This document shows positions 1-64,000 of a stretch of DNA of 64,000 nucleotides, piece after piece. Numbering within the stretch: the stretch's first letter is position 1; each line of letters begins with the position of its first letter. Under the pieces are notes generated by a model, which saw only the letters and a list, made by a program, of their open reading frames with translations, searched no databases and was not told where the DNA came from. The translations under genes and the position numbers were made by a program. This DNA comes from Segetibacter sp. (GTDB taxonomy: Bacteria; Bacteroidota; Bacteroidia; Chitinophagales; Chitinophagaceae): contig JAQBNO010000154.1 in assembly GCA_028288485.1 (NCBI GenBank), positions 124,001 to 188,000 on the forward strand, in the 5' to 3' direction.

Positions 1-2
1 TC

Positions 3-926
3 ATCCTCTTTTACATTTATAATGGTTATTTAAAGGGGTTTATTGTGGGTACACTTCAACTGTTAATGCTTGCTGCCGGGTTAATTGCCGCATTTTTAAT
101 GTACCCTCATATTGCCGCATTTCTCCAAAAGCATTGGGCTTCCTTAGGCATCTGGACTGTTCCGCTGTCTTTTATTTTTGCACTTCTAGTTGCCCGAATT
201 ATTCTTTCGTTACTCGCAAACCGTATCCTGGCCGAAATACCTGGTTCTGTTCAAACAAGTTTACCTAACCGTGTTATGGGTGTAGTGCCTGGTGCAGTTA
301 ATGGTTTGCTTTGGGCCATCATATTTGCCGCTCTTTTATTATCAGTACCGCTTTCCGATTCTATTTCTGCAAAAACACGCGACAGTAAACTTGCGGGTAA
401 AATGGCGGACCAGGTAGAATGGCTTGATGAAAAATTTTCGCCGGTTTTTGACGAGGCTGTAAACAAAACGATGAATAAGCTTACAGTAGAGCCCGGCTCA
501 GAAAAATCAGTTTCTTTACCTTTTAAACACAACAATCCGAAAATACGTGAAGACCTGGAAGCGAAAATGCTGGTTTTAGTAAATGAAGAAAGGCAAAAGG
601 TCGGGTTAAAACCGTTAAAAGCGGATCCTGAAATACAGGTGGTAGCAAGGGCGCATTCAAGAGATATGTTTGCCCGCAGCTACTTCTCACATATCACACC
701 GGATGGTGCATCACCTTTCGACCGGATGAAAAAAGGAAAGGTCAGGTTTTTGGCTGCCGGCGAAAACCTCGCACTAGGGCAAACCCTAACGATATGTCAT
801 CGGGGATTAATGAATTCTCCCGGTCATAGAGCCAACATTCTGAATACAGCTTTCGGAAGAGTGGGAATAGGTATTTTAGATGGCGGAATTTATGGTTTAA
901 TGATTACCCAAAATTTCAGAAATTAG
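3..926 (+). CDS. CvpA-like membrane domain fused to CAP/SCP domain, 5' partial
   Basis: The reading frame is open from the window edge (nt 3), and the residues before the GTG at 45 (FYIYNGYLKGFIVGTL) match the usual first CvpA helix, so the true start lies outside the window. The N-terminal ~110 residues carry several hydrophobic helices typical of CvpA/colicin V production proteins. After a polar linker, the C-terminal ~120 residues form a CAP (cysteine-rich secretory/PR-1) domain: NEERQKVGLKPL, AHSRDMF with its His, GENLA with its Glu, and NSPGHRANIL. The CAP domain probably faces the periplasm. CvpA-CAP fusions occur in Bacteroidota; the substrate is unknown. It ends convergently with the SDR gene, with a dispersed repeat between them. 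Confidence 0.8.
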   Translation: MLFYIYNGYLKGFIVGTLQLLMLAAGLIAAFLMYPHIAAFLQKHWASLGIWTVPLSFIFALLVARIILSLLANRILAEIPGSVQTSLPNRVMGVVPGAVNGLLWAIIFAALLLSVPLSDSISAKTRDSKLAGKMADQVEWLDEKFSPVFDEAVNKTMNKLTVEPGSEKSVSLPFKHNNPKIREDLEAKMLVLVNEERQKVGLKPLKADPEIQVVARAHSRDMFARSYFSHITPDGASPFDRMKKGKVRFLAAGENLALGQTLTICHRGLMNSPGHRANILNTAFGRVGIGILDGGIYGLMITQNFRN

Positions 927-929
927 GTC

Positions 930-986
930 TTTTTTGTAGCCGACATTTGGTCGCTATTCGGCATCGTTGTGTCACTCACTTGTACT
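930..986 (+). repeat. Dispersed 60-nt intergenic repeat, TGTGTCACT subtype, copy 1
   Basis: A T-rich start, a variable middle, then CATCGTTGTGTCACTCACTT and GTACT. It lies between the convergent ends of the CvpA-CAP and SDR genes. The core GTGTCAC is an inverted repeat around one base. Confidence 0.75.
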
Positions 987-1028
987 CGAAATCGCTTCTG
1001 AACTTCTCACTTTGCACCCAATATCTAA

Positions 1029-1733
1029 TCAGGGAGTCGTAACAGAAACCGGCAAAACTTTGCCATTGAAAAGTTTGTGACCGGTGAGTGCAAAGTCGGC
1101 AATGAACTGCCCCATTTGTGAAGCCTTAACGGGCGACTTGTAGCCTGGAAACGCCCGGGCGAGCATTTCTGTTTGCGCCGAACCTAATGCCAGGCAGTTA
1201 ACCTTAATTTTCTTTTCTACAAACTCCGCTGCCAGGCATTCGGTCAAGGTATGCAGGGCAGACTTGCTCGCAGAATAAGCAGCCAACCCGGGAAACTTTA
1301 TGCTGCCCTGGTAACCACCCATACTTCCAATGTTCAATATATGACTGCCTTCTTTCATTAATGGAAGCATGCTATGGATCATTTTTACATGCCCCAACAA
1401 ATTGTTCTGCAGCATTTCTACAAAATCAAGTTGCGTTAATTGTTCAAATGGTTTATTTATAAGCGTGCCTGCATTATTAATCAGGATATCTACCTTTCCT
1501 AACCTGTCCTTAATAAAAGGAAGCAGTTCATCCAGGTAGTCGCCATGAACAATATCGAATTTGGAAGTAAACAAAATGCAGTCAGGATTTTGTGCAAGTG
1601 CAGCTTGAGCAAGAAGCTTAAGCTTATCTTCTGAACGAGCCAGTGCAACAACCCGGTTGTGTAAATCAAGGGTAAGTTGAAGTACAGCCTCAAAACCTAC
1701 GCCGCTGCTTGCGCCTGTTATTATGATGTTCAT
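1029..1733 (-). CDS. Short-chain dehydrogenase/reductase (SDR)
   Basis: A 234-residue classical SDR. TGASSGVG (residues 6-13) is the NAD(P) glycine motif, NNAG (86-89) the structural motif, and S137, Y153 and K157 (YSASK) the catalytic residues. It starts 7 nt after the stop of the aromatic amino-acid hydroxylase on the same strand, so the two are probably co-transcribed. That context is compatible with pteridine or aromatic metabolism (for example a dihydropteridine-type reductase), but this is inference; the SDR fold does not fix the substrate. Confidence 0.85.
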   Translation of the reverse strand: MNIIITGASSGVGFEAVLQLTLDLHNRVVALARSEDKLKLLAQAALAQNPDCILFTSKFDIVHGDYLDELLPFIKDRLGKVDILINNAGTLINKPFEQLTQLDFVEMLQNNLLGHVKMIHSMLPLMKEGSHILNIGSMGGYQGSIKFPGLAAYSASKSALHTLTECLAAEFVEKKIKVNCLALGSAQTEMLARAFPGYKSPVKASQMGQFIADFALTGHKLFNGKVLPVSVTTP

Positions 1734-1740
1734 AAATATT

Positions 1741-3519
1741 TTATATAGTCTCTAATTCAACCACACGGTGTTTAATTAAGTGAAACCCATCTTCTATCAA
1801 CTTCTTACATTCCGGCTCGGAAGATGCCTTTTCCTGCAAATAATCTTTGATCGATTTTAGTGTTTCAGAATATATGTTTTCCTGGTCCAGTATCTCAAGA
1901 ACCTCCAATGAGCACAACCAGTCTTCCGGAAAAGACTGCCTTAAATTCTTCCATACCTGCGGGAGTTGTTCGTAATTATTCTGCTGCTCCCGGCAGTCTC
2001 TTACTATTTTAAATAAGTGCTGGTACTCTTTTTCCTCGCTTGTATAATGATGGCTAATTGTTTTCGATTTCGGAACTAAAGGTGTTTGATTATAAGCCTC
2101 TTTATCTGCTGCACCGCAATAAACTGAAACAATTCTTTCACCCACAGCCATATCGTAATTGCCCCAACCGGGTTGAAACAAAATGTTGCCTTCCTCGTCC
2201 ACCACTGTGCAATCGCCAAAAGCGATCATTAACAACTTGCCATTCTTAATCGTCACCTCTGTTACCCGGCCTGCAACAGTAATACCAGATTTAAAATTCA
2301 ATACGGTCTCTTCCATTTGCTTGATTCCAAAACCGGCCAGCGTTTCTAAAGTTGCGTCTTCCAGTAGAATCTCATGTCCTTTTAGTTTTCCAACAGGCGA
2401 CGAAAAACCGTCTTTATGGTATTGTTTGCCCTGTCCTTTCAACTCCTTATTATCGTAGGCAAGAGCAGAAGGCCCCGAGGTTTTAATAAAGGTAAGGCGG
2501 TTCTCTTTATCATACCTGGCACCTGAAAATACGCCCGTTACCTGCAGCCCGGAGCTGTATACCGCTGTACAAACATTTTTACATTCTATGGCTTTTTGCA
2601 GGCCCTCTGCCCCGCCCTTTCTAAATGCCATTGTATTTGCAAAATCTTCTAATACATTCACCAGGTTTTGAAAAGTTGGCGTAACAAATAACTGCGGTTG
2701 TTCTTTAGTTATATCGAAAGGGTAATTAACCGCATCCTTCGTATACCACAATTTTTCGACTTCCGGGTTCATACAACTTGCACTTTCGCCTATAGAAGAA
2801 AGTAAACCTGCTCCGTATATTTTCGGGTTTTCCAGTGTTCCAATAAGACCGTATTCGACCGTCCACCAGTGCAACCTGCTTAGCAAAGCCATTTCTGATG
2901 GTTCTCCGAGGTTTGCCTGGCAATACGCTACTTTTTTTTCTGCCTGTCTCAATTCATTAGCATCAGAATCCGGCATTTCTTTTAAAATTGATAATGCACG
3001 AATAGCCTCATACAATTCAAAATCTTTCGACGAGAACATTGCCTTTGCTCCAATCGATCCAAAATAGCTTAAGTATTGGTTATAGTCAGTATCGGCAATT
3101 ATCGGCGCATGACCTGCAGATTCGTGAATGATATCGGGAGCGGGTGTATATTGAATATGTTTTAGCTGGCGAATATCGGCAGCAATTACTAAAACATGGT
3201 AAGCCTGGTATTCCATAAACGCTGCAGGAGGTATAAAGCCGTCGACTGTAACTGCGCCCCATCCTATTTTTGCAAGTGCATTGTTCATCTCCTGCAGATC
3301 GGGGATCTTTTCAATTGTAAGCCCTGCTTTACGCAAACCCGGGATGTATGGATAATAGGCAACGTCTTTTAAATAACTGTAATTCTGCCTCATCACATAT
3401 CGCCAAACGGCATGATCAATTGGCGTGTACTTTTCATAGTGCTGCTCTACGATGAACTGCTTTAAATGGTTTGGCAACCGTGAAACCTGCGGATTATTAA
3501 AATCATTAAACTGGCTCAT
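1741..3519 (-). CDS. Aromatic amino-acid hydroxylase (phenylalanine 4-monooxygenase type, long form)
   Basis: A 592-residue protein with the pterin- and iron-dependent hydroxylase core in its first ~330 residues. HESAGHAP supplies iron ligands H132 and H137, and E222 in LHWWTVEYGLIG completes the 2-His-1-Glu facial triad. The family converts Phe to Tyr with tetrahydrobiopterin and O2. The extra ~250 C-terminal residues match the long bacterial form and have no function I recognise. The start is backed by an unusually strong Shine-Dalgarno (AAGGAGGG read on the minus strand, about nt 3528-3537). It is first in a two-gene unit with the SDR. Phe versus Trp/Tyr preference cannot be settled by eye. 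Confidence 0.85.
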   Translation of the reverse strand: MSQFNDFNNPQVSRLPNHLKQFIVEQHYEKYTPIDHAVWRYVMRQNYSYLKDVAYYPYIPGLRKAGLTIEKIPDLQEMNNALAKIGWGAVTVDGFIPPAAFMEYQAYHVLVIAADIRQLKHIQYTPAPDIIHESAGHAPIIADTDYNQYLSYFGSIGAKAMFSSKDFELYEAIRALSILKEMPDSDANELRQAEKKVAYCQANLGEPSEMALLSRLHWWTVEYGLIGTLENPKIYGAGLLSSIGESASCMNPEVEKLWYTKDAVNYPFDITKEQPQLFVTPTFQNLVNVLEDFANTMAFRKGGAEGLQKAIECKNVCTAVYSSGLQVTGVFSGARYDKENRLTFIKTSGPSALAYDNKELKGQGKQYHKDGFSSPVGKLKGHEILLEDATLETLAGFGIKQMEETVLNFKSGITVAGRVTEVTIKNGKLLMIAFGDCTVVDEEGNILFQPGWGNYDMAVGERIVSVYCGAADKEAYNQTPLVPKSKTISHHYTSEEKEYQHLFKIVRDCREQQNNYEQLPQVWKNLRQSFPEDWLCSLEVLEILDQENIYSETLKSIKDYLQEKASSEPECKKLIEDGFHLIKHRVVELETI

Positions 3520-3764
3520 ATAGTTATCCCTCCTTCTGGAAAATCCGTATTGATAAAGGTAGCAAAATACTGTGCCACAGGATATTTGCGATCCTGATTT
3601 TAATGTTTTTTCCGAACTCTCGATTGGGCTCCCATTTCTGGCAACTTCTTTTATTTAACCCGGCATTGTAGCTTCTTAAGCAAAGTCCTATTACATTTTA
3701 AAACGAATAAATATTAGACAGCTTTAAATCTTTTAGCTTTGATAAACATCTAGAGTGTCGGGGT

Positions 3765-4314
3765 TTCTATATATTTTGTGATGAATCTTTGAAGAAAGGC
3801 AAATACTATTCTAACTTCTACGCTGGTGTTTTAAATAATAAAACCGAGTTTGAGAAAGTTAGAAATGCTTTTCTAAGTAGAGTTCAGGATCTCGAAATAG
3901 AAAATACGGAATTAAAATGGGGCAATGTCATTACATTGAAGCTGGAACAATACAAAGCAGTAATCGATACTTTCTTTGAATTTGTAAAAGCCAACATAAT
4001 AAAGGTTAGAATAATGTTTAGCGACAATAGATTTATTCGCGGAACCTGACCAGAGAACATCATGACAACCAGTACCACATACTTTACTATCATTTTATAA
4101 AGTTAGCTTTTGGTTTACGTTACCTTATATCTGACATTCCTATAGATTTAGAAATCTTCTTTGATAAGCTTCCGGATAGTGACAAAAAGAATCAACAGTT
4201 CAAAAACTATTTACGATATATCTTCCAGAGTTTACAGAAGTAAAAATTGCAATAAAGAAGGAATACCTCGAAAATCTTAAGCAACTTTTATGGGTTTTGG
4301 CAATGAGCAAATAA
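3765..4314 (+). pseudogene. DUF3800-like protein, frameshifted remnant
   Basis: Three consecutive frames together give one protein-like path. It begins FYIFCDESLKKGKYYSNFYA (the DUF3800 'DES' opening), runs to NIIKVRIMFSDNRFIRG, shifts near 4043 into LTREHHDNQYHILYY and LAFGLRYLI, then shifts again near 4230 into LPEFTEVKIAIKKEYLENL and stops at 4314. At least two frameshifts break it. DUF3800 proteins are often found in defence or mobile contexts, but none is visible here. A TAGCTTTG box at 3734-3741 could be its old promoter. Confidence 0.6.
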
Positions 4315-4369
4315 TAGGAAATTTTTAAAAAAACTCTCCCCATAAAAAAAGTTAAATAGTATTCGCACC

Positions 4370-4428
4370 GATGAACGGAATGCGACGCAACGATGTTTAA
4401 CCGGAGTAAAAATGTTTGTACCAAAAAC
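4370..4428 (-). repeat. Dispersed 60-nt intergenic repeat, TGCGTCGCA/CGTTC subtype, copy 2
   Basis: Read on the minus strand it begins TTTTTGGTAC and ends AACATCGTTGCGTCGCATTC and CGTTCATC. The core TGCGTCGCA is a perfect inverted repeat around one base. It lies between the DUF3800 remnant and the ABC transporter end, i.e. between convergent genes. Confidence 0.75.
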
Positions 4429-4470
4429 ATTTACACGCGCAGACCTTGCACTACATTTATTTCCCGGGTT

Positions 4471-6258
4471 TTAAACAGCCTGCGTGGTCGCACCTGTCAT
4501 TTTTCTTTCACCGATCTGTTGACGCCACATGGCATAATACAAACCTTTTTCGGCCAGCAGTTCGTGGTGATTACCGATCTCGGCTACCCTGCCCTTTTCC
4601 AACACATAAATGCGGTCTGCATGCATGATGGTACTTAAACGGTGGGCAATCAAAACAGTAATCTGTTCTCTTTCAGACGAGATTTTTTTAATGGTACTGG
4701 TGATAGCCTCTTCGGTAATGCTGTCGAGCGATGAAGTAGCCTCATCAAATATAAGCAGGTGCGGATGACGCAACAATGAACGGGCAATAGAAAGACGTTG
4801 CTTTTCGCCGCCACTTAGTTTTAAACCACCTTCACCAATAACCGTTTCAAGCCCGTTATCGGCACGGCTTAAAATATACGTGCAACTTGCTTTTTCAAGT
4901 GCATCCCAAAGCTCTTCGTCTGCTGCCCCCGGCTTTACAAACACCAGGTTTTCTCTTATAGTTCCTGCAAACAACTGCGTATCCTGGGTCACGAAACCTA
5001 TTTGACCGCGCAGCTCGTCGAAATCAATTTCGTCGCTGCTTATTCCATTATAATATATTGCGCCATCCTGCGGACGATATAGGCCAACAAGCAATTTTAC
5101 CAGGGTACTTTTACCTGCACCTGAGGGACCTACGAAAGCAATGGTTTCACCTTTTTTTACATCAAAACTTATTTCGTCGAGGGCTTTAAACTGTGCCGTA
5201 CGGTGTTTGAAGTTGATATTTCTGAATTCTAACTCATTGATGCCGCCTACTTTGCGTGGATGATCGGGTTTGGCTTCTACCGGCCGGTTTAACAAGTCGT
5301 GAAAGTTTTGAAGGCTGGCTTCAGCTTCGCGGTAGCTGATAATTATATTTCCCATTTCCTGCATGGGGCCGAAAATGAAGAAGCCATAAAATTGCAGGGC
5401 CAGGAATTGCCCCGGAGTTAATATGTCGCGGAAGATGAGGTACAATAATACGAAGCTGATGACCTGTTGTAAAAAGTTTACCAATGTTCCCTGGATAAAG
5501 TTAAGTGACCGGATGCTTTTTACTTTACGCAGCTCAAGTCCTAATATCTTGTATGTGTTATTGTTTAGCCGTTTTACTTCCTGGTCGGTGAGACCGAGGC
5601 TTTTCACCAATTCGATATTTCGTAAACTTTCGGTTGTGGTGCCCGCTAATACAGTTGTTTCTTTGACGATATTCTTTTGTATCACCTTAATTTTCCGGCT
5701 CAAAATACTGGTAACAACGGCGAGAATTATCATGCCTACAACGTAAGTTGGAACAATACTCCAATGTTTGCTGGCTGCATAAATAGATACAAAAACAACG
5801 CTTACGATTATCGCAAAAAATATATTAATAAAAAAGCCGATAAACCGCTCAGTATCGGCTCTTACTTTTGTAAGTATCGAAAGGGTTTCACCGCTTCTTT
5901 GGTCCTCGAAATCCTGGTAAGGAAGGCGCATGCTGTGACGAAGGCCGTCGGTAAATATTTTTGCGCCAAACTTTTGAATGATCACATTTACCACGTAATC
6001 CTGGAATGCTTTTGCAATACGGCTCACCATGGCCGTACCGACCAATAAACCTAAAAAGTAAAGAACGCCCATGATGTAGTCGTGTTCGGTACGCACTTTA
6101 CCTGCAGCGTCAACGTGTGGATGGGTGGCGAGCTGATCCATTACTTTACCAATGATCATTGGGCTGAATAGTGAAAATACCTGGTTGACTGCAGCAAGAA
6201 ACAGGGCAAGAACAATAAACCATTTGAATGGCTTGAGATATTGAAGTAAAAGTTTCAT
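4471..6258 (-). CDS. ABC transporter, fused permease/ATPase (MsbA/MDR exporter type)
   Basis: A 595-residue half-transporter. About six membrane helices fill residues 12-300, followed by an ATPase with Walker A GPSGAGKST (377-385), Q-loop VTQDTQLF, signature LSGGEKQR (481-488), Walker B LLIFDE (501-506) and the H-loop in AHRLS. It would act as an inner-membrane homodimer exporting lipid, peptide or drug. The substrate is not evident. It is transcribed alone, with a divergent neighbour at 6473. Confidence 0.9.
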   Translation of the reverse strand: MKLLLQYLKPFKWFIVLALFLAAVNQVFSLFSPMIIGKVMDQLATHPHVDAAGKVRTEHDYIMGVLYFLGLLVGTAMVSRIAKAFQDYVVNVIIQKFGAKIFTDGLRHSMRLPYQDFEDQRSGETLSILTKVRADTERFIGFFINIFFAIIVSVVFVSIYAASKHWSIVPTYVVGMIILAVVTSILSRKIKVIQKNIVKETTVLAGTTTESLRNIELVKSLGLTDQEVKRLNNNTYKILGLELRKVKSIRSLNFIQGTLVNFLQQVISFVLLYLIFRDILTPGQFLALQFYGFFIFGPMQEMGNIIISYREAEASLQNFHDLLNRPVEAKPDHPRKVGGINELEFRNINFKHRTAQFKALDEISFDVKKGETIAFVGPSGAGKSTLVKLLVGLYRPQDGAIYYNGISSDEIDFDELRGQIGFVTQDTQLFAGTIRENLVFVKPGAADEELWDALEKASCTYILSRADNGLETVIGEGGLKLSGGEKQRLSIARSLLRHPHLLIFDEATSSLDSITEEAITSTIKKISSEREQITVLIAHRLSTIMHADRIYVLEKGRVAEIGNHHELLAEKGLYYAMWRQQIGERKMTGATTQAV

Positions 6259-6472
6259 AGAGGTTGTAAATAAAATATCAAAAGTCTGACAATTAAATGT
6301 AATAAATTATAAATCAAAAAAGATGTGTAGCGGTCATGACAACGAAACAACGTGGTGATTTACTATCGTTAATCTTCCATGCCACTTGTACACGCAACTA
6401 ACGCTTACATTATTAAGGATATTTTGACGCAGCCAATTATTCCACTCCTGCTAAAAGCGCTACTTTCATTTT

Positions 6473-7510
6473 ATGAAAAGACTTCTTTCTTTTATTCTGC
6501 TATTAACAATATTTCTTCAAACAACAAATGCCTGCACAACATTTTTCCTGGAGAAAAACGGGCAAATGGTATTTGGAAAGAATTACGACTGGATGACAGG
6601 AACAGGCATGATCAATACGAACCTTCGCGGCCTTGCAAAATCATCATTGCCTCTTGATGGTGGCAACATTTTAAAATGGACCTCTAAATACGGCAGTACC
6701 ACTTTTAACCAGTATGGAAAAGAATTTCCTAATGGCGGCATGAATGAAAAGGGCCTGGTGGTAGAATTGATGTGGTTGAGTGAAAGCGAATATCCTGCAA
6801 AGGATAACAGGCCAGCACTAAGTGTGCTGCAATGGATCCAATACCAGCTCGACAATTGCAGTTCGGTAGATGAGCTTGTTGCGACTGATAAAATTACCCG
6901 TATAACCTCTACCGGCACACCTCAGCACTACCTGGTAGCAGATAGTAAAGGACAGGTGGCTACTATTGAGTTTTTAAAAGGGAAAATGGTGGTACATCGG
7001 GGAGATAAACTTCCTTACCCGGTTCTTGCAAACAGCACCTACCAGTCTTCGTTAAGCGTAGTAAACAGAAATACGAGCGATAATTCTCTTGACAGGTTTT
7101 CCAAAGCCTGTAACATGGTACAACAATACACAAAAGCAAATATTAATAAACCACTCGTTGACTATTCATTCGACATCTTGAACAAAGTAGCGCAGGGAGG
7201 TTTTACAAAATGGAGTATTGTTTACGACATCACCAATAAAAAAGTTTTTTACAAAACGAATTCCGCACAACATGTAAAAACTTTTTCTTTAAACGACTTC
7301 AATTATGCCTGCTCCGCTCAACCTAAGTCTTACAATTTGCGGAGTGACGATAAAGGTGATATAAGCAAAAACTTTACGGCTTACTCTAATGAACAAAATA
7401 AAGTTGTACTAAAAGCTGCTTTTAAAGAAACGGGTAATAGTATAAATATTGATGAAAGGCTGCAAAATTCATTGGTTGAGTTTGCAGCACGTGTGAGGTG
7501 TAGTAATTAA
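6473..7510 (+). CDS. Linear amide C-N hydrolase (choloylglycine hydrolase/penicillin V acylase family), secreted
   Basis: A 345-residue protein with a signal peptide ending at A20; C21 (NACTTFF) then becomes the N-terminal nucleophile expected of this Ntn-hydrolase family. Other family features are GKNYDWM near residue 36 and GMNEKGLVVELMW. Relatives hydrolyse bile-salt conjugates, penicillin V or N-acyl amides such as acyl-homoserine lactones. Export suggests periplasmic or extracellular action. Substrate choice is unresolved. No operon partner is seen. Confidence 0.85.
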   Translation: MKRLLSFILLLTIFLQTTNACTTFFLEKNGQMVFGKNYDWMTGTGMINTNLRGLAKSSLPLDGGNILKWTSKYGSTTFNQYGKEFPNGGMNEKGLVVELMWLSESEYPAKDNRPALSVLQWIQYQLDNCSSVDELVATDKITRITSTGTPQHYLVADSKGQVATIEFLKGKMVVHRGDKLPYPVLANSTYQSSLSVVNRNTSDNSLDRFSKACNMVQQYTKANINKPLVDYSFDILNKVAQGGFTKWSIVYDITNKKVFYKTNSAQHVKTFSLNDFNYACSAQPKSYNLRSDDKGDISKNFTAYSNEQNKVVLKAAFKETGNSINIDERLQNSLVEFAARVRCSN

Positions 7511-7934
7511 GATTGAAATTTTGGGGGCACGTTATTATAATTGTTCATATAAAGATCCTTACGTCTGCGGCGACTGGCAACCCTCTTTTATTTTACTTCT
7601 CGAATCCGGTATTGTAAATTCCCGTTTGAGTACAGGGTAAAAATTGTGTTACTTTTTGTAGCAATAAAATGTACTTCGCATGTTGCGGCAATAGTATCTC
7701 CAATTTAAAGACCTTGGGAATTACAATTCGTCAGAACGTTAAAATCGCCTGCAACTAAAGACCTTTCGCAATCATCATTAAGGAAGTGCTAAACTATGAA
7801 CAACCTTTATTAATACTCTTTTAATAAGAGCAGTTTTGGCCCGTCTACAACAGGTAGTCTGTTACGAATAATAATCCCAATATTCAGTACGCACCGCATC
7901 AACATTAAACCTTAAACCGCTTAATCTACAACAA
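7511..7934 (+). other. Intergenic spacer, no gene found
   Basis: 424 bp with stops in all frames and no recognisable protein remnant. A weak inverted repeat (ACTCTT..AAGAG) lies near 7817-7834. Promoter signals for the gene at 7935 are presumably here, but I could not place them. Confidence 0.5.
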
Positions 7935-8387
7935 ATGAAAGCATTATTGTTTTTAATTGCGCTCTCATGTTCAACATTGACTTATGCGCAAAAATTAAAA
8001 GATTATTTGCCATCGTTAGCATTTACTTTTTTAGGTGGTGCAACCGATGGTTTACGAGATGCAAGTATGTATAGAATGGATGGCTACAACAATTTTTGGA
8101 ATGGTAAACATTCATGGCTTAATAAATATAAGGATCGCAAAGTAAGCGCCGGCCCCGCTTATTTTGGCAGTACAACTTTCCTTGCTTTCACTACCGATGC
8201 GCCCCATATGGCCAACATGTTTACACACCAGTTTAATGGAATGGCCATGGCTTATCTTCCCTCTGATAACAATAAGAAATTAGGACATGTTTTTCTAAAA
8301 GTTCTTGCTTATAATGCCGCCAGGCAAGCCGGACATAGTATTATTTACGGGTTAATATTCAAGTCTAAATACAAAGACCCCCGATAA
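7935..8387 (+). CDS. Small secreted protein of unknown function
   Basis: 150 residues with a clear signal peptide (ending near YAQ, residue 19). The mature part is compact, with FLGGATDGLRDASMYRM, NNFWNGKHSW and a C-terminal helix-like segment. I do not recognise the family. The aromatic-rich FWNGKHSW motif and short length suggest an envelope-associated protein. It is followed 135 bp later by another small secreted protein. Confidence 0.6.
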   Translation: MKALLFLIALSCSTLTYAQKLKDYLPSLAFTFLGGATDGLRDASMYRMDGYNNFWNGKHSWLNKYKDRKVSAGPAYFGSTTFLAFTTDAPHMANMFTHQFNGMAMAYLPSDNNKKLGHVFLKVLAYNAARQAGHSIIYGLIFKSKYKDPR

Positions 8388-8522
8388 AATCTACCTTTCT
8401 CCAAGGATGATGTAGCTTGTAGCTGTCCTTTTAATATTCTATAGAAAAAATAGCCCTTGCTGGAATTACTCCAGCCAGTAGGTTATTGCTTATTAAATAT
8501 TCAACTTTAATAATTCTATTTA

Positions 8523-8993
8523 ATGAAATTAATTGTCAGTTTACTTTTTATATTGGGCATAAGTATTACGGCTTCTAAAGCACAAGGTCGTTTTCAACCA
8601 AATGAAGAAACAGGAGTTGCAGTCGGTTTAACCGGGGGCTATTCGAGCAAAATGTCTGCGGTAGGGAATTTTTCGGTTGGCGCAATGGTTAAGAACTTAA
8701 ATCACTTTTCAATCAACCTTCAATTATTTGGAAATGCCAGCGCTGTAAATGTTCCGGTGATTGGTGAAGCCAGGGTTGGTCATGTGTTTGGAACAGTAGA
8801 AATATATGGAGGATACGGCTATCATTACGCAGGAACTGATCATGCTCATGAAGAGGGCGTTGTTGAATTCAAAAGTGGATTTAAGCCGGCCTTCGGTATA
8901 GTAAAACATTTTTACCAATCGTTATGGACAGTCGGTGCCGGAATGAGTGGTAATACTTTTTCTCTTCAGGTCGGTATTTTTGCAGTGAGATAA
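8523..8993 (+). CDS. Small secreted protein, possible outer-membrane beta-barrel
   Basis: 156 residues. The signal peptide ends near SKAQG (residues 18-22). Alternating hydrophobic/polar strands rich in Gly and aromatics (VAVGLTGGY, FSVGAMV, FGTVEIYGGYGYHY, FSLQVGIFAV) with a C-terminal aromatic-containing strand fit a small beta-barrel or porin-like fold. A His/Glu-rich loop (GTDHAHEEG) lies mid-protein. Function unknown. It ends convergently with yifB across a dispersed repeat. Confidence 0.55.
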   Translation: MKLIVSLLFILGISITASKAQGRFQPNEETGVAVGLTGGYSSKMSAVGNFSVGAMVKNLNHFSINLQLFGNASAVNVPVIGEARVGHVFGTVEIYGGYGYHYAGTDHAHEEGVVEFKSGFKPAFGIVKHFYQSLWTVGAGMSGNTFSLQVGIFAVR

Positions 8994-9045
8994 ACTTTGC
9001 CAGTGCTTTGAACATTTTCGGCTCTGGCGGCAGAAAGTAAGTTTT

Positions 9046-9106
9046 TCTTTTTGTTGGCCAGGCCGGTTTACTACTATTAGGCAACTGTTGCGTCGCACAC
9101 TTGTAC
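9046..9106 (+). repeat. Dispersed 60-nt intergenic repeat, TGCGTCGCA/TTGTAC subtype, copy 3
   Basis: It contains GGCCGGTTTACTACTATTAG followed by CTGTTGCGTCGCACACTTGT. It aligns along its length with the reverse complement of 13891-13948. It lies between convergent genes. Confidence 0.75.
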
Positions 9107-9162
9107 TTTTTACTGTTATCCGGCAAAATAAAAAGTATTATCTATCTCATAAAAATCGTTTC

Positions 9163-10704
9163 TTATCCCGCCCACCCCTCCCTATCCAAGCTTCTATATT
9201 GAATAGCTTCTGCGAGATGCTCCACTTTTATATCTGCACTTGCAGCAAGGTCAGCGATAGTTCGCGAAACTTTTAAAATGCGATCGTAGGCGCGTGCAGA
9301 TAAGTTTAAACGTTCCATGGCTTTTTTCAGCAGCCCTTCACCTGCCTGGTTAATTACACAAATTTCTCTTAGTTGCTTACTACTCATTTGCGCATTTGCA
9401 TATGTGCCTGGTGTCTCTTTATATCGTGCGGTTTGTATGTCTCTTGCCTTAACTACCCTTTCCCGAATATCTGCAGAGGCTTCACCTTTCGCTATATTGC
9501 TTAGTTCCGAAAACTGGACCGGTGTTACTTCAACATGCAAATCGATTCTATCAAGCAACGGACCAGAAATTTTATTCAGGTATTTTTGCACAGCACCGGG
9601 TGGACAGGTACATTCTTTATCAGGGTGATTATAATATCCACAGGGACATGGGTTCATACTTGCAATCAACATAAAGTTAGCGGGGAAATCAAGTGCAACT
9701 TTTGCCCGCGATATGGTAACTCGTCTTTCTTCCATTGGCTGCCGCATTACTTCCAGCGCCGTGCGTTTAAACTCTGGTAATTCGTCTAAAAACAAAACGC
9801 CATTATGTGCCAGGGAAATCTCTCCCGGTTGCGGTATTCCACCTCCCCCGACTAATGCAACATCCGAAATTGTATGGTGTGGACTTCTAAATGGTCGCTT
9901 GTTTATCAAAGAGGCATTTTCAGGCAACTTTCCTGCAACGCTATGGATCTTTGTTGTCTCCAAAGCTTCCTGTAAACTTAGAGGAGGCAGAATGGTGGGA
10001 AGCCTTTTGGCAAGCATTGTTTTACCTGCACCCGGAGGTCCTATTAATATGGCATTATGACCACCGGCTGCCGCAATTTCCAATGCCCGCTTTATATTTT
10101 CCTGTCCTTTTACATCGGTAAAATCAAGATCGAAGAGGTATTGGGTATTAAAGAATTCTTCCCTGGTATTTACGTCTACAGGTTTAAGAGAATTTTCATC
10201 GATAAAAAAGTCGATCACCTCCTGTAAATGAGTAACGCCATAAACCGCAAGATTATTTACCATTCCTGCTTCCCGCGCATTTGCTTTGGGCACAATCAAG
10301 CCTTTAAAGCCTTCTTTACGTGCCTGTATCGCAATCGGTAAAGCACCCTTAATTGGTTGAATAGCTCCATCCAAACTCAACTCTCCCATTATCACATAAT
10401 CTTTCAGCACCTCAACTTTTTCAATTTGTTCACTGGCTCCAAGTATACCGATTGCAATGGGAAGATCGAAAGCTGATCCGCTTTTTTTAATATCGGCAGG
10501 AGCCATATTTACCACAATCTTTATTCGCGGCATCCTGAAACCGTTGCTCTTAATTGCACTGTCTATTCTTTGCTGGCTCTCTTTAATAGCACCGTCCGGT
10601 AAGCCAACTAAAAAATAACCCTGGCCTTCACTCACGTTAACCTCGATCGTGATATTAATCGCCTCCACACCATATACAGCACTGCCGAAGGTTTTTACCA
10701 GCAT
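9163..10704 (-). CDS. YifB/ComM family Mg chelatase-like AAA+ ATPase
   Basis: 513 residues. The N-terminal domain (1-180, Lon-protease-like fold) is followed by an AAA+ core with Walker A GPPGAGKT (222-229), Walker B FLDELPEF, and the Cys-containing stretch PCPCGYYNHPDKECTCPPG expected of this family, ending in the Mg-chelatase C-terminal domain. Relatives (ComM) act as hexameric helicases in branch migration during natural transformation. No competence neighbours are present. Length and motifs are complete. Confidence 0.9.
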   Translation of the reverse strand: MLVKTFGSAVYGVEAINITIEVNVSEGQGYFLVGLPDGAIKESQQRIDSAIKSNGFRMPRIKIVVNMAPADIKKSGSAFDLPIAIGILGASEQIEKVEVLKDYVIMGELSLDGAIQPIKGALPIAIQARKEGFKGLIVPKANAREAGMVNNLAVYGVTHLQEVIDFFIDENSLKPVDVNTREEFFNTQYLFDLDFTDVKGQENIKRALEIAAAGGHNAILIGPPGAGKTMLAKRLPTILPPLSLQEALETTKIHSVAGKLPENASLINKRPFRSPHHTISDVALVGGGGIPQPGEISLAHNGVLFLDELPEFKRTALEVMRQPMEERRVTISRAKVALDFPANFMLIASMNPCPCGYYNHPDKECTCPPGAVQKYLNKISGPLLDRIDLHVEVTPVQFSELSNIAKGEASADIRERVVKARDIQTARYKETPGTYANAQMSSKQLREICVINQAGEGLLKKAMERLNLSARAYDRILKVSRTIADLAASADIKVEHLAEAIQYRSLDREGWAG

Positions 10705-10930
10705 GAATTAAAATTGAAAGAATGAAATTACAATATTGAAAGTAATGAAAAGAGGGGAAAGAATAATGGTTTATCAGAACCAGGATTAGAGTGATTAAAC
10801 GGATTGTGAGGAAGAAGCAATAATTCGAGAGATGTAACACCTGCGAAAAAAGAGACCTAGCGGAAGAGATGATAAAAGAACCAACGAAAATTAATGCAGA
10901 TCTAAAACATTTTCGTTCATTACTTCTAAC

Positions 10931-11337
10931 AATGCAGCCGCTCCGGGTTGGAATATAAAAGGCATCTTAAATATTATTAACTACCCTCCTTTCGATGCCT
11001 TTAACCCCGAAACTGTTGAAATGATAAAAATATGTACGAACCAGTTAAGGAAAACAATCGAAGTCCTTGCGCATATCCTCCTTGTAAAGAATAATGTCAG
11101 TCCCGAGATCTATGCAATAATTTTAGGGGTCCTTTTAATGAAATAAAGAAAACATTTCTAAACAGCAGGATCGACATCTGTGTAAATATCTATACCGATT
11201 TTAAAGTTCCCGTTATCAATATCGATAACTTATTTTAAAAGTGTTTTGATCAACCTCTTTTCAAATGAATTAATAACCGCGAAGTTGAAAATTAAAAATC
11301 GCGATAAGATTATAAAGGCCCGGCAGAAGGAAAGAGC
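10931..11337 (+). pseudogene. Sensor histidine kinase remnant
   Basis: Three frames give kinase-like pieces in order: APGWNIKGILNIINYPPFDA running into FNPETVEMIKICTNQLRK and TIEVLAHILLVKNN; then FNEIKKTFLNSRIDICVN; then KSVLINLFSNELITAKLKI, like the N-box of an HATPase domain (usually NLFSNAIKY). Stops and frameshifts separate them, so this is a decayed gene. It is the only content seen in the 10705-11345 spacer. Confidence is moderate because each piece is short. Confidence 0.4.
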
Positions 11338-11345
11338 ATGCGATG

Positions 11346-13631
11346 TCATTTCATCGTCCATCTAACTCCTATAAACCCTTTCGCACCTTGTACGGCTGCA
11401 AAATTATATGACGGATCAAAAGTATAACCATTAGGGTTTGTACCCGGCCTTGCATTTCCATTACTATCCCAATATTTCCCACCCGCTTTATTGAACGGAT
11501 CATCGGCGTGGAGATAAACATCTCCTGGAACAAAGTCGAGCAGGTTTTTTACACCCGTATATATTTCCCAGCCTTTTTTGAAAGTCTTTGTCACCTGGAG
11601 ATTCATAATACAATACAACGGAGATTTTGCAGGCCGGTAGTCACCTGGAACTACCGGTAAATGCATCGATCCGTTTACCCTTCCTGTCCAGTCAATTGAG
11701 AATCCCGTTTTTGGTAATGAGTAACTTACCGCATAAGTAGCTGAAAACTTGGGTGCAAATAATTGAGGCAGTTTTGTTGTAGTACCCGAATTATTCTTAT
11801 CCATTGTATATACATCCATTACAGTAATGCCCGCATTTACTTTGATACCGTTAGTTAAGGCAACATCCGTATTAACAGTAATCCCTTTTGAAATAGCATA
11901 CCCATCCAAATTTCCATAAATAATTTTAGTGGGGTCGGTTAAAAAGTCGCCGACAATTTTATTGGTAAAGTACGTATAGAAACCACTTACGTCAAAGCTT
12001 ACAACGCCTTTACTCAGATGGGCGATTGCGGAATAATTCACGTTTACGTTCCAGCTTCGTTCCGGCTTTAAGGTTTCAGCAATTACAACCTGCCTTGCAC
12101 CCGTTAATGCTGCATGGTCTTCGGTAAACAGGTTTACCACTCTGTAACCATTACCTCCGCTTAAGCGAACGGTGTTCGATTTGTTAGGCGAATATTTGAA
12201 ACTCAAACGCGGCGTTAAAATGCTTCCATGGTTGTTATTATAGTCGTAACGAAGCCCGATTAGCGAGGTTAGCTTTTCAGACATTTTCCACTCATCCTGT
12301 ACGAAAATGCCGGGGAGATAAGTTTTACCCGGCAGGTTTTCACCATTGAGTTTTGCAGTTGCAGGCGTGTTATCGTCGTACCAGGTATAGCGCAATGGCA
12401 TACCAAAAAGAACATCATGGTTCCTGAACTTTTGGTTGTAGCGTAATTGACCAAATGCAACGTGTTGTACAGCGTCGAAGGAAGTTGTTCCGTAATAGCT
12501 ATCCTGGTGATGATAGTTGTATGAAAAGTCGGCGAACAGGTTCTTCGCCAGTTCATAGTTGCCAATCAATTCATACCGGTTGGTATAGATGCTCTCTCCA
12601 TAAATACTGTCTGAACCACGAAAGTTTTTGTTCCATTGTAATTCACCGCCCCAGCGGTTTTCATAGATATATCTTCCCGCCAGCGTAAACACTTTATTGT
12701 TCCGCCTGTTAAAGTTCCATTTGTTGAAGATGGAGATGCGGTTTTGCAAAGTAACATCGGTAAAGTTGTCGTTGTTGATATCGCGTTTGTTCCAATAGTT
12801 GAAATAATTTACTCCAAGCATTGAAACTGTTTCTCCCATCTTAAATTTTGTATTGAGATCTACATTGTATTCGCCGATACTGGTTGAAGATACATCGACC
12901 TTTAATTTATCTGCAGTCAGTGGATCTCTTGTGATAATGTTTATCAATCCGCCTACAGCTTCACTTCCATAAAGGGTTGACGCAGGACCTTTCACCACTT
13001 CAATCCTTTTTACCATGCTATTCGGAATTCCTGATAAACCATATACCGTAGATAAACTGCTCACGATCGGCATTCCGTCTATTAATATCATCGTGTACGG
13101 ACCTTCCATGCCGTTTATGTGAATATCGCCTGTGTTACAAACGTTACAATTCAGTTGCGGCTGAATACCATTCACCATTTGCAGGCTCTCAAAAATATTA
13201 GGCGAAGGATTTTTCTTAAACAAAACAGGACTGTATACTTCAACCGGTATCGGGCTGTCCATTTTACTGATGGCTTTCATGGTTCCGCTTACCACAACAT
13301 CTTCCATTATATTGTCTGCCGCCTTCAATTCTATACTATCTGCATTTTCACCTTCCGATATCGTAATTTCTTTTACCTCGTGCTGAAGACCAACACCAGA
13401 AAAATGTATTTTAATTTTGCCCGGCTGCAGGTTTCGTAAAATGAAGGTTCCCGATTCGTCCGTTAACGTTCCCTTTCTTTTCCCTTCGGTAATTATCGAT
13501 ATTCCCGCCACAGGTTTGCCAACTACCGAGACCTTACCACGTAAAATATTCTCTTTTTTCGTTTCAACTACCTGCGCTGTTATTATCTGACCTGGAACAG
13601 ACAACATCAGGAGTATAAGTACTTGTTTCAT
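11346..13631 (-). CDS. TonB-dependent outer-membrane receptor with cysteine pair in plug
   Basis: 761 residues. Signal peptide, then a carboxypeptidase-regulatory-like domain (about 28-105), a plug (DVVVSGTMK, SPNIFESLQMVNG, PYTMILIDGMPIVS, IEVVKGPASTLYGSEAVGG) and a C-terminal beta-barrel ending in a strand with W. The plug holds C162 and C165 (NCNVCNTGD), a C-x-x-C placed so it could bind a metal. It probably imports an iron or other metal complex. A perfect 18-bp palindrome abuts the start codon. It is divergent from a siderophore-type receptor at 14083. Confidence 0.85.
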   Translation of the reverse strand: MKQVLILLMLSVPGQIITAQVVETKKENILRGKVSVVGKPVAGISIITEGKRKGTLTDESGTFILRNLQPGKIKIHFSGVGLQHEVKEITISEGENADSIELKAADNIMEDVVVSGTMKAISKMDSPIPVEVYSPVLFKKNPSPNIFESLQMVNGIQPQLNCNVCNTGDIHINGMEGPYTMILIDGMPIVSSLSTVYGLSGIPNSMVKRIEVVKGPASTLYGSEAVGGLINIITRDPLTADKLKVDVSSTSIGEYNVDLNTKFKMGETVSMLGVNYFNYWNKRDINNDNFTDVTLQNRISIFNKWNFNRRNNKVFTLAGRYIYENRWGGELQWNKNFRGSDSIYGESIYTNRYELIGNYELAKNLFADFSYNYHHQDSYYGTTSFDAVQHVAFGQLRYNQKFRNHDVLFGMPLRYTWYDDNTPATAKLNGENLPGKTYLPGIFVQDEWKMSEKLTSLIGLRYDYNNNHGSILTPRLSFKYSPNKSNTVRLSGGNGYRVVNLFTEDHAALTGARQVVIAETLKPERSWNVNVNYSAIAHLSKGVVSFDVSGFYTYFTNKIVGDFLTDPTKIIYGNLDGYAISKGITVNTDVALTNGIKVNAGITVMDVYTMDKNNSGTTTKLPQLFAPKFSATYAVSYSLPKTGFSIDWTGRVNGSMHLPVVPGDYRPAKSPLYCIMNLQVTKTFKKGWEIYTGVKNLLDFVPGDVYLHADDPFNKAGGKYWDSNGNARPGTNPNGYTFDPSYNFAAVQGAKGFIGVRWTMK

Positions 13632-13649
13632 ATTTAGACTAGTCTAAAT
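13632..13649. promoter_or_regulatory. 18-bp perfect palindrome, probable metalloregulator operator
   Basis: ATTTAGACTAGTCTAAAT is directly next to the ATG of the minus-strand TonB receptor (start 13631). Its TTTAGnnTAnnCTAAA shape is like DtxR/MntR-family operators. A TAAGTTTG box (minus strand, 13661-13668) lies just upstream, so a protein bound here would sit at the transcription start and block initiation. No DtxR gene is in the window. Confidence 0.55.
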
Positions 13650-13660
13650 TTTTATTTAAA

Positions 13661-13668
13661 CAAACTTA
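13661..13668 (-). promoter_or_regulatory. Candidate Bacteroidota -7 box for TonB receptor
   Basis: TAAGTTTG on the minus strand fits TAnnTTTG exactly and lies 30 nt from the start codon. No clear -33 TTTG is seen at the expected distance in the surrounding AT-rich DNA. Confidence 0.4.
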
Positions 13669-13890
13669 AATAAAATATACTAAAATTTAAAATTAAATTT
13701 TTAGACCTGATAAAACTAAAGAGAAGACTAATAAAAGAAGGCGGGCCGAAACAATGGAAGGAGGAATAGCTTATTTTAATGCTTTAACAGGAAGCGAAAT
13801 AGTTTGGGGACGAGCACAACCTCATTATTCCCTATGGTTCCCGGGAACGGCAGCGGTCGTGTCACTTCTTGCCGCCAACCTTCCTTCGGT

Positions 13891-13948
13891 ATAAGTGTGC
13901 GACGCAAGCAAAGCCCAATAGTACCACAAAAGCCGGCCCCACAAAAAC
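13891..13948 (-). repeat. Dispersed 60-nt intergenic repeat, TGCGTCGCA subtype, copy 4
   Basis: GTGTGCGACGCAAGC followed by AAGCCGGCCCCACAAAAA. On the minus strand it begins TTTTTGTGGGGCCGGC. It lies between divergent TonB receptors. A degenerate core-like GTCGTGTCACTTCTTG lies just before it (about 13855-13870). Apart from these and the operator/promoter, the 13650-14082 spacer shows only a doubtful 46-codon frame. Confidence 0.7.
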
Positions 13949-14082
13949 TCACCACATAATTACCCTACCACGTTCAGATGACCAAGTCCCGGTTCTTTTT
14001 CCGCTTTCCGTAATCCGTTGTTCCCGAATCTGAAAATGATTTGATTTTTCCTGTGCTTCTTTTGCAGCGGAAAAAATCAACA

Positions 14083-16572
14083 ATGAAAAATATCTATACC
14101 AAAGCTTTCTGTTTTCTTATTTTTTTTAGCTGCCTCGCAACAAGTGGTCAAATTTTCCATTCTACGAATATCGTTTCTGAAAAAACAGAAGCCGGCGGCG
14201 GTACAGAAGGAGAATACGCTGAAACCGGAACCGTAAAAGGACACCTGCTCACGATTGATAACAAGCCGGCAGCGGAAGTAGGTGTTACTATTGAAGGATT
14301 AAACAGGTATACGGTAACCACCGAAAACGGCGATTTTGTTTTTAGAAACGTAAGATCGGGAAACCATACGCTCGTGGTAACTATGGCTGGCCTCCAAACA
14401 CTGCAAAAGGAGATTACAGTAATAACTGGCGAAACGCTCGACCTCAACTACACACTCCAGGAAAATTTTAAAAAACTGCAGGAGGTAATTGTAACCTCTC
14501 ATAAAAGCATTAACGAGAAACCTGTTTCTGTGGGCAAAGCACCTATTAACCCAATGGACCTTCCACAAAGTATAGCCGTTCTTGGTCAAGGTGTCATCCG
14601 CGATCAACAGGCTATGCGTTTAAGTGATGTGATTAAGAACGTAAACGGTGTGTATTTAGCTACAACACGTGCGAGTACGCAGGAAAACTTCTCTGCACGG
14701 GGCTATAGCTTTTCGAGCAGCAACCTGTTTAAAAACGGCGCCCGTATTAACTCGGGAGCAATGCCGGAAATGAGTTCACTCGAAAGCGTTGAAGTGCTGA
14801 AAGGAAGTTCTGCCATTTTATATGGCCAGGTTTCTCCCGGTGGTATTGTAAACATGATAACCAAACAACCTAAGTTTAATTTTGGTGGCGAAGTTTCTTT
14901 CAGGGCCGGAAGTTATGATTTGTATAAACCTGCATTTGATGTGTATGGTCCGCTTTCTTCTTCAGTTGCTTATCGTATAAACGGAACCTTTGAAACTGCC
15001 AAAAGTTACCGCGACGTTGTAAGTTCTGATCGTTATTATGTAAATCCTTCTTTCCTTTTCAAGCTTGGTGAAAAAACACACCTTGTTATTGAAGGAGATT
15101 ATCTGAAACACAATTTTACACCCGACTTTGGAACCGGCTCTTTAGGCGGAACTAAAATTGCGAACCTTTCCCGCTCTGCTTTTTTAGGCACTACCTGGCA
15201 ATACGCAAAAACCACTCAAGCTACTACTACTGCAACCTTAAAACATAGCATTAACGATAACTGGAATATAAATACGTCTCTCTCGTACCAGAATTATGCA
15301 AGAGATTATTTTTCAACCGAACGCATACAAGCCGATTCTGTAGGTGACTGGATAAGACCATTAGGAAGAACAAATACCAATGAAGATTATTATGTTGGCC
15401 AGGTTAACCTGACGGGTAAATTTAAAACGAAAGGTTTAGAACATACGCTTTTAGCCGGTGTTGATGCCGACAGGTATTTGACCACCAATTATACTTATAG
15501 TTTTCCTGCAGTTGCAGGTCTACCTGCCGGTAGCTACGATAAAATAAATATTTTAAACCCATCAAAGTTTGCACAGCGTACAGACATACCTGTTACAGAA
15601 AAAATAAGAAGGGTTGATTTACCAATCAACCGGGGTGGTATTTACGTGCAGGACCTGGTTAAACTTTCATCTAAACTGAACGTTTTGGCCGGTCTTCGTT
15701 ATTCGTATGTTTACAGTGATCAACCCGACTCTACCAACCTTCTTACCAATGCAAAGTCAAAAGGTAATTCTAAATACGATAATGCAATTTCGCCAAGGCT
15801 TGGCGTGGTGTATAAACCACTTACAACAACTTCGATTTTTGTCAGCTATTCTAATTCTTTTGCTGTTAACACCGGCATTGATATTGATGGCAACACACTC
15901 GATCCATCAATTATCGACCAGTACGAAGTGGGCGTAAAGAACGACTTTTTCAAGGGTAAATTGTCAGCCAATGTAACCGCATACCGCATTAAAAACAACA
16001 ACCTTTCACAAACAGCTCCTTACCTCAAAGACGGAGTAACAGCTAACAATAATTCAGCAATTAAAGCCTTAGTAGGCGAAACAACAAGCGATGGAGTAGA
16101 AGTTGATCTGTCAGGCCATCCTGCAACAGGTTTAGACATTATAGCAGGCTACAGCTACAATTTTATCAGGTACACCAAAACACCAAAAGCTGTAGGCAAT
16201 TACATCGAAGGAGAAAAGCTCGTAAATAATCCCGCCCACACTGCTAACACAACTATCTTCTACACATTTAAAAATTCGCGTCTTAAAGGCTTAAAGTTAG
16301 GCGCTTCGGCTTTCTATATTGGTAAACGTTATGGTGGCTGGAATACAGACATCACTAAAATGACACCTGTTGTTGAGTACCGCAGCAGGCTTATTCCTGT
16401 AGACGGCTTCGCTACCATAGACCTTTCTGCAGGTTACACATTCAATAAAATTTCGGTTCTTGCAAAAGTCTCTAACCTTACCAACAGCTTTAACTATTAT
16501 GTTCACGAAAACTATAGCATTAATCCAATTCCTCCAACACAGCTGGTAGCAACCGTTGCATATAAATTTTAG
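14083..16572 (+). CDS. TonB-dependent siderophore receptor
   Basis: I prefer the ATG at 14083 over an upstream TTG at 14041 because MKNIYTKAFCFLIFFSCLAT is a proper signal peptide start; this gives 829 residues. A carboxypeptidase-regulatory-like domain (TVKGHLLTIDNKPAAEVGV) precedes a siderophore-receptor plug (MDLPQSIAVLGQGVIRDQQA, ARGYSFSSSN, VEVLKGSSAILYG, PGGIVNMITKQP) and a long barrel ending in VAYKF. It takes up ferric siderophores across the outer membrane with TonB-ExbBD. The downstream PepSY protein fits as a cytoplasmic-membrane partner. Confidence 0.9.
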   Translation: MKNIYTKAFCFLIFFSCLATSGQIFHSTNIVSEKTEAGGGTEGEYAETGTVKGHLLTIDNKPAAEVGVTIEGLNRYTVTTENGDFVFRNVRSGNHTLVVTMAGLQTLQKEITVITGETLDLNYTLQENFKKLQEVIVTSHKSINEKPVSVGKAPINPMDLPQSIAVLGQGVIRDQQAMRLSDVIKNVNGVYLATTRASTQENFSARGYSFSSSNLFKNGARINSGAMPEMSSLESVEVLKGSSAILYGQVSPGGIVNMITKQPKFNFGGEVSFRAGSYDLYKPAFDVYGPLSSSVAYRINGTFETAKSYRDVVSSDRYYVNPSFLFKLGEKTHLVIEGDYLKHNFTPDFGTGSLGGTKIANLSRSAFLGTTWQYAKTTQATTTATLKHSINDNWNINTSLSYQNYARDYFSTERIQADSVGDWIRPLGRTNTNEDYYVGQVNLTGKFKTKGLEHTLLAGVDADRYLTTNYTYSFPAVAGLPAGSYDKINILNPSKFAQRTDIPVTEKIRRVDLPINRGGIYVQDLVKLSSKLNVLAGLRYSYVYSDQPDSTNLLTNAKSKGNSKYDNAISPRLGVVYKPLTTTSIFVSYSNSFAVNTGIDIDGNTLDPSIIDQYEVGVKNDFFKGKLSANVTAYRIKNNNLSQTAPYLKDGVTANNNSAIKALVGETTSDGVEVDLSGHPATGLDIIAGYSYNFIRYTKTPKAVGNYIEGEKLVNNPAHTANTTIFYTFKNSRLKGLKLGASAFYIGKRYGGWNTDITKMTPVVEYRSRLIPVDGFATIDLSAGYTFNKISVLAKVSNLTNSFNYYVHENYSINPIPPTQLVATVAYKF

Positions 16573-16610
16573 AATAATCAATAGAAATTGGTAAAAAGTT
16601 CGCGATCTGT

Positions 16611-16680
16611 TTTTTAAAAAACATTATGGACCAAACGGAAGTACTACTATTTAGCACTGTTGCGTCGCACTCTTTTACTG
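16611..16680 (+). repeat. Dispersed 60-nt intergenic repeat, TGCGTCGCA subtype, copy 5
   Basis: T-rich start, GGACCAAACGG, TACTACTATTTAGCA and CTGTTGCGTCGCACTC. It lies between the siderophore receptor and the PepSY gene, both on plus. Confidence 0.75.
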
Positions 16681-16722
16681 TCATAATTTTTTTCGGCAAC
16701 AAAAACATAACTAACCATCAAA

Positions 16723-16753
16723 ATTAAACCAGGCTTTGTTAGCCTGGTTTAAT
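16723..16753 (+). terminator. 13-bp perfect hairpin before PepSY gene
   Basis: ATTAAACCAGGCT, loop TTGTT, AGCCTGGTTTAAT. It is only 20 nt upstream of the PepSY start, so it is either the receptor's terminator or a leader structure. It lacks a clear U tract on plus, so termination is not certain. Confidence 0.5.
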
Positions 16754-16773
16754 AGTATCATCAACCCGTCACC

Positions 16774-18063
16774 ATGAAAGTTTTCTTCCGAAACATACAC
16801 CTCTATTTAAGTCTTGCCGCCGGCCTGGTTATCATGACTTGTTGCTTTACAGGCGCCATACTGGTATTTGAAAAAGAATTACAGGAAGCATTAAACCACG
16901 AGCGATACTTTGTAAAACAGCAGAACTTACAATTACCCATCGAACAGTTGATCAGTAATGTAAAACAGAAATATGCTGCAGCTAAAATAGCGTCCGTAAA
17001 AATCTATCCCCATCCGGAAAGAAGCGTTGAAATAGGTGTTTCAATACCTGAAAAGGGAAACAAAAAAGAAAACGGCGTTACAGTAAAAAACGAGCAAATA
17101 CAACATGGCAAAAAAGAAGGTTCGGAGGGAAATCGTGAAGCCGCAGGAGGACAAAAGGGAAAATCGTCCCCTCCCGCAGGAGGTGGCGGAAGACCAACAC
17201 ATACAGCATTTGTAAACCCTTATTCAGGAGAAATAATTGAACTCTACAATTATCGCGAAACTTTTTTCTATACCATGTTCTCCCTGCACCGCTGGCTGTT
17301 AGGAGGAGATAGCAGTATCGGGAAAACGATTACCGGCGTTGCTACTTTCATCTTCCTGTTCATTCTCATTACCGGCATCATACTTTGGTGGCCAAGGAAC
17401 AAAGCCATTTTAAAACAACGCTTAAAAATAAAAACCGCGGCAAGCTGGAAAAGGATGAACCACGATCTTCATATTGTGCTTGGCTTTTATTCGGCTATTT
17501 TCCTGTTCATCTTCGCCTTCACCGCTTTAGCCTGGTCTTTCAAATGGTTCAACGACGGCATTTATACAGTTACCAAATCTTCGATGAAACCGGCTGAACC
17601 ACCAAAGTCAATAGTTCAGGCGGATAAAAAGGCCATCAATTACGATTCTGCTTTTGTCGCCATAAATAAAGTGGTTGCGGATGTACACTATTATAGCCTG
17701 AGAGCTCCAAACGATTCTACCGGCATTTTTACGGCAACAGTCCTTCCACTAAGCGCCCATGAAACTGCTGCTGACAATTATTACATCGACCAATACTCCG
17801 GTGAGGTAATCGGCTCACTAAAATTTAAAGACAAGAATGTAGGACAGCGTGTTCGATCTACATTTAAGCCTGTGCATACTGGTTCTATTTATGGCTGGCC
17901 CTCTAAAATCATTGCTTTTCTTGCCTGCTTTTTTGGAGTAACATTTCCTATAACAGGAACAATCATGTGGATTAACAGGTTGAGGAAGAAAAACAAGCCC
18001 GTAAATGACAAAGTATTATCCAAACAACTCGTGTCGGAAGATGATTACGAAGACGAAGTGTAG
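16774..18063 (+). CDS. PepSY-associated TM helix protein (iron-uptake type)
   Basis: 429 residues with the usual four membrane helices (about 10-32, 185-210, 230-255, 375-395) and PepSY segments between them. The family includes PiuB-like proteins and siderophore-linked reductases at the cytoplasmic membrane. Motifs: HLYLSLAAGL at the start, SLHRWLLGG, HDLHIVLGFY and a C-terminal PVHTGSIYGWPSK. Residues ~88-145 are a Lys/Glu/Gly-rich low-complexity insert in the extracytoplasmic loop (GGQKGKSSPPAGGGGRP). It follows the siderophore receptor, which supports a role in ferric-siderophore processing. Confidence 0.8.
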   Translation: MKVFFRNIHLYLSLAAGLVIMTCCFTGAILVFEKELQEALNHERYFVKQQNLQLPIEQLISNVKQKYAAAKIASVKIYPHPERSVEIGVSIPEKGNKKENGVTVKNEQIQHGKKEGSEGNREAAGGQKGKSSPPAGGGGRPTHTAFVNPYSGEIIELYNYRETFFYTMFSLHRWLLGGDSSIGKTITGVATFIFLFILITGIILWWPRNKAILKQRLKIKTAASWKRMNHDLHIVLGFYSAIFLFIFAFTALAWSFKWFNDGIYTVTKSSMKPAEPPKSIVQADKKAINYDSAFVAINKVVADVHYYSLRAPNDSTGIFTATVLPLSAHETAADNYYIDQYSGEVIGSLKFKDKNVGQRVRSTFKPVHTGSIYGWPSKIIAFLACFFGVTFPITGTIMWINRLRKKNKPVNDKVLSKQLVSEDDYEDEV

Positions 18064-18135
18064 AAGTAAATTAAGATTCTTATATAAAATAAAAGATGGC
18101 CGATTACACAGTTTACAATGCGGGTTCCCTTACAG

Positions 18136-18660
18136 TTAATTCGCTGCTACAATGTCTTCAAAAGACCTTTTTCCTCCTGTATAAGTCGCTACAACCTTTG
18201 TCTTCGATACATCCGTCTCACCCACTTTCATCAAATCTTTGTCACGTATTATAAAACCGGCTTTTTTTACCCCCTTCAATACTTCCAACCTCTTTTTCTA
18301 AAAAGCATGCTTTGGCTGCCCATATCGTCATGCCTTTTATGGCTTCTTACCTGGTGAAAGCATAATATAAAAAGCGACTGGACATAACCTAAAAAATGAG
18401 CATGAGCATCTATAAATCCGGGATAAACAGCCTGTCCTTTTGCATCCACCGTTTCTTTCGCCTTATATTTCTTATAAATTTCACTATCTGTTCCTACGGC
18501 TACTATCTTTCCGTCTTCTACCGAAAAAGCCTGAACTATATTAAATCTTACATTGACCGTGTACACCCGGGATTTAAAACAATTGCATCTACATTTCTTG
18601 TGTAGGTGAAAGCTGCGGCTGCAAAAAATACAAGAAGGAAATAACGAATAATAAACGCAT
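18136..18660 (-). pseudogene. Amidohydrolase (YtcJ-like) with large internal deletion
   Basis: The N-terminus (signal-like MRLLFVISFLLYFLQ, then VYTVNVRFNIVQAFSVEDGK and VDAKGQAVYPGFIDAHAHFL) joins almost at once to the family's C-terminus read in other frames (EAIKGMTIWAAKACFLEKEV; DKDLMKVGETDVSKTKVVAT). The intact family is ~550 residues, so about 350 are missing, with frameshifts near 18570 and 18350. The metal motif HAH is kept but the catalytic barrel is gone. It is dead. Confidence 0.7.
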
Positions 18661-18689
18661 GAAATAAATTTGAAGTGACCTGTGCAGTC

Positions 18690-19241
18690 TTATTTGCTTT
18701 TTGACCTGATAGCCTTGTAAATCTTAACAGCGCTCATCAATACAATGATAAACAAAACAAGACCGGCAAGCCCCCAAACAAAACTAAAACTTTGCTTTAC
18801 AACCGCTAACATTACAATTGCTATTAAAAAAACGGTGGCCACTTCGTTCCAGATGCGTAATTGTTGCGAGGTATATTTAAACTGGCCGTTCAACTCCTGT
18901 TTAAAGATGTTATGAAGGGTAAAATGATAGATATACAATCCCAGTACAAAGCATAGTTTAACCAGGAGCCATCTTCCCTCCGGCTGTAATAAACTCCTGT
19001 TCCAGTTACCATTAAATAGTACGAATACACCGAATACTAAAGTAAGAACCGCGGAGGGCCAGGTAATGCCGTACCAGAGCCGCGTCATCATCACATTAAA
19101 TTGAGTGCGCAAAGCATTTCGAATTGCTTCCGGTTGCTCGTTAGCCTCTGTATTATAAATAAAAAGCCGCGGCATATAAAACATGCCGCTAAACCAGGTA
19201 ACCACAAAAATGATATGTAAGGCTTTGATATAATTATACAT
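18690..19241 (-). CDS. hemJ: Protoporphyrinogen IX oxidase HemJ
   Basis: 183 residues, four to five membrane helices. The N-terminus YIKALHIIFVVTWFSGMFY carries H9, the conserved HemJ histidine, and MPRLFIY follows. HemJ oxidises protoporphyrinogen IX to protoporphyrin IX in the membrane, the step before ferrochelatase, whose gene lies 217 bp upstream on the same strand. No hemG or hemY is in the window. The earlier heme genes are 30 kb away. Confidence 0.85.
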   Translation of the reverse strand: MYNYIKALHIIFVVTWFSGMFYMPRLFIYNTEANEQPEAIRNALRTQFNVMMTRLWYGITWPSAVLTLVFGVFVLFNGNWNRSLLQPEGRWLLVKLCFVLGLYIYHFTLHNIFKQELNGQFKYTSQQLRIWNEVATVFLIAIVMLAVVKQSFSFVWGLAGLVLFIIVLMSAVKIYKAIRSKSK

Positions 19242-19300
19242 GAGATCTTAAGCGATAGGTTTATTTTGGTTGCCGGCTTTATTTCTTACCTAAACACCGT

Positions 19301-19329
19301 TGCCCCCCTAATGAACATACGTTAGGGCA
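19301..19329. repeat. Imperfect inverted repeat between hemH and hemJ
   Basis: TGCCCccCTAA pairs with TTAGGGCA across a short loop, with a 2-nt bulge. No U tract. It could be a weak attenuator or mRNA-stabilising hairpin between hemH and hemJ. Confidence 0.3.
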
Positions 19330-19458
19330 GGTGTCACCCTCTGCGTCGGTTTATTCACTATTTATCTCTTTCCAAAAGATTAAATAGCCGGGAAACTAAC
19401 CCGGTGTTGTTTCAAAACCTGTTTCGTTACGTTTCATCGTAATCCTACAATCACGGTT

Positions 19459-20502
19459 CTATAACACCATTTCTTTCTTCCCTTCAGCAAAATCTTTCAC
19501 ATAAGTTACCAGCGATTGTACCCATAAAGGCTGAATATTCAAACAGGGGATAACTGTAAAGCTTTCGCCACCAGCATGAAGAAATGACTCTTTTCCGGCC
19601 ATCGCAATTTCCTCCAGGGTTTCAAGACAATCACTAACAAAAGCAGGGCATAGGATGACCAGTTTCTTCACGCCTTCTTTTGGTAATTCTTCGAGTCGCA
19701 GGGCTGTATAAGGCTTCAGCCATTCTTCCCGCCCTAATCTTGACTGGAACGAAAAACCTATTTTATCCTTAGGTATATCGAGGTTTTTAGCTATCAGTTG
19801 CGTAGTTGTCCAGCACTGGTGCCTGTAACAGGTGGCATGGGCCGGGGAGGGAACTTCACAACAATTAGCAACTTTCATACAATGTTGATTGGTAGGGTCG
19901 GCTTTTGTCATATGCCTTTGAGGCAAACCATGGTAGCTAAACAAAACCTGGTCATATTGCTGCTGTAAATATGGTCGGATACTTTCAGTTAAGGCATGTA
20001 TATAATGAGGCTCATCGTAAAACGGCTTTATAAATGATAATGAGAACGGATACTTTTTCTTCCTATGAACCGATTTAGCATGTTCAACCGCTGTTTCATA
20101 AGAAGACATGGCATAATGCGGATACAATGGAATTGCAATAACTTCTTCCACCCCAGGCGCACGTTCCATTAATTTATCAAATGCGTATTCCATTGTAGGA
20201 TTGCCGTACCGCATAGCAATTTCCACCGGTTCTTCCACATTAGGCTGTAAGGCTTGCTGCAATTGCTTTGTAAGTACTACCAACGGAGAACCGTCTTTTG
20301 TCCAGACAGATTTATAAGCTTCTGCAGATTTAGGTGCCCTGAACGGTACAATAATGCCTCCCACCAACAATAACCTTAAAATATAGGGATAGTCGATTAC
20401 TCTTTCATCCATTAAAAATTGCATCAGGTATCTGCGCACATCTTTTACTTCAGTAGAATCGGGTGATCCCAAATTCATTAATACAATTCCTCTTTTTGCC
20501 AT
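19459..20502 (-). CDS. hemH: Ferrochelatase
   Basis: 347 residues. It inserts Fe2+ into protoporphyrin IX to give heme. MNLGSPDS near the start, catalytic H191 in FSYHGLPQRH and E294 in DCLETLEEI are present. Five cysteines cluster around 208-230 (HCMKVANCCEVPS, CYRHQC), which may bind a cluster or metal; some bacterial ferrochelatases carry [2Fe-2S]. It precedes hemJ. Its upstream region holds a candidate small RNA with a terminator rather than an obvious promoter. Confidence 0.95.
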   Translation of the reverse strand: MAKRGIVLMNLGSPDSTEVKDVRRYLMQFLMDERVIDYPYILRLLLVGGIIVPFRAPKSAEAYKSVWTKDGSPLVVLTKQLQQALQPNVEEPVEIAMRYGNPTMEYAFDKLMERAPGVEEVIAIPLYPHYAMSSYETAVEHAKSVHRKKKYPFSLSFIKPFYDEPHYIHALTESIRPYLQQQYDQVLFSYHGLPQRHMTKADPTNQHCMKVANCCEVPSPAHATCYRHQCWTTTQLIAKNLDIPKDKIGFSFQSRLGREEWLKPYTALRLEELPKEGVKKLVILCPAFVSDCLETLEEIAMAGKESFLHAGGESFTVIPCLNIQPLWVQSLVTYVKDFAEGKKEMVL

Positions 20503-20613
20503 ATCTCAAAATAATGTGCAAATGTAAACGGTCAGGATGAAGAAAAGTTCAAAAAACCTCGGGAAGGTGACACTGGAAGCGAACGGGCGGGATCGAAGAG
20601 GGATTGCTAAAAT

Positions 20614-20787
20614 AAAAAAAGGCACGATGCAAAAGCATCGTGCCAAAATTTTTGTTTCAGTCCTTCAATTTTTCATATTGCAATCGTAGAAGGGCTCTTT
20701 CATACAGTAATAAGCAATCGTAAAAGGCAAGTAGTATTATCGTTAGAAGCACCAGTTTCCTGATTTGCTGGTGCAAAGAAAAGGCAA
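20614..20787 (-). ncRNA. Candidate small RNA locus 1
   Basis: About 174 nt with no open frame, read toward hemH and ending in a perfect 10-bp terminator with seven Us. An internal hairpin GCACCAG/CTGGTGC lies at 20749-20774. The region just upstream (minus-strand AACATTTGTTAGTTTGG plus a following CTTTTCTTTG) closely matches the block upstream of the second locus at 50.0-50.3 kb. ACGATTGC occurs twice, each followed by TATGAAA. It could also be a long hemH leader ending in an attenuator. Confidence 0.5.
20621..20644 (-). terminator. Strong intrinsic terminator of small RNA locus 1
   Basis: Minus strand: GGCACGATGC, loop TTTT, GCATCGTGCC, then seven Ts. Perfect 10-bp stem. Confidence 0.8.
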
Positions 20788-20793
20788 CTTTTC

Positions 20794-20812
20794 CAAACTA
20801 ACAAATGTTAGT
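20794..20812 (-). promoter_or_regulatory. Promoter-like block with inverted repeat upstream of small RNA 1
   Basis: Minus-strand TTAGTTTG (20794-20801) resembles a -7 box. It overlaps ACTAACA-AA-TGTTAGT (20797-20812), an inverted repeat of 7-bp arms. The match to 50274-50290 suggests a shared promoter or operator. Confidence 0.4.
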
Positions 20813-21004
20813 AAGCTTTTTGTAAAAAATTTTCTACAACTTTTTTTTACGAACGATAAGTGTATCACAACGTTGAAATTAAAGAATATAAATCCCCCTT
20901 TTTTTGTTGTCACGCAGGTAGTGGTAAGTCTAAAGGTGTAAGAAAAAGAACTTAGAAGAGTAAAGAGTAAATAGGAATAAAGGTTGCCGCTATGAAAAGA
21001 TGCA

Positions 21005-21062
21005 GTATAAGTGAGTGACACAACCGGAGATGAGTAAAGAACGAAAGCCGGTTTCATAAAAA
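21005..21062 (-). repeat. Dispersed 60-nt intergenic repeat, TGTGTCACT subtype, copy 6
   Basis: GTATAAGTGAGTGACACAAC then CGGAGATGAG and AAGCCGGTTTCATAAAAA. The CCGG before the core is shared with copy 8. The rest of the 20503-21144 spacer holds small RNA 1 and the kduI terminator. Confidence 0.7.
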
Positions 21063-21093
21063 TCCTTCCAGAAAGACGAGCGGGATTTATAAT

Positions 21094-21126
21094 AAAACAG
21101 CAAGTTGCGATACAACTTGCCGTTTT
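21094..21126 (-). terminator. Terminator after kduI
   Basis: GCAAGTTG and CAACTTGC around CGATA, extended by AAAAC/GTTTT arms with one mismatch. It lies 19 nt past the kduI stop; the minus strand continues T-rich. Confidence 0.7.
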
Positions 21127-21144
21127 ACATCTCTTTTAGCTCTT

Positions 21145-21981
21145 TTATCTTAAATCTTTGATTGCTATCGGGTCTATGTCGGAGTAAACAAGGTTCTCCC
21201 CTCCCATAGCCCATATAAAACCGTAGTTTGAGGTGCCACCACCAGAGTGAATTGACCATGGAGGAGAAATTAGCGCCTGGTTATTTTTTACTACAATATG
21301 CCGTGTCTCCTGCGGCTGGCCCATCATATGAAATACAACCTGGTCGGCTGGCACATCGAAGTAGAAATATGCTTCCATTCTACGGTCATGTACATGCGAA
21401 GGCATGGTATTCCAAACGCTGCCTGTTGCTAAAATGGTTAGTCCCATTACTAATTGCGAACTGCGGGCACCTTCGAGATGAATATATTTATAAATAGTAC
21501 GCTCGTTTGCTGTAGCCGAACTTCCAAGAGTTGTTGGAGAAGCGTTTTCCTTTCTAATTAGCTGGTGCGGATACTCCTTGTGTGCAGGAACAGAATACAG
21601 GTAGAACAGCGCCGGAGAATCGGTTGACAAGCTTTTGAAAACAACTTGCTTAGAACCTTTTCCGGCAAATACTGCATCCAGCTTTGAAACATCGTAAGTA
21701 GTTCCATCGATGGTTACCTGGCCCGCGCCCCCTACATTTATGATCCCCATTTCACGCCGTTCAAGAAAATAATCAGACTTTAAATTGTCGTAAACCGGAA
21801 GTTCCTGCTCGCTGTTAACCGGCACAACACTTCCCACGATTGCACGGTCGTAATGCGAGTAGGTGAAGTTAAACTGGTCGGGCTGCATTAAATCTTCTAT
21901 CAGAAAATTCTCCCGGAGGCCGGCCGTGTTTAAGCCACTAACTTCCTTAGGGCTTTGCGCATACCTTTGATTCATCATCAT
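21145..21981 (-). CDS. kduI: 5-dehydro-4-deoxy-D-glucuronate isomerase
   Basis: 278 residues, the usual KduI length. The metal ligands of the E. coli enzyme are at the same positions: H196 and H198 (SHVHDRR), E203 (MEAYFYFD) and H245 (SIHSGG). It converts 5-keto-4-deoxyuronate, the product of unsaturated uronates released by pectate lyases, to 2,5-diketo-3-deoxygluconate in the cytoplasm. It follows kduD on the same strand, at the downstream end of the pectin locus. Confidence 0.95.
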   Translation of the reverse strand: MMMNQRYAQSPKEVSGLNTAGLRENFLIEDLMQPDQFNFTYSHYDRAIVGSVVPVNSEQELPVYDNLKSDYFLERREMGIINVGGAGQVTIDGTTYDVSKLDAVFAGKGSKQVVFKSLSTDSPALFYLYSVPAHKEYPHQLIRKENASPTTLGSSATANERTIYKYIHLEGARSSQLVMGLTILATGSVWNTMPSHVHDRRMEAYFYFDVPADQVVFHMMGQPQETRHIVVKNNQALISPPWSIHSGGGTSNYGFIWAMGGENLVYSDIDPIAIKDLR

Positions 21982-22037
21982 AGCTTATCGATATTTATTT
22001 TAAATTGTTTAAGAGCGTTACATATTGCACGCGTTTT

Positions 22038-22110
22038 AGTGAATGGTGAGTAGTGAGTTGAAATGGAGTTTCACGTCTGACCTTTCACGTTTCACTTTTG
22101 GCTTTTCACT
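22038..22110. mobile_element. Heptad-repeat hairpin element without gene (kduD-kduI spacer)
   Basis: The left side is built of 7-mers GTGAATG, GTGAGTA, GTGAGTT. The right side, read in reverse, is GTGAAAA, GCCAAAA, GTGAAAC, GTGAAAG, GTCAGAC, GTGAAAC. The two halves form an imperfect inverted repeat. The same unit forms the ends of the four-helix-bundle elements in the heme cluster. Confidence 0.55.
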
Positions 22111-22149
22111 GTCGATTTTCCGATTTCCACTTTTCTAACCTTTCTTCCC

Positions 22150-22917
22150 CTAGCGTCCCATCCATCCACCATCTACAGTTAATATTGTTCCGTTCACATA
22201 ATCAGAAGCCTTTGATGCCAGAAATATTACGGGCCCTTTAAAATCGTCTACCTCGCCCCATCGTCCGGAAGGAATTCGATCAAGAATAGATTTACTTCTT
22301 ACCGGGTCGTTTCTTAATGCTTCCGTATTATCAGTAGCTATATAACCAGGTGCAATTGCATTCACATTTACGCCTTTTGACGCCCATTCGTTGGCAAATG
22401 CTTTCACCAGGCTTCCTACCGCGCCTTTACTTGCAGCATAGCCGGGAACATTTACACCTCCCTGGAAGGTTAAAAGTGAGGCGGTAAAGATTATTTTACC
22501 AGAGCCGTGCCTAACCATTCTTCCGCCAATGTCGCGGGTTATAATAAACTGGCTGTTGAGGTTAATATTAATGACTTTATCCCAAAACTCGTCGCTATGT
22601 TCAGCAGCAGGCTGACGCAAAATGGTTCCTGCATTGTTTACGAGGATATCAATCACCGGATTTTCATCAAGCACCTTTGCTGTAAATCCTTTAACAGAAG
22701 CACGATCGTTAAAATCGCATTGATATGGTTTAAACGATCTTCCTGTTACAGTTACTTCTTTTTCAGTTTCACTTCCAGGCTTCAACGAAGTGGAAACACC
22801 TAAAATATCAGCACCAGATTCGGCAAGAGCAATGGCCATCGCCTTACCAATACCGCGGTTACAACCTGTTACCAGTGCTACTTTTCCGGTAAGATCAAAT
22901 AAAGAATTTATATTCAA
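22150..22917 (-). CDS. kduD: 2-deoxy-D-gluconate 3-dehydrogenase / 2,5-diketo-3-deoxygluconate reductase
   Basis: 255-residue classical SDR with TGCNRGIG (17-24), NNAG (94-97), S147, Y160 and K164. KduD reduces 2,5-diketo-3-deoxygluconate to KDG with NAD(P)H, after KduI. Adjacent kduI and pectin genes support the call over other SDRs. The kdgK/kdgA genes that would finish the path are not in the window. Confidence 0.9.
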   Translation of the reverse strand: MNINSLFDLTGKVALVTGCNRGIGKAMAIALAESGADILGVSTSLKPGSETEKEVTVTGRSFKPYQCDFNDRASVKGFTAKVLDENPVIDILVNNAGTILRQPAAEHSDEFWDKVININLNSQFIITRDIGGRMVRHGSGKIIFTASLLTFQGGVNVPGYAASKGAVGSLVKAFANEWASKGVNVNAIAPGYIATDNTEALRNDPVRSKSILDRIPSGRWGEVDDFKGPVIFLASKASDYVNGTILTVDGGWMGR

Positions 22918-22982
22918 AATTTCTGATTATTGTATGGGTGAAAATTATGATTTTAAAAAAGAAAAACGCCTGATGTCATCTG

Positions 22983-23720
22983 TTACCGGTGCTGAAGTGC
23001 AAGTTTATCGAGTGCAGCAGGATGAAAGCGAATTTCGCTGATCTGCCCTTTGAACCAGTTTACTTTATTCAACCTTACTCCAAGAGAAATTTGTCCTGTT
23101 GTCATTGGAACAAAATTCACATCTCCTTCCAACTCCTTCACCGCTTCTACATAACTCGTCATTTTTTTGCCATCGTACACTAACGCTGCCCAATACCATT
23201 TATCGGTTGGGTGCAATATAGTTGAGTCTATTAAAGTAAGTCCGTCATTAGTCTTACCATTCTTTAAAAAAGTATCGAGATACCATTGACCCTTTGGAGT
23301 TACCCGGACTTCAATTGTTCCGCGGTTCGATTCCTTGTCCTGGAAATGAACAAATCTTGGTGCTGAAGGACCATCTCCTGCAGGTTTAAAAAGTACTTCA
23401 ATTGTAAAACGAGACCATCCTTCTATAGGAATTGTTGGAATAATAAGTCCATCGTTTACGCCATTGAACGAGAGAGAAGTTGCTGTAGGTTCTTTAGTGA
23501 TTGCAGGATTACCCAAAATCTGAGGACGATAGGTACCAACAAGTTTGGGATCCTGAATTTTCCAGGTAATGGTTTCAGCAGGATCAGTGATATTTGTTCC
23601 TGCAATGAGCGCTATAGTACAAATAGAAAAAACCGTCATAGCAATCCTTTCCTGCAAACGGAGCTTAACAGCCATATAGTTTACAACCTTCGCTTTCCAT
23701 CCTGGAATTGATTTTCTCAT
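22983..23720 (-). CDS. Secreted LamG-domain protein
   Basis: 245 residues. A signal/anchor segment (about 26-45: AMTVFSICTIALIAGT) precedes a LamG/concanavalin-like jelly roll (SLSFNGVNDGLIIP, FTIEVLFKPAG, KWYWAALVYDGKKMTSYVEA, ISEIRFHPAAL). An internal ATG (MAVKL, residue 16) is an alternative start. It is probably a carbohydrate-binding or lectin-like extracytoplasmic protein of the pectin locus, with no catalytic motif I can name. Confidence 0.7.
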   Translation of the reverse strand: MRKSIPGWKAKVVNYMAVKLRLQERIAMTVFSICTIALIAGTNITDPAETITWKIQDPKLVGTYRPQILGNPAITKEPTATSLSFNGVNDGLIIPTIPIEGWSRFTIEVLFKPAGDGPSAPRFVHFQDKESNRGTIEVRVTPKGQWYLDTFLKNGKTNDGLTLIDSTILHPTDKWYWAALVYDGKKMTSYVEAVKELEGDVNFVPMTTGQISLGVRLNKVNWFKGQISEIRFHPAALDKLALQHR

Positions 23721-23768
23721 AAAATGTTTTATAGCACTGCCTCTAATTAATATAACCTTGTTTAGATC

Positions 23769-25133
23769 CTACTTTTTTCCCGCAAGGTCGAGAGCTTGTG
23801 TAGTAGTATAATATTTACTCAGCATGTTCGGGACTTCCCATGCCGGCATATCCCCTTTTTTTAGATAGCTGAGAAAGTTTTCTGTAACCCGTGCAAAATG
23901 CGCTTCATGTCCTTCTTTGTATTTTTCGGGAATAATTACTTCCCAGCCTTTGGCTGTCTTCTTTAGTTCAACTCCCGGATGTTTTGCCTGTATCGTTTTA
24001 AAGCTTGCAGACAATTGCTTTTCAAAAAAAGCGTTATTATTAACCGGTTCGATGTAAACAGCAGGTTTAAATGATTGTTCCGCTCCCTGCCTTATAATTA
24101 TGTTTGCTTTAGTTCCCCGCATTATAGAATAATGAGTATCGCCCGATCCCTCCGGTGCTTTATAATCCCATTTGGCTATCACTTTTACATTTACACCGTT
24201 TACCTGGTAATTCATTTCTCCATTCGCAAAAACCTTCAAAACACTGTCCTGAACCTTATCCTTTAGAAAATCGGGGAAAGCGTTTTGTTTTGTGATACCA
24301 CTAAACTGGGTTAAAGTGAGATCGGTGCTCCATTTCCTCGCCGATGTTAATTTGATGTCTTTTTTGTAATCAATCGTCTTGCCAGGGAAACATTCCCATT
24401 GAACCAGGTCAACAAGGTGTGTAGCAACATCTACCATACCTTCTCCCTGCTGCGACACGTCCATAAACCAGGACGGGCGGGTTAAAATGTTGCCGGAGAC
24501 ATACTTGTAAAAGAAGTGAACACTTTCCATTTCAACTGCAGGGTTTTCGGGGGTTCCTTTTTGTAAGCTTCCAAAAATGGCTGGCGTCATAGCAAGTTCA
24601 CGTTGAAGCATATTGGTAATTTCAAACCGCTCGGTCATGATGTCGTACAGAAGCACTTTCTTACGGGGAGCAGCAGCAAACGTACTTTTCAATACATTAA
24701 AACCAGCCTGGTCAATCACCATGGGTTTGTCGGCCAAAACATTAAAGCCGCCGTCAATTGATCTTTTGATGTATTCCGTCTTGTCACGGTTATTGCCTGA
24801 TATTACAACCACATTTCCCTTCTTTTCCTGCAGCATCTTATCCAGGAAATCCTTTCCCAGGTACACTTCTTCCTTCCAGTAAGTGGTATTTTCAGTCGAC
24901 TTATTATATGCCTCGATCTGTTTAAGGTATTGCTGTACTTCAGGTCCTTCGGGTGCATAAACGTATACAGCAGGATCTACATTTTCATACATTTTCTTCT
25001 GTACCAAAGAAGCGTGAAAGTGCCCCGGATCTAAATTAATCAACCTTACTTTAGAGTCCTGCGTTTGCGAAAAAGACTTGTACGATGCTATCGACATTGC
25101 TATTGTTAATAAACCCGACGTTACTATTTTCAT
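23769..25133 (-). CDS. Secreted Gfo/Idh/MocA-type oxidoreductase
   Basis: 454 residues. The signal peptide ends near SFSQTQ (residue 23). A Rossmann-like N-terminus (VRLINLDPGHFHASLVQ; VVVISGNNRDKTEYIKRSID; NVLADKPM) is followed by the C-terminal domain often annotated as putative oxidoreductase C. The EKP-like motif is ADKPM. Export is common for this subfamily in Bacteroidota sugar loci, where relatives act on glycosides using a tightly bound cofactor. The exact reaction is unknown. It lies between the LamG gene and the MFS carrier. Confidence 0.75.
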   Translation of the reverse strand: MKIVTSGLLTIAMSIASYKSFSQTQDSKVRLINLDPGHFHASLVQKKMYENVDPAVYVYAPEGPEVQQYLKQIEAYNKSTENTTYWKEEVYLGKDFLDKMLQEKKGNVVVISGNNRDKTEYIKRSIDGGFNVLADKPMVIDQAGFNVLKSTFAAAPRKKVLLYDIMTERFEITNMLQRELAMTPAIFGSLQKGTPENPAVEMESVHFFYKYVSGNILTRPSWFMDVSQQGEGMVDVATHLVDLVQWECFPGKTIDYKKDIKLTSARKWSTDLTLTQFSGITKQNAFPDFLKDKVQDSVLKVFANGEMNYQVNGVNVKVIAKWDYKAPEGSGDTHYSIMRGTKANIIIRQGAEQSFKPAVYIEPVNNNAFFEKQLSASFKTIQAKHPGVELKKTAKGWEVIIPEKYKEGHEAHFARVTENFLSYLKKGDMPAWEVPNMLSKYYTTTQALDLAGKK

Positions 25134-25558
25134 ACATTCTTCGGTTAGAAACAGAACAAATATCTATTGTTCACTAAATAATTAATTTTAATTTCTCTGC
25201 TATTATTATGCTGGTTAGTTGTTTAATTCTTTTGGTACCAGCGCCTGTTCGCAAAAGGAACATCGTTGCGTCGCATTTCGTTCATCCGCATCTCATTGTG
25301 AATCTCCAGCCTTTATTGCAATTACTTCTAATGATTTAAAACACCTCTCTTTTTAATTATCCTGTTGCTCGTGCGTTAATAGCGTCATTAATTTTGTTGT
25401 AGTTATCCTCATATCGTCTCCTCAGTTATTTCTAACTGCAGGCTTTAAATGAATAATTTCCATTTGCACGCTGATCCTTCGAGTACTCAAGATGAAAGGA
25501 TCCACCGCGGCAGACGATGATGTGATGTAATACAACTGCCGGTATCAAAAAAAGCAAC
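25134..25558. other. Spacer between oxidoreductase and MFS genes
   Basis: 425 bp, no gene seen. It holds one dispersed 60-nt repeat (25229-25286). The rest has no clear hairpin or remnant. Confidence 0.5.
25229..25286 (+). repeat. Dispersed 60-nt intergenic repeat, TGCGTCGCA/CGTTC subtype, copy 7
   Basis: CTTTTGGTACCAGCGCC start and AACATCGTTGCGTCGCATTT with CGTTCATC end. It matches the reverse complement of copy 2, including the GGTAC near the start. Confidence 0.75.
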
Positions 25559-26953
25559 TTAATTATTAAACTTAACAACTTCCATTTTGGGCACCAGCAC
25601 ACGAAACATCAGGAACCATGCGACTAAATATACCAGTCCGCAAATAAAGAACATAATGTAATAACCGGTTTGAATGTGTCCGAGGGCCTTGTAGTGATCA
25701 AAGAGACCTCCGGCCAATCTTGCTACGATCATACCACCAATCCCTCCTGCCATACCGCCTAAACCCACCACCGATGCCACCGCAGTTTTAGGGAACATAT
25801 CGGATACAGTAGTAAACAGGTTTGCGGACCATGCCTGATGAGCCGAAGCCGCCACTCCAATTATAAGAACTGCAAACCACATATTAAAGCCACCTGCAGC
25901 CTGCGAAAAAATAACGGTAATCGGGAAAACAGCGAAAATCAACATCGACGTTTTTCGTGCCCGTACAATATCATATCCCTTATTCTTAACCAGCCACATG
26001 GGTAACCATCCTCCAAAAATACTCGCAACGGCTGCCATAGTATACACAACGGCAATAGGTAAACTAACCTGCATGCCCACCAGGTGATATTGCGCAGCCA
26101 AAAACGCCGGTAGCCAAAAAAGGAAGAACCACCAAATTCCATCGGTCAGAAATTTAGAGATAACAAACGCCCATGTTTGCTTGTACCTTAATAATTCCCC
26201 CCATGAAGTTTTAGCGTGTGCTTGCGGTTCAATTGCAGCAGCCGGCTCTGGTTCTACAACATCGCTGTGAATGTAATCGAACTCGGCCTTCGATAATTTC
26301 TTATGTTTTGAAGGAACCTCGTAATACATAAACCAAAAAATTAACCAGAGAAAACCTATAGCACCGGTAGCTATAAAAGCAACCTGCCAGCTATAATTTA
26401 TAGCAATGTATGGAACAACAATCGGCGCAACTATGGCTCCTACATTTGTTCCGGAATTAAATATTCCGCCTGCCAGCGCTCTTTCCTTACGAGGAAACCA
26501 TTCTGCAACAGTTTTAAAAGCAGCAGGAAAGTTACCGGCCTCAGTAACTCCAAGAAAGCCGCGATACATCATGAAACTTAATGTTCCGGTAGCAAAGGCG
26601 TGAAGTATAGAGGCAATACTCCAAAGAATTAACGTAATTGCGTAGCCTAATTTAGTGCCGATCTTATCAATCACACGGCCGGCAATCACCATTCCGATAG
26701 CATAACTAAACTGGAAAACGACCACAATATTAGAGTAATCAGTTTCCGTCCAGTTAAACTCCTTTTCAAGTGTTGGTTTTAGCAGGCTGATTACCTGCCT
26801 GTCTAAATAGTTAATAGTTGTTGCAAAAAATACCAGTGAACAAATGGTCCACCGGTAATTGCCAATTTTTCCAACGCTTTCTTTTACATCAAATGCTGCT
26901 ACTTTTTCAATGGCTGCCATATAGTCAATCGTGTTTTTGTGTAAGATGAACAA
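25559..26953 (-). CDS. MFS transporter, hexuronate (ExuT)-like
   Basis: 464 residues with about 12 membrane helices. NYLDRQVISLLKP after the first helix, RGFLGVTEAGNFPAAFK and EWFPRKERALAGGIFNSGTN are the anion:cation symporter signatures of ExuT/GudP carriers. A second ATG (MAAIEKV, nt 26920) is an equally likely start; both are in frame. In this locus it probably imports galacturonate, glucuronate or short unsaturated oligouronides across the inner membrane. Confidence 0.85.
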   Translation of the reverse strand: MFILHKNTIDYMAAIEKVAAFDVKESVGKIGNYRWTICSLVFFATTINYLDRQVISLLKPTLEKEFNWTETDYSNIVVVFQFSYAIGMVIAGRVIDKIGTKLGYAITLILWSIASILHAFATGTLSFMMYRGFLGVTEAGNFPAAFKTVAEWFPRKERALAGGIFNSGTNVGAIVAPIVVPYIAINYSWQVAFIATGAIGFLWLIFWFMYYEVPSKHKKLSKAEFDYIHSDVVEPEPAAAIEPQAHAKTSWGELLRYKQTWAFVISKFLTDGIWWFFLFWLPAFLAAQYHLVGMQVSLPIAVVYTMAAVASIFGGWLPMWLVKNKGYDIVRARKTSMLIFAVFPITVIFSQAAGGFNMWFAVLIIGVAASAHQAWSANLFTTVSDMFPKTAVASVVGLGGMAGGIGGMIVARLAGGLFDHYKALGHIQTGYYIMFFICGLVYLVAWFLMFRVLVPKMEVVKFNN

Positions 26954-27275
26954 TAAGAAACAGGCAAAAACTAGCCGAATACTTCTTATTGGAAATCAGG
27001 GGCTTAAGGTACTCCCATTTTTTTAAAATTGCTGTTTTTGTTCCTGTTCCTTACACTATTTGCTGTTTAAAAAACCAGAGTTCTGTTCCTGCTGTTGCAG
27101 AAGGAGACTGTAGTTTTGTTTTTTGTGTTACGATCCATATCTCTCTGTATGCATCCCCGGTTGTGTCACTCACTTGTACGGCATCTTTTCATGCACCTTT
27201 GTTCATAGTATGCCTTAGTAGTTGATCTTGTAAAAAGACGATAGATTAACTGTTCAATTGAGAATTGGTATACCA
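26954..27275. other. Spacer upstream of MFS gene
   Basis: 322 bp with one dispersed repeat (27117-27179) and no gene. Confidence 0.5.
27117..27179 (+). repeat. Dispersed 60-nt intergenic repeat, TGTGTCACT subtype, copy 8
   Basis: TTTTTTGTG start, GCATCCCCGGTTGTGTCACT then CACTTGTAC. It shares CCGGTTGTGTCAC with copy 6. Confidence 0.7.
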
Positions 27276-30200
27276 CTACCATTTTACAAAATCATTCTGC
27301 CTGGTAATCTGGTTCATCTTTTTTCCTGGATCAAGTTGAACACTTCCACTGCTCAAATCGATGCCTTCAGCAACTTTTACCTTTACCTCAATCCATTCCG
27401 GAACCAGGTCTAATGGAGCCTTCACAGAAGCAACGGGCACGGTGGCAATAGTACTGCCCTTTGCATCCTTCAACACAAGTGTAGTTGCCGGAGAATTAAT
27501 TGCACCAACGTTATATACCCTAACAGTTACTTCATTTCCCTTTATCTTAATATCAGTTGAGCTCATACCAACATCAGCACGTTCCTTATAACTTGTTTTA
27601 GCCGGTTCTACCAGCTCCAGCTTTACAATCGTGTTTTTACCCGGAGCAAAAGCGAGTTTAATTGTCTCACCACGTTCAAGATTGATAATACGTTCAGAAG
27701 AATTTTTGTCGATCTGCTGATCATCATTCAGATCCAGGCCCTGTCGCACACGCCAGCTGCCCGGCTTAATATCCCATACGGTCATGCCTACACTAACGGT
27801 TTGTTTCTCCATGTTATAAGCAAGAACCTCAATGTTAGACTGGCTTCCCCTCGATACAAAAAAAGCAAGACTTTTATAAGTAGCCGGCTTGTCCATCTTC
27901 CAGCTTACATTATTCTGTTGGTAAATGTTATTGATACGGGTAAGTGCAACACCTCCGAGACGATCTGTTTGAATATCATTATCAGGAGCTACGATGCGAT
28001 CGATCCAAACGCTTCCTTCGGTATTGATATATTCTCGTGCTCCAAGGTCTTTAATTCGTGCTGTGTAACGAGCAACCAGGCTATCTTTATCAAACTTCCT
28101 TGTTTCCTGTATCCTGCCGGGAATAGGTACCAGGTACTTTTTGTCACCTGTTAAATCATAAGCAGCCATAAATACCTGCCAAATATTTTGTCCCCCCGGA
28201 TTTCCCCGAACCTTATCGGTACTAAAATTAATCTCAGGATAAACAATCCCCTTGTCATCGGTATGCGCCAATAGTCCATCAGCAACTTCCATTATCATTT
28301 TCTTCAGCTTAGGGTTGCCATTGTAACGTGCAAGAATATAAGCGGTATGCAACATGTGGTATGAGTGGTACCCCGACCACTGCCAAGGGTCTTCAGTAGC
28401 CATATAAGTTCCGCCGTAGTTGCGTGAACGGAAATGGCGATGGCCTGCCGGATTTATTTGGGTTACATCCTCCAATATTCTTTTGGCGATTGCCATGCCT
28501 CTATTTATGTGCAGTGGATTTCCATAATCCATAATCTGCATTTGTCCGACTGCTTCTACTCCCTCTTCGTATGCATGCAACAGGTCTGTAGTAATAGTGG
28601 CGATCCCGTTTGTAAACATGGGTAAACTCTTTTGACGAAGACTTGCATAGTAAGGATCCCTTTCATTGTCGTAAAAAGCAGCCATAAACAGTTGCAACGA
28701 CTTCATCGTTTTTTCCGGTTCGATACCCATGAAAGCTGTTCCTGCAAACATGTTGGTAAAGTCATCATCATCAGAAAGACCTCCCCCAAATTCACCATTT
28801 GCAATTTGCCTGTTATCTATATAATAGTTAATGATCTTTTCGAGGTGTTTAAGATACTCTACCTGCAGGAAAGCCCATTCCGGCACACTTTTAGGCCGCG
28901 TTGGTATTTTGTATTCAGGTTGTTCTTTTACATTACTTGTAAGCACATATTTGTAAGCTTTGCCAAGGAAATGATTTGGGTTTACTTTTAAAAGATCACT
29001 ATCATCGGCGTAAAAGCGGTTAGCAAGATTAAGTCTTGGTGAAACAGGACGTTCTTCAACAGTAAAACCGTATAAATCGCGAACCTGTGTAATGCGATCC
29101 AGTTCATGCTCAGGGCTCGCTTCCTGTTTTGATTTGTACACCAAACGTACACGTGCCCCTTTCAGCAATGCAGGAGTAAGATCTGCACCTGCACCTGCAA
29201 GGGAGATATACAATGCACGGCCTTCAGGTAAAACACGATCACGGGTATCAATCCATAAAGTATGGGCTTCGTTTGGCTTAACAGAAAAGCTGAAATCTGC
29301 CAGATCCCGCATTTGCCACAGCGGATCTTTAACCCGTATATTCATTGGAAAAACACCGTTATGCGTTGCCTTTACAGCTAGTGCAGGCAGTTCAATTTCA
29401 ACGCCATCCAAACCTTCATTTGGTCGGCCCGTATAAGGGACCATTATATGAATGAAGGGAAGAGAATTTGCAGGTAAGGCTTCTGGGTTTGTAGTATTAC
29501 TACCCTCCTTTACTCCTACCATTTTTGCCCGCTCGTCTGCCGGATATCGTCCGTTGATAAACGCAGCAACATCTTCAAGCGCCTTATTATTTAACGCTTC
29601 AGGAGCGGAAGCAAGGGTAAACGATTCACTTACCCGCCCTGCAGGAGCCTTACCATTATGTACATAGTAAACGCCAAACTCTCCAATTGGTTCCTCAATC
29701 AATGCATTGTCGAAGCGGATCTTACCCCCTTGTTTTACCTGGTTAATCTCGTGGTAAGATTTGATCTGTCTCTGGGTACGCACTGCAAATGTTGTATCGT
29801 ATGAATGTTCTTTTTCGTAGGTCAATTGCCCCCAGGCCTTGCCCCACACTTCAACGTGGTTCCATGGCTCGTTGGGAAGGTCAAACTTTATCGATTGACC
29901 GGAAACGGAATAGATATCCCAGTCAGGCAAAACAAAATAGTCATAGCGGCCGGGAAGGCGGGACATGTTGTAAACACCCGGCCAGGTAGTTTCACGTATG
30001 CCGTCGTTCCCCTTCCAGTACCACCGTTTAACATCTTTTGCCTCATGTATCTCAACCTTTCGAACTGCCACATCAGAGAAAGTCAAAGCTTTGGGAGGAT
30101 TGTTTGGAAGGTTCCAACCATGACGCGTCCACCATTCGTCGCGCCACGTACGGTTGCTGAGATTTCGGTTAAGTTCCGGAATCACTTTTGGAACTTCATT

Positions 30201-31022
30201 TTTTGAAAGCTGGGTTATATTCTCGTCCGACAACATCCGGTCGTAAATGCGCAGTTCATCCAGGTCCCCACCACGCACAAAGTTGTATTCACTCTGCACC
30301 TGGTACGGGCTGATAATACGTGAATGTGGACCGAACTGATCTAATCCTGTATCATACACATTTCCTGTTACGGATTGCTTTTCTGCAAGTTTTCCGTCTA
30401 CATAAAATCGAATGCCTTCAGTTTCATCCCAGGCAAGAGAAAGGTGTGTCCATTTATCAGCAGCTGGAAATGCATCCATGTGATAAGAAACTCTTGTACG
30501 GGATAAACCTATATCGGTAACAAATGCATCGAAGCCTGAACCATTCCAATCAATCCTGAGCCACACCATATCCCAACTGGAATGATCTGCATAACCCACG
30601 CGAAAAACAGGAAATGGCGTTGGGCCTACAGGATAACGTGAACGCCAAAAAAACGAAAGTGTACCACGCTGGGCATAAATATTTCCGGGAGCCCAGTACG
30701 ACATCAGTTGGTTGTCTGCCGCTTCAAAGGCAGAACCAAAAGCTCCATTAGGAACACTTTTAACGTCTCTGAGATAGTTTGGTAAGTTCTGCCCGCCAGC
30801 AGCAAAATCAGCAGCAAACTGTTTCTCCCCGGAAAGATGAAAAAGCAAACCCGGTTCAGTTGATTTAGCAGGATTAACAGGTTGACCGGCCATCAAACCC
30901 CTCGGTGTTTCAGGAGCAACCTGTGCCATTACAGGTTGTATAAAAAAAATAAATAAAGCAGCCTGGAAAATTAAATGTGCAAAAATTTTTGTAAGCAGTG
31001 GCAATGTTAGTGTATTTCTCAT
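27276..31022 (-). CDS. Large secreted LamG / alpha-toroid protein, probable pectin-locus carbohydrate-active enzyme
   Basis: 1248 residues with a signal peptide (ending near VMAQ, residue 34). Residues ~50-280 form a LamG jelly roll (WTHLSLAWDETEGIRFYVDG, LDELRIYDRMLSDENITQL). The centre (~300-650) is beta-rich. About 690-1010 is helical, with EFGGGLSDDDDFTNMF, GYHSYHMLHTAYILARYNG and GGQNIWQVFMAAYDLTGDKK, like an (alpha/alpha) toroid of lyases and hydrolases. The C-terminus (~1050-1248) is beta-sandwich-like. I do not recognise a CAZy family, and the catalytic residues are not assigned. It is next to a pectate lyase on the same strand, 37 nt away. Confidence 0.6.
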   Translation of the reverse strand: MRNTLTLPLLTKIFAHLIFQAALFIFFIQPVMAQVAPETPRGLMAGQPVNPAKSTEPGLLFHLSGEKQFAADFAAGGQNLPNYLRDVKSVPNGAFGSAFEAADNQLMSYWAPGNIYAQRGTLSFFWRSRYPVGPTPFPVFRVGYADHSSWDMVWLRIDWNGSGFDAFVTDIGLSRTRVSYHMDAFPAADKWTHLSLAWDETEGIRFYVDGKLAEKQSVTGNVYDTGLDQFGPHSRIISPYQVQSEYNFVRGGDLDELRIYDRMLSDENITQLSKNEVPKVIPELNRNLSNRTWRDEWWTRHGWNLPNNPPKALTFSDVAVRKVEIHEAKDVKRWYWKGNDGIRETTWPGVYNMSRLPGRYDYFVLPDWDIYSVSGQSIKFDLPNEPWNHVEVWGKAWGQLTYEKEHSYDTTFAVRTQRQIKSYHEINQVKQGGKIRFDNALIEEPIGEFGVYYVHNGKAPAGRVSESFTLASAPEALNNKALEDVAAFINGRYPADERAKMVGVKEGSNTTNPEALPANSLPFIHIMVPYTGRPNEGLDGVEIELPALAVKATHNGVFPMNIRVKDPLWQMRDLADFSFSVKPNEAHTLWIDTRDRVLPEGRALYISLAGAGADLTPALLKGARVRLVYKSKQEASPEHELDRITQVRDLYGFTVEERPVSPRLNLANRFYADDSDLLKVNPNHFLGKAYKYVLTSNVKEQPEYKIPTRPKSVPEWAFLQVEYLKHLEKIINYYIDNRQIANGEFGGGLSDDDDFTNMFAGTAFMGIEPEKTMKSLQLFMAAFYDNERDPYYASLRQKSLPMFTNGIATITTDLLHAYEEGVEAVGQMQIMDYGNPLHINRGMAIAKRILEDVTQINPAGHRHFRSRNYGGTYMATEDPWQWSGYHSYHMLHTAYILARYNGNPKLKKMIMEVADGLLAHTDDKGIVYPEINFSTDKVRGNPGGQNIWQVFMAAYDLTGDKKYLVPIPGRIQETRKFDKDSLVARYTARIKDLGAREYINTEGSVWIDRIVAPDNDIQTDRLGGVALTRINNIYQQNNVSWKMDKPATYKSLAFFVSRGSQSNIEVLAYNMEKQTVSVGMTVWDIKPGSWRVRQGLDLNDDQQIDKNSSERIINLERGETIKLAFAPGKNTIVKLELVEPAKTSYKERADVGMSSTDIKIKGNEVTVRVYNVGAINSPATTLVLKDAKGSTIATVPVASVKAPLDLVPEWIEVKVKVAEGIDLSSGSVQLDPGKKMNQITRQNDFVKW

Positions 31023-31059
31023 GTGTTAGTATATTAATAATTATTACGGAGCAGTAAGC

Positions 31060-32664
31060 TTACTTACCAGCCTTAGATTGGTTAGCTGCCTTGACATAAT
31101 TGATCAAGCGGCTCATGTTTTTTATATAAGCAGAAGTGGAAATGTAATCGTTATCTGAAGTATCGCGGAACGGAGATGTGTCTGTTTTATCTCCTACGTT
31201 TGTTGTAGCATACTTATCTGTCAATTCTTTGCTTTGTCCATCACCGGTGTACGGATTACTGATCATAACATGCTTTACAAGCCAGCGATTCTTTGCATCA
31301 AGAGAACTTACCAGTTCTTTTACCATCGGCTCCGGAGTTGGATCATTGGATGAATAACGATTCAATACAAGCGCCTTTTGAGGAGTTCCTTCACTATTAA
31401 AGCTCGATGGTTTAATTGGTGAATCTTTTGTCGCTTCTTCAGCAGGCAGAGCACTTACTCTTGCATATTCGTCTTTTAGCTTTTGAAGGTTAACTCTTGC
31501 TTTACCGTAATAATGTACCAGCAGGTCTTTATCATTATTATCAACATAATAATGCCCGTACGCAACATTTGATCCTTTCCGGTGAACATAGATTGCTTTA
31601 TCTGTTCCTATTTCAACAAATTGCGGATGCGTATATTTTCCGTTTTCAGTTCCGCTTGCAGGAAGCTTTGTTTTTTCAAGCCATTGTATTGCCTCGGGAA
31701 CACGAGCAATGTATTTACGGTCGCCGGTATACTGGTAAAACTTCAGCAATAACATTGCATGATCAAAGGTGAAACCCGGCAAAAGTGAAGAAGGTTCATA
31801 AGTACGGGCCCCGGTTGGCTGCAGCTGCATATTGTATTGCTGCCCCCAGGCGCCGCTCGAATGTTGTGAGAGCATATAGAAATTCATTCCCCGGCTGATG
31901 GGGTCGAGCAACCGCTCCTCTCCCAGTGTTTGATAACACTGAATAAGAAAATTTACATTTTCCCAGATTACATCGTCATTAAAAGTATAGAAGGAAGTAT
32001 AATCTTCATGACCAGTTTTATTAAAATCGTGCCTGAGAGGAAATCGTTGTGGCCAGCCGCCCAGTGGGTATTGACTCTTGATCATGAAATTGATCGCTTT
32101 ATCAAGAGAGGCCTTATACTTCGGATCGAGTTTTTCAAGATACATTCTTAATATAAAACGGGCCGCATCAGAAGACACGTCATCGTCATAAGTATCGTTG
32201 CCATAATAATGTTGAAATTCCTCCAGGCGCCAGCCGTTTTTACCGATCGTATTGTACCATGTTTTCAATGATTTGTCACCGGCAAAATCAATCATGTAGT
32301 TCCAGCCGCCCTCGTTGCTTTGTCCCCAGATCATTGCTGCTGCAGCCTTTTCTGCAGCCTGGTAGTAATAGTCGTTGCCGGTAGCATGATAAGCATCTAA
32401 CAGCATGTGGCCCACACTAACCGTCCCTCCATCCTGCACCCAGATCATGGTTTTATAAGCTTCCATCTCCCCCCAGCGGCGCGAAAGGTCGGGCGTGTAG
32501 TACCAGACAAAACCGCCATTGGTACTTACATCTTCCACCATATATTTTGTGGCCCGAAGCATGGCTTGTTCTGCTTCCTGTGCCAATTTCTGTTGCGCTT
32601 CTATTACTGTATTTGCCAGTAAAAAAAAGGCCGAAAAACTTAGAATAACCTTATTTATGTTCAT
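31060..32664 (-). CDS. Pectate lyase-like protein (PL10-related), secreted, copy A
   Basis: 534 residues. Signal peptide ends at IEAQ (24). The body is an (alpha/alpha) toroid: MLRATKYMVEDVSTNGGF, WGQSNEGGWNYMIDFAGDKS, GGWPQRFPL and FNDDVIWENVNFLIQ, the last two like motifs of PL10 pectate lyases. It is a close paralogue of the protein at 33934-35547. It would cleave polygalacturonate by beta-elimination outside the cell, feeding KduI/KduD. Membership of PL10 itself is uncertain. Confidence 0.65.
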   Translation of the reverse strand: MNINKVILSFSAFFLLANTVIEAQQKLAQEAEQAMLRATKYMVEDVSTNGGFVWYYTPDLSRRWGEMEAYKTMIWVQDGGTVSVGHMLLDAYHATGNDYYYQAAEKAAAAMIWGQSNEGGWNYMIDFAGDKSLKTWYNTIGKNGWRLEEFQHYYGNDTYDDDVSSDAARFILRMYLEKLDPKYKASLDKAINFMIKSQYPLGGWPQRFPLRHDFNKTGHEDYTSFYTFNDDVIWENVNFLIQCYQTLGEERLLDPISRGMNFYMLSQHSSGAWGQQYNMQLQPTGARTYEPSSLLPGFTFDHAMLLLKFYQYTGDRKYIARVPEAIQWLEKTKLPASGTENGKYTHPQFVEIGTDKAIYVHRKGSNVAYGHYYVDNNDKDLLVHYYGKARVNLQKLKDEYARVSALPAEEATKDSPIKPSSFNSEGTPQKALVLNRYSSNDPTPEPMVKELVSSLDAKNRWLVKHVMISNPYTGDGQSKELTDKYATTNVGDKTDTSPFRDTSDNDYISTSAYIKNMSRLINYVKAANQSKAGK

Positions 32665-32769
32665 TATGGAATTTATGATAATGGCAGCACCTCATGTTTT
32701 AACTTAATTAGGGCCAACCTTACATTATCGTTTATTATCGATAGATCAGTATAAGAAGTTCTATAGAAG

Positions 32770-32826
32770 GATTTATGTAACGGGCAGAACAACTTTTTTC
32801 AACATCGTTGTGTCACTCACTTGTAC
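32770..32826 (+). repeat. Dispersed 60-nt intergenic repeat, TGTGTCACT subtype, copy 9
   Basis: AACATCGTTGTGTCACTCAC then TTGTAC; the 5' half is diverged. It forms an inverted pair with copy 10. Confidence 0.7.
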
Positions 32827-32933
32827 TTTCAGTTCTGATTTCAGCTATCCGAACAAAAAAATGTAACAGCAAAGGCGTGTCGGAAGTTTTTCTACTCCTT
32901 TACATCGGCCCTTCGCTGATCATGCTAAAAAAA

Positions 32934-32990
32934 GTACAAGAGTGCGACGCAACGGAAGTTAGATAGTAGCACTATGCCTGGTCCCAAAAA
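32934..32990 (-). repeat. Dispersed 60-nt intergenic repeat, TGCGTCGCA/TTGTAC subtype, copy 10
   Basis: GTACAAGAGTGCGACGCAAC, then ATAGTAGCACTATGCC and GGTCCCAAAAA. A well-preserved full-length copy. Confidence 0.8.
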
Positions 32991-33048
32991 GCCCCTTCAA
33001 AGTAAACGGTAAGAGCAATCTGAAATGCTATAAAAAATTAATTAATTG

Positions 33049-33918
33049 CTACTTCTTAATTTGATAAGCAACTACCCTGTTTCCGTAAAAAGTTGGTACC
33101 AGTAAAAGGTTTTCCTTTGGCAGGTAATCGATGTCGGCCGCGTTTATTTTATCCGCCTTTGTATCAAGCAGCTTTGTTACCTGGCCTTTTGATGAAACAT
33201 GATTGATCTCCCCGTTCCAGTTTGAAATAATAAAATCGTTACCATAAGGCACTATTCCGTCTCCACCAACCAAACCTTCGGCTATTTTCCTGAGCGACTT
33301 TGTTTTTTTATCCACTTCATAAAAAATACCTGCTGTCATGTCAATCATGTAAAACTTACCGTTATGCGCCAGCAGACCGTTCGGCTTTTGAAACTCTTCT
33401 TTTTCAAGCCATATTTCTGCTTTGTTGTTATTTATCGTGTAAACCCTTTTCTTATTCGAATCCGAAACATATACCACTCCTTTCTCATCAACAGTAACAT
33501 CGTTCAACATTCCGGGGTCTTCGATATCGATTGTTTGTACAACTTTACCGGTTTTTGTATCAATTACAACCATCTTGGTTAGGTCGGCAACGTACAATAA
33601 ACCCTTTGACAAGCCAAGACCTTTCGGAGCATCCATTCCTCCAACTACCCATTCAACATTCTGCACTTCGCCGGTTAAAGAAATACGGCCGATAGAACCG
33701 TTATTGTCTTTACCTGCAGCCGGGTTATTAATGTTTGACACATACAAAACATTATTTACCCTGTCATACAACACCGATTCGGGCTCCTTTAAAACAGCAG
33801 GTGTTTCCCACTTTTTATCGAGACTAATTTGCTGGGCACTAACGGGTGAAGCGGAATGAATGAGAACTGTTAAAAGGGCTGCAGAAAAGCCCGTTTTTAA
33901 AATAGTCGTTGGTTTCAT
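33049..33918 (-). CDS. Secreted SMP-30/gluconolactonase-like beta-propeller
   Basis: 289 residues, signal peptide ending near VSAQQ (29). Repeated propeller blades: SVLYDRVNNVLYVSNI, GLGLSKGLLYVADLTKM, NDVTVDEKGVVYVSDSNKK, PNGLLAHNGKFYMIDM and GGDGIVPYGNDFIISNW. NHL/SMP-30-type proteins bind or hydrolyse lactones or esters. It sits between two paralogous pectate lyases, so it may act on lyase products, but no catalytic triad is assigned. Confidence 0.65.
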   Translation of the reverse strand: MKPTTILKTGFSAALLTVLIHSASPVSAQQISLDKKWETPAVLKEPESVLYDRVNNVLYVSNINNPAAGKDNNGSIGRISLTGEVQNVEWVVGGMDAPKGLGLSKGLLYVADLTKMVVIDTKTGKVVQTIDIEDPGMLNDVTVDEKGVVYVSDSNKKRVYTINNNKAEIWLEKEEFQKPNGLLAHNGKFYMIDMTAGIFYEVDKKTKSLRKIAEGLVGGDGIVPYGNDFIISNWNGEINHVSSKGQVTKLLDTKADKINAADIDYLPKENLLLVPTFYGNRVVAYQIKK

Positions 33919-33933
33919 AATAGTGTAGTTGAT

Positions 33934-35547
33934 TTATTTAACGGCCATTTGCTTTCTAGTTGACTTGATATAACTGATCAGTAAGTTCATATTTTTTATG
34001 TACTCAGGGGTTGAAATATATTCCTGTTCGGATGGATCTCTAAAAGGAGATGTATCAGTTTTGTCGCCTACATTGGTTGATGCATAATCGTCGACCGGTT
34101 CTTTGTTTTGCCCGTCGCCGCTATATGGATTACTTATGGAAACGTGCTTTACCAGCCAGCGATTCTTACTATCAATCGAACCAATAATTTCTTTTACCCT
34201 TGTATCTGACATTACTATGTTTTCGGGAGCAGCATTGCGATTGAGGGGATAGTAACTTTGAGGTGTTCCTTCAGCTAAAAATTTTCCCGGCTTAAGAGGC
34301 GAGTCTTTTGTGGCTTCGTCAGGCGATAAAGCACTAACTTTTGCATACTCGTCTTTCAGCCGCTGAACGTTGATGTTTCCCTTACCCTGCATGTGTGCCA
34401 ACAGCTTACTATCGTTGTAGTCGACATAGTAATATCCGTGTGTAACGTTTGAACCTTTACGATGGACAAAAATCGGTTTGTCGGTGCCAAGTTCAACAAA
34501 AAGGGAATGGCTGAATTTTCCATCCTGGGTCATGCTTGCGGGTAGTCGTACTTTTTCAAGCCAGTTAATTGCCTCCGGTATCCGTGCAATGTATTTACGG
34601 TCGCCGGTGTACTGGTAAAACTTAAGAAGCAACATAGCATTTCCGTAAGTAGCTCGTGGTAAATAAGCTGCAGGCTCGTAAGTACGTGCACCGGCAGGTT
34701 CCATTTCCATGTTATATTGCTGTCCCCATGCACCATTTCCCTGCTGGGTAAGCATGTAAATGTCCATTCCGCGGTGAATGGGGTCAAGCAGCCTTTGTTC
34801 GCCAAGTGTGAGGTAACACTGAGTGAGAAAATTTAAATTTTCGTAGATCACGTCGTCGTTAAAGGTGTGGTACGACGAATAGTCGGGGTGACCGGTTTTA
34901 TTGAAATCATATTTTAACGGATATCGTTGCGGCCATCCGCCGTTTGGATACTGGCTTTTCAATAAAAAATTGACAGCCTTGTCGAGAGCCGGTTTGTACT
35001 TCGGGTCCATCTTTTCGATGTACATTCTTAAAAGGAAACGGGCGGCATCGGAAGAAACATCGTCATCGTACGTATCGTTGCCGTAATAGTGCTGGAACTC
35101 TTCGAGGCGCCAGCCGTTTTTCCCGATTGTGTTGTACCAGGTTTTCAGCGACTTGTCGCCTGCAAAGTCGATCATGTAATTCCAGCCACCTTCATTGCTT
35201 TGTCCCCAGGTTAAAGCTGCTGCAGCCTTTTCAGCGGCCTGGTAAAAGTATTCGTTGCCGGTAGCGCGGTAGGCATCTAAAAGCGTATGGCCAACACTAA
35301 CTGTTCCACCGTCCTGGGTCCAGACCATACTTTTATAAGCCTCCATTTCTCCCCAGCGGCGCGAAAGATCGGGCATATAGTACCAGACGTAACCACCGTT
35401 TGTGCTTACTTCATCTACCATATATTTTGTAGCGCGCAGCATAACCTGTTCAGCTTGCTCCGGCAACTTGTTTGTTTGGGCAGATACTACGGCGTCAGAA
35501 AGTAAAACAATGGAAGCAACAGTTAGTAAAAGCTTACCGATCTGCAT
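33934..35547 (-). CDS. Pectate lyase-like protein (PL10-related), secreted, copy B
   Basis: The frame is open to 35679, but a signal peptide starts at the internal ATG at 35547 (MQIGKLLLTVASIVLLSDAV), giving 537 residues; the longer start would put 44 odd residues before it. It is highly similar to copy A throughout (shared WGQSNEGGWNYMIDFAGDKS, GNDTYDDDVSSDAARF, YIARIPEAINWLEK). Tail residues SNPYSGDGQNKEP and TNVGDKTDTSPFRD are also shared. Gene duplication around the SMP-30-like gene is likely. Confidence 0.65.
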   Translation of the reverse strand: MQIGKLLLTVASIVLLSDAVVSAQTNKLPEQAEQVMLRATKYMVDEVSTNGGYVWYYMPDLSRRWGEMEAYKSMVWTQDGGTVSVGHTLLDAYRATGNEYFYQAAEKAAAALTWGQSNEGGWNYMIDFAGDKSLKTWYNTIGKNGWRLEEFQHYYGNDTYDDDVSSDAARFLLRMYIEKMDPKYKPALDKAVNFLLKSQYPNGGWPQRYPLKYDFNKTGHPDYSSYHTFNDDVIYENLNFLTQCYLTLGEQRLLDPIHRGMDIYMLTQQGNGAWGQQYNMEMEPAGARTYEPAAYLPRATYGNAMLLLKFYQYTGDRKYIARIPEAINWLEKVRLPASMTQDGKFSHSLFVELGTDKPIFVHRKGSNVTHGYYYVDYNDSKLLAHMQGKGNINVQRLKDEYAKVSALSPDEATKDSPLKPGKFLAEGTPQSYYPLNRNAAPENIVMSDTRVKEIIGSIDSKNRWLVKHVSISNPYSGDGQNKEPVDDYASTNVGDKTDTSPFRDPSEQEYISTPEYIKNMNLLISYIKSTRKQMAVK

Positions 35548-35673
35548 AATTAGAAGTATAAATGAACTTGGGGTTTTTTTGAGAGAACCGACATAATCGC
35601 GCTTTAACATCTTACCTGTAGAAACCCTTGCAATACCGTCTTTAATTCGGGCTGTTGCCATGAAAAACGGGAC

Positions 35674-35734
35674 GTACAAGTGAGTGACACAACAACCGAT
35701 GCCGCGTAAAACTTTAGCTGGTCTCCCAAAAAAT
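35674..35734 (-). repeat. Dispersed 60-nt intergenic repeat, TGTGTCACT subtype, copy 11
   Basis: GTACAAGTGAGTGACACAAC, AACCGATGCCGCG and CTGGTCTCCCAAAAAA. It lies between lyase B and susD1. Confidence 0.75.
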
Positions 35735-35773
35735 CTTAAAGTCCGGTTGTTAAAGCAGAATATTCGTCAGTGT

Positions 35774-37297
35774 CTAATAACCGGTGTTTTGAACTAAATT
35801 TCTATTGGCAATAATTTGTTGAGCCGGTATCGGGTAAAGTCCCCTGAACTTAGGAGTTTCGGTTGTATGGAACTTCCACACGCCTGTAAAATAATCACCG
35901 AAACGGATCATATCTCTTCTTCTTGAACCTTCCCATAAAAGTTCCCGGCCTCTTTCATCTTCAAGGTCTTTTAATGTAAGAGTCGCCAATTGCGATGCAT
36001 TACTCCTGGCCCTTACCTGGTTAACAAGCACTCTCGCAGGTTCAACACTTCCGGTTCTGAACAGTGCCTCGGCTTTAATTAACAGAACATCAGCATATCT
36101 CATTAATACTACATCATTGTCTGCATCGCGCACAACCCATCTGCCATTAGGAACATACTTAAGCACTTTGTAACCTTCGTTGTCTTCAGCCTTTGTGATA
36201 TCTTTAATTGGTATAAGTACCAGTTGTGTACCGTTGGGATTTTTTATCGGGTTCCCGTTCGCGTCGAATTGAGGACCCCAAAGGATGTTCTTCCGGCGTA
36301 CATCATTTTCCTCGTACCTGTTTAAGGCCTCTTCGAAAGTATTAAAACCATTAGCAGGCACAAATGGCAAAATTGGATTGAAAAGCGTAACATGAAGAGG
36401 ATTTAATGCACCGCGAACAAATTGATTTCCCCCGGCATTTTGCGCAGGATCTATAGCGAATGAAGAAATCAATTCTTTGGAATTGTTGTTGTCGCCAGAA
36501 AAGTTGGTTATAAATTGTGGCTCGAGAATATAGGCATTGGTGCTAATTACTTTATCAGCCGTTTCAATTGCCTGTGCCCATTTTGCTGTTCCTGTATAAA
36601 CTCCCGCATTTAAATACACGTTAGACAAAGTAGCATAAACTGCTTCTTTTGTAAAGCGTCCATAATAAGTTTTGGTAACAGTTTTAACAGAAGGAAGATT
36701 GTTGGCCGCTTCTAACATTTCTTTCTCGACAAATGCAAAGACCTCGGCCCGGGTATTATTCTTTGGCAAATTGGTAGGGTCTATTTTTGCTGCTGTAACT
36801 ATTGGAACATTACCCCAAAGGTCCATAGCATAAAAGTATGCGTTAGCCCTTAAAGCGCGAACTTCCGCAATAAATGGAGCAAGATTTCCTGCTTCCGGCG
36901 ATTCCTGCAAGCTTTGCATTACAGCATTAGCAGCGCCTATAATGGCGAAAACTTCATTCCATGCTGAATTATTCTGGCTATTTTCAGGACTAACCTTGTG
37001 TGTAGCAAATTCTATGTGAACTCCCCCATCGAACCAACCGCCATTGGTTCTTGCGGCAATAATATATTCATCAGTTCCTAACTCCGTAGCCCTATAAGTT
37101 CCATTGTAATAAACCAGGTTAACCGACCTTTGGTATACACCTACTACTGAAGACAGCGCTTCTTCCTGGGTTTTATAATAGTTCGTGGGCGACAGCGTGC
37201 TGAAAATTTCTTCCTCCAGGTGCTTGGTACATCCTCCTAATAAAAGTACAGGAAGTAAAAAGAGGAAACCTTTTAATTTATTAATACTTGCTTTCAT
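35774..37297 (-). CDS. SusD/RagB-family outer-membrane lipoprotein 1
   Basis: 507 residues with lipobox LLLGGC (Cys 23). SusD N-terminal LSPTNYYKTQEEALSSVVGV, central TPR-like helices, and C-terminal DERGRELLWEGSRRRDMIRFG followed by LYPIPAQQI are all typical. It binds glycan at the cell surface as lid of the partner SusC. It lies 42 nt downstream of susC1 in a two-gene unit. Confidence 0.95.
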   Translation of the reverse strand: MKASINKLKGFLFLLPVLLLGGCTKHLEEEIFSTLSPTNYYKTQEEALSSVVGVYQRSVNLVYYNGTYRATELGTDEYIIAARTNGGWFDGGVHIEFATHKVSPENSQNNSAWNEVFAIIGAANAVMQSLQESPEAGNLAPFIAEVRALRANAYFYAMDLWGNVPIVTAAKIDPTNLPKNNTRAEVFAFVEKEMLEAANNLPSVKTVTKTYYGRFTKEAVYATLSNVYLNAGVYTGTAKWAQAIETADKVISTNAYILEPQFITNFSGDNNNSKELISSFAIDPAQNAGGNQFVRGALNPLHVTLFNPILPFVPANGFNTFEEALNRYEENDVRRKNILWGPQFDANGNPIKNPNGTQLVLIPIKDITKAEDNEGYKVLKYVPNGRWVVRDADNDVVLMRYADVLLIKAEALFRTGSVEPARVLVNQVRARSNASQLATLTLKDLEDERGRELLWEGSRRRDMIRFGDYFTGVWKFHTTETPKFRGLYPIPAQQIIANRNLVQNTGY

Positions 37298-37339
37298 AAT
37301 AAAGTTTTAATGCGTTTATGTTTAGGCTAACAGCTGTTC

Positions 37340-40336
37340 TTAAAAGTTGAAGTTTGCACCAAACGAAAATGCTCTGGCCCTTGGATAACTTAAATAATCA
37401 ATACCAATTGGTGCAGCGCCCGAACCGTTTGTGTTAGAATTTACTTCGGGATCTTGTCCTGAATACTTTGTGATTACAAATAAATTTTGCCCTGTGAGAT
37501 ATAACCTGGCGTTACTTAACAATTTGAAGGAAGAAACATTTAAGGTGTACCCGATTGTCAGGTTATCCATCCTGAGAAACGTACCATCTTCAATCCAACG
37601 TGAAGAATATCTTTTAACTGCTGTTCTGTCTACTCCTGCAGCTATAGCACTGCGAAGTACATTTTTACCGGGCATATTACTTAAGTAAGAAAGATTAAGA
37701 GCAGTAAGATTTAAGATATCGTTACCAACAGAACCACGCATATTAACCTGTGCGTCAAACTTTTTGTAAGTGAATGAATTACTTACACCGTATATAAAAT
37801 CAGGTTGTGCATTTCCTATTATCGACCTTAAAGCAACCCCGTTCGCATCGGTTTCGAATTGCTCAAGACCGCCTTTGACGCCTAAAAAACTAAGCCCATA
37901 AAAAGTGCCTATAGGTTGGCCGGGAGTGATCAATTGAGCGTTTACACCAGAAAGCCCGGAACCTTGTACAGGAGCTGTTTCAATTTTATCGGTACTGAAG
38001 GTGCTATTTGAGAGACTAAGAACTTTATTCCTGTTTGCACTGAAATTGCCACTGAGTCTCCAGCTAAATTCACTTTTCTGAATAATTCTTGTACCCAGAG
38101 TTACTTCAAATCCCTTGTTTTGAACACTGCCCACATTGGCCAACTGCGTAGGTACAACAGAAGGTGAAGGAACCGCGAAGCTAAGTAGCAGGTCAGAAGT
38201 TTTCTTGTTATAATAATCAACATTACCGGTTACACGACCCTCAAAAAATTCAAAGTCCATACCGAAATCGACCTGTGATGTTTGCTCCCATTTAAGATTA
38301 GGATTTGCATACTGAGTAGGTAATACAACGGTTACCCTTGTACCTCCCACTGAGTATCCGGTAGTGCTTGCACCAAGAGTGGTCAACGACCTTAAGTTTC
38401 CAATTTCCTGGTTTCCTGTTACACCATAACTAACACGAAATTTTAAATCGCTCACAGGAGTATTTTTTGGAAAGAATTTTTCGTTTGAAATTCTCCAGGC
38501 TACCGATCCTGAAGGAAAAGTTCCCCATTTATTACCAGCTCCAAAACGACTTGATGCATCTCTTCTGATTGTTGCAGTAACAAGATACCTGTCGGAATAG
38601 GCGTAGTTAATACGACCATAATAAGATATGAGGGTATTGCTTTCTTTGTAAGTACTTAGCCCGTTTATTGTTCTTGCAGCCTGGAGGCTATTCCATTTAA
38701 ACTCGTCAGATATAAATCCTGAACCCGTAGCCCTGCTACCCTGGTCGATAAAATATTGAAATGAATAACCGGCAATTGCATTAAAATTGTGCATCCCATA
38801 TTCTTTCTGAAATCTTAAGGTAGTTTCCATTAATTTATTCCAGTCTCCTGTATTCAATACGTTTGCTTGTCCTCCCAAACCTCCACCGAGAGGACTGGCT
38901 TTTTTAATGTAAGAGTTCCGGCTTATATCCTGGTAAGAATAACCAAGATTTACATTGAAGCTTAAGGGCTCAAATATTTTGTAGGTTGTTGACAAGCTGC
39001 CAAGAAATCTTTTTGTAGTTGCTTCATCCAGTATGTGATCAGCATAAGAAACCGGGTTAACCGTGAACTGGCTAAACTGGTTGAACTGTCCGTTCCTGTT
39101 ATAAACCGGGAAAGTAGGATTAAATACATAGGCGTCATACAACATATTGGTTCCACTTTCACCACCGACAGTATTAGAAATAGGTGCTGTCTTTGCGTTT
39201 ATTTGTGATCCGGTAACTCTAAAATCGAAATCGAGTTTTCCTCCAAGCGTTTTATGCTTAATATTCATTCTTGCCGACCCTATATTTTGCTGCGAAGCAA
39301 TTACTACCCCTTGTTGTGTATTGTAACCAATAGATGCACGATACTGCGTATTTTCGCTACCACCGCTTAACGATAGATTATGGTCTTGTGAAAATGCAGA
39401 CCTTAAAATTTCATCCTGCCAATTTGTAGTGCCCAGTGAATCCCTGATAACAAGGTTCAGGTCTTTAGCAGCCTTCCTGTACTCATCGGGGTTCAACATT
39501 TCCAATTTTTTTGTTACAGAAGCAATACCAAAACGGGTGCTGTAACTGGTACGTATAGCCCCTGAAGTTCCGCCTTTTGTTGTAATAACAATTACACCAT
39601 TAGCTCCTCTCGATCCGTAAATAGCTGTGGCAGATGCGTCTTTAAGAACAGTGATGTTCTCAATGTCGTTTGGATTAATAGTGTTTAATGGGTTTACTGG
39701 TTCCTGGTCTAACATACCAACATCACCAGAGTTAAGATTTGGCTGCCTGGAGATCGAGGAAGTTGATATTGCAACTCCATCAATTACATATAAAGGTTCA
39801 TTTGATGCACTGATAGAAGTACCACCCCTGATTCTTATCGTATTGGAACCACCTGGTTTTCCACTGTTTTGCGCAATATTAACCCCGGCCATTTTGCCCT
39901 GGATTAGTTGCTGAGGACTTAATTGGGGGCCGGTATTGAAATCCTTTGCACTAATAGATGAAACAGAACCGGTAACATCTTTTTGACGCTGAGTTCCGTA
40001 TCCAATTACTACTACATCATTTAATTTTGTATTTGCTGAGTGCATTCTCACATCAATTGACGTTTGATTTTTTACAGCGACTTCATGATCAGTAAAACCA
40101 ACAGATGTAAATACCAGTACATCACTCGGTTTTGATACCGCTATTGAATATTCTCCGTTGTTGTCGGAACTCACACCGGTTGTTGTGCCTTTAACCTGTA
40201 CAGTTACGCCAGGAAGTGTAGTGCCGTCATCCCTTGTAATTTTACCCTTTACATTAATTTTTTGTGCAATAGCAATATTTGCACAAAGAATCGAAATGAT
40301 AAAGAGCATTGAAAATGGTAAAATTTTACTTTTCAT
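37340..40336 (-). CDS. SusC/RagA-family TonB-linked outer-membrane transporter 1
   Basis: The ATG at 40336 (MKSKILPFSMLFIISILCAN, a signal peptide) is preferred to 40369, giving 998 residues. A carboxypeptidase-like domain (KGKITRDDGTTLPGVTVQVK) is followed by a plug (VVVIGYGTQRQKDVTGSV, LKDASATAIYGSRGANGVIV) and a barrel ending in FSFGANFNF. It imports oligosaccharides with SusD1. It has a long leader shared with the second susC. Confidence 0.95.
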   Translation of the reverse strand: MKSKILPFSMLFIISILCANIAIAQKINVKGKITRDDGTTLPGVTVQVKGTTTGVSSDNNGEYSIAVSKPSDVLVFTSVGFTDHEVAVKNQTSIDVRMHSANTKLNDVVVIGYGTQRQKDVTGSVSSISAKDFNTGPQLSPQQLIQGKMAGVNIAQNSGKPGGSNTIRIRGGTSISASNEPLYVIDGVAISTSSISRQPNLNSGDVGMLDQEPVNPLNTINPNDIENITVLKDASATAIYGSRGANGVIVITTKGGTSGAIRTSYSTRFGIASVTKKLEMLNPDEYRKAAKDLNLVIRDSLGTTNWQDEILRSAFSQDHNLSLSGGSENTQYRASIGYNTQQGVVIASQQNIGSARMNIKHKTLGGKLDFDFRVTGSQINAKTAPISNTVGGESGTNMLYDAYVFNPTFPVYNRNGQFNQFSQFTVNPVSYADHILDEATTKRFLGSLSTTYKIFEPLSFNVNLGYSYQDISRNSYIKKASPLGGGLGGQANVLNTGDWNKLMETTLRFQKEYGMHNFNAIAGYSFQYFIDQGSRATGSGFISDEFKWNSLQAARTINGLSTYKESNTLISYYGRINYAYSDRYLVTATIRRDASSRFGAGNKWGTFPSGSVAWRISNEKFFPKNTPVSDLKFRVSYGVTGNQEIGNLRSLTTLGASTTGYSVGGTRVTVVLPTQYANPNLKWEQTSQVDFGMDFEFFEGRVTGNVDYYNKKTSDLLLSFAVPSPSVVPTQLANVGSVQNKGFEVTLGTRIIQKSEFSWRLSGNFSANRNKVLSLSNSTFSTDKIETAPVQGSGLSGVNAQLITPGQPIGTFYGLSFLGVKGGLEQFETDANGVALRSIIGNAQPDFIYGVSNSFTYKKFDAQVNMRGSVGNDILNLTALNLSYLSNMPGKNVLRSAIAAGVDRTAVKRYSSRWIEDGTFLRMDNLTIGYTLNVSSFKLLSNARLYLTGQNLFVITKYSGQDPEVNSNTNGSGAAPIGIDYLSYPRARAFSFGANFNF

Positions 40337-40415
40337 ATTGCTGTAGGTTTTTTGTTTAATTGTTGCCAATGGAAGATTTTAATGATTGGCTCAACATTTC
40401 GTGCAGGATTATATT

Positions 40416-40439
40416 GAGCAGACTTAAAAAAGTCTGCTC
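40416..40439. repeat. 10-bp hairpin in susC1 leader
   Basis: GAGCAGACTT, AAAA, AAGTCTGCTC. It lies 80 nt upstream of the susC1 start inside the predicted leader. With no U tract after it on minus, an RNA-structure role is more likely than termination. Confidence 0.5.
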
Positions 40440-40913
40440 CAGGTAGCTTTTCAATTGCTAAAAGAATACTTGGTTACGCAGTTACAACTATCATTGCTGG
40501 TAGTAGTGTTAGTTGTAAAATCGGGGAAAATAAGAAAGTGTATAAAGAGAGTTATGGCAATGCGCCTTTGTAAAATGAATTATTCATACAATCGTTTTTA
40601 AGATAATAATAGGCAGAATAGCAGCAGGGAGGAGAAACAGATATAAATTTAATTATACTATTTAAAAAAGAAGGTCAATAAATCATGTAATGCGACGCTT
40701 ATTTGCATCTTTTGTTCGTGAAATGTAACCTTTTTGAGGCAATCCAAAACCAATTACAATCCCATTAATAGAGGAGACTTTTTTCATACAAGCATTTTTT
40801 TAAGGCAATCGTTTAAATCATTCGTTACTTACTTTAACTCATCGTTATTCGATGAATTAATTCTAAGCAAACTTTTTTTCAGGCGGGACTAAAGATGCCA
40901 TCTTTTTATTTAG

Positions 40914-40947
40914 CAAATTAAATTTAATCAATTTTTATTTACGCAAA
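40914..40947 (-). promoter_or_regulatory. susC1 promoter, conserved with susC2
   Basis: Minus-strand TTTG (40944-40947), 22-nt spacer, TTAATTTG (40914-40921). A flanking 28-bp block (40932-40959, containing ACGCAAACGATGCCGG) is repeated at 49587-49614 before susC2 with the same spacing. It implies a leader of about 570 nt. Confidence 0.55.
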
Positions 40948-41064
40948 CGATGCCGGAAAGGTAAATAAGGCATAAGTAGGTGGAAATGAGGATACTATTT
41001 AACAACTGTTAACAGTTGAATTAAGAGATAAAGTGATTGATGTTGTCTTTTATTGGGCAAGAAA

Positions 41065-41125
41065 TTTTTTTGGAGGTCATCCTTGTAAGCCAGGATTGAA
41101 CATCGTTGCGACGCTCCGTTCAACG
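41065..41125 (+). repeat. Dispersed 60-nt intergenic repeat, TGCGACGCT subtype, copy 12
   Basis: T-rich start with TGGAGG, then AACATCGTTGCGACGCTCCG and TTCAACG. GCGACGC core. Confidence 0.7.
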
Positions 41126-41186
41126 TTTTTGTCAATTTTGTAGCTTTTGTTTATAGCATTTTTAACCACAGATCTTATTGCTAATT

Positions 41187-44100
41187 CTAATTTTTTGCCT
41201 GTAGCAACAGCATCCAGTTCAACCGGGAAGGTTTCTTTATCGTCGCCCCTTTTTTCATGGCTTGCACATCTTCGAACGGAATAACTTTTTCAGCAAGCGG
41301 ATCGAACCACACACCGGTATAATTTGAACCGGAAAAATCTTTTGACAGTGTTATAGTTGAACCTGAAAGAGAGTAAATAAGCAACGAAGTATTCTTATCG
41401 TCAATAAGGCACCAGTTCTGGTTGTTATCTTCTACTATACCATCCTTAGGCTTCATGTTCATTAATATAGCGGCCAGGTATTTTTTTACGAAAGAGCTAA
41501 AAGTTGTGCGTCCTGCCCAACCGTCTTTTTGATTGCCCATAACTACCTGGGCACCACCTGCCATTAAAGATGGAATGGGGCTAACGTCATTATACACAGA
41601 TACAACAGCTTTATCCGGAAACCTGTCAGTGTATTCACGTACCTGGCGGTACATTTGTTCCTGTTGAGTAGAAAATGGAACACCGCTTTGAAGAATAAAC
41701 GACTCTCCAACCATTTCCCGGAACGACCTGTTTGTGCCTCCCGGCGGCGCCCATACATCGTCACCAATTGAAAATGTGCCTGCTGGCCGGTATTGCCAAT
41801 AGCGCGTATCAATTACATCCACCTGTTTTGCCAGTTCCCGATCAGCCAAAATTGAATCTGTTATGTCTTTACTGGTATTCAAAACCAGTCTAACGTTTCG
41901 GTTACGCTGTTTTTCCCAATCGCTTACTGTTCTCATAAAAAAGCGCTGGAATTCGAGCGGTCCCGAAAACTCGCCGCCAAGATTAAAAATGACGTTATTG
42001 GCAGAACCAAGTTCATCTAATACGTGAAAAATATACGCTCTATGCAGTTTCACCAGTGCAGGGTTATTTGCATCGTAAAACTGGTTTCCACCATGAAACC
42101 TGGCCCACGGCTCCACAGGAGGCGGTTCAGGAAGGCCGGTCTCATTGATGTTGTTAGCAGGCCTGAACGGATGATCGACCCAGTGGGTTAAATACTCCAA
42201 AAGATTGTGTGTATCGTATATACTGTTATATAGAATTAACCCGTTCTCGTCGCATAACCCCGCAAACTCCTTGAAGCGTTTAAAATACCAGGGATTGAAA
42301 GTTGTCAGATCAAAAAGGCTTAACCCGTCCCAGGCTTTTCCTTTGCCCGTACGCAACCAGGGCATTTCAAGAAAAGGGGCCCAAACCATTCCATCTTTCC
42401 TTTGTAACGTAGAGTGGTCATCCCGCCGGCGGTCGTACCAGAGCCCTGTAATAGCCTGGTAAAAAGAAGTTCCCTGGCTTGCCATATTTCGTGCAAGTGC
42501 AGGCAAGTCTTCAGTAAGCCCTGCTCCCACCCTTCCCGGAACCCACCGCGTAATACAGATACCTGAGTTTAATTCACCACCAGGAAAAGGTTGACCTCTC
42601 CAAAACTGGTCTCCTGTTGTACCACCCCATACAACTTTATCCCCCATAACAAACCGGCCATTTACAATCGAAAATGTAGGTGCCTGTTGTTTTGCAGCAG
42701 GATGATCTGCCGGAATCTCCCTGGCTGTAAATTCCCGGGGATTGGAGGATGTTTTTTTGTGCCCATCCGCTACCTGTTGAGCTGCATTTTGTGTATTACC
42801 CAAACGTTCGTTAAGCTGCTTTTCATACAGAGAATTTTTTGAATTGACAACAAGATTTGGATATGCTTGTGGTCCCAGCGCTTCAATGTCCTTTGCTGTA
42901 CAGTTCCAGATGACCGAATTGGCTGCGGTCCATCCACCGCCCTGGGATCTGTCAAAATCGAAGGTGAGGCGAAGACCGGCGCCTTCAATGTTTACATTCT
43001 CATAAAGAATTCCTGAAGCCCAACTTTCAAATGAACCGCTTGCACCAAAAGCACGTGTTGCTTTACAATTAAGAAAAACATTTGGACCTCCGGCACAAAA
43101 ACCGGCTGCAAAATCATTAACACCAGAGTCAGCCCTACAATTATTTACCAAGACCTGTTGCCCCTCCACAAGGAAACTATGCCGGCGATAGCCGCCAATT
43201 TCGGAAACAGGTTGTTCACTTGCACAATTTTGAACAGTAACGCGCCTCGCTCGCGGTCCTACACGGATTGCAGAACTTACAAAATGACGGGCAACAACGT
43301 TACTAATCCAGGTATCTTCTGAATAGTTTAGCTGTATTCCTATCCAGGAGTGCTCTTCATCAGACCTGTTATCATTTTCAAATTCACTTTCTATTGTTAT
43401 TCCTTCCAGGACTGTATTACGAATTAACTCATTACCGGTTACTTTCCTTACAGTTCCTCCGCCGTATAATTGTTCGAGCGCTGTTGTTATTGGTGCATCC
43501 AGGGTTATTTCCTTTTTTACAGCATTTACAGCAGTAATTAGGCGGTCCCATCTCAGGTCCCTCGACGCGGCTGGCCAAATCATTCCTCTCCTATCCGAAA
43601 ACATCCCGTCATCTTTATTCATTCCAATATCGGAAATCCAGCTTGCAGAACCTGGACGGGTAATTACAACGCGGTCTCCAATTTTCAAATCTTTTAAATT
43701 ATCTACAGTAAGTGTAAGGCTTCCGGCAGGGACAAGTGTGTTTGTAACTTGCACAGCATTGCGGGGGGAAACAGAATCTACAGTGCCAATTTCTATTAAA
43801 GTTCGACGCTCCGTTCCGGAAGCTACAATAACTGTTTTGCGGTTGTCAGCAGCTCCATTTATTGCTACCCCGCTTTTATCAATAATCAACTTTCCTGAAA
43901 CTTTATAACTGCCTTCCCGCAATTGCAAAGCTCCACGGAAACCATCTTTTTGTACAGGAAGCTTTCCAATATAATCAATAGCTGATTGTAAAAGTTTTGT
44001 GTCGTCGCCACCAGTAGGGCGAACAAACAAGATTACCGGAACTGTAGGCGGTGCAATACCTCCACCTTTATAACCTGCATAAGAGAAGTCAATTTTAACA

Positions 44101-44222
44101 ACCGGCGAACTTACGCGGTGTTGGGCAGAAGCTATAGATAGCTGTAAAATTAAAGACGGTAAAATTAAAAATATTCGTAGCGTATTTACTTTTCTCCCCC
44201 TGGAAATTATCCATGTATGCAT
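41187..44222 (-). CDS. Secreted beta-helix (pectate lyase-like) plus DUF6298-like protein
   Basis: 1011 residues. The signal peptide ends near IASAQ (34). Residues ~60-470 look like a right-handed beta-helix of the pectate-lyase superfamily (LQLREGSYKVSGKLIIDKSG, NTVLEGITIESEF, WISNVVARHFVSSAIRVG, NVFLNCKATRAFG). Residues ~510-1011 are a separate domain resembling DUF6298 (FSIVNGRFVMGDKVVWGGTT, FHGGNQFYDANNP, VIFNLGGEFSGPLEFQRFFM), probably a TIM-barrel hydrolase with candidate Glu in GGEFSG. Two catalytic folds on one chain suit complex pectin side chains. It is isolated from susD2 by a terminator. Confidence 0.6.
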   Translation of the reverse strand: MHTWIISRGRKVNTLRIFLILPSLILQLSIASAQHRVSSPVVKIDFSYAGYKGGGIAPPTVPVILFVRPTGGDDTKLLQSAIDYIGKLPVQKDGFRGALQLREGSYKVSGKLIIDKSGVAINGAADNRKTVIVASGTERRTLIEIGTVDSVSPRNAVQVTNTLVPAGSLTLTVDNLKDLKIGDRVVITRPGSASWISDIGMNKDDGMFSDRRGMIWPAASRDLRWDRLITAVNAVKKEITLDAPITTALEQLYGGGTVRKVTGNELIRNTVLEGITIESEFENDNRSDEEHSWIGIQLNYSEDTWISNVVARHFVSSAIRVGPRARRVTVQNCASEQPVSEIGGYRRHSFLVEGQQVLVNNCRADSGVNDFAAGFCAGGPNVFLNCKATRAFGASGSFESWASGILYENVNIEGAGLRLTFDFDRSQGGGWTAANSVIWNCTAKDIEALGPQAYPNLVVNSKNSLYEKQLNERLGNTQNAAQQVADGHKKTSSNPREFTAREIPADHPAAKQQAPTFSIVNGRFVMGDKVVWGGTTGDQFWRGQPFPGGELNSGICITRWVPGRVGAGLTEDLPALARNMASQGTSFYQAITGLWYDRRRDDHSTLQRKDGMVWAPFLEMPWLRTGKGKAWDGLSLFDLTTFNPWYFKRFKEFAGLCDENGLILYNSIYDTHNLLEYLTHWVDHPFRPANNINETGLPEPPPVEPWARFHGGNQFYDANNPALVKLHRAYIFHVLDELGSANNVIFNLGGEFSGPLEFQRFFMRTVSDWEKQRNRNVRLVLNTSKDITDSILADRELAKQVDVIDTRYWQYRPAGTFSIGDDVWAPPGGTNRSFREMVGESFILQSGVPFSTQQEQMYRQVREYTDRFPDKAVVSVYNDVSPIPSLMAGGAQVVMGNQKDGWAGRTTFSSFVKKYLAAILMNMKPKDGIVEDNNQNWCLIDDKNTSLLIYSLSGSTITLSKDFSGSNYTGVWFDPLAEKVIPFEDVQAMKKGATIKKPSRLNWMLLLQAKN

Positions 44223-44335
44223 GAGTAGAATTTTATTGAGAACCTTCTTTTCGGTAAGAGATTCAAATACTTGATCAAACCTTAGATGCTAAGCTTCAGA
44301 ATTGCAAACGACTTTTCGATGAAAAAAGATAAAAA

Positions 44336-44392
44336 GTACAAGAGTGCGACGCAACGAAAGCTTCATAGTAAGAATTCGGTATGGCCCAAAAA
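44336..44392 (-). repeat. Dispersed 60-nt intergenic repeat, TGCGTCGCA/TTGTAC subtype, copy 13
   Basis: GTACAAGAGTGCGACGCAAC, CATAGTAAGAATTCGGT and ATGGCCCAAAAA. Near full-length match to copy 10. Confidence 0.8.
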
Positions 44393-44442
44393 CAACAGAC
44401 TTAATGAGAACAGATTAAAGAAGATTACTTCGCCAAAAGAAA

Positions 44443-44474
44443 ATTGTCGGCTAATAAATGTATTAGCCGACAAT
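44443..44474 (-). terminator. Terminator of susCD unit 2
   Basis: Perfect 14-bp stem ATTGTCGGCTAATA / TATTAGCCGACAAT, loop of 4, followed on minus by TTTCTTTT. It lies 26 nt past the susD2 stop. Confidence 0.85.
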
Positions 44475-44499
44475 CTACTTTAAGGTGTTTGAACAACGC

Positions 44500-46014
44500 T
44501 TAATAGTTCGGATTTTGAACAAGGTTAGGATTAGCATTGATTTGTGCAGCCGGAATTGGATAAATGGCTCTCCATGGCTCAGTTACCGTAGTTTTAAATT
44601 TCCAGGTACCGGTAAAATATGTACCAAAACGAATCATATCTCTTCTGCGGTGGCCTTCCCAAATAAATTCTCTTGCTCTTTCGTCTTCAATATTTTTCAA
44701 CGTAAGGCTGGTTAATGCAGATGCGTTACTGCGGGCTCTTACATCGTTTACCAGGCCAAGTGCTTCGGCTACTTTTCCGGTTCTGAATTGAGCTTCGGCT
44801 TTTATTAATAGTATATCTGAATACCTCATTAATACCAGGTCATTATCGCCGTTAAACCCCGCCCATTTAGCTCCTACCGGCGTATATTTTAATACATGGT
44901 ATCCTTCGTTGTCTTCAGCTCCAACCAGGTCCTTTACAGGAACCAAAATAAGTTGCTGGCCGTTAGGATAACGCAAGGGGGTACCGTCTAAATAAGTTTG
45001 GGGTCCATACTCTATTAAACTTTTGCGATTGTCACGGTCTTCATACCTGTCCAATGCTTCCTGGCCTGTACTATAGCCATTAGCAGGAATAAAAGGCAAG
45101 TTATATTTCTTCTGGTCTAACGAATGTTGTGCATATAATATAAACTGGTTTCCGCCTGCATTTTTAGTTGCATCGACTGAGAAGGATGAGATAAGTTCGG
45201 TAGATTTATCTTCGTTTGTTGATCTGAAATTATCTACAACATCCTTTTCGAGCTTATAAGCGCCTGTGCTTATTACTTTATCAGCCATCTCAATGGCCTT
45301 ATCCCAATATGCCGTTCCGGTATACACCTGGCCATTTAAATAAACGGTAGCTAAAGCCGCATAAACAGCCTCTTTTGTAAACCTTGGATAGTAAGCGGTC
45401 TTCTGTACAGTTTTTACCGAAGGCAGATCATCAGCAGCCTTTAACATTTGTGATGTTACAAAATCAAATACTTCTTTGCGTGAATTGGTCTTAGGCAAAT
45501 TAGCAGGTTCAATCCTGGCTGTAGTCACTAAGGGAACGTTGCCCCATAGATCCATTGCGTAAAAATAGCCATAAGCTCTCAACGCCCTTGTCTCTGCTAT
45601 CAGTCCCTTTAAATTAGCTGCATTCGGTGATTTTTCCAGGCTTTCCAATACGGCGTTAGCCGTACCTATTTCCTGGAAAATGTTAACCCAGGCCTGGGCC
45701 GCCCTTCCATTATCAGGCTTTGCCTTATGCTGTATAATGTCTATTTGATTTTGATCGAACCAGCCGCCGCTGGCTCTTCCGGGAACAACAAATTCATCTG
45801 TTCCGAATTCGGATATTCTCCACGGATCGCCTATATGAACTACTTGCGACAATAATGAATACACTCCGACAACAGAAGATAATCCTTCCTTTTCTGTTCG
45901 GTAAAAATTATCGGGTGACAGACTGCCGAATGTCTGTTCATCCAACTTGGTGCATGCTGCTAACATTGTTGATGCAAGAACCAGCAGCTTTATTTTTGAT
46001 ATATACTTATTCAT
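44500..46014 (-). CDS. SusD/RagB-family outer-membrane lipoprotein 2
   Basis: 504 residues with lipobox MLAAC (Cys 21). It is paralogous to SusD1: LSPDNFYRTEKEGLSSVVGV, DLWGNVPLVTTARIEPANLP, DERAREFIWEGHRRRDMIRF and IYPIPAAQI. It lies 29 nt downstream of susC2 and is closed by a strong terminator, so the pair is an independent transcription unit. Confidence 0.95.
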   Translation of the reverse strand: MNKYISKIKLLVLASTMLAACTKLDEQTFGSLSPDNFYRTEKEGLSSVVGVYSLLSQVVHIGDPWRISEFGTDEFVVPGRASGGWFDQNQIDIIQHKAKPDNGRAAQAWVNIFQEIGTANAVLESLEKSPNAANLKGLIAETRALRAYGYFYAMDLWGNVPLVTTARIEPANLPKTNSRKEVFDFVTSQMLKAADDLPSVKTVQKTAYYPRFTKEAVYAALATVYLNGQVYTGTAYWDKAIEMADKVISTGAYKLEKDVVDNFRSTNEDKSTELISSFSVDATKNAGGNQFILYAQHSLDQKKYNLPFIPANGYSTGQEALDRYEDRDNRKSLIEYGPQTYLDGTPLRYPNGQQLILVPVKDLVGAEDNEGYHVLKYTPVGAKWAGFNGDNDLVLMRYSDILLIKAEAQFRTGKVAEALGLVNDVRARSNASALTSLTLKNIEDERAREFIWEGHRRRDMIRFGTYFTGTWKFKTTVTEPWRAIYPIPAAQINANPNLVQNPNY

Positions 46015-46043
46015 TTTATTAAGATTTTCAATTTTACCGGTAA

Positions 46044-49016
46044 TTAAAAAGAAACGTTCAGTCCAACAATCACAGTTTTAGCTCTTGGATAAGCCAGGTA
46101 GTCGATACCAAGAGGTGGGATGCCGCTGGCTGAAACATCGGAGTTAACCTCAGGGTCTAAGCCGGTGTACTTTGTTATCAACAATAAGTTCTGGCCGGTG
46201 GCATATAATCTTGCACTTGAAAGGAAAGAATTCTTCAGATTGAAGGTATAACCTAAGGTAATATTGTCTAAACGTGCATACGATCCATCTTCAATCCATC
46301 TTGAAGAATATTTCTTAGGTTGGTCCCTGGTAACTCCATCAGTAATGGCCTGCTTAAATACATTCCTACCGGGGAGGTTACTTAAGTATGCTAAATTATT
46401 GGCGGTTAAATTAAATACATCGTTGCCTACCGAACCTCTTAAATTAACGCCAAGGCTCCAATTTTTATAGGTAAATGTATTGCTGAATCCGAAAGTAAAA
46501 TTTGGCTGGGCAACACCTATAACTGTATCCCTGGCTCCTAATACCTCAACGCCGCTTTTGATCTCAATAAACTGTCGGCCATAAAACAAACCTAACGGCT
46601 GACCGGGTGTAATCAATTGGGCAAATGGTCCTGAAAGACCTTGTCCCTGTAATGGTGAAGTTCTTATATCTTTTCCCCGGAATAATTCATTGGAAAGGCT
46701 GAGCACTTTGTTCCTGTTCCTGCTGAAATTAAGATCTGCTTCCCAGCTAAAATTTGTACGCTGAATAATTTTGGATCCTAACTCAATCTCGATCCCTTTG
46801 TTTTCAACACTACCTACATTCGCTAACTGGGTAGGTATAGAAGATGGTGATGGCACATCTAATCTAAATAAAAGATCGGAGGTTTTTTTGCGATAGTAGT
46901 CAACTGAACCATGGATCCTTCCATTAAATAAAGTAAAATCTACTCCTGCATCAACCTGTGCTGTTTGCTCCCATCTTAGATCAGGATTAGCATATTGTTG
47001 TGGAAGTACTATAGTAATTCTTTGTCCACCAACTAGATAACCGTTGGTACTTGCACCGAGTGTTGTAAGTGAATTTAAGTTACCTATTTCCTGGTTACCT
47101 GTAACACCATAACTTAAACGCACTTTCAGGTCGGAGACTGTTTGGCTTTTAAAGAAATCTTCCTGCGAGATTCTCCATGCAACCGATCCTGAAGGAAATA
47201 TCCCCCATTTGTTTCCGGATCCAAATCTACTCGATCCATCACGTCTCACTGTTCCTGTAACCAGGAACCTGTCATCAAAATTGATGTTAGCTCTACTGTA
47301 CATAGAGATCAGACTATTACTTTGCTTATACGTAGATACACTACTTACTGTACTTGCAGCTTGTAGACTGTACCATTTAAATTCGTCTGATAAAAATCCT
47401 GAAGCAGTTGTGCGGTTACCTTCTTCTACAAAATATTGATAAGAATATCCACCTATTGCATCTATAGAAGTTTTTCCAAATTTTTGATTAAAGCGCAAAG
47501 TTGTCTCTAATAACTTATTATGATCCCCCAGTTTTTGCACGCTGGCATAGCCCCCCAACCCTTCTCCAAGAATGTTGGTTTGTTTGATGTATGAATTTCT
47601 GTCAATCGTTTGATCAGTATAACCGAGGTTAACATTGAGACTTAAAGGATTTATAATCTTATAGGTCGTGGACAAACTTCCTGAAAACCTTTTATTAGTC
47701 CTTTCATCCTGTACATCAGTAGAAAACGAAACGGGGTTTACCCGGTAAGGACGAACATGGTTATAATTTCCATTAGCGTCATAAACAGGATAGGTGGGAT
47801 TAAAAACATAAGATTCGTAATTCATACTTGTACCCTGTTCGCTGCCGACTGTATTGGAAACAGGTGATGCATTTGCAAACGTAGTTCCGTAGTTCACCCG
47901 CATGTCAAAGTTTAATTTATCGTTTAGCGCACTATGGTTTATGTTTATTCGTGCGTTTGCCCGTTGTAGCTTTGAACCCAGCATAATACCTTCCTGGTTT
48001 CCGTAGCCCAAGGACGCTCTATAGGTAGTTTTTTCACTTCCACCCGAAAATGACAAATAATGATCCTGTGTAACGGCTGTCCTGTAAATCTCATCCTGCC
48101 AGTTTGTATTTGCCCCCTTATCATCTATTGTGAGTGATAAATCCTTAGCAACCTTTCTGTATTCGTCTGCCGATAGAACGTCTAATTTTTTGGCAACAGT
48201 AGATATACCTACGGATGCGCTATAGGTAACCTGTGTTCTTCCTGCTCTTCCTTTTTTTGTGGTTACTACAATTACACCGTTTGCTCCTCTTGATCCATAA
48301 ATAGCTGTTGCAGAAGCATCTTTAAGAACGGTAACAGATTCAATGTCATTTGGATTAATCGTCATTAAAGGATTCACCGGCTCCTGGTCAAAAACGTCGG
48401 TACCATTTCCCCTGATGTTTGCCTGGCTTACGCCCGGAGAAGTTGCAATAGGAACCCCGTCGATAACGTACAACGGATCGTTTGAACCGGTAAGGGAAGT
48501 GCCTCCCCTAACTCTTACTGTATTTGATGCACCGGGTTTTCCACTGTTCTGAGAAATATTTACCCCGGCCATTTTTCCCTGGATAAGTTGCTGTGGGCTC
48601 AATATCGGGCCCTGGTTAAAGTCCTCAGCGGTTACAGTCGAAACTGCTCCGGTTACATCTTTTTGTCTCTGCGTTCCATAACCAACCACCACCACATCAT
48701 TTAATTTAGTATTAGTCCCAAGCATTGTAACATCTACCATGCTTTGGTTTTGTACCGGCCTTTCGAGGCTATTAAAACCGACTGAAGAAAATACCAATAC
48801 ATCTGTCGGCTTGGAAACTGTTATTGTATACTCCCCATTATTCCCGGTACTTACGCCGGTTTTTGTGCCTTTTACCTGCACAGAAACTCCAGGCAAGGCG
48901 GTTCCATCTTCCCTGGTAATTCTACCCTTTACAGTCATTCTTTGTGCCATGGCAGAAGGTGCACAGAAAATGGTAATTGCAAAGAGCATTAAAAATTGTA
49001 AAAATCTCCTTTTCAT
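46044..49016 (-). CDS. SusC/RagA-family TonB-linked outer-membrane transporter 2
   Basis: 990 residues. Signal peptide (ending SAMAQ, 25), carboxypeptidase-like domain (KGRITREDGTALPGVSVQVK), plug (VVVVGYGTQRQKDVTGAV, KDASATAIYGSRGANGVIVV) and barrel ending IVGLNVSF. It is very similar to SusC1 along its length, so the two pairs arose by duplication. They may take up different pectin oligosaccharides. Confidence 0.95.
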   Translation of the reverse strand: MKRRFLQFLMLFAITIFCAPSAMAQRMTVKGRITREDGTALPGVSVQVKGTKTGVSTGNNGEYTITVSKPTDVLVFSSVGFNSLERPVQNQSMVDVTMLGTNTKLNDVVVVGYGTQRQKDVTGAVSTVTAEDFNQGPILSPQQLIQGKMAGVNISQNSGKPGASNTVRVRGGTSLTGSNDPLYVIDGVPIATSPGVSQANIRGNGTDVFDQEPVNPLMTINPNDIESVTVLKDASATAIYGSRGANGVIVVTTKKGRAGRTQVTYSASVGISTVAKKLDVLSADEYRKVAKDLSLTIDDKGANTNWQDEIYRTAVTQDHYLSFSGGSEKTTYRASLGYGNQEGIMLGSKLQRANARININHSALNDKLNFDMRVNYGTTFANASPVSNTVGSEQGTSMNYESYVFNPTYPVYDANGNYNHVRPYRVNPVSFSTDVQDERTNKRFSGSLSTTYKIINPLSLNVNLGYTDQTIDRNSYIKQTNILGEGLGGYASVQKLGDHNKLLETTLRFNQKFGKTSIDAIGGYSYQYFVEEGNRTTASGFLSDEFKWYSLQAASTVSSVSTYKQSNSLISMYSRANINFDDRFLVTGTVRRDGSSRFGSGNKWGIFPSGSVAWRISQEDFFKSQTVSDLKVRLSYGVTGNQEIGNLNSLTTLGASTNGYLVGGQRITIVLPQQYANPDLRWEQTAQVDAGVDFTLFNGRIHGSVDYYRKKTSDLLFRLDVPSPSSIPTQLANVGSVENKGIEIELGSKIIQRTNFSWEADLNFSRNRNKVLSLSNELFRGKDIRTSPLQGQGLSGPFAQLITPGQPLGLFYGRQFIEIKSGVEVLGARDTVIGVAQPNFTFGFSNTFTYKNWSLGVNLRGSVGNDVFNLTANNLAYLSNLPGRNVFKQAITDGVTRDQPKKYSSRWIEDGSYARLDNITLGYTFNLKNSFLSSARLYATGQNLLLITKYTGLDPEVNSDVSASGIPPLGIDYLAYPRAKTVIVGLNVSF

Positions 49017-49568
49017 ATTGTTTAGGTTTTCGTTTAATTTGTTTACCTGCTTGCAGGAAGATCTTGAATATTGGTTATGACTTTACAAACCAAAGCAATG
49101 CAAAATATAGATCTAAAAAACACGCACTTGTAGTAGGCATTATGCCTTCCTTTTTAGACTAATGAGCACGGTAATCACCTTCCATAAAATGGCTATAGAG
49201 GCGTGGCTAAAAGGAGCTGAAAGAAAAGAAAGAGTAAAAAGAGAGGATTCATGGGGCCTTATAGTTGTAAAAGAATTTTTTCATGCAATCGTATTAGAGG
49301 TAATAAAAAGGAAGAGGAAACGCAGGAATGTTTATACGGACAATAATTTAAAACTATCCTGTTTTAAATTTTACTGTCCTACGTAATTTCTAAAAAGTTG
49401 ATCCTTACAGTGAATCTTTTGATCGTTAAGATGTAACTATTTGCGTTAACCCAAACTTGGTTTAACAGAAGGAAATTTCATGAGGTTGTATTTTAAAAGC
49501 AAATCGTTTATAATCAATTGTTACATATTGTGTCAAAGCTTCAATAAAGATTGACATTTTTTAGCTAT

Positions 49569-49602
49569 CAAAATAAATTCTATCCTTTTTTATTTACGCA
49601 AA
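49569..49602 (-). promoter_or_regulatory. susC2 promoter, conserved with susC1
   Basis: Minus-strand TTTG (49599-49602), 22 nt, TTATTTTG (49569-49576). Same spacing and flanking block as at susC1. Leader of about 545 nt. Confidence 0.55.
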
Positions 49603-49861
49603 CGATGCCGGAAAAACCAATAATGCCTCGATAATTCCTAATAATAGCGAAGAAGCGTCTTCATTTCATGGTTAAACTAAGAATAACCTGCGTGAATTTT
49701 CCGCCACAGACCGGTTTTAATCATTTTGCGAAAAGTATAGTTGAGGTAGTAGAAGTTTTAAGAAAAATGGTTTATTCCCGACCGGGAAGAAAAGACTGTA
49801 GTGTAATAAGATGCTGACTGTAATACAAATCATTATAATAACCGCCGTACTGCAGTCAAAA

Positions 49862-49921
49862 TTTTGGGGAAACAGGCTGTCCGAACTTTATTAAACATCG
49901 TTGCGACGCCCCGTTCTACGG
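49862..49921 (+). repeat. Dispersed 60-nt intergenic repeat, TGCGACGCC subtype, copy 14
   Basis: TTTTGGGGAAACAGGC start, AACATCGTTGCGACGCCCCG and TTCTACGG end. Confidence 0.7.
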
Positions 49922-50029
49922 TTTCACCTGGTAGAGCTTTTCACCTTTATTATTTATTATTTCTGACAGCTCGAAGTCTTATTGTTTCGTCTCCTAAAAT
50001 TTAAGAGGCGTTCAAATACAATTGGTATA

Positions 50030-50267
50030 AAATAAAAATGCATGGAGTAAACTCCATGCAATAGAAAAAAATTTAAAATTTCAAAATTTCATATAACAGT
50101 AACCGCATTATGCAGAGCAATCAAGATAGCAATGAGCAATGTTAGAGGCGATTTTAAATAAGGCAAACAATCGTAGAAAAACACACACGGCATTAATACA
50201 AAAGTTAGCGGCAATTTTCGTTAGTTGCAATCTTAATACGGTAGCAAGCGGAAACAAAGAAACGTTA
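50030..50267 (-). ncRNA. Candidate small RNA locus 2
   Basis: About 238 nt, no open frame, ending in a hairpin plus U-rich tract on the minus strand. Its upstream block (AACGTTTGTTAGTTTA, then AACGTTTCTTTG) aligns with that of locus 1. TTCTACGATTG and TACTGTTATATGAAA recur in both. The next minus-strand gene is 1 kb away, so a leader role is unlikely here. Confidence 0.5.
50039..50060 (-). terminator. Intrinsic terminator of small RNA locus 2
   Basis: TGCATGGAGT / ACTCCATGCA stem (10 bp), followed on minus by TTTTTATTTTAT. Confidence 0.7.
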
Positions 50268-50684
50268 TTTTTTTAAACTAACAAACGTTCGTTCTTACTA
50301 TTAAAAAAAATTAATCTTTATAAAATAAAAGTTAAAAAACTTAAATCTCTCCCTTTTCCGGGTTAAAGTGTCCAAAACATATCTTCATTTATCACTTTTA
50401 CTCCATGCCGTTTAAAATGAAAACTGGATTTGGACTAACTGAATAAAAAAAATTGCCAGGAGCTTTTCGAATAAAGTAATTGTTGCGTCTGTCATGCTAT
50501 CTGATGGCCCCGCCAACGAGTGACGATTTGAAAAGCCTTTACCGTGTCGAGAAAATCAAACACCTACTTAAAGAACTGTGCAGGAGGTTCGTTCTACGGC
50601 TAAACACGCAGCTTCATGACTAAAATCACGTTTTATTATGACGAAGGCATGACAGTGAAATTATGCTGCTGGTTGCTGTGAGAC

Positions 50685-50692
50685 TAACTTTG
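50685..50692 (+). promoter_or_regulatory. Candidate hemA -7 promoter box
   Basis: TAACTTTG fits TAnnTTTG and ends 23 nt before the hemA ATG. A -33 TTTG is not clear. It would start the hemACD transcript. Confidence 0.45.
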
Positions 50693-50715
50693 CCCCATCG
50701 AATCAAGACTCAAAA

Positions 50716-51966
50716 ATGGTAGAAGAGAAACAGAACAACATTTCTAAATTCTTTATAGCGGGAATAAATTATAAAAAGACAGAAGCTTCGATAAGAGGAC
50801 AGTTTGCTATTAATAACGACCAATACGCAAATATTTTATCGGTCGCCCCTGCTTTGGGTCTTTCAGAATTCTTCATTCTTTCAACTTGCAATCGTACCGA
50901 AATTTACGGGTTTGCCGATGATGCGTCTCAATTAATCGATCTTCTTTGCACACAAACCACCGGAAGCAAAGAAACTTTCCTTCAGTTATGTTATATTAAA
51001 GAAGGTGTTGAAGCTGTTCAACATATTTTCGAAGTTGGAGCCGGTTTAGAGTCACAGATCTTAGGGGATTATGAAATCATAGGCCAATTGAAACTGGCTG
51101 TAAAATTTGCAAAGGAAGCAGGGTTTGTAAGTGGTTTTACAGAAAGGCTGGTAAATAATGTAATACAATCTACTAAAGTCATAAAAAACCAGACTGCTCT
51201 TAGTGGCGGAACTGTTTCGGTTTCGTTTGCAGCAGTTCAGTACCTTAAAAAGAATGTGAGTAAGATCTCCGGCAAGAATATCTTGTTGCTGGGTGTTGGA
51301 AAAATCGGCCGGAACACTTGCAAAAACCTCGTTGACTACCTGGATACTAAGAAAATTACCTTAATCAACCGTACAGAAGAAAAGGCGGTTGAACTGGCAA
51401 AAGAATTGGATTTGAATTCGGCACCAATGACGGAATTACCGGCTTATATTCAGTCTTCAGATATCATACTCGTAGCAACTAACAGCAGCGAGCCTACTAT
51501 TCTAAAATCGCAATTAGAAAACTTTGGAGATAAGATCATTATTGATTTATCTATTCCCTACAATGTTGAAAAGGAAGCGCAGGAACTGCCAAATGTAACT
51601 TTGATAAATGTTGATGAGCTTTCAAGATTGAAAGATGAAACCCTGCAAAAACGCGTTGCAGAGGTACCTAAAGCAAAAGCAATCATTGCGGAACATAAAG
51701 CAGAATTTTTAGAGTGGAGCGAGATGCGTAAAAATGTTCCTTTCATCAAAGCTGTGAAACAAAAGCTGCACGACATGCATAATTGCGAGCTGTATCTTTC
51801 TACTTATACTACCTATACAACCGATACAACTGCTGTTAACGCTATCAATGTTCAACTAATCCAAAAAGTTATTAAAAATATGGCTGTAAAGATGCGCCAG
51901 CAACACCAGCCAGGTTGCTCTTACATTGAGGCAATCAACGATTTTATAAAGACCCACAGTAACTAA
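50716..51966 (+). CDS. hemA: Glutamyl-tRNA reductase
   Basis: 416 residues. It reduces Glu-tRNA(Glu) to glutamate-1-semialdehyde with NADPH, the first step of the C5 heme path. Catalytic C58 is in LSTCNRTEIYG, the GLESQILGDYEIIGQ block is present, and GVGKIG (193-198) is the NADPH-binding motif. The C-terminal dimerisation helix is intact. First gene of the cluster; hemC starts 1 nt after its stop. Confidence 0.95.
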   Translation: MVEEKQNNISKFFIAGINYKKTEASIRGQFAINNDQYANILSVAPALGLSEFFILSTCNRTEIYGFADDASQLIDLLCTQTTGSKETFLQLCYIKEGVEAVQHIFEVGAGLESQILGDYEIIGQLKLAVKFAKEAGFVSGFTERLVNNVIQSTKVIKNQTALSGGTVSVSFAAVQYLKKNVSKISGKNILLLGVGKIGRNTCKNLVDYLDTKKITLINRTEEKAVELAKELDLNSAPMTELPAYIQSSDIILVATNSSEPTILKSQLENFGDKIIIDLSIPYNVEKEAQELPNVTLINVDELSRLKDETLQKRVAEVPKAKAIIAEHKAEFLEWSEMRKNVPFIKAVKQKLHDMHNCELYLSTYTTYTTDTTAVNAINVQLIQKVIKNMAVKMRQQHQPGCSYIEAINDFIKTHSN

Positions 51967-51967
51967 G

Positions 51968-52954
51968 ATGCGCAGTAAGGTTTTAAGAATTGGAACCCGG
52001 GAAAGCCAACTTGCAGTATGGCAGGCAAACCGGGTTAAAGAGCTATTGGCTCAACAAGGATATGAATCTGAGTTAGTTTATATAAAAAGCGAAGGCGACA
52101 TCGACCTTCAAACTCCACTATACGAAATCGGCGTGCAGGGAATTTTTACCCGTAGCCTTGATATCGCCCTTTTAAACAACCGCATCGATCTTGCTGTTCA
52201 TAGCATGAAAGATGTACCTACCCAATTACCAAAAGGCATCGTACAAGCTTCAGTTTTAAAAAGAGCATCGTATAAAGATTTGCTGGTGTATAAAGGTGAC
52301 CGGGAGGAATTGGAGAAGGCGCTGGGCTTGGTGAACGGGCAATGGGCAATGGGCAATAAGGAGAACCCGCAATTCACCATTCACCATTCTCCATTCACGA
52401 TTGCCACCAGCAGCATTCGCCGCAAAGCGCAATGGCTCAACCGCTACCCTGATCATGCTGTCGAAAACTTAAGAGGCAATGTAAACACACGCTTACGAAA
52501 AATTGCAGAAAGCGATTGGAACGGGGCAATATTTGCCGCTGCAGGATTGGAGAGAATTAATTTGCGTCCTGAAACTTCAATTGAACTGGATTGGATGTTA
52601 CCAGCACCTGCTCAGGGAGCTATTGTAGTTGTATGCCGCGATGAAGACAGTTTTTCCTTTGAAGCCTGTCAATATTTTAACGACCACAACACCGCCTTAT
52701 GCACTAAGATCGAAAAGGATTTTTTGAGAACATTGATGGGTGGATGCTCTACCCCAATAAGTGCTTTAGCTGAGATTGCAAATGAAACATTAATTTTCAA
52801 AGGAAATCTTTTTACTGTCGACGGAAGCGAAAGAATAGACATAGAAAAGACAGTCGACGTCGGCGAAGCTTCACAACTGGGAGAAGTTGCAGCTCTTGAA
52901 CTTTTAGAAAAGGGAGGCAGGGCAATTGCCGACAGTATTCATCATGAAAGATAG
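51968..52954 (+). CDS. hemC: Porphobilinogen deaminase with in-frame hairpin insertion
   Basis: 328 residues against ~305 usual. It polymerises four porphobilinogens to hydroxymethylbilane. SMKDVP (D82, catalytic), ATSSIRRKAQW, LRGNVNTRL and C260 (LMGGCSTPIS, dipyrromethane attachment) are present. Residues 122-144 (VNGQWAMGNKENPQF and following) match nothing in the family and are encoded by an inverted heptad repeat (52331-52398). The insert falls in the surface loop before ATSSIRR, and the frame is kept, so activity is probably retained. hemD overlaps its end by 11 nt. Confidence 0.95.
   Translation: MRSKVLRIGTRESQLAVWQANRVKELLAQQGYESELVYIKSEGDIDLQTPLYEIGVQGIFTRSLDIALLNNRIDLAVHSMKDVPTQLPKGIVQASVLKRASYKDLLVYKGDREELEKALGLVNGQWAMGNKENPQFTIHHSPFTIATSSIRRKAQWLNRYPDHAVENLRGNVNTRLRKIAESDWNGAIFAAAGLERINLRPETSIELDWMLPAPAQGAIVVVCRDEDSFSFEACQYFNDHNTALCTKIEKDFLRTLMGGCSTPISALAEIANETLIFKGNLFTVDGSERIDIEKTVDVGEASQLGEVAALELLEKGGRAIADSIHHER
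52331..52398. mobile_element. Heptad-repeat hairpin inserted in frame in hemC
   Basis: The left arm GTGAACGGGCAAT plus two more GGGCAAT units pairs with a right arm that reads in reverse GTGAATGGAGAAT plus two GGTGAAT units: 20 of 27 positions match around a 14-nt loop. The 7-bp unit is of the same kind as the ends of the four-helix-bundle elements further down the cluster. No gene is inside. Confidence 0.75.
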
Positions 52955-53663
52955 AAATCTGCGTATATTAAGTACACGTCCTTTAGATGAAGCATTGGTT
53001 GAAAAAGCCTCTTTTAAGCATATTACAATAACCACACTTCCATTTATCGAAATAAAAAAGCTGGTTACAAACGAGGTTTCGCGGCAAATAGAAATGTTAT
53101 CAAAACTGCCTGCTACTGTTGTTTTTACCAGTATGAATGCAGTTGAAGTTGTGGTCGATTTACTTCCCGCCAACGCTGTCATGCCCGGCTGGAAACTCTA
53201 TTGCATAGGTGGCGCAACTTTCACATTAGTCAAGAAGTACTGGGCTTATGACAGCATTGCATTTACTGCAAAAAATGCCACCGACCTTGCTAAAAAGATT
53301 ACAGCAGATAAAATAACCAACATTCATTTTTTCTGCGGCAATAAAAGACGGGAAGAACTTCCTGAAATATTAAGGGCAGAAAATATAATGGTGAACGAAC
53401 TGGTTGTGTACGAAACTATTGATACGCCGGTAAAAATTGAAGAGGATTATAACGCTATTTTATTTTTTAGTCCAAGTGCCGTCAACAGTTTTTTTACCAG
53501 CAATCAGGTTTCTCCCGATACTATTTTGTTTGCAATCGGCAATACTACCGCAAATGCCATTAAACAATTTAGCAGCAATAGCATTGTTGTTAGTGAGTTT
53601 CCTGCCAGGGACCAGCTGGTAGATAAAGCAATAGAATATTTTGATAGGGAGCGGCTAAGGTGA
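52944..53663 (+). CDS. hemD: Uroporphyrinogen-III synthase
   Basis: I chose ATG 52944 (MKDRNLRILSTRPLDEALVE) over an upstream TTG; it overlaps the hemC end by 11 nt. 239 residues with the HemD pattern: STRPLDE, VVFTSMNAVE, KLYCIGGATF, FFCGNKRREELPE, ELVVYETI and ILFFSPSAVNSFF. It closes hydroxymethylbilane to uroporphyrinogen III. Its stop codon lies at a GTGAAAC-GTGAAAA sequence like the arms of the hairpin elements. Confidence 0.9.
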   Translation: MKDRNLRILSTRPLDEALVEKASFKHITITTLPFIEIKKLVTNEVSRQIEMLSKLPATVVFTSMNAVEVVVDLLPANAVMPGWKLYCIGGATFTLVKKYWAYDSIAFTAKNATDLAKKITADKITNIHFFCGNKRREELPEILRAENIMVNELVVYETIDTPVKIEEDYNAILFFSPSAVNSFFTSNQVSPDTILFAIGNTTANAIKQFSSNSIVVSEFPARDQLVDKAIEYFDRERLR

Positions 53664-53706
53664 AACGTGAAAAATTGGAGGTGCGATTGCTACTTTCATT
53701 TTGATG

Positions 53707-53763
53707 ATTGTGTAACAAGCAGAGGTAATGCTATTTTACATCGTTGTGTCACTCACTTGTACT
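53707..53763 (+). repeat. Dispersed 60-nt intergenic repeat, TGTGTCACT subtype, copy 15
   Basis: The 5' half is diverged; it ends CATCGTTGTGTCACTCACTT and GTACT, identical to copy 1 over 25 bp. It lies between hemD and hemE. Confidence 0.75.
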
Positions 53764-53837
53764 GAACAGCTATATGGAACAAAAAAGAACATCAGTTAAA
53801 TAACAAACTTAAAGGATTACGATAATAACCAATCTAA

Positions 53838-54869
53838 ATGAACGAGCTTAAAAACGACCTGGTATTAAGAGCACTAAAAGGCGAAAAAACAGAACGCGTA
53901 CCCGTTTGGATGATGCGACAGGCAGGTCGTTACTTACCGGATTATCTGAAACTTAAAGCCAAATACGATTTTTTTACCCGCGTTCAAACACCGGAACTTG
54001 CAACTGAAATAACCCTTCAACCAATTGACCAGGTTGGAGTAGATGCTGCCATTATATTTTCCGATATCCTGGTCATCCCGCAGGCAATGGGTGTAGAAGT
54101 GCTGATGGAAGAAGGAAAAGGCCCTTCCTTACCAAATGTTATAAAGAGTCAGCAAGATATAGATGCATTAATTACCGATGGTGCTGAAGAAAGTTTGAAG
54201 TATGTAACCGATGCCCTGTCACTAACAAAAAAAGAATTAAATGGCCGAGTGCCGCTTATTGGTTTTGCCGGCGCTCCGTGGACCATCTTATGCTACATGG
54301 TCGAAGGCAAAGGCAGCAAAACATGGGATAAAGCAAAGCAATTTGCTTACACAGAACCACAACTTGCACGGCAATTGTTACAGAAGATCACCAACATAAC
54401 TATAAATTATTTAAAGGCGCAGGTGAAAGCAGGTGCAGACCTTGTACAGGTATTTGATAGCTGGGCGGGCGCATTAAGTCCTGCTGATTTTAAAACATTT
54501 GCACAACCTTATCTTGTTCAAATTGCAGATGCTTTACAGCACGACGCTCCTGTAATTCTGTTCCCCAAAGGAACATGGTATGCTTTAAAAGACCTAAGCC
54601 AAACAAGCGCAGCAGGACTTGGAGTGGACTGGTGCGTTGAACCTAAGGTGGCAAGAGAGCTGACAAATAACAGCATCACCTTGCAAGGTAATTTTGACCC
54701 GTCAAAACTCCTTGCGCCAATTCCTGAAATCAAAAAAGCAGTAAAGGAAATGATTGATGGTTTTGGAACACAAAGATACATAGCAAACCTGGGACATGGA
54801 ATTATGCCAAACGTTCCGGTTGATCATGCAAAAGCGTTTGTGGAGGCGGTGAAGGAATATGGGTTGTGA
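53838..54869 (+). CDS. hemE: Uroporphyrinogen decarboxylase
   Basis: 343 residues. [15 protein letters not shown] (22-36) is the signature, IFSDILVIP holds the catalytic Asp, and [16 protein letters not shown] and [11 protein letters not shown] complete the active site. It decarboxylates uroporphyrinogen III to coproporphyrinogen III. The stop (54867-54869) lies inside the left arm of the first four-helix-bundle element, so insertion occurred at the very end of the gene. Confidence 0.95.
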
Positions 54870-55322
54870 GTGGTGAATGGTGAGTAGCGAGTATTAAGAC
54901 TTGTAGTCATTAAAAAACCAAAATATGTATTTGCAATTAGCCCATACTAAACTCGATGCTTGTCCACAAACAAGGAAGTTTACGCTTGAATGTTATAAAA
55001 TAACAAAACTGCTTCAGCTGATGAGAAGTTTGCAATGTTTCAGCAATTAAGAAGAACGGCGTTGTCTGCACTCTAAGTTTAGCAGAAGGAGCACCCGGAA
55101 AATCGGCAAATGAAAGGAAAAGATATTTTGAAATTGCCCGGGGATCTGTGATTGAAGTTGATGCAGCAATAGATATTGCGTTTGACCTCAGTTATGTAAC
55201 AATCGAAAATTTAGAGAATTTAGGAAAGGCCTGGTTAACACTTTTGAGTTATTAACAGGATTAATGACTCAAGGAGATAATACTCGCCACTGACAACTCA
55301 CTACTGAAAACTCACAACTCGC
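54863..55322 (+). mobile_element. Four-helix-bundle element 1 (inverted heptad ends, dead gene)
   Basis: Left end 54863-54896: GTGAGTG, GTGAATG, GTGAGTA, GCGAGTA in tandem. Right end 55278-55322, read in reverse: GCGAGTT, GTGAGTT, TTCAGTA, GTGAGTT, GTCAGTG, GCGAGTA. Both ends reach GCGAGTATTA on the inside. It carries one decayed gene and exactly fills the hemE-hemF spacer. Confidence 0.65.
54925..55255 (+). pseudogene. Four-helix-bundle (S23/IVS-type) protein, frameshifted
   Basis: MYLQLAHTKLDACPQTRKFT and LECYKITKL open the family's first helix. Shifted frames continue as DEKFAMFQQLRRTALS, then LAEGAPGKSANERKRYFEIA and GSVIEVDAAIDIAFDLSY. It matches the intact copy at 57806 over most of its length but has at least two frameshifts and an internal stop. 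Confidence 0.75.
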
Positions 55323-55326
55323 AAGA

Positions 55327-56295
55327 ATGACCATAAAAGAACAATGGATCGACTTTATACATCAACTGCAAAATGATATATGCAAAGCGCTTGAAGCAAG
55401 TGATGGCAAAGCAAAGTTTGTGGAAGATGCATGGGAACGGCCGGAAGGTGGCGGAGGGAAAACACGGGTAATTGCAAATGGCGACGTTTTTGAAAAAGGT
55501 GGAGTAAACACTTCAGTTGTTTACGGCGATGTAACAGATGCCATGCGAACTCAACTAAAGATCAATGGAGCGAAATGGTTCGCTTGTGGATTGTCTTTAG
55601 TTATTCATCCATACAATCCTTTTGTTCCAACGGTTCATGCCAATTACCGGATGTTCGAATTGTACAATGAGAATGATGAAATAATAGACAGGTGGTTTGG
55701 TGGCGGCACTGACCTTACTCCTTATTATTTATTTGAAGAGGATGCGAAACATTTTCATCAAACGTATAAAGATAGCTGTGACCAGTTTGATAATTTCTTT
55801 TACCGCAGGTTCAAAGCTGAATGTGATGATTACTTCGTTAACTGGCACCGTAACAAAGAACGTCGTGGTATAGGCGGGATCTTTTATGACTACCAAAAAC
55901 CAACAGAAAGCAGGGATGTAAACTTCTGGATGAATTTTGCAAAAACCTGTGGCTATGCATTCATCGATGCATATATCCCTATTGTAAATAAGCGAAAGCA
56001 AACTCCATTCACGCAAGAAAATAAACATTGGCAGGAAATCAGGCGTGGCCGATATGTTGAATTTAATCTTGTTCATGACAGGGGAACAATCTTTGGCTTA
56101 AAAACAAACGGCAGAATCGAAAGTATTCTTATGAGCCTGCCTCCTACTGTTCGTTTCGAATACAATTACCAGCCACAGCCGGGAAGTGAGGAAGACAAGT
56201 TATTGCAGGCTTGCCTGCATCCACGAGACTGGTTATCCCAGCAACCGTCAGAAGAAGAAAAAGCAGATTGGGCAAGACGTTCCAACACCTGTTAG
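55327..56295 (+). CDS. hemF: Coproporphyrinogen III oxidase, oxygen-dependent
   Basis: 322 residues. It turns coproporphyrinogen III to protoporphyrinogen IX using O2. WERPEGGGGKTRV, HPYNPFVPTVHANYR, WFGGGTDLTPYY, ERRGIGGIFYD and RRGRYVEFNLVHDRGT are family motifs. The ATG is 4 nt after the right arm of element 1. No oxygen-independent HemN is in the window, so this route fits aerobic growth. Confidence 0.95.
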   Translation: MTIKEQWIDFIHQLQNDICKALEASDGKAKFVEDAWERPEGGGGKTRVIANGDVFEKGGVNTSVVYGDVTDAMRTQLKINGAKWFACGLSLVIHPYNPFVPTVHANYRMFELYNENDEIIDRWFGGGTDLTPYYLFEEDAKHFHQTYKDSCDQFDNFFYRRFKAECDDYFVNWHRNKERRGIGGIFYDYQKPTESRDVNFWMNFAKTCGYAFIDAYIPIVNKRKQTPFTQENKHWQEIRRGRYVEFNLVHDRGTIFGLKTNGRIESILMSLPPTVRFEYNYQPQPGSEEDKLLQACLHPRDWLSQQPSEEEKADWARRSNTC

Positions 56296-56302
56296 GGATT
56301 GC

Positions 56303-56748
56303 TCATTTGGAGATTTAGGTATTTTGAGATTTGTTACAAAAGCCAAAACTTTACAATCATAAATAAGTTTGAATTACAAAAACGGCAAAACAATTTCATG
56401 TAGATGTAATAAAAATTTGCAGTCAGTTTCCTAAAAATGCAGCCGGGTTTGAAACAGCAAAACAATTGATAAGATCTGCAGGTTCAGCCGGAGCAAACTA
56501 CAGGGCAGGTTGTAGAGGAAAATCCAAGGAGATTTTTATTTACAAAATAGAAGTTGTTTTAGAAGATGCGGATGAAACTTTATATTGTCTGGAAGTTTCT
56601 AAAAAAGCAAACCTGTTACTTGAAAGCGAAGAGCCTGAAAACTTAATTAAAGAATCGAACGAACTTGTGAGAATCTCCAATGCAGCAGATATTACTGCAA
56701 AGAAAAACAGGGATACAGAAAATCCCAATATCACTAAATCTCAAAATC
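56303..56748 (+). mobile_element. Four-helix-bundle element 2 (inverted 8-bp ends, frameshifted gene)
   Basis: The left end (about 56303-56336) is ATTTGGAG, ATTTAGGT, ATTTTGAG, ATTTGTTA. The right end (56719-56748) in reverse is ATTTTGAG, ATTTAGTG, ATATTGGG, ATTTTCTG. Units are 8 bp, not 7, and unrelated in sequence to element 1, but the layout is the same. The right arm lies inside the gene's last codons. Confidence 0.65.
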
Positions 56749-56756
56749 AGAAATAA
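56361..56756 (+). pseudogene. Four-helix-bundle (S23/IVS-type) protein, 5' frameshift
   Basis: NKFELQKR (from 56361) is one frame and QFHVDVIKICSQFPKNAAGF, continuing into QLIRSAGSAGANYRAGC, the next, so a single base seems lost near 56384. The remaining frame runs to 56756 and includes GKSKEIFIYKIEVVLEDADE. It belongs to a different subfamily from the 57806 copy. No good start codon remains; a TTG at 56466 would give a truncated 96-residue product. Confidence 0.65.
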
Positions 56757-56759
56757 CTG

Positions 56760-57737
56760 ATGTATTTACAACGACGAAACAGAATATTAAGAGCAACTCC
56801 TTCTATACGAAGTCTTGTTGCAGAAACTACACTTACACCCAACGATTTCATCGTTCCTTTATTTATTGACGAAGGAGAAAATATAGAGACTGAAATAGCT
56901 TCGATGCCGAATTATTTCCGTAGAAGTATCGACCTTACCGTTAAGGAAGTAAAAGAACTTTGGAGCCTTGGAATAAAAAGCGTTTTGCTTTTTATCAAAT
57001 GTAAAGATGAACTCAAAGACAATACCGGCAAAGAAGCATGGAACAGAGATGGTTTGATGCAAAGAAGTATCAGGGCAATCAAAGATGCAGTTCCTGGAAT
57101 GTACGTAATGACTGATGTGGCCCTTGACCCATATTCATCTTATGGCCATGATGGAATTGTTGAAAACGGAGAAATTGTAAATGATCCGACAGTTGAAGCA
57201 TTGGTAAAAATGAGCGTCAGCCATGCAGACGCTGGTGTAGATATGGTTGCTCCCAGCGATATGATGGATGGCCGTATAGGTGCCATAAGAGAAGGATTAG
57301 AAGAAAATGGCTTTACTAAAGTTGGTATCATGGCGTATAGTGCTAAATATGCCTCCTGTTTTTACGGACCTTTTCGTGATGCGCTAGATAGTGCTCCTGG
57401 CTTTGGAGATAAAAAGACCTACCAGATGGATTATTCGAACCGCACTGAAGCAATCAGGGAAACATTAATGGACATCGAAGAAGGAGCTGATATTGTAATG
57501 GTAAAACCGGGCTTACCCTATCTGGATATTGTTCGTGAAGTTAAAAATGCTGTTGATGTTCCGGTAAGTGTTTATAACATCAGCGGGGAATATGCGATGA
57601 TTAAAGCCGCTGCAAAAATGGGTTGGATAAACGAAGAAAAAGCCATCATTGAAACATTAACAGCTTTCAAAAGAGCAGGAGCGGATTTAATTGCAACATA
57701 CTTTGCGAAGGATGCGGCGAAGCTGTTGAATGTGTGA
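56760..57737 (+). CDS. hemB: Delta-aminolevulinic acid dehydratase (porphobilinogen synthase)
   Basis: 325 residues. Schiff-base lysines K196 (MAYSAKYAS) and K249 (VMVKPGLPYLD) are present. The metal loop DVALDPYSSYGHDG has Ala/Asp/Asp where zinc enzymes have three Cys, so it is the Mg-type enzyme. It condenses two ALA to porphobilinogen. ATG 3 nt after the preceding pseudogene's stop. Its own stop (57735-57737) lies inside the left arm of element 3. Confidence 0.95.
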   Translation: MYLQRRNRILRATPSIRSLVAETTLTPNDFIVPLFIDEGENIETEIASMPNYFRRSIDLTVKEVKELWSLGIKSVLLFIKCKDELKDNTGKEAWNRDGLMQRSIRAIKDAVPGMYVMTDVALDPYSSYGHDGIVENGEIVNDPTVEALVKMSVSHADAGVDMVAPSDMMDGRIGAIREGLEENGFTKVGIMAYSAKYASCFYGPFRDALDSAPGFGDKKTYQMDYSNRTEAIRETLMDIEEGADIVMVKPGLPYLDIVREVKNAVDVPVSVYNISGEYAMIKAAAKMGWINEEKAIIETLTAFKRAGADLIATYFAKDAAKLLNV

Positions 57738-58194
57738 ATGGTGAAAAAGAAAAACCGTCATCTCTGTTTCATACACTTTGATTAATTTGTACGAAGCTAC
57801 TATTTATGTTCTTTACCCTTAATCACCAAAAGCTCGAGGCTTACAAACATTCAAGAAACTTTATTCTTGAATGTTACAAATTGACAAAAGAGTTACCATC
57901 GGATGAGAGGTTCGGAATGATATCTCTGATAAGAAGAGCAGCATTATACACCCATGGTAATATTGCAGAAGGGGCTTCGCGAAAAACAGAAGTTGAAAGA
58001 AAAAGATATTATGAAATTTCAAGAGGCTCGATTATAGAAATTGATGCAGCCCTAAATATTGCATCAGATTTAGAATATTTGCAAAATATAAACATTGAAT
58101 TACCGGGCAAGAATATGGTATCATGTTTCAGGATGCCGACAGTAATGATTGAATCTCATCCGCACCCTTGACCATACACCATTGCTCATTCAGC
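57727..58194 (+). mobile_element. Four-helix-bundle element 3 (inverted ends, intact gene)
   Basis: Left end TTGAATGTGTGAATGGTG (57727-57744). The right end (58169-58194) in reverse is GCTGAATGAGCAATGGTG followed by TATGGTCA. These are related to the GTGAATG-type units of element 1 and the hemC hairpin. The arms are more diverged than in elements 1 and 2. It fills the hemB-hemL spacer. Confidence 0.55.
57806..58171 (+). CDS. Four-helix-bundle protein (S23/23S rRNA IVS-protein family)
   Basis: 121 residues, near family length, mostly helical: HQKLEAYKHSRNFILECYKL, GMISLIRRAALYTHGNIAEG, ERKRYYEISRGSIIEIDAAL, then LPGKNMVSCFRM. Family members are encoded in intervening sequences of 23S rRNA in Leptospira and Coxiella and as stand-alone genes in Bacteroidota; their role is unproven. 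The last residues (ESHPHP) abut the right inverted arm and may come from it. This is the only intact one of three copies in the cluster. Confidence 0.8.
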   Translation: MFFTLNHQKLEAYKHSRNFILECYKLTKELPSDERFGMISLIRRAALYTHGNIAEGASRKTEVERKRYYEISRGSIIEIDAALNIASDLEYLQNINIELPGKNMVSCFRMPTVMIESHPHP

Positions 58195-58201
58195 AAAAGC
58201 C

Positions 58202-59488
58202 ATGATAGAAAAAAGCATACAATTATTTCAAAGAGCACAGCAGTCAATTCCGGGCGGTGTAAACTCACCCGTCAGAGCCTTCAAAAGTGTTGGTGGAACA
58301 CCAATTTTTATAAAGAATGCAAAAGGACCTTATTTATACGATGCGGATGGTAACCGCTATATCGATTATATCGCGTCATGGGGGCCGATGATTCTGGGCC
58401 ATGCTTATGACCCTGTAGTTAAAGCTATACAGGAACGTGCTGTTTACTCCACTTCCTACGGCGCACCTACAGAACTCGAAATTGAAATGGCTGAACTAAT
58501 CCTTAGCATGGTTCCTAACGTTGATTTAATACGAATGGTCAGCAGCGGAACCGAAGCCTGTATGAGCGCTTTACGCTTGGCGCGTGGATATACGGGACGA
58601 AATAAAGTTATAAAGTTCGAAGGTCATTACCACGGGCATGCAGATAGCTTTTTAGTAAAAGCAGGAAGTGGCTTGGCAACCTTCGGCATACAGCAAGTGC
58701 CAGGAATAACTGTTGGCGTTGCTGCAGATACATTAGTTGCAGCCTATAATAATCTTGATCAGGTAAAGCAACTCGTTGCTGAAAACAAAGGTGAAGTGGC
58801 TTGTATCATTCTTGAGCCAGTAGCCGGTAACATGGGTTGTATTTTACCTCGACCAGGATTTTTAGAAGGCATTCGTCGATTGTGTGATGAAGAAGGAATT
58901 GTTTTCATTCTGGATGAGGTGATGACGGGTTTTAGATTAGCGCCCGGGGGAGCACAGGAAAAACTGGGTATAAAAGCAGACCTGGTTACTTATGGAAAAG
59001 TAATTGGCGGCGGTATGCCAGTTGGCGCATTTGGTGGAAAGAAAGAAATTATGCAGCACATTTCACCTTTAGGAAATGTGTACCAGGCGGGAACATTAAG
59101 TGGAAATCCTATTGCGATGATTGCAGGTTACACTACTTTAAAAACACTGAAAGACAATCCAACTATTTATACTGAACTGGATGAAAAAACAGTTTACCTG
59201 AAAAATGGATTAAACGAAGTTTTAGCCTCATGGGGACAACCTTATGTTATTAACCAGTTCGGTTCAATGATCAGTATCCATTTCAGTAGTCACCCGGTTA
59301 CCGACTTTGCCACAGCCGCTTCAGCTAATAACAAAATGTTTAACCAGTTTTTCCACGCGATGTTGAACAAGGGAATATATCTTCCGCCTTCTGCATTTGA
59401 GAGTTGGTTCTTAAATAATGCGCTTAGCTACGAAGATTTGGATGAAACGATTAAAGCTGCTAAGGAAAGCCTGGAAGAGGTGAAGTAA
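58202..59488 (+). CDS. hemL: Glutamate-1-semialdehyde 2,1-aminomutase
   Basis: 428 residues, PLP fold type I. K266 ([15 protein letters not shown]) binds [27 protein letters not shown] and [10 protein letters not shown] are family motifs. It converts glutamate-1-semialdehyde to ALA, linking HemA to HemB. Last gene of the cluster. ATG 7 nt after element 3's right arm; a strong terminator follows at 59635. Confidence 0.95.
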
Positions 59489-59613
59489 ATTGAAATAAAA
59501 ATTGCTGAAGCGAAAGCCGGTACTATCAAATGGATATTTATATGTTGGACAGGTTCTATCCTTACAACTTTCGGGCGATGTTTGCATTTCTCAAACTCTT
59601 TCCGGATAAATAA
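59489..59613 (+). pseudogene. Remnant of small coiled-coil/TM (DUF1640-like) protein
   Basis: IEIKIAEAKAGTIKWIFICW then, after one frameshift, MFAFLKLFPDK and stop. This matches the C-terminal end (coil plus membrane helix) seen in DUF1640/CCDC90-type proteins. Only the tail is left. No start. Confidence 0.4.
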
Positions 59614-59634
59614 TAACGCTACAGCTAATTGGTG

Positions 59635-59667
59635 AAACGGAGGCAAAAGAATTATTTGCCTCCGTTT
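59635..59667 (+). terminator. Terminator of the heme cluster
   Basis: Perfect 13-bp stem AAACGGAGGCAAA / TTTGCCTCCGTTT with 7-nt loop and T-rich tail. Confidence 0.85.
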
Positions 59668-59748
59668 TTATTAATCGTGGTAAAGTAGTATTTGAAATTC
59701 TTAGCCGGCAACTAAAATGCAAACGTCAACCAGAATTACAACGGTTGC

Positions 59749-59803
59749 AGTGTGCGACGCAACAGTAGCTTAATTCTTATTCAAAAGCTAAGTTCAAAAA
59801 GAA
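59749..59803 (-). repeat. Dispersed 60-nt intergenic repeat, TGCGTCGCA subtype, copy 16
   Basis: AGTGTGCGACGCAACAGTAG then a diverged AT-rich half ending in CAAAAAG. It lies between convergent hemL and the AraC gene. Confidence 0.65.
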
Positions 59804-59807
59804 AAAA

Positions 59808-60737
59808 CTACCGGGGCATCAACAAGTCACATGGCTTTAGACCGGTGTGTTTTTTAAATGCAGTAGAAAAGTGAGATATGGAAGAGTAACCGAGTAAGGC
59901 AGAAACGTCTGTTACACTTAAACTTTTTTCATACAACAGGTATTTCGCGTGCTCCATGCGTTGCTGTTGGTAGAAGTCGAAAATAGTAGTTCCAAAAATT
60001 TCTTTGAAACCCTTTTTTAAATAACATTCATTTATAGCCACTTTTCGGCTTAGCTCTTTAATAGTAATAGGGTCACCGATATGTTGCAGCAATACTTCGC
60101 GGGCATGTAATATTTTTTCCCTGTCGAGGTCATTTGCCAGGAATTTGCAGGAAAAGCCTTCTTCTTTCTCATCAACAAGACATTCGAGGCTGTATAAAAG
60201 TATCTCGTGAATTTTCGCATTCACAAAAATATTTTCAAGGCTGCCACTATAACTATGGTTTAAAAAAGAGTCTAAAGCGGTTCTTTTTCGCGCACAAACA
60301 GGAAATATTTTGGTAAACGAAGATGGATGTTTAAATGCGAGAACTTCATCTTTGCGGTTGCTTAATTTTACATTATGCGTAAACTGGCTAAGAAACGTAT
60401 GTGTAAAATGGAAAGTAAATACATCAACAGTTTGAATCTTTCCCTTACAGTTGGCTGTAGGCAACTCGCTGCATTTGGCACAATTTCTTTCTTCGCAATA
60501 ACGGTTACCAGTACTGCAATAGCGCAGTTCCAGGTAATTTTTTTCGGGCTGGTTGGTATGAAAATGATAAACCATCATGCCTGTATCTTCCGACGCCATC
60601 AGGTTATGACTATAGTAACGCCTGATAGAATACTGCAATGAGCCCGGAATGTTTTGCTCCTTCTCATAAAGTAAATCCATCGAAGCATCTACGGTAGTTT
60701 GGTTTGCAACTTTTAATATATCGAGAGGTTTCAACAT
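59808..60737 (-). CDS. AraC-family regulator with cysteine-rich N-terminal domain
   Basis: The start at 60737 (MLKPLDILKV) is preferred to 60773; 309 residues. The C-terminal ~100 residues are an AraC double HTH (ITIKELSRKVAINECYLKKG; SVTDVSALLGYSSISHFSTA; FKKHTGLKP). The N-terminal domain holds RYCSTGNRYCEERNCAKCSE and NCKG, six Cys in ~30 residues, which could bind a metal, cluster or redox signal. Its target is unknown; the nearest genes are the heme cluster and the divergent gltB. Confidence 0.85.
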   Translation of the reverse strand: MLKPLDILKVANQTTVDASMDLLYEKEQNIPGSLQYSIRRYYSHNLMASEDTGMMVYHFHTNQPEKNYLELRYCSTGNRYCEERNCAKCSELPTANCKGKIQTVDVFTFHFTHTFLSQFTHNVKLSNRKDEVLAFKHPSSFTKIFPVCARKRTALDSFLNHSYSGSLENIFVNAKIHEILLYSLECLVDEKEEGFSCKFLANDLDREKILHAREVLLQHIGDPITIKELSRKVAINECYLKKGFKEIFGTTIFDFYQQQRMEHAKYLLYEKSLSVTDVSALLGYSSISHFSTAFKKHTGLKPCDLLMPR

Positions 60738-61389
60738 CGAGCGCAAATTTAACCCATCGAAGCAGTAAAACAACTCGTAAAATGTCTTGTAATCGTCATA
60801 TTAATAGAAGTAATGCTTTATTTTTTTATATAACCGGCTTTTCTTTATGTGGGGAACGTCGTTGCGACGCTCCGTTCATCTTTCGATTATTAATAAAGCG
60901 GAGTTTTTAAAAAATGGTAGCACTTAATTTTCCTGTCATATAAAAAATTTCAAAACTTTAATTCGTTTTTTTCCCGAAACTCCTATAACTTACTCTCGGT
61001 TTTTCCTTCCAAAATGCCCACACGTCCATCTTGGGCATCGTATTTTTTTTACTCCAAGAACCAACAGTAGCAAGGGTTTTAGCCGATTTAATTAATTTTC
61101 ACTATTGTAAAAGAATAATAAATAACTGGGCTTTTGCAAGATTTCAAATTTAAATTTGGTAGAATAGAAATTAATTAAAAGTTATTTTTTGGAATAATAA
61201 CTCCTCACAACTTTATTGATCCTGTTAAAGGAATAGTAAAAAATTGGGTAGTTTCGGGAATTATTTTAAAAAACCTATTCTAAGGATATCCGATATCTAT
61301 TTAATTACTATTTTTAAACCGATTGCCTGCCATTGTACAACAGAATAATGTAACAACATATTATTCTACAATTTTAAACCTTATCTATT
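60738..61389. other. AraC-gltB divergent spacer
   Basis: 652 bp, no gene. It holds a dispersed repeat (60821-60880), the palindrome GATATCCGATATC (61285-61297) and the inverted repeat AGAATAAT/ATTATTCT (61342-61367) 23 nt before gltB. Either could be an operator; neither matches a site I can name. Confidence 0.45.
60821..60880 (+). repeat. Dispersed 60-nt intergenic repeat, TGCGACGCT subtype, copy 17
   Basis: Seven Ts, AACCGGC, then AACGTCGTTGCGACGCTCCG and TTCATC. Confidence 0.7.
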
Positions 61390-64000
61390 ATGACAGGTAC
61401 TGGATTATACTCTCCGGAATTTGAACACGATTCTTGCGGAATTGGCTTTGTTGCCAACATCAAAAACAACAAATCTCACCAGATTGTTTCAGATGCTTTA
61501 ACTGTGTTGGAGAATATGGAACACCGCGGCGCCTGTGGTTGTGAAAACAATACCGGTGATGGCGCAGGTATAACTATACAAACACCTCATGAGTTCTTTT
61601 TTGACGAATGTATTAAAACCGGTGTTCAATTACCTTCATTCGGGAAATATGCTGTTGGTGTTATTTTCTTTCCACAAGATGTACCGCTGAGAGAAGAATG
61701 CAGAACAATCTTTAACAGGTCGGCCGAAAAGCTGGGTCTAGAAATACTGCATTACAGAAAGGTGCCGGTAAACCCTGAAGGAATTGGTGCAACTGCATTG
61801 TCGGTAGAGCCCGAAATAGAACAGGTTTTTATTGCCTGTCCCGACTATATTTCAAAACCTGAAGATTTTGAAAGAAAGCTTTTCATCTTGCGTAACTATG
61901 CAAGCCATACCATAAATAACTCTATTAAAAAAGATGAAGTCGGTTTTTACATCTCATCACTTTCTTATAAAATAGTCATTTATAAAGGTCAGTTGATCAG
62001 TTCGCAGCTACGTAGCTATTATCCCGACCTTAGAGACAAAAGAGTAGTATCCGGCTTTGCCTTAGTGCATTCAAGGTTTGCAACCAATACTTTCCCTTCC
62101 TGGAAACTGGCCCAGCCTTTCCGCTATATGGCACACAATGGTGAAATCAATACGTTGCAGGGAAATCTGAACTGGCTTAAAACAAGCGAAAAAGGTTTTA
62201 CCTCTCCCTATTTCACCAGGGAAGAAATGGATATGTTATTGCCGGTAATTACTGCTGGTCAATCTGATTCAGCCTGCCTCGATAATATGATCGAGTTGCT
62301 TACACTTACCGGCCGCTCTCTTCCGCACGTAATGATGATGTTGATACCGGAAGCATGGGATGGTAACACATTGATGGATGCTGATAAAAAAGCATTCTAT
62401 GAGTTTCATGCAAGCTTTATGGCCCCGTGGGATGGACCAGCATCTATTTCTTTTACCGATGGAAAAATGATCGGCGCCACGCTCGACAGGAACGGCTTGC
62501 GTCCTTCAAGATATATTGTCACCAACGACGACCGTGTAATTCTTGCATCAGAAGCTGGCGTTCTTCCTGTAGACCCTGCAATTGTAAAAGAAAAAGGAAG
62601 GCTGCAGCCCGGTAAGATGTTCGTGGTTGATATGGAAAATGGTAAGATCATCAGCGATGATGAGTTGAAAAAAACCATTTGTTCTCAAAAACCTTACGCT
62701 GAATGGCTGAATAAATATAAAATCAGGATGGAGGAACTGCCTGAGCCGCGGGTATTATTTACCGAACTTGAGCACGACCAGATTTTCAAATACCAAAAGA
62801 GCTTCGGATACTCAATTGAGGATGTTGAAACAGTTATTGCTCCAATGGCTTTGGATGGCAAAGAACCAATTGGCTCAATGGGTACTGATGTTCCTTTAGC
62901 TATTTTAAGTGACCGGCCGCAACACCTTAGCAGTTATTTCAAGCAACTTTTTGCCCAGGTTACTAACCCGCCAATTGATCCTATTCGTGAAAAACTGGTA
63001 ATGTCGCTGGCAACTTTTGCCGGAAGCAATGGAAATTTTTTAATTGAAGATCCACTCGCTTGTCATAGTGTTGCGCTTAGTCAGCCGATACTTACCAATT
63101 ATGAGTTAGAAAAGCTGCGTAGTATTGACACAGGCATGTTTCATGGAAAAACCCTGCAGACTTATTTCCGTGCTGATGGAAACCCAGGTTCTTTGCAAAA
63201 AGGTCTAGAAAGATTATGTCGCTATGCTCTTGATGCGGTTAATGACGGCTATAAACTCATCATTTTATCTGACCGCGCAATAGACTCGGAGCACGCTCCT
63301 ATACCTTCATTGCTGGCAATTTCTGCTGTTCACCACTTCCTGATCCGTAAAGGCTGCCGTGGGCAGGTGGGTATTGTAGTTGAAGCAGGTGATATTTGGG
63401 AAGTGCATCATTATGCTTGTTTAATAGGTTTTGGCGCTACTGCCATTAACCCTTACCTGGCATTATCTACTATCCATGATCTTAACCATAGCGGTAAATT
63501 AAAGACCGATCTTGATGATAAACAATTAACAAAAAACTACATAAAGGCGGTGAACGACGGTTTGCTGAAAGTATTCTCAAAAATGGGAATCTCAACACTG
63601 CAGTCTTACCAGGGAGCACAGATTTTTGAGATCATTGGAATTAATAAATTGGTGGTTGATGCTTATTTTACAGGAGCAACATCACGCATCGAAGGAATTG
63701 GCCTGGATGAACTGGCTAAAGAAACACTTGCTAAACATTATGTCGCCTTTAAAAAGAAGCAGGTTCCTTTTGAAAGATTGGCTTTAGGCGGAGCATATGA
63801 ATGGAGAAAGGGCGGTGAATTCCACTTATTTAATCCACAAACGGTTCACCTGTTGCAGTATTCAACAAAGATGAACGATTATACTTCCTTTAAAAAATAC
63901 TCCAAGCACGTAAACGACCAAAGTGAAAAGGCGTGCACTTTAAGAAGTCTATTCCAGTTTAAGCCCAATCGGCCCTCGATATCTATTGATGAAGTAGAAC
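61390..64000 (+). CDS. gltB: Glutamate synthase large subunit, 3' partial
   Basis: 870 codons are visible and the frame is open to the window edge; the full enzyme is ~1500 residues. The N-terminal Ntn amidotransferase has nucleophile C16 (HDSCGIGF), exposed after removal of a 15-residue propeptide. MEHRGACGCENNTGDGAG, HSRFATNTFPSW, MAHNGEINTLQGNLNW and TLDRNGLRPSRY follow, then the central domain (GSMGTDVPLAILSDRP; FGATAINPYLA). It makes two glutamates from glutamine and 2-oxoglutarate. Glutamate also feeds the C5 heme path next door, but no co-regulation is shown. Confidence 0.95.
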   Translation, partial: MTGTGLYSPEFEHDSCGIGFVANIKNNKSHQIVSDALTVLENMEHRGACGCENNTGDGAGITIQTPHEFFFDECIKTGVQLPSFGKYAVGVIFFPQDVPLREECRTIFNRSAEKLGLEILHYRKVPVNPEGIGATALSVEPEIEQVFIACPDYISKPEDFERKLFILRNYASHTINNSIKKDEVGFYISSLSYKIVIYKGQLISSQLRSYYPDLRDKRVVSGFALVHSRFATNTFPSWKLAQPFRYMAHNGEINTLQGNLNWLKTSEKGFTSPYFTREEMDMLLPVITAGQSDSACLDNMIELLTLTGRSLPHVMMMLIPEAWDGNTLMDADKKAFYEFHASFMAPWDGPASISFTDGKMIGATLDRNGLRPSRYIVTNDDRVILASEAGVLPVDPAIVKEKGRLQPGKMFVVDMENGKIISDDELKKTICSQKPYAEWLNKYKIRMEELPEPRVLFTELEHDQIFKYQKSFGYSIEDVETVIAPMALDGKEPIGSMGTDVPLAILSDRPQHLSSYFKQLFAQVTNPPIDPIREKLVMSLATFAGSNGNFLIEDPLACHSVALSQPILTNYELEKLRSIDTGMFHGKTLQTYFRADGNPGSLQKGLERLCRYALDAVNDGYKLIILSDRAIDSEHAPIPSLLAISAVHHFLIRKGCRGQVGIVVEAGDIWEVHHYACLIGFGATAINPYLALSTIHDLNHSGKLKTDLDDKQLTKNYIKAVNDGLLKVFSKMGISTLQSYQGAQIFEIIGINKLVVDAYFTGATSRIEGIGLDELAKETLAKHYVAFKKKQVPFERLALGGAYEWRKGGEFHLFNPQTVHLLQYSTKMNDYTSFKKYSKHVNDQSEKACTLRSLFQFKPNRPSISIDEVE

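What the first reader, a model, noticed from the sequence alone, without database searches (positions are those of the whole stretch)
54863..58194. Heme cluster invaded by inverted-heptad elements carrying four-helix-bundle genes
Three spacers (hemE-hemF, hemF-hemB, hemB-hemL) are each filled by a unit with the same plan: an array of degenerate 7- or 8-bp repeats, a four-helix-bundle (S23/IVS-type) gene, then the same array inverted. Unit sequences differ between elements (GTGAGTN, ATTTNGAG, GTGAATG-like), so the arms are not copies of one terminal repeat; each pair matches itself. Left arms overlap the hemE and hemB stop codons and right arms end 3-11 nt before the next start. The 23S rRNA IVSs of Leptospira and Coxiella have the same plan (ORF inside a stem of complementary repeats). 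I infer a class of IVS-like mobile elements adapted to protein-coding spacers, perhaps inserted or amplified as hairpins, with the bundle protein as a helper. Two of three genes are dead, so insertion is old or the protein acts in trans.
Basis: partly seen in the sequence, partly recalled or inferred. Interest (0 to 1): 0.85.

Follow-up and report, generated by a model that had tools for sequence, protein, structure and literature searches.

The report
Four-helix genes inside inverted heptad arrays
A very common bacterial gene family of unknown function usually sits inside a hairpin built from short 7- or 8-letter repeats that match only each other, and in one genome similar repeats also form many gene-less hairpins, which points to an unrecognised two-part genetic element spread across bacteria.

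Summary
In the window, hemE-hemF and hemF-hemB each carry a PF05635 (S23/IVS-type) pseudogene between inverted 7- or 8-bp arrays. The hemB-hemL copy has an open frame but arms too decayed to stand alone; relatives keep clear arms there. Of 171 S23 loci from many phyla, 121 have self-complementary arms (period 7 in 97, 8 in 21). None of 2,940 random intervals had periodic inverted arms. Arms match within an element better than between orthologous elements (p<=5e-5), so they change in concert. Period-7 5' arms share the consensus A-G-W-W-N-W-N. Elements fill spacers between mostly co-oriented genes. Some hem sites lack S23, and orthologous spacers can hold hairpins of different unit families. 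In one solo-rich genome, 50 gene-less hairpins in 800 kb resemble that genome's own S23 arms more than foreign ones. S23 genes look locus-bound and under purifying selection; some genomes rich in them lack an RVT_1 reverse transcriptase. Best reading: an IVS-like system in which S23 is the family-specific partner of dispersed heptad hairpins, working like RAYT with REPINs but without a transposase. Mobility by S23 is inferred, not shown.

The parts
54860..54913 (+). element 1, left (5') arm: degenerate GTGAGTN heptads, overlapping the hemE stop codon at 54867-54869
   Evidence: inverted pair I1; sequence
54986..55228 (+). element 1, S23/PF05635 pseudogene (2 TGA, 1 TAA)
   Evidence: G000:C90:178986-179228, 37.2 bits
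55261..55322 (+). element 1, right arm, inverted copy of the heptads, ending 4 nt before the hemF start
   Evidence: I1 and I3; TRF 55289-55319; last units read by eye
56298..56332 (+). element 2, left arm: 8-bp units ATTTNGAG
   Evidence: I2
56370..56681 (+). element 2, S23/PF05635 pseudogene (1 TGA)
   Evidence: G000:C90:180370-180681, 56.6 bits
56720..56754 (+). element 2, right arm, ending 5 nt before the hemB start
   Evidence: I2 and I25
57732..57744 (+). element 3, decayed left arm GTGTGAATGGTGA over the hemB stop codon (57735-57737)
   Evidence: weak alone
57806..58171 (+). element 3, S23/PF05635 gene, open frame of 121 aa; the profile match ends at position 90 of 106
   Evidence: 79.3 bits; TIGR02436, 69.4 bits; 79.7 bits
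58177..58192 (+). element 3, decayed right arm CACCATTGCTCATTCA, 9 nt before the hemL start
   Evidence: (I23)
53838..54869 (+). hemE, host gene
   Evidence: ORF; PF01208 URO-D
55327..56295 (+). hemF, host gene
   Evidence: ORF; PF01218
56760..57737 (+). hemB, host gene
   Evidence: ORF; PF00490; query
58202..59488 (+). hemL, host gene (class-III aminotransferase; the name hemL rests on context)
   Evidence: ORF; PF00202
52327..52405 (+). gene-less inverted heptad hairpin lying in frame inside hemC
   Evidence: the stretch is shorter in G005 and G013 and longer in G009

Best explanation
The hem spacers hold members of a widespread two-part element: an S23 four-helix gene inside a palindrome of tandem 7- or 8-bp units whose arms pair with each other and keep a private unit sequence. 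Shown: the anatomy, its generality across phyla, concerted change of the two arms, fit into spacers of mostly co-oriented genes, presence/absence and unit-family switching at orthologous sites, selection on the protein, and in one genome dispersed gene-less hairpins that resemble the arms of that genome's own S23s more than foreign ones. Inferred: the S23 protein is the family-specific partner of these hairpins and helps them persist and spread in trans, as a RAYT is thought to do for REPINs. The arms make an RNA stem that RNase III can cut, as in rRNA IVSs, so the operon mRNA tolerates the insert. The arms are homogenised by slipped pairing and template switching within the hairpin. In the hem cluster the S23 copies are old and mostly dead, and in unit 3 the arms have decayed as well.
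For: Arms around S23: 60 of 93 loci at score >=17; 54 of 78 named loci above the cross-locus 95% level, 21 of 22 of those outside Bacteroidota; 121 of 171 pooled; 16 of 16 in G064/G018/G067; 10 of 13 plasmid loci. Period: identity at lag 7 of .586 against .24-.35 at lags that are not multiples of 7. Motif AGWWNWN in period-7 arms, information 2.38 bits against a null maximum of 1.76. Controls. Orientation: 110 of 116 upstream and 93 of 107 downstream genes co-oriented; arm starts a median 2 nt after the upstream stop and ends 8 nt before the next start. Within-ortholog self-matching p<=5e-5. S23-free, filled and switched sites. AU test p=1.5e-4 against vertical descent at hemF-hemB, arm period following S23 subtype in 8 of 8. 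Own S23 arms against own solos in G013: mean best 19.7 (n=9), other genomes of the family 13.0 (n=42), p=.0045. dN/dS 0.08-0.11 in six of the seven pairs where dS could be estimated.
Against: 50 of 171 S23 loci do not reach the arm threshold; in the window's genome 6 of 12 do. The S23-solo match is shown in one genome: in G002 1 of 8 S23s and in G151 1 of 6 had a matching solo, and the pooled three-genome test was not significant (p=.078). For G013's 50 solos the best-matching S23 is its own in 17, another genome of the family in 19 and a distant one in 14; among the 30 with score >=16, 14, 9 and 7, so unit families are shared. In one search self-pairing was the best of its row and column in only 10 of 30 elements, and in the MoxR-DUF58 set cross-pairing exceeded self-pairing (16.2 against 14.0). 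Direct matching of left to right flank was also raised (27 of 93). S23 has no catalytic site known to me, and no movement, binding or RNA cutting was observed.
Confidence: 0.5

Rival explanations
1. Post-transcriptional regulator: S23 is an RNA-binding ring protein whose heptad hairpins in operon spacers are its binding sites. The element around its own gene is autoregulation and the solos are a regulon; any spread of hairpins is by other means.
For: Strong co-orientation and tight fit between operon genes, purifying selection on S23, locus-bound genes, a phased AG motif with a median 4.9 units per arm, two solved relatives each deposited with five chains.
Against: Unit families switch at orthologous spacers, a number of S23 copies have stops, hairpins or S23 are absent at many orthologous sites, and three of the 13 plasmid copies lie between genes on the opposite strand.
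Confidence: 0.25
2. Passenger model: heptad hairpins are made and kept by DNA replication slippage and template switching or by another mobility system, and S23 genes merely live in the loops of large ones.
For: Solo hairpins (50 in 800 kb) outnumber S23 elements (6 listed there) in G013; unpaired arrays without S23 occur too; S23 genes are often broken in the window's genome.
Against: S23 loci carry inverted arms far above random ORFs, in many phyla and in genomes with few solos; S23 is under purifying selection.
Confidence: 0.17
3. Retro-mobile element: S23 works like Avd with a reverse transcriptase in trans, copying the hairpin through RNA.
For: S23 is related to Avd (NF033474 matches below its cut-off; passage of PMC10053308); one RVT_1 gene in the window's genome.
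Against: 7 of 20 S23-bearing genomes have no RVT_1 match, among them G158, G148 and G156 with 16, 13 and 15 S23 rows. Only RVT_1 was searched.
Confidence: 0.05
4. Ordinary terminal inverted repeats of a transposon, or REPINs moved by a Y1 transposase.
For: Hairpin anatomy; 18 of 20 genomes have a Y1_Tnp match.
Against: Arms differ between elements and are tandem arrays; S23 is not a transposase family; G003 and G151 have no Y1_Tnp match and G151 no RVT_1 either, yet G151 has 9 S23 rows.
Confidence: 0.03

Closest known systems
23S rRNA intervening sequences (IVS) with S23/IVP ORF (Coxiella, Leptospira)
   Same: S23-family ORF in the loop of an inverted-repeat stem; in Coxiella the stem is 28 bp and tandem GACAGAT heptamers begin at the RNase III site on its 5' side (passages of PMC4990558). 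Read in another phase GACAGAT is AGATGAC, the unit of one solo family in G013.
   Different: Here the elements lie in protein-coding spacers, not rRNA; many have no ORF; RNA cutting is untested.
REPIN-RAYT systems (Bertels and Rainey 2011, PMC3116915, passages)
   Same: Inverted doublets forming hairpins in extragenic DNA; repeat families tied to a single-copy helper gene that has the same repeat next to it.
   Different: The helper is a four-helix bundle protein, not a tyrosine transposase; arms are tandem 7-8 bp arrays; the S23 gene lies inside the hairpin; no excision products seen.
GGGAATC heptamer repeats of Xanthomonas (PMC4692102, one section and passages)
   Same: 186 and 183 heptamer arrays in two genomes, 70 and 75 cases as inverted pairs in close proximity, mostly intergenic; 2GSC, a solved S23 relative, is XCC0516 (that this is a Xanthomonas gene is recalled).
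   Different: Treated there as G-quadruplex repeats; no link to S23 ('S23' and 'four-helix' 0 times).
TAACTGA heptamers of Beggiatoaceae (PMC4679880, passages) and cyanobacterial STRRs (recalled)
   Same: Intergenic heptamer arrays near starts, reported in Cyanobacteria and Bacteroidetes too.
   Different: Described as direct repeats; 'S23' and 'four-helix' 0 times in the main text.
Avd of diversity-generating retroelements
   Same: Related fold by report and profile matches below cut-off.
   Different: No RT beside the S23 genes was seen in the hem region; template and variable repeats were not searched.

Membership tests
23S rRNA IVS | ORF of the S23/IVP family (PF05635) | tested here: met
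23S rRNA IVS | ORF bounded by inverted repeats forming a stem | tested here: met
   the third window unit is weak
23S rRNA IVS | located in a helix of rRNA | tested here: not met
   Rfam at gathering score: none in window 51000-60000; one tRNA and no rRNA in 20 of the 80 named loci
23S rRNA IVS | cut out by RNase III without ligation | not testable with these tools
   needs RNA
REPIN-RAYT | REP-associated Y1 tyrosine transposase as partner | tested here: not met
   the gene inside is PF05635; 2 of 20 S23-bearing genomes have no PF01797 match
REPIN-RAYT | dispersed inverted doublets of the same family as those at the helper gene | tested here: inconclusive
   yes in G013, weak in G002 and G151
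REPIN-RAYT | helper gene single-copy by type | tested here: met
   closest within-genome pair 69.3% among fetched loci, not all S23s of each genome
Diversity-generating retroelement (Avd) | reverse transcriptase partner | tested here: not met
   7 of 20 genomes without RVT_1
IS or MITE with terminal inverted repeats | one conserved terminal repeat shared by copies | tested here: not met
   units differ between elements; units are shared only within families
IS or MITE with terminal inverted repeats | target site duplication | not tested
   empty sites are too diverged to read one

The most novel reading that the evidence does not exclude
S23 proteins are ring-shaped readers of a repeat code: a pentamer binds about five AG-phased heptads of one single-stranded arm (as TRAP binds its phased triplets, an analogy recalled), each S23 lineage reading its own unit sequence. 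The pair of protein and private heptad family forms a bacterium-wide class of minimal mobile hairpins, of which rRNA IVSs, cyanobacterial STRRs, Xanthomonas GGGAATC pairs and Beggiatoa TAACTGA arrays are all instances.
Probability: 0.3. Interest if true: 0.95.

Novelty: new variant of a known kind. Interest (0 to 1): 0.87.

Why it matters
PF05635/TIGR02436 is a very common bacterial family without a known function: it had a match in 45 of 61 genomes drawn across the phylum. Tying it to a self-matching inverted heptad array gives it a substrate that can be tested at the bench directly, may explain where several known, unlinked heptamer repeats come from, and shows the rRNA IVS as one case of a far wider element that lives in operon spacers.

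Tried and rejected
Vertical descent of the hemF-hemB S23 with its host was rejected (AU p=1.5e-4). A recent invasion of the hem cluster by S23 copies is not supported. RVT_1 and Y1 transposases as obligatory partners were rejected. One arm sequence shared by all elements was rejected. Phages as carriers: no match to the S23 query in the phage collection. Rfam gave nothing at gathering score in the hem region. The three-genome pooled test of S23 arms against solos was not significant (p=.078). A target-site duplication could not be read.
Full report
WHAT IS THERE. The three spacers hemE-hemF, hemF-hemB and hemB-hemL hold S23/IVS-type (PF05635) genes with inverted short-unit arrays; the host genes agree with Pfam. 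Units 1 and 2 are clear: 54-nt arms at 74% complementarity with GTGAGTN heptads, and 35-nt arms at 80% with 8-bp ATTTNGAG units; predicted RNA folds are better than shuffles (z -3.65 and -2.27). Unit 3 is decayed: its arms alone do not beat chance and its fold z is -1.52. The S23 frames of units 1 and 2 have stops; that of unit 3 is open.

HOW GENERAL. The window's genome has 12 PF05635 genes in 13 rows, two rows being pieces of one gene. Matches occur in 10 of 10 genomes of the genus, 51 of 60 across the order and 45 of 61 across the phylum; only the best-scoring loci of those searches were examined. For 93 loci with enough flank (4 of 97 dropped), the left flank matched the reverse complement of its own right flank better than 95% of pairings with other loci in 64 (own 6 of 12, genus 21 of 27, order 15 of 27, phylum 22 of 27); the direct-repeat version gave 27. 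In arms scoring >=17 (60 of 93) the identity at lags 7, 14 and 21 was .586.555 and .534, and .24-.35 at the other lags up to 24, highest at 8 and 16. The other groups, sorted by eye from record titles, are Alpha-, Beta- and Lambdaproteobacteria, Desulfobacterota, Ignavibacteria, Omnitrophica, Verrucomicrobia, Acidobacteria, Firmicutes, Planctomycetes, Nitrospirae and SAR324. Pooled: 121 of 171 with score >=17; best period 7 in 97, 8 in 21, and 5, 6 and 9 once each. On plasmids, 24 records had a match; 13 of them were fetched, 12 cyanobacterial and one Gemmatirosa, and 10 of 13 beat the 95% level. Two of these lie between cas6 and cas4 and one between cas10 and cmr3, which fits the S23 genes noted in cas loci in PMC3936711 (passages).

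CONTROLS. In three genomes, 0 of 2,940 random intervals and 1 of 623 random ORFs of S23 size had periodic inverted arms (27 and 8 reached the score without being periodic); 23 of 28 S23 loci there reached the score.

WHAT THE ARRAYS SHARE. Aligned by rotation, the 5' arm heptads (194 arrays, 97 elements) read A .73, G .89, then W-W-N-W-N; the G is also the most conserved position within arrays (.90). Information is 2.38 bits against a maximum of 1.76 in 60 column-permuted sets; period-8 arms give 2.48 against 1.94 with a related but looser pattern. C is rare in the 5' arm (9.9%, G 29%), and G exceeds C in 109 of 121. The median arm is 4.9 units and the median element 490 nt. Two solved relatives, 2gsc and 2rld, are each deposited with five chains.

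CONCERTED CHANGE. In six sets of S23 elements at orthologous loci (30 elements) self-pairing averaged 18.4 and cross-pairing 14.3; permuting partners within sets gave p<=5e-5. Self-pairing was the best of its row and column in 10 of 30, and in the MoxR-DUF58 set the mean went the other way (14.0 against 16.2). At hemB-hemL the unit differs between hosts in step in both arms: GTGAATG/GTCAATG in G002, GTGAATC/GTCAATC in G012, GTCAAAC/GTGAAAC in G035.

POSITION. S23 is co-oriented with the upstream gene in 110 of 116 and with the downstream gene in 93 of 107 of the 121 loci where one was found; the element begins a median 2 nt after the upstream stop and ends 8 nt before the next start (starts are first start codons of long ORFs and so approximate). 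In the hem cluster all 19 S23s, in 13 of 48 genomes, are co-oriented. Three of the 13 plasmid copies are not.

EMPTY, FILLED AND SWITCHED SITES. Spacers of 41-59 nt in G005 and 36-130 nt in G009 lack S23, while G001, G002, G003 and the window's genome have different subsets filled. Some S23-free spacers still hold hairpins: by eye, the 82-86-nt hemB-hemL spacers of G001, G003 and G004 carry an inverted CAAAGAC-type repeat. G047 has a 232-nt hemB-hemL spacer with good heptad arms and, by eye, an S23 remnant between them; tblastn gave no S23 hit there. In the genus of G013 four solo sites were compared with those relatives in which both flanks were found (read by eye). At one the same spacer holds GTTGATT octads in G013 and G195, GTTCAC octads in G190 and GTGAGAC heptads in G188 and G185; at two others some relatives (G187, G192, G194, G195) have no hairpin or another family. 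At hemF-hemB the S23s of G000, G001 and G003 are not a clade (AU p=1.5e-4), although their hemB are (100/97), and arm period goes with S23 subtype: 8 in G000-G002, 7 in G003, G043, G046, G052 and G064 (arm scores of G001, G003 and G043 are low).

SOLO HAIRPINS. In 800 kb of G013, tandem arrays of period 7 and 8 numbered 92 and 41, against 0-8 per 400 kb at lags 5, 6 and 9-13. Fifty inverted pairs away from S23 were kept, 46 with loops under 100 nt. G013's own S23 arms match these solos better (mean best 19.7, n=9) than S23 arms of other genomes of the family (13.0, n=42, p=.0045) or further off (11.2, n=95, p=.0004). Own S23s are 9 of 146 in the pool and the best match for 17 of 50 solos; other genomes of the family are best for 19 and distant ones for 14. 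G002 and G151 have few solos (8 and 2) and mostly no match; pooling the three genomes gave p=.078. So the link rests on one genome.

S23 GENES ARE LOCUS-BOUND AND SELECTED. The nearest S23 in another genome shares a flanking gene family in 35 of 44 cases at >=60% identity, 13 of 28 at 50-60% and 2 of 12 below, against 214 of 3,848 random pairs; the closest within-genome pair was 69.3% (only loci fetched, not every S23 of each genome). In the S23 tree 16 of 17 hem copies form two hem-only clades (2 of 19 hem copies were too short for it). dN/dS was 0.08-0.11 in six pairs and 0.24 in a seventh; one of the six and the seventh include a copy with a stop, and six further pairs were saturated at synonymous sites. 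RVT_1 is missing in 7 of 20 S23-bearing genomes and Y1_Tnp in 2.

HOW IT MOST LIKELY WORKS. The arms form a stem in RNA or single-stranded DNA. In the Coxiella rRNA IVS the stem is 28 bp, is cut by RNase III in vitro, and tandem GACAGAT heptamers begin at the 5' cut (passages of PMC4990558). By inference the operon-spacer elements survive for the same reason: the insert can be cut out of the message. The link between S23 arms and solos in G013, with locus-bound S23 genes, resembles REPINs and RAYTs (passages of PMC3116915). I infer that S23 recognises its own phased unit and helps its hairpins spread or persist. Arm homogenisation by slipped self-pairing is inference.

WHAT IS KNOWN. Nine paper searches listed no paper that I could see tying PF05635/S23 genes to heptamer arrays outside rRNA; only open-licence papers are held, I saw the listings and passages of the papers named here, and supplements were not open. 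Heptamer arrays were described without S23 in Xanthomonas and Nostoc (PMC4692102) and Beggiatoaceae (PMC4679880). S23 in rRNA insertions of CPR bacteria is noted in PMC11270868 (passages). Passages of PMC5524665, PMC8700078, PMC10910872 and PMC10053308 name the family without such arrays. Cyanobacterial STRRs and TRAP are recalled from memory.

VERDICT. The IVS comparison holds in plan but not in site, so I file it as a variant, not as an rRNA IVS. The mobile-element reading is likely for the hairpins, unlikely for the S23 copies in the hem cluster as recent invaders.

Noticed in passing
window 52327-52405: An inverted heptad hairpin (GGGCAAT and ATTCACC units) lies in frame inside hemC; the stretch is shorter in G005 and G013 and longer, with other residues, in G009.
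   Followed up: partly
window 22037-22110: Another small hairpin of GTGAGTA / TTTCACG-type heptads.
   Followed up: no
G013:C1 about 3772000-3772140 (query 6003-6140): A separate dispersed repeat of about 138 nt with some 15 further listed copies in G013 and weaker matches in congeners; it matches some copies on both strands, so it may be palindromic too.
   Followed up: no
L235 (Muribaculaceae MAG): S23 element whose arms are 9-bp units AGTTGTTGA.
   Followed up: no
L372, L375, L378 (cyanobacterial plasmids): S23 elements sit between cas6-cas4 and cas10-cmr3, so '23S IVP' genes reported in CRISPR loci may be spacer elements and not CRISPR parts.
   Followed up: partly
L068 hemF-hemB and L062 hemB-hemL spacers: These spacers are filled by longer tandem repeats (units of roughly 14-21 nt by eye) of unknown nature.
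   Followed up: no
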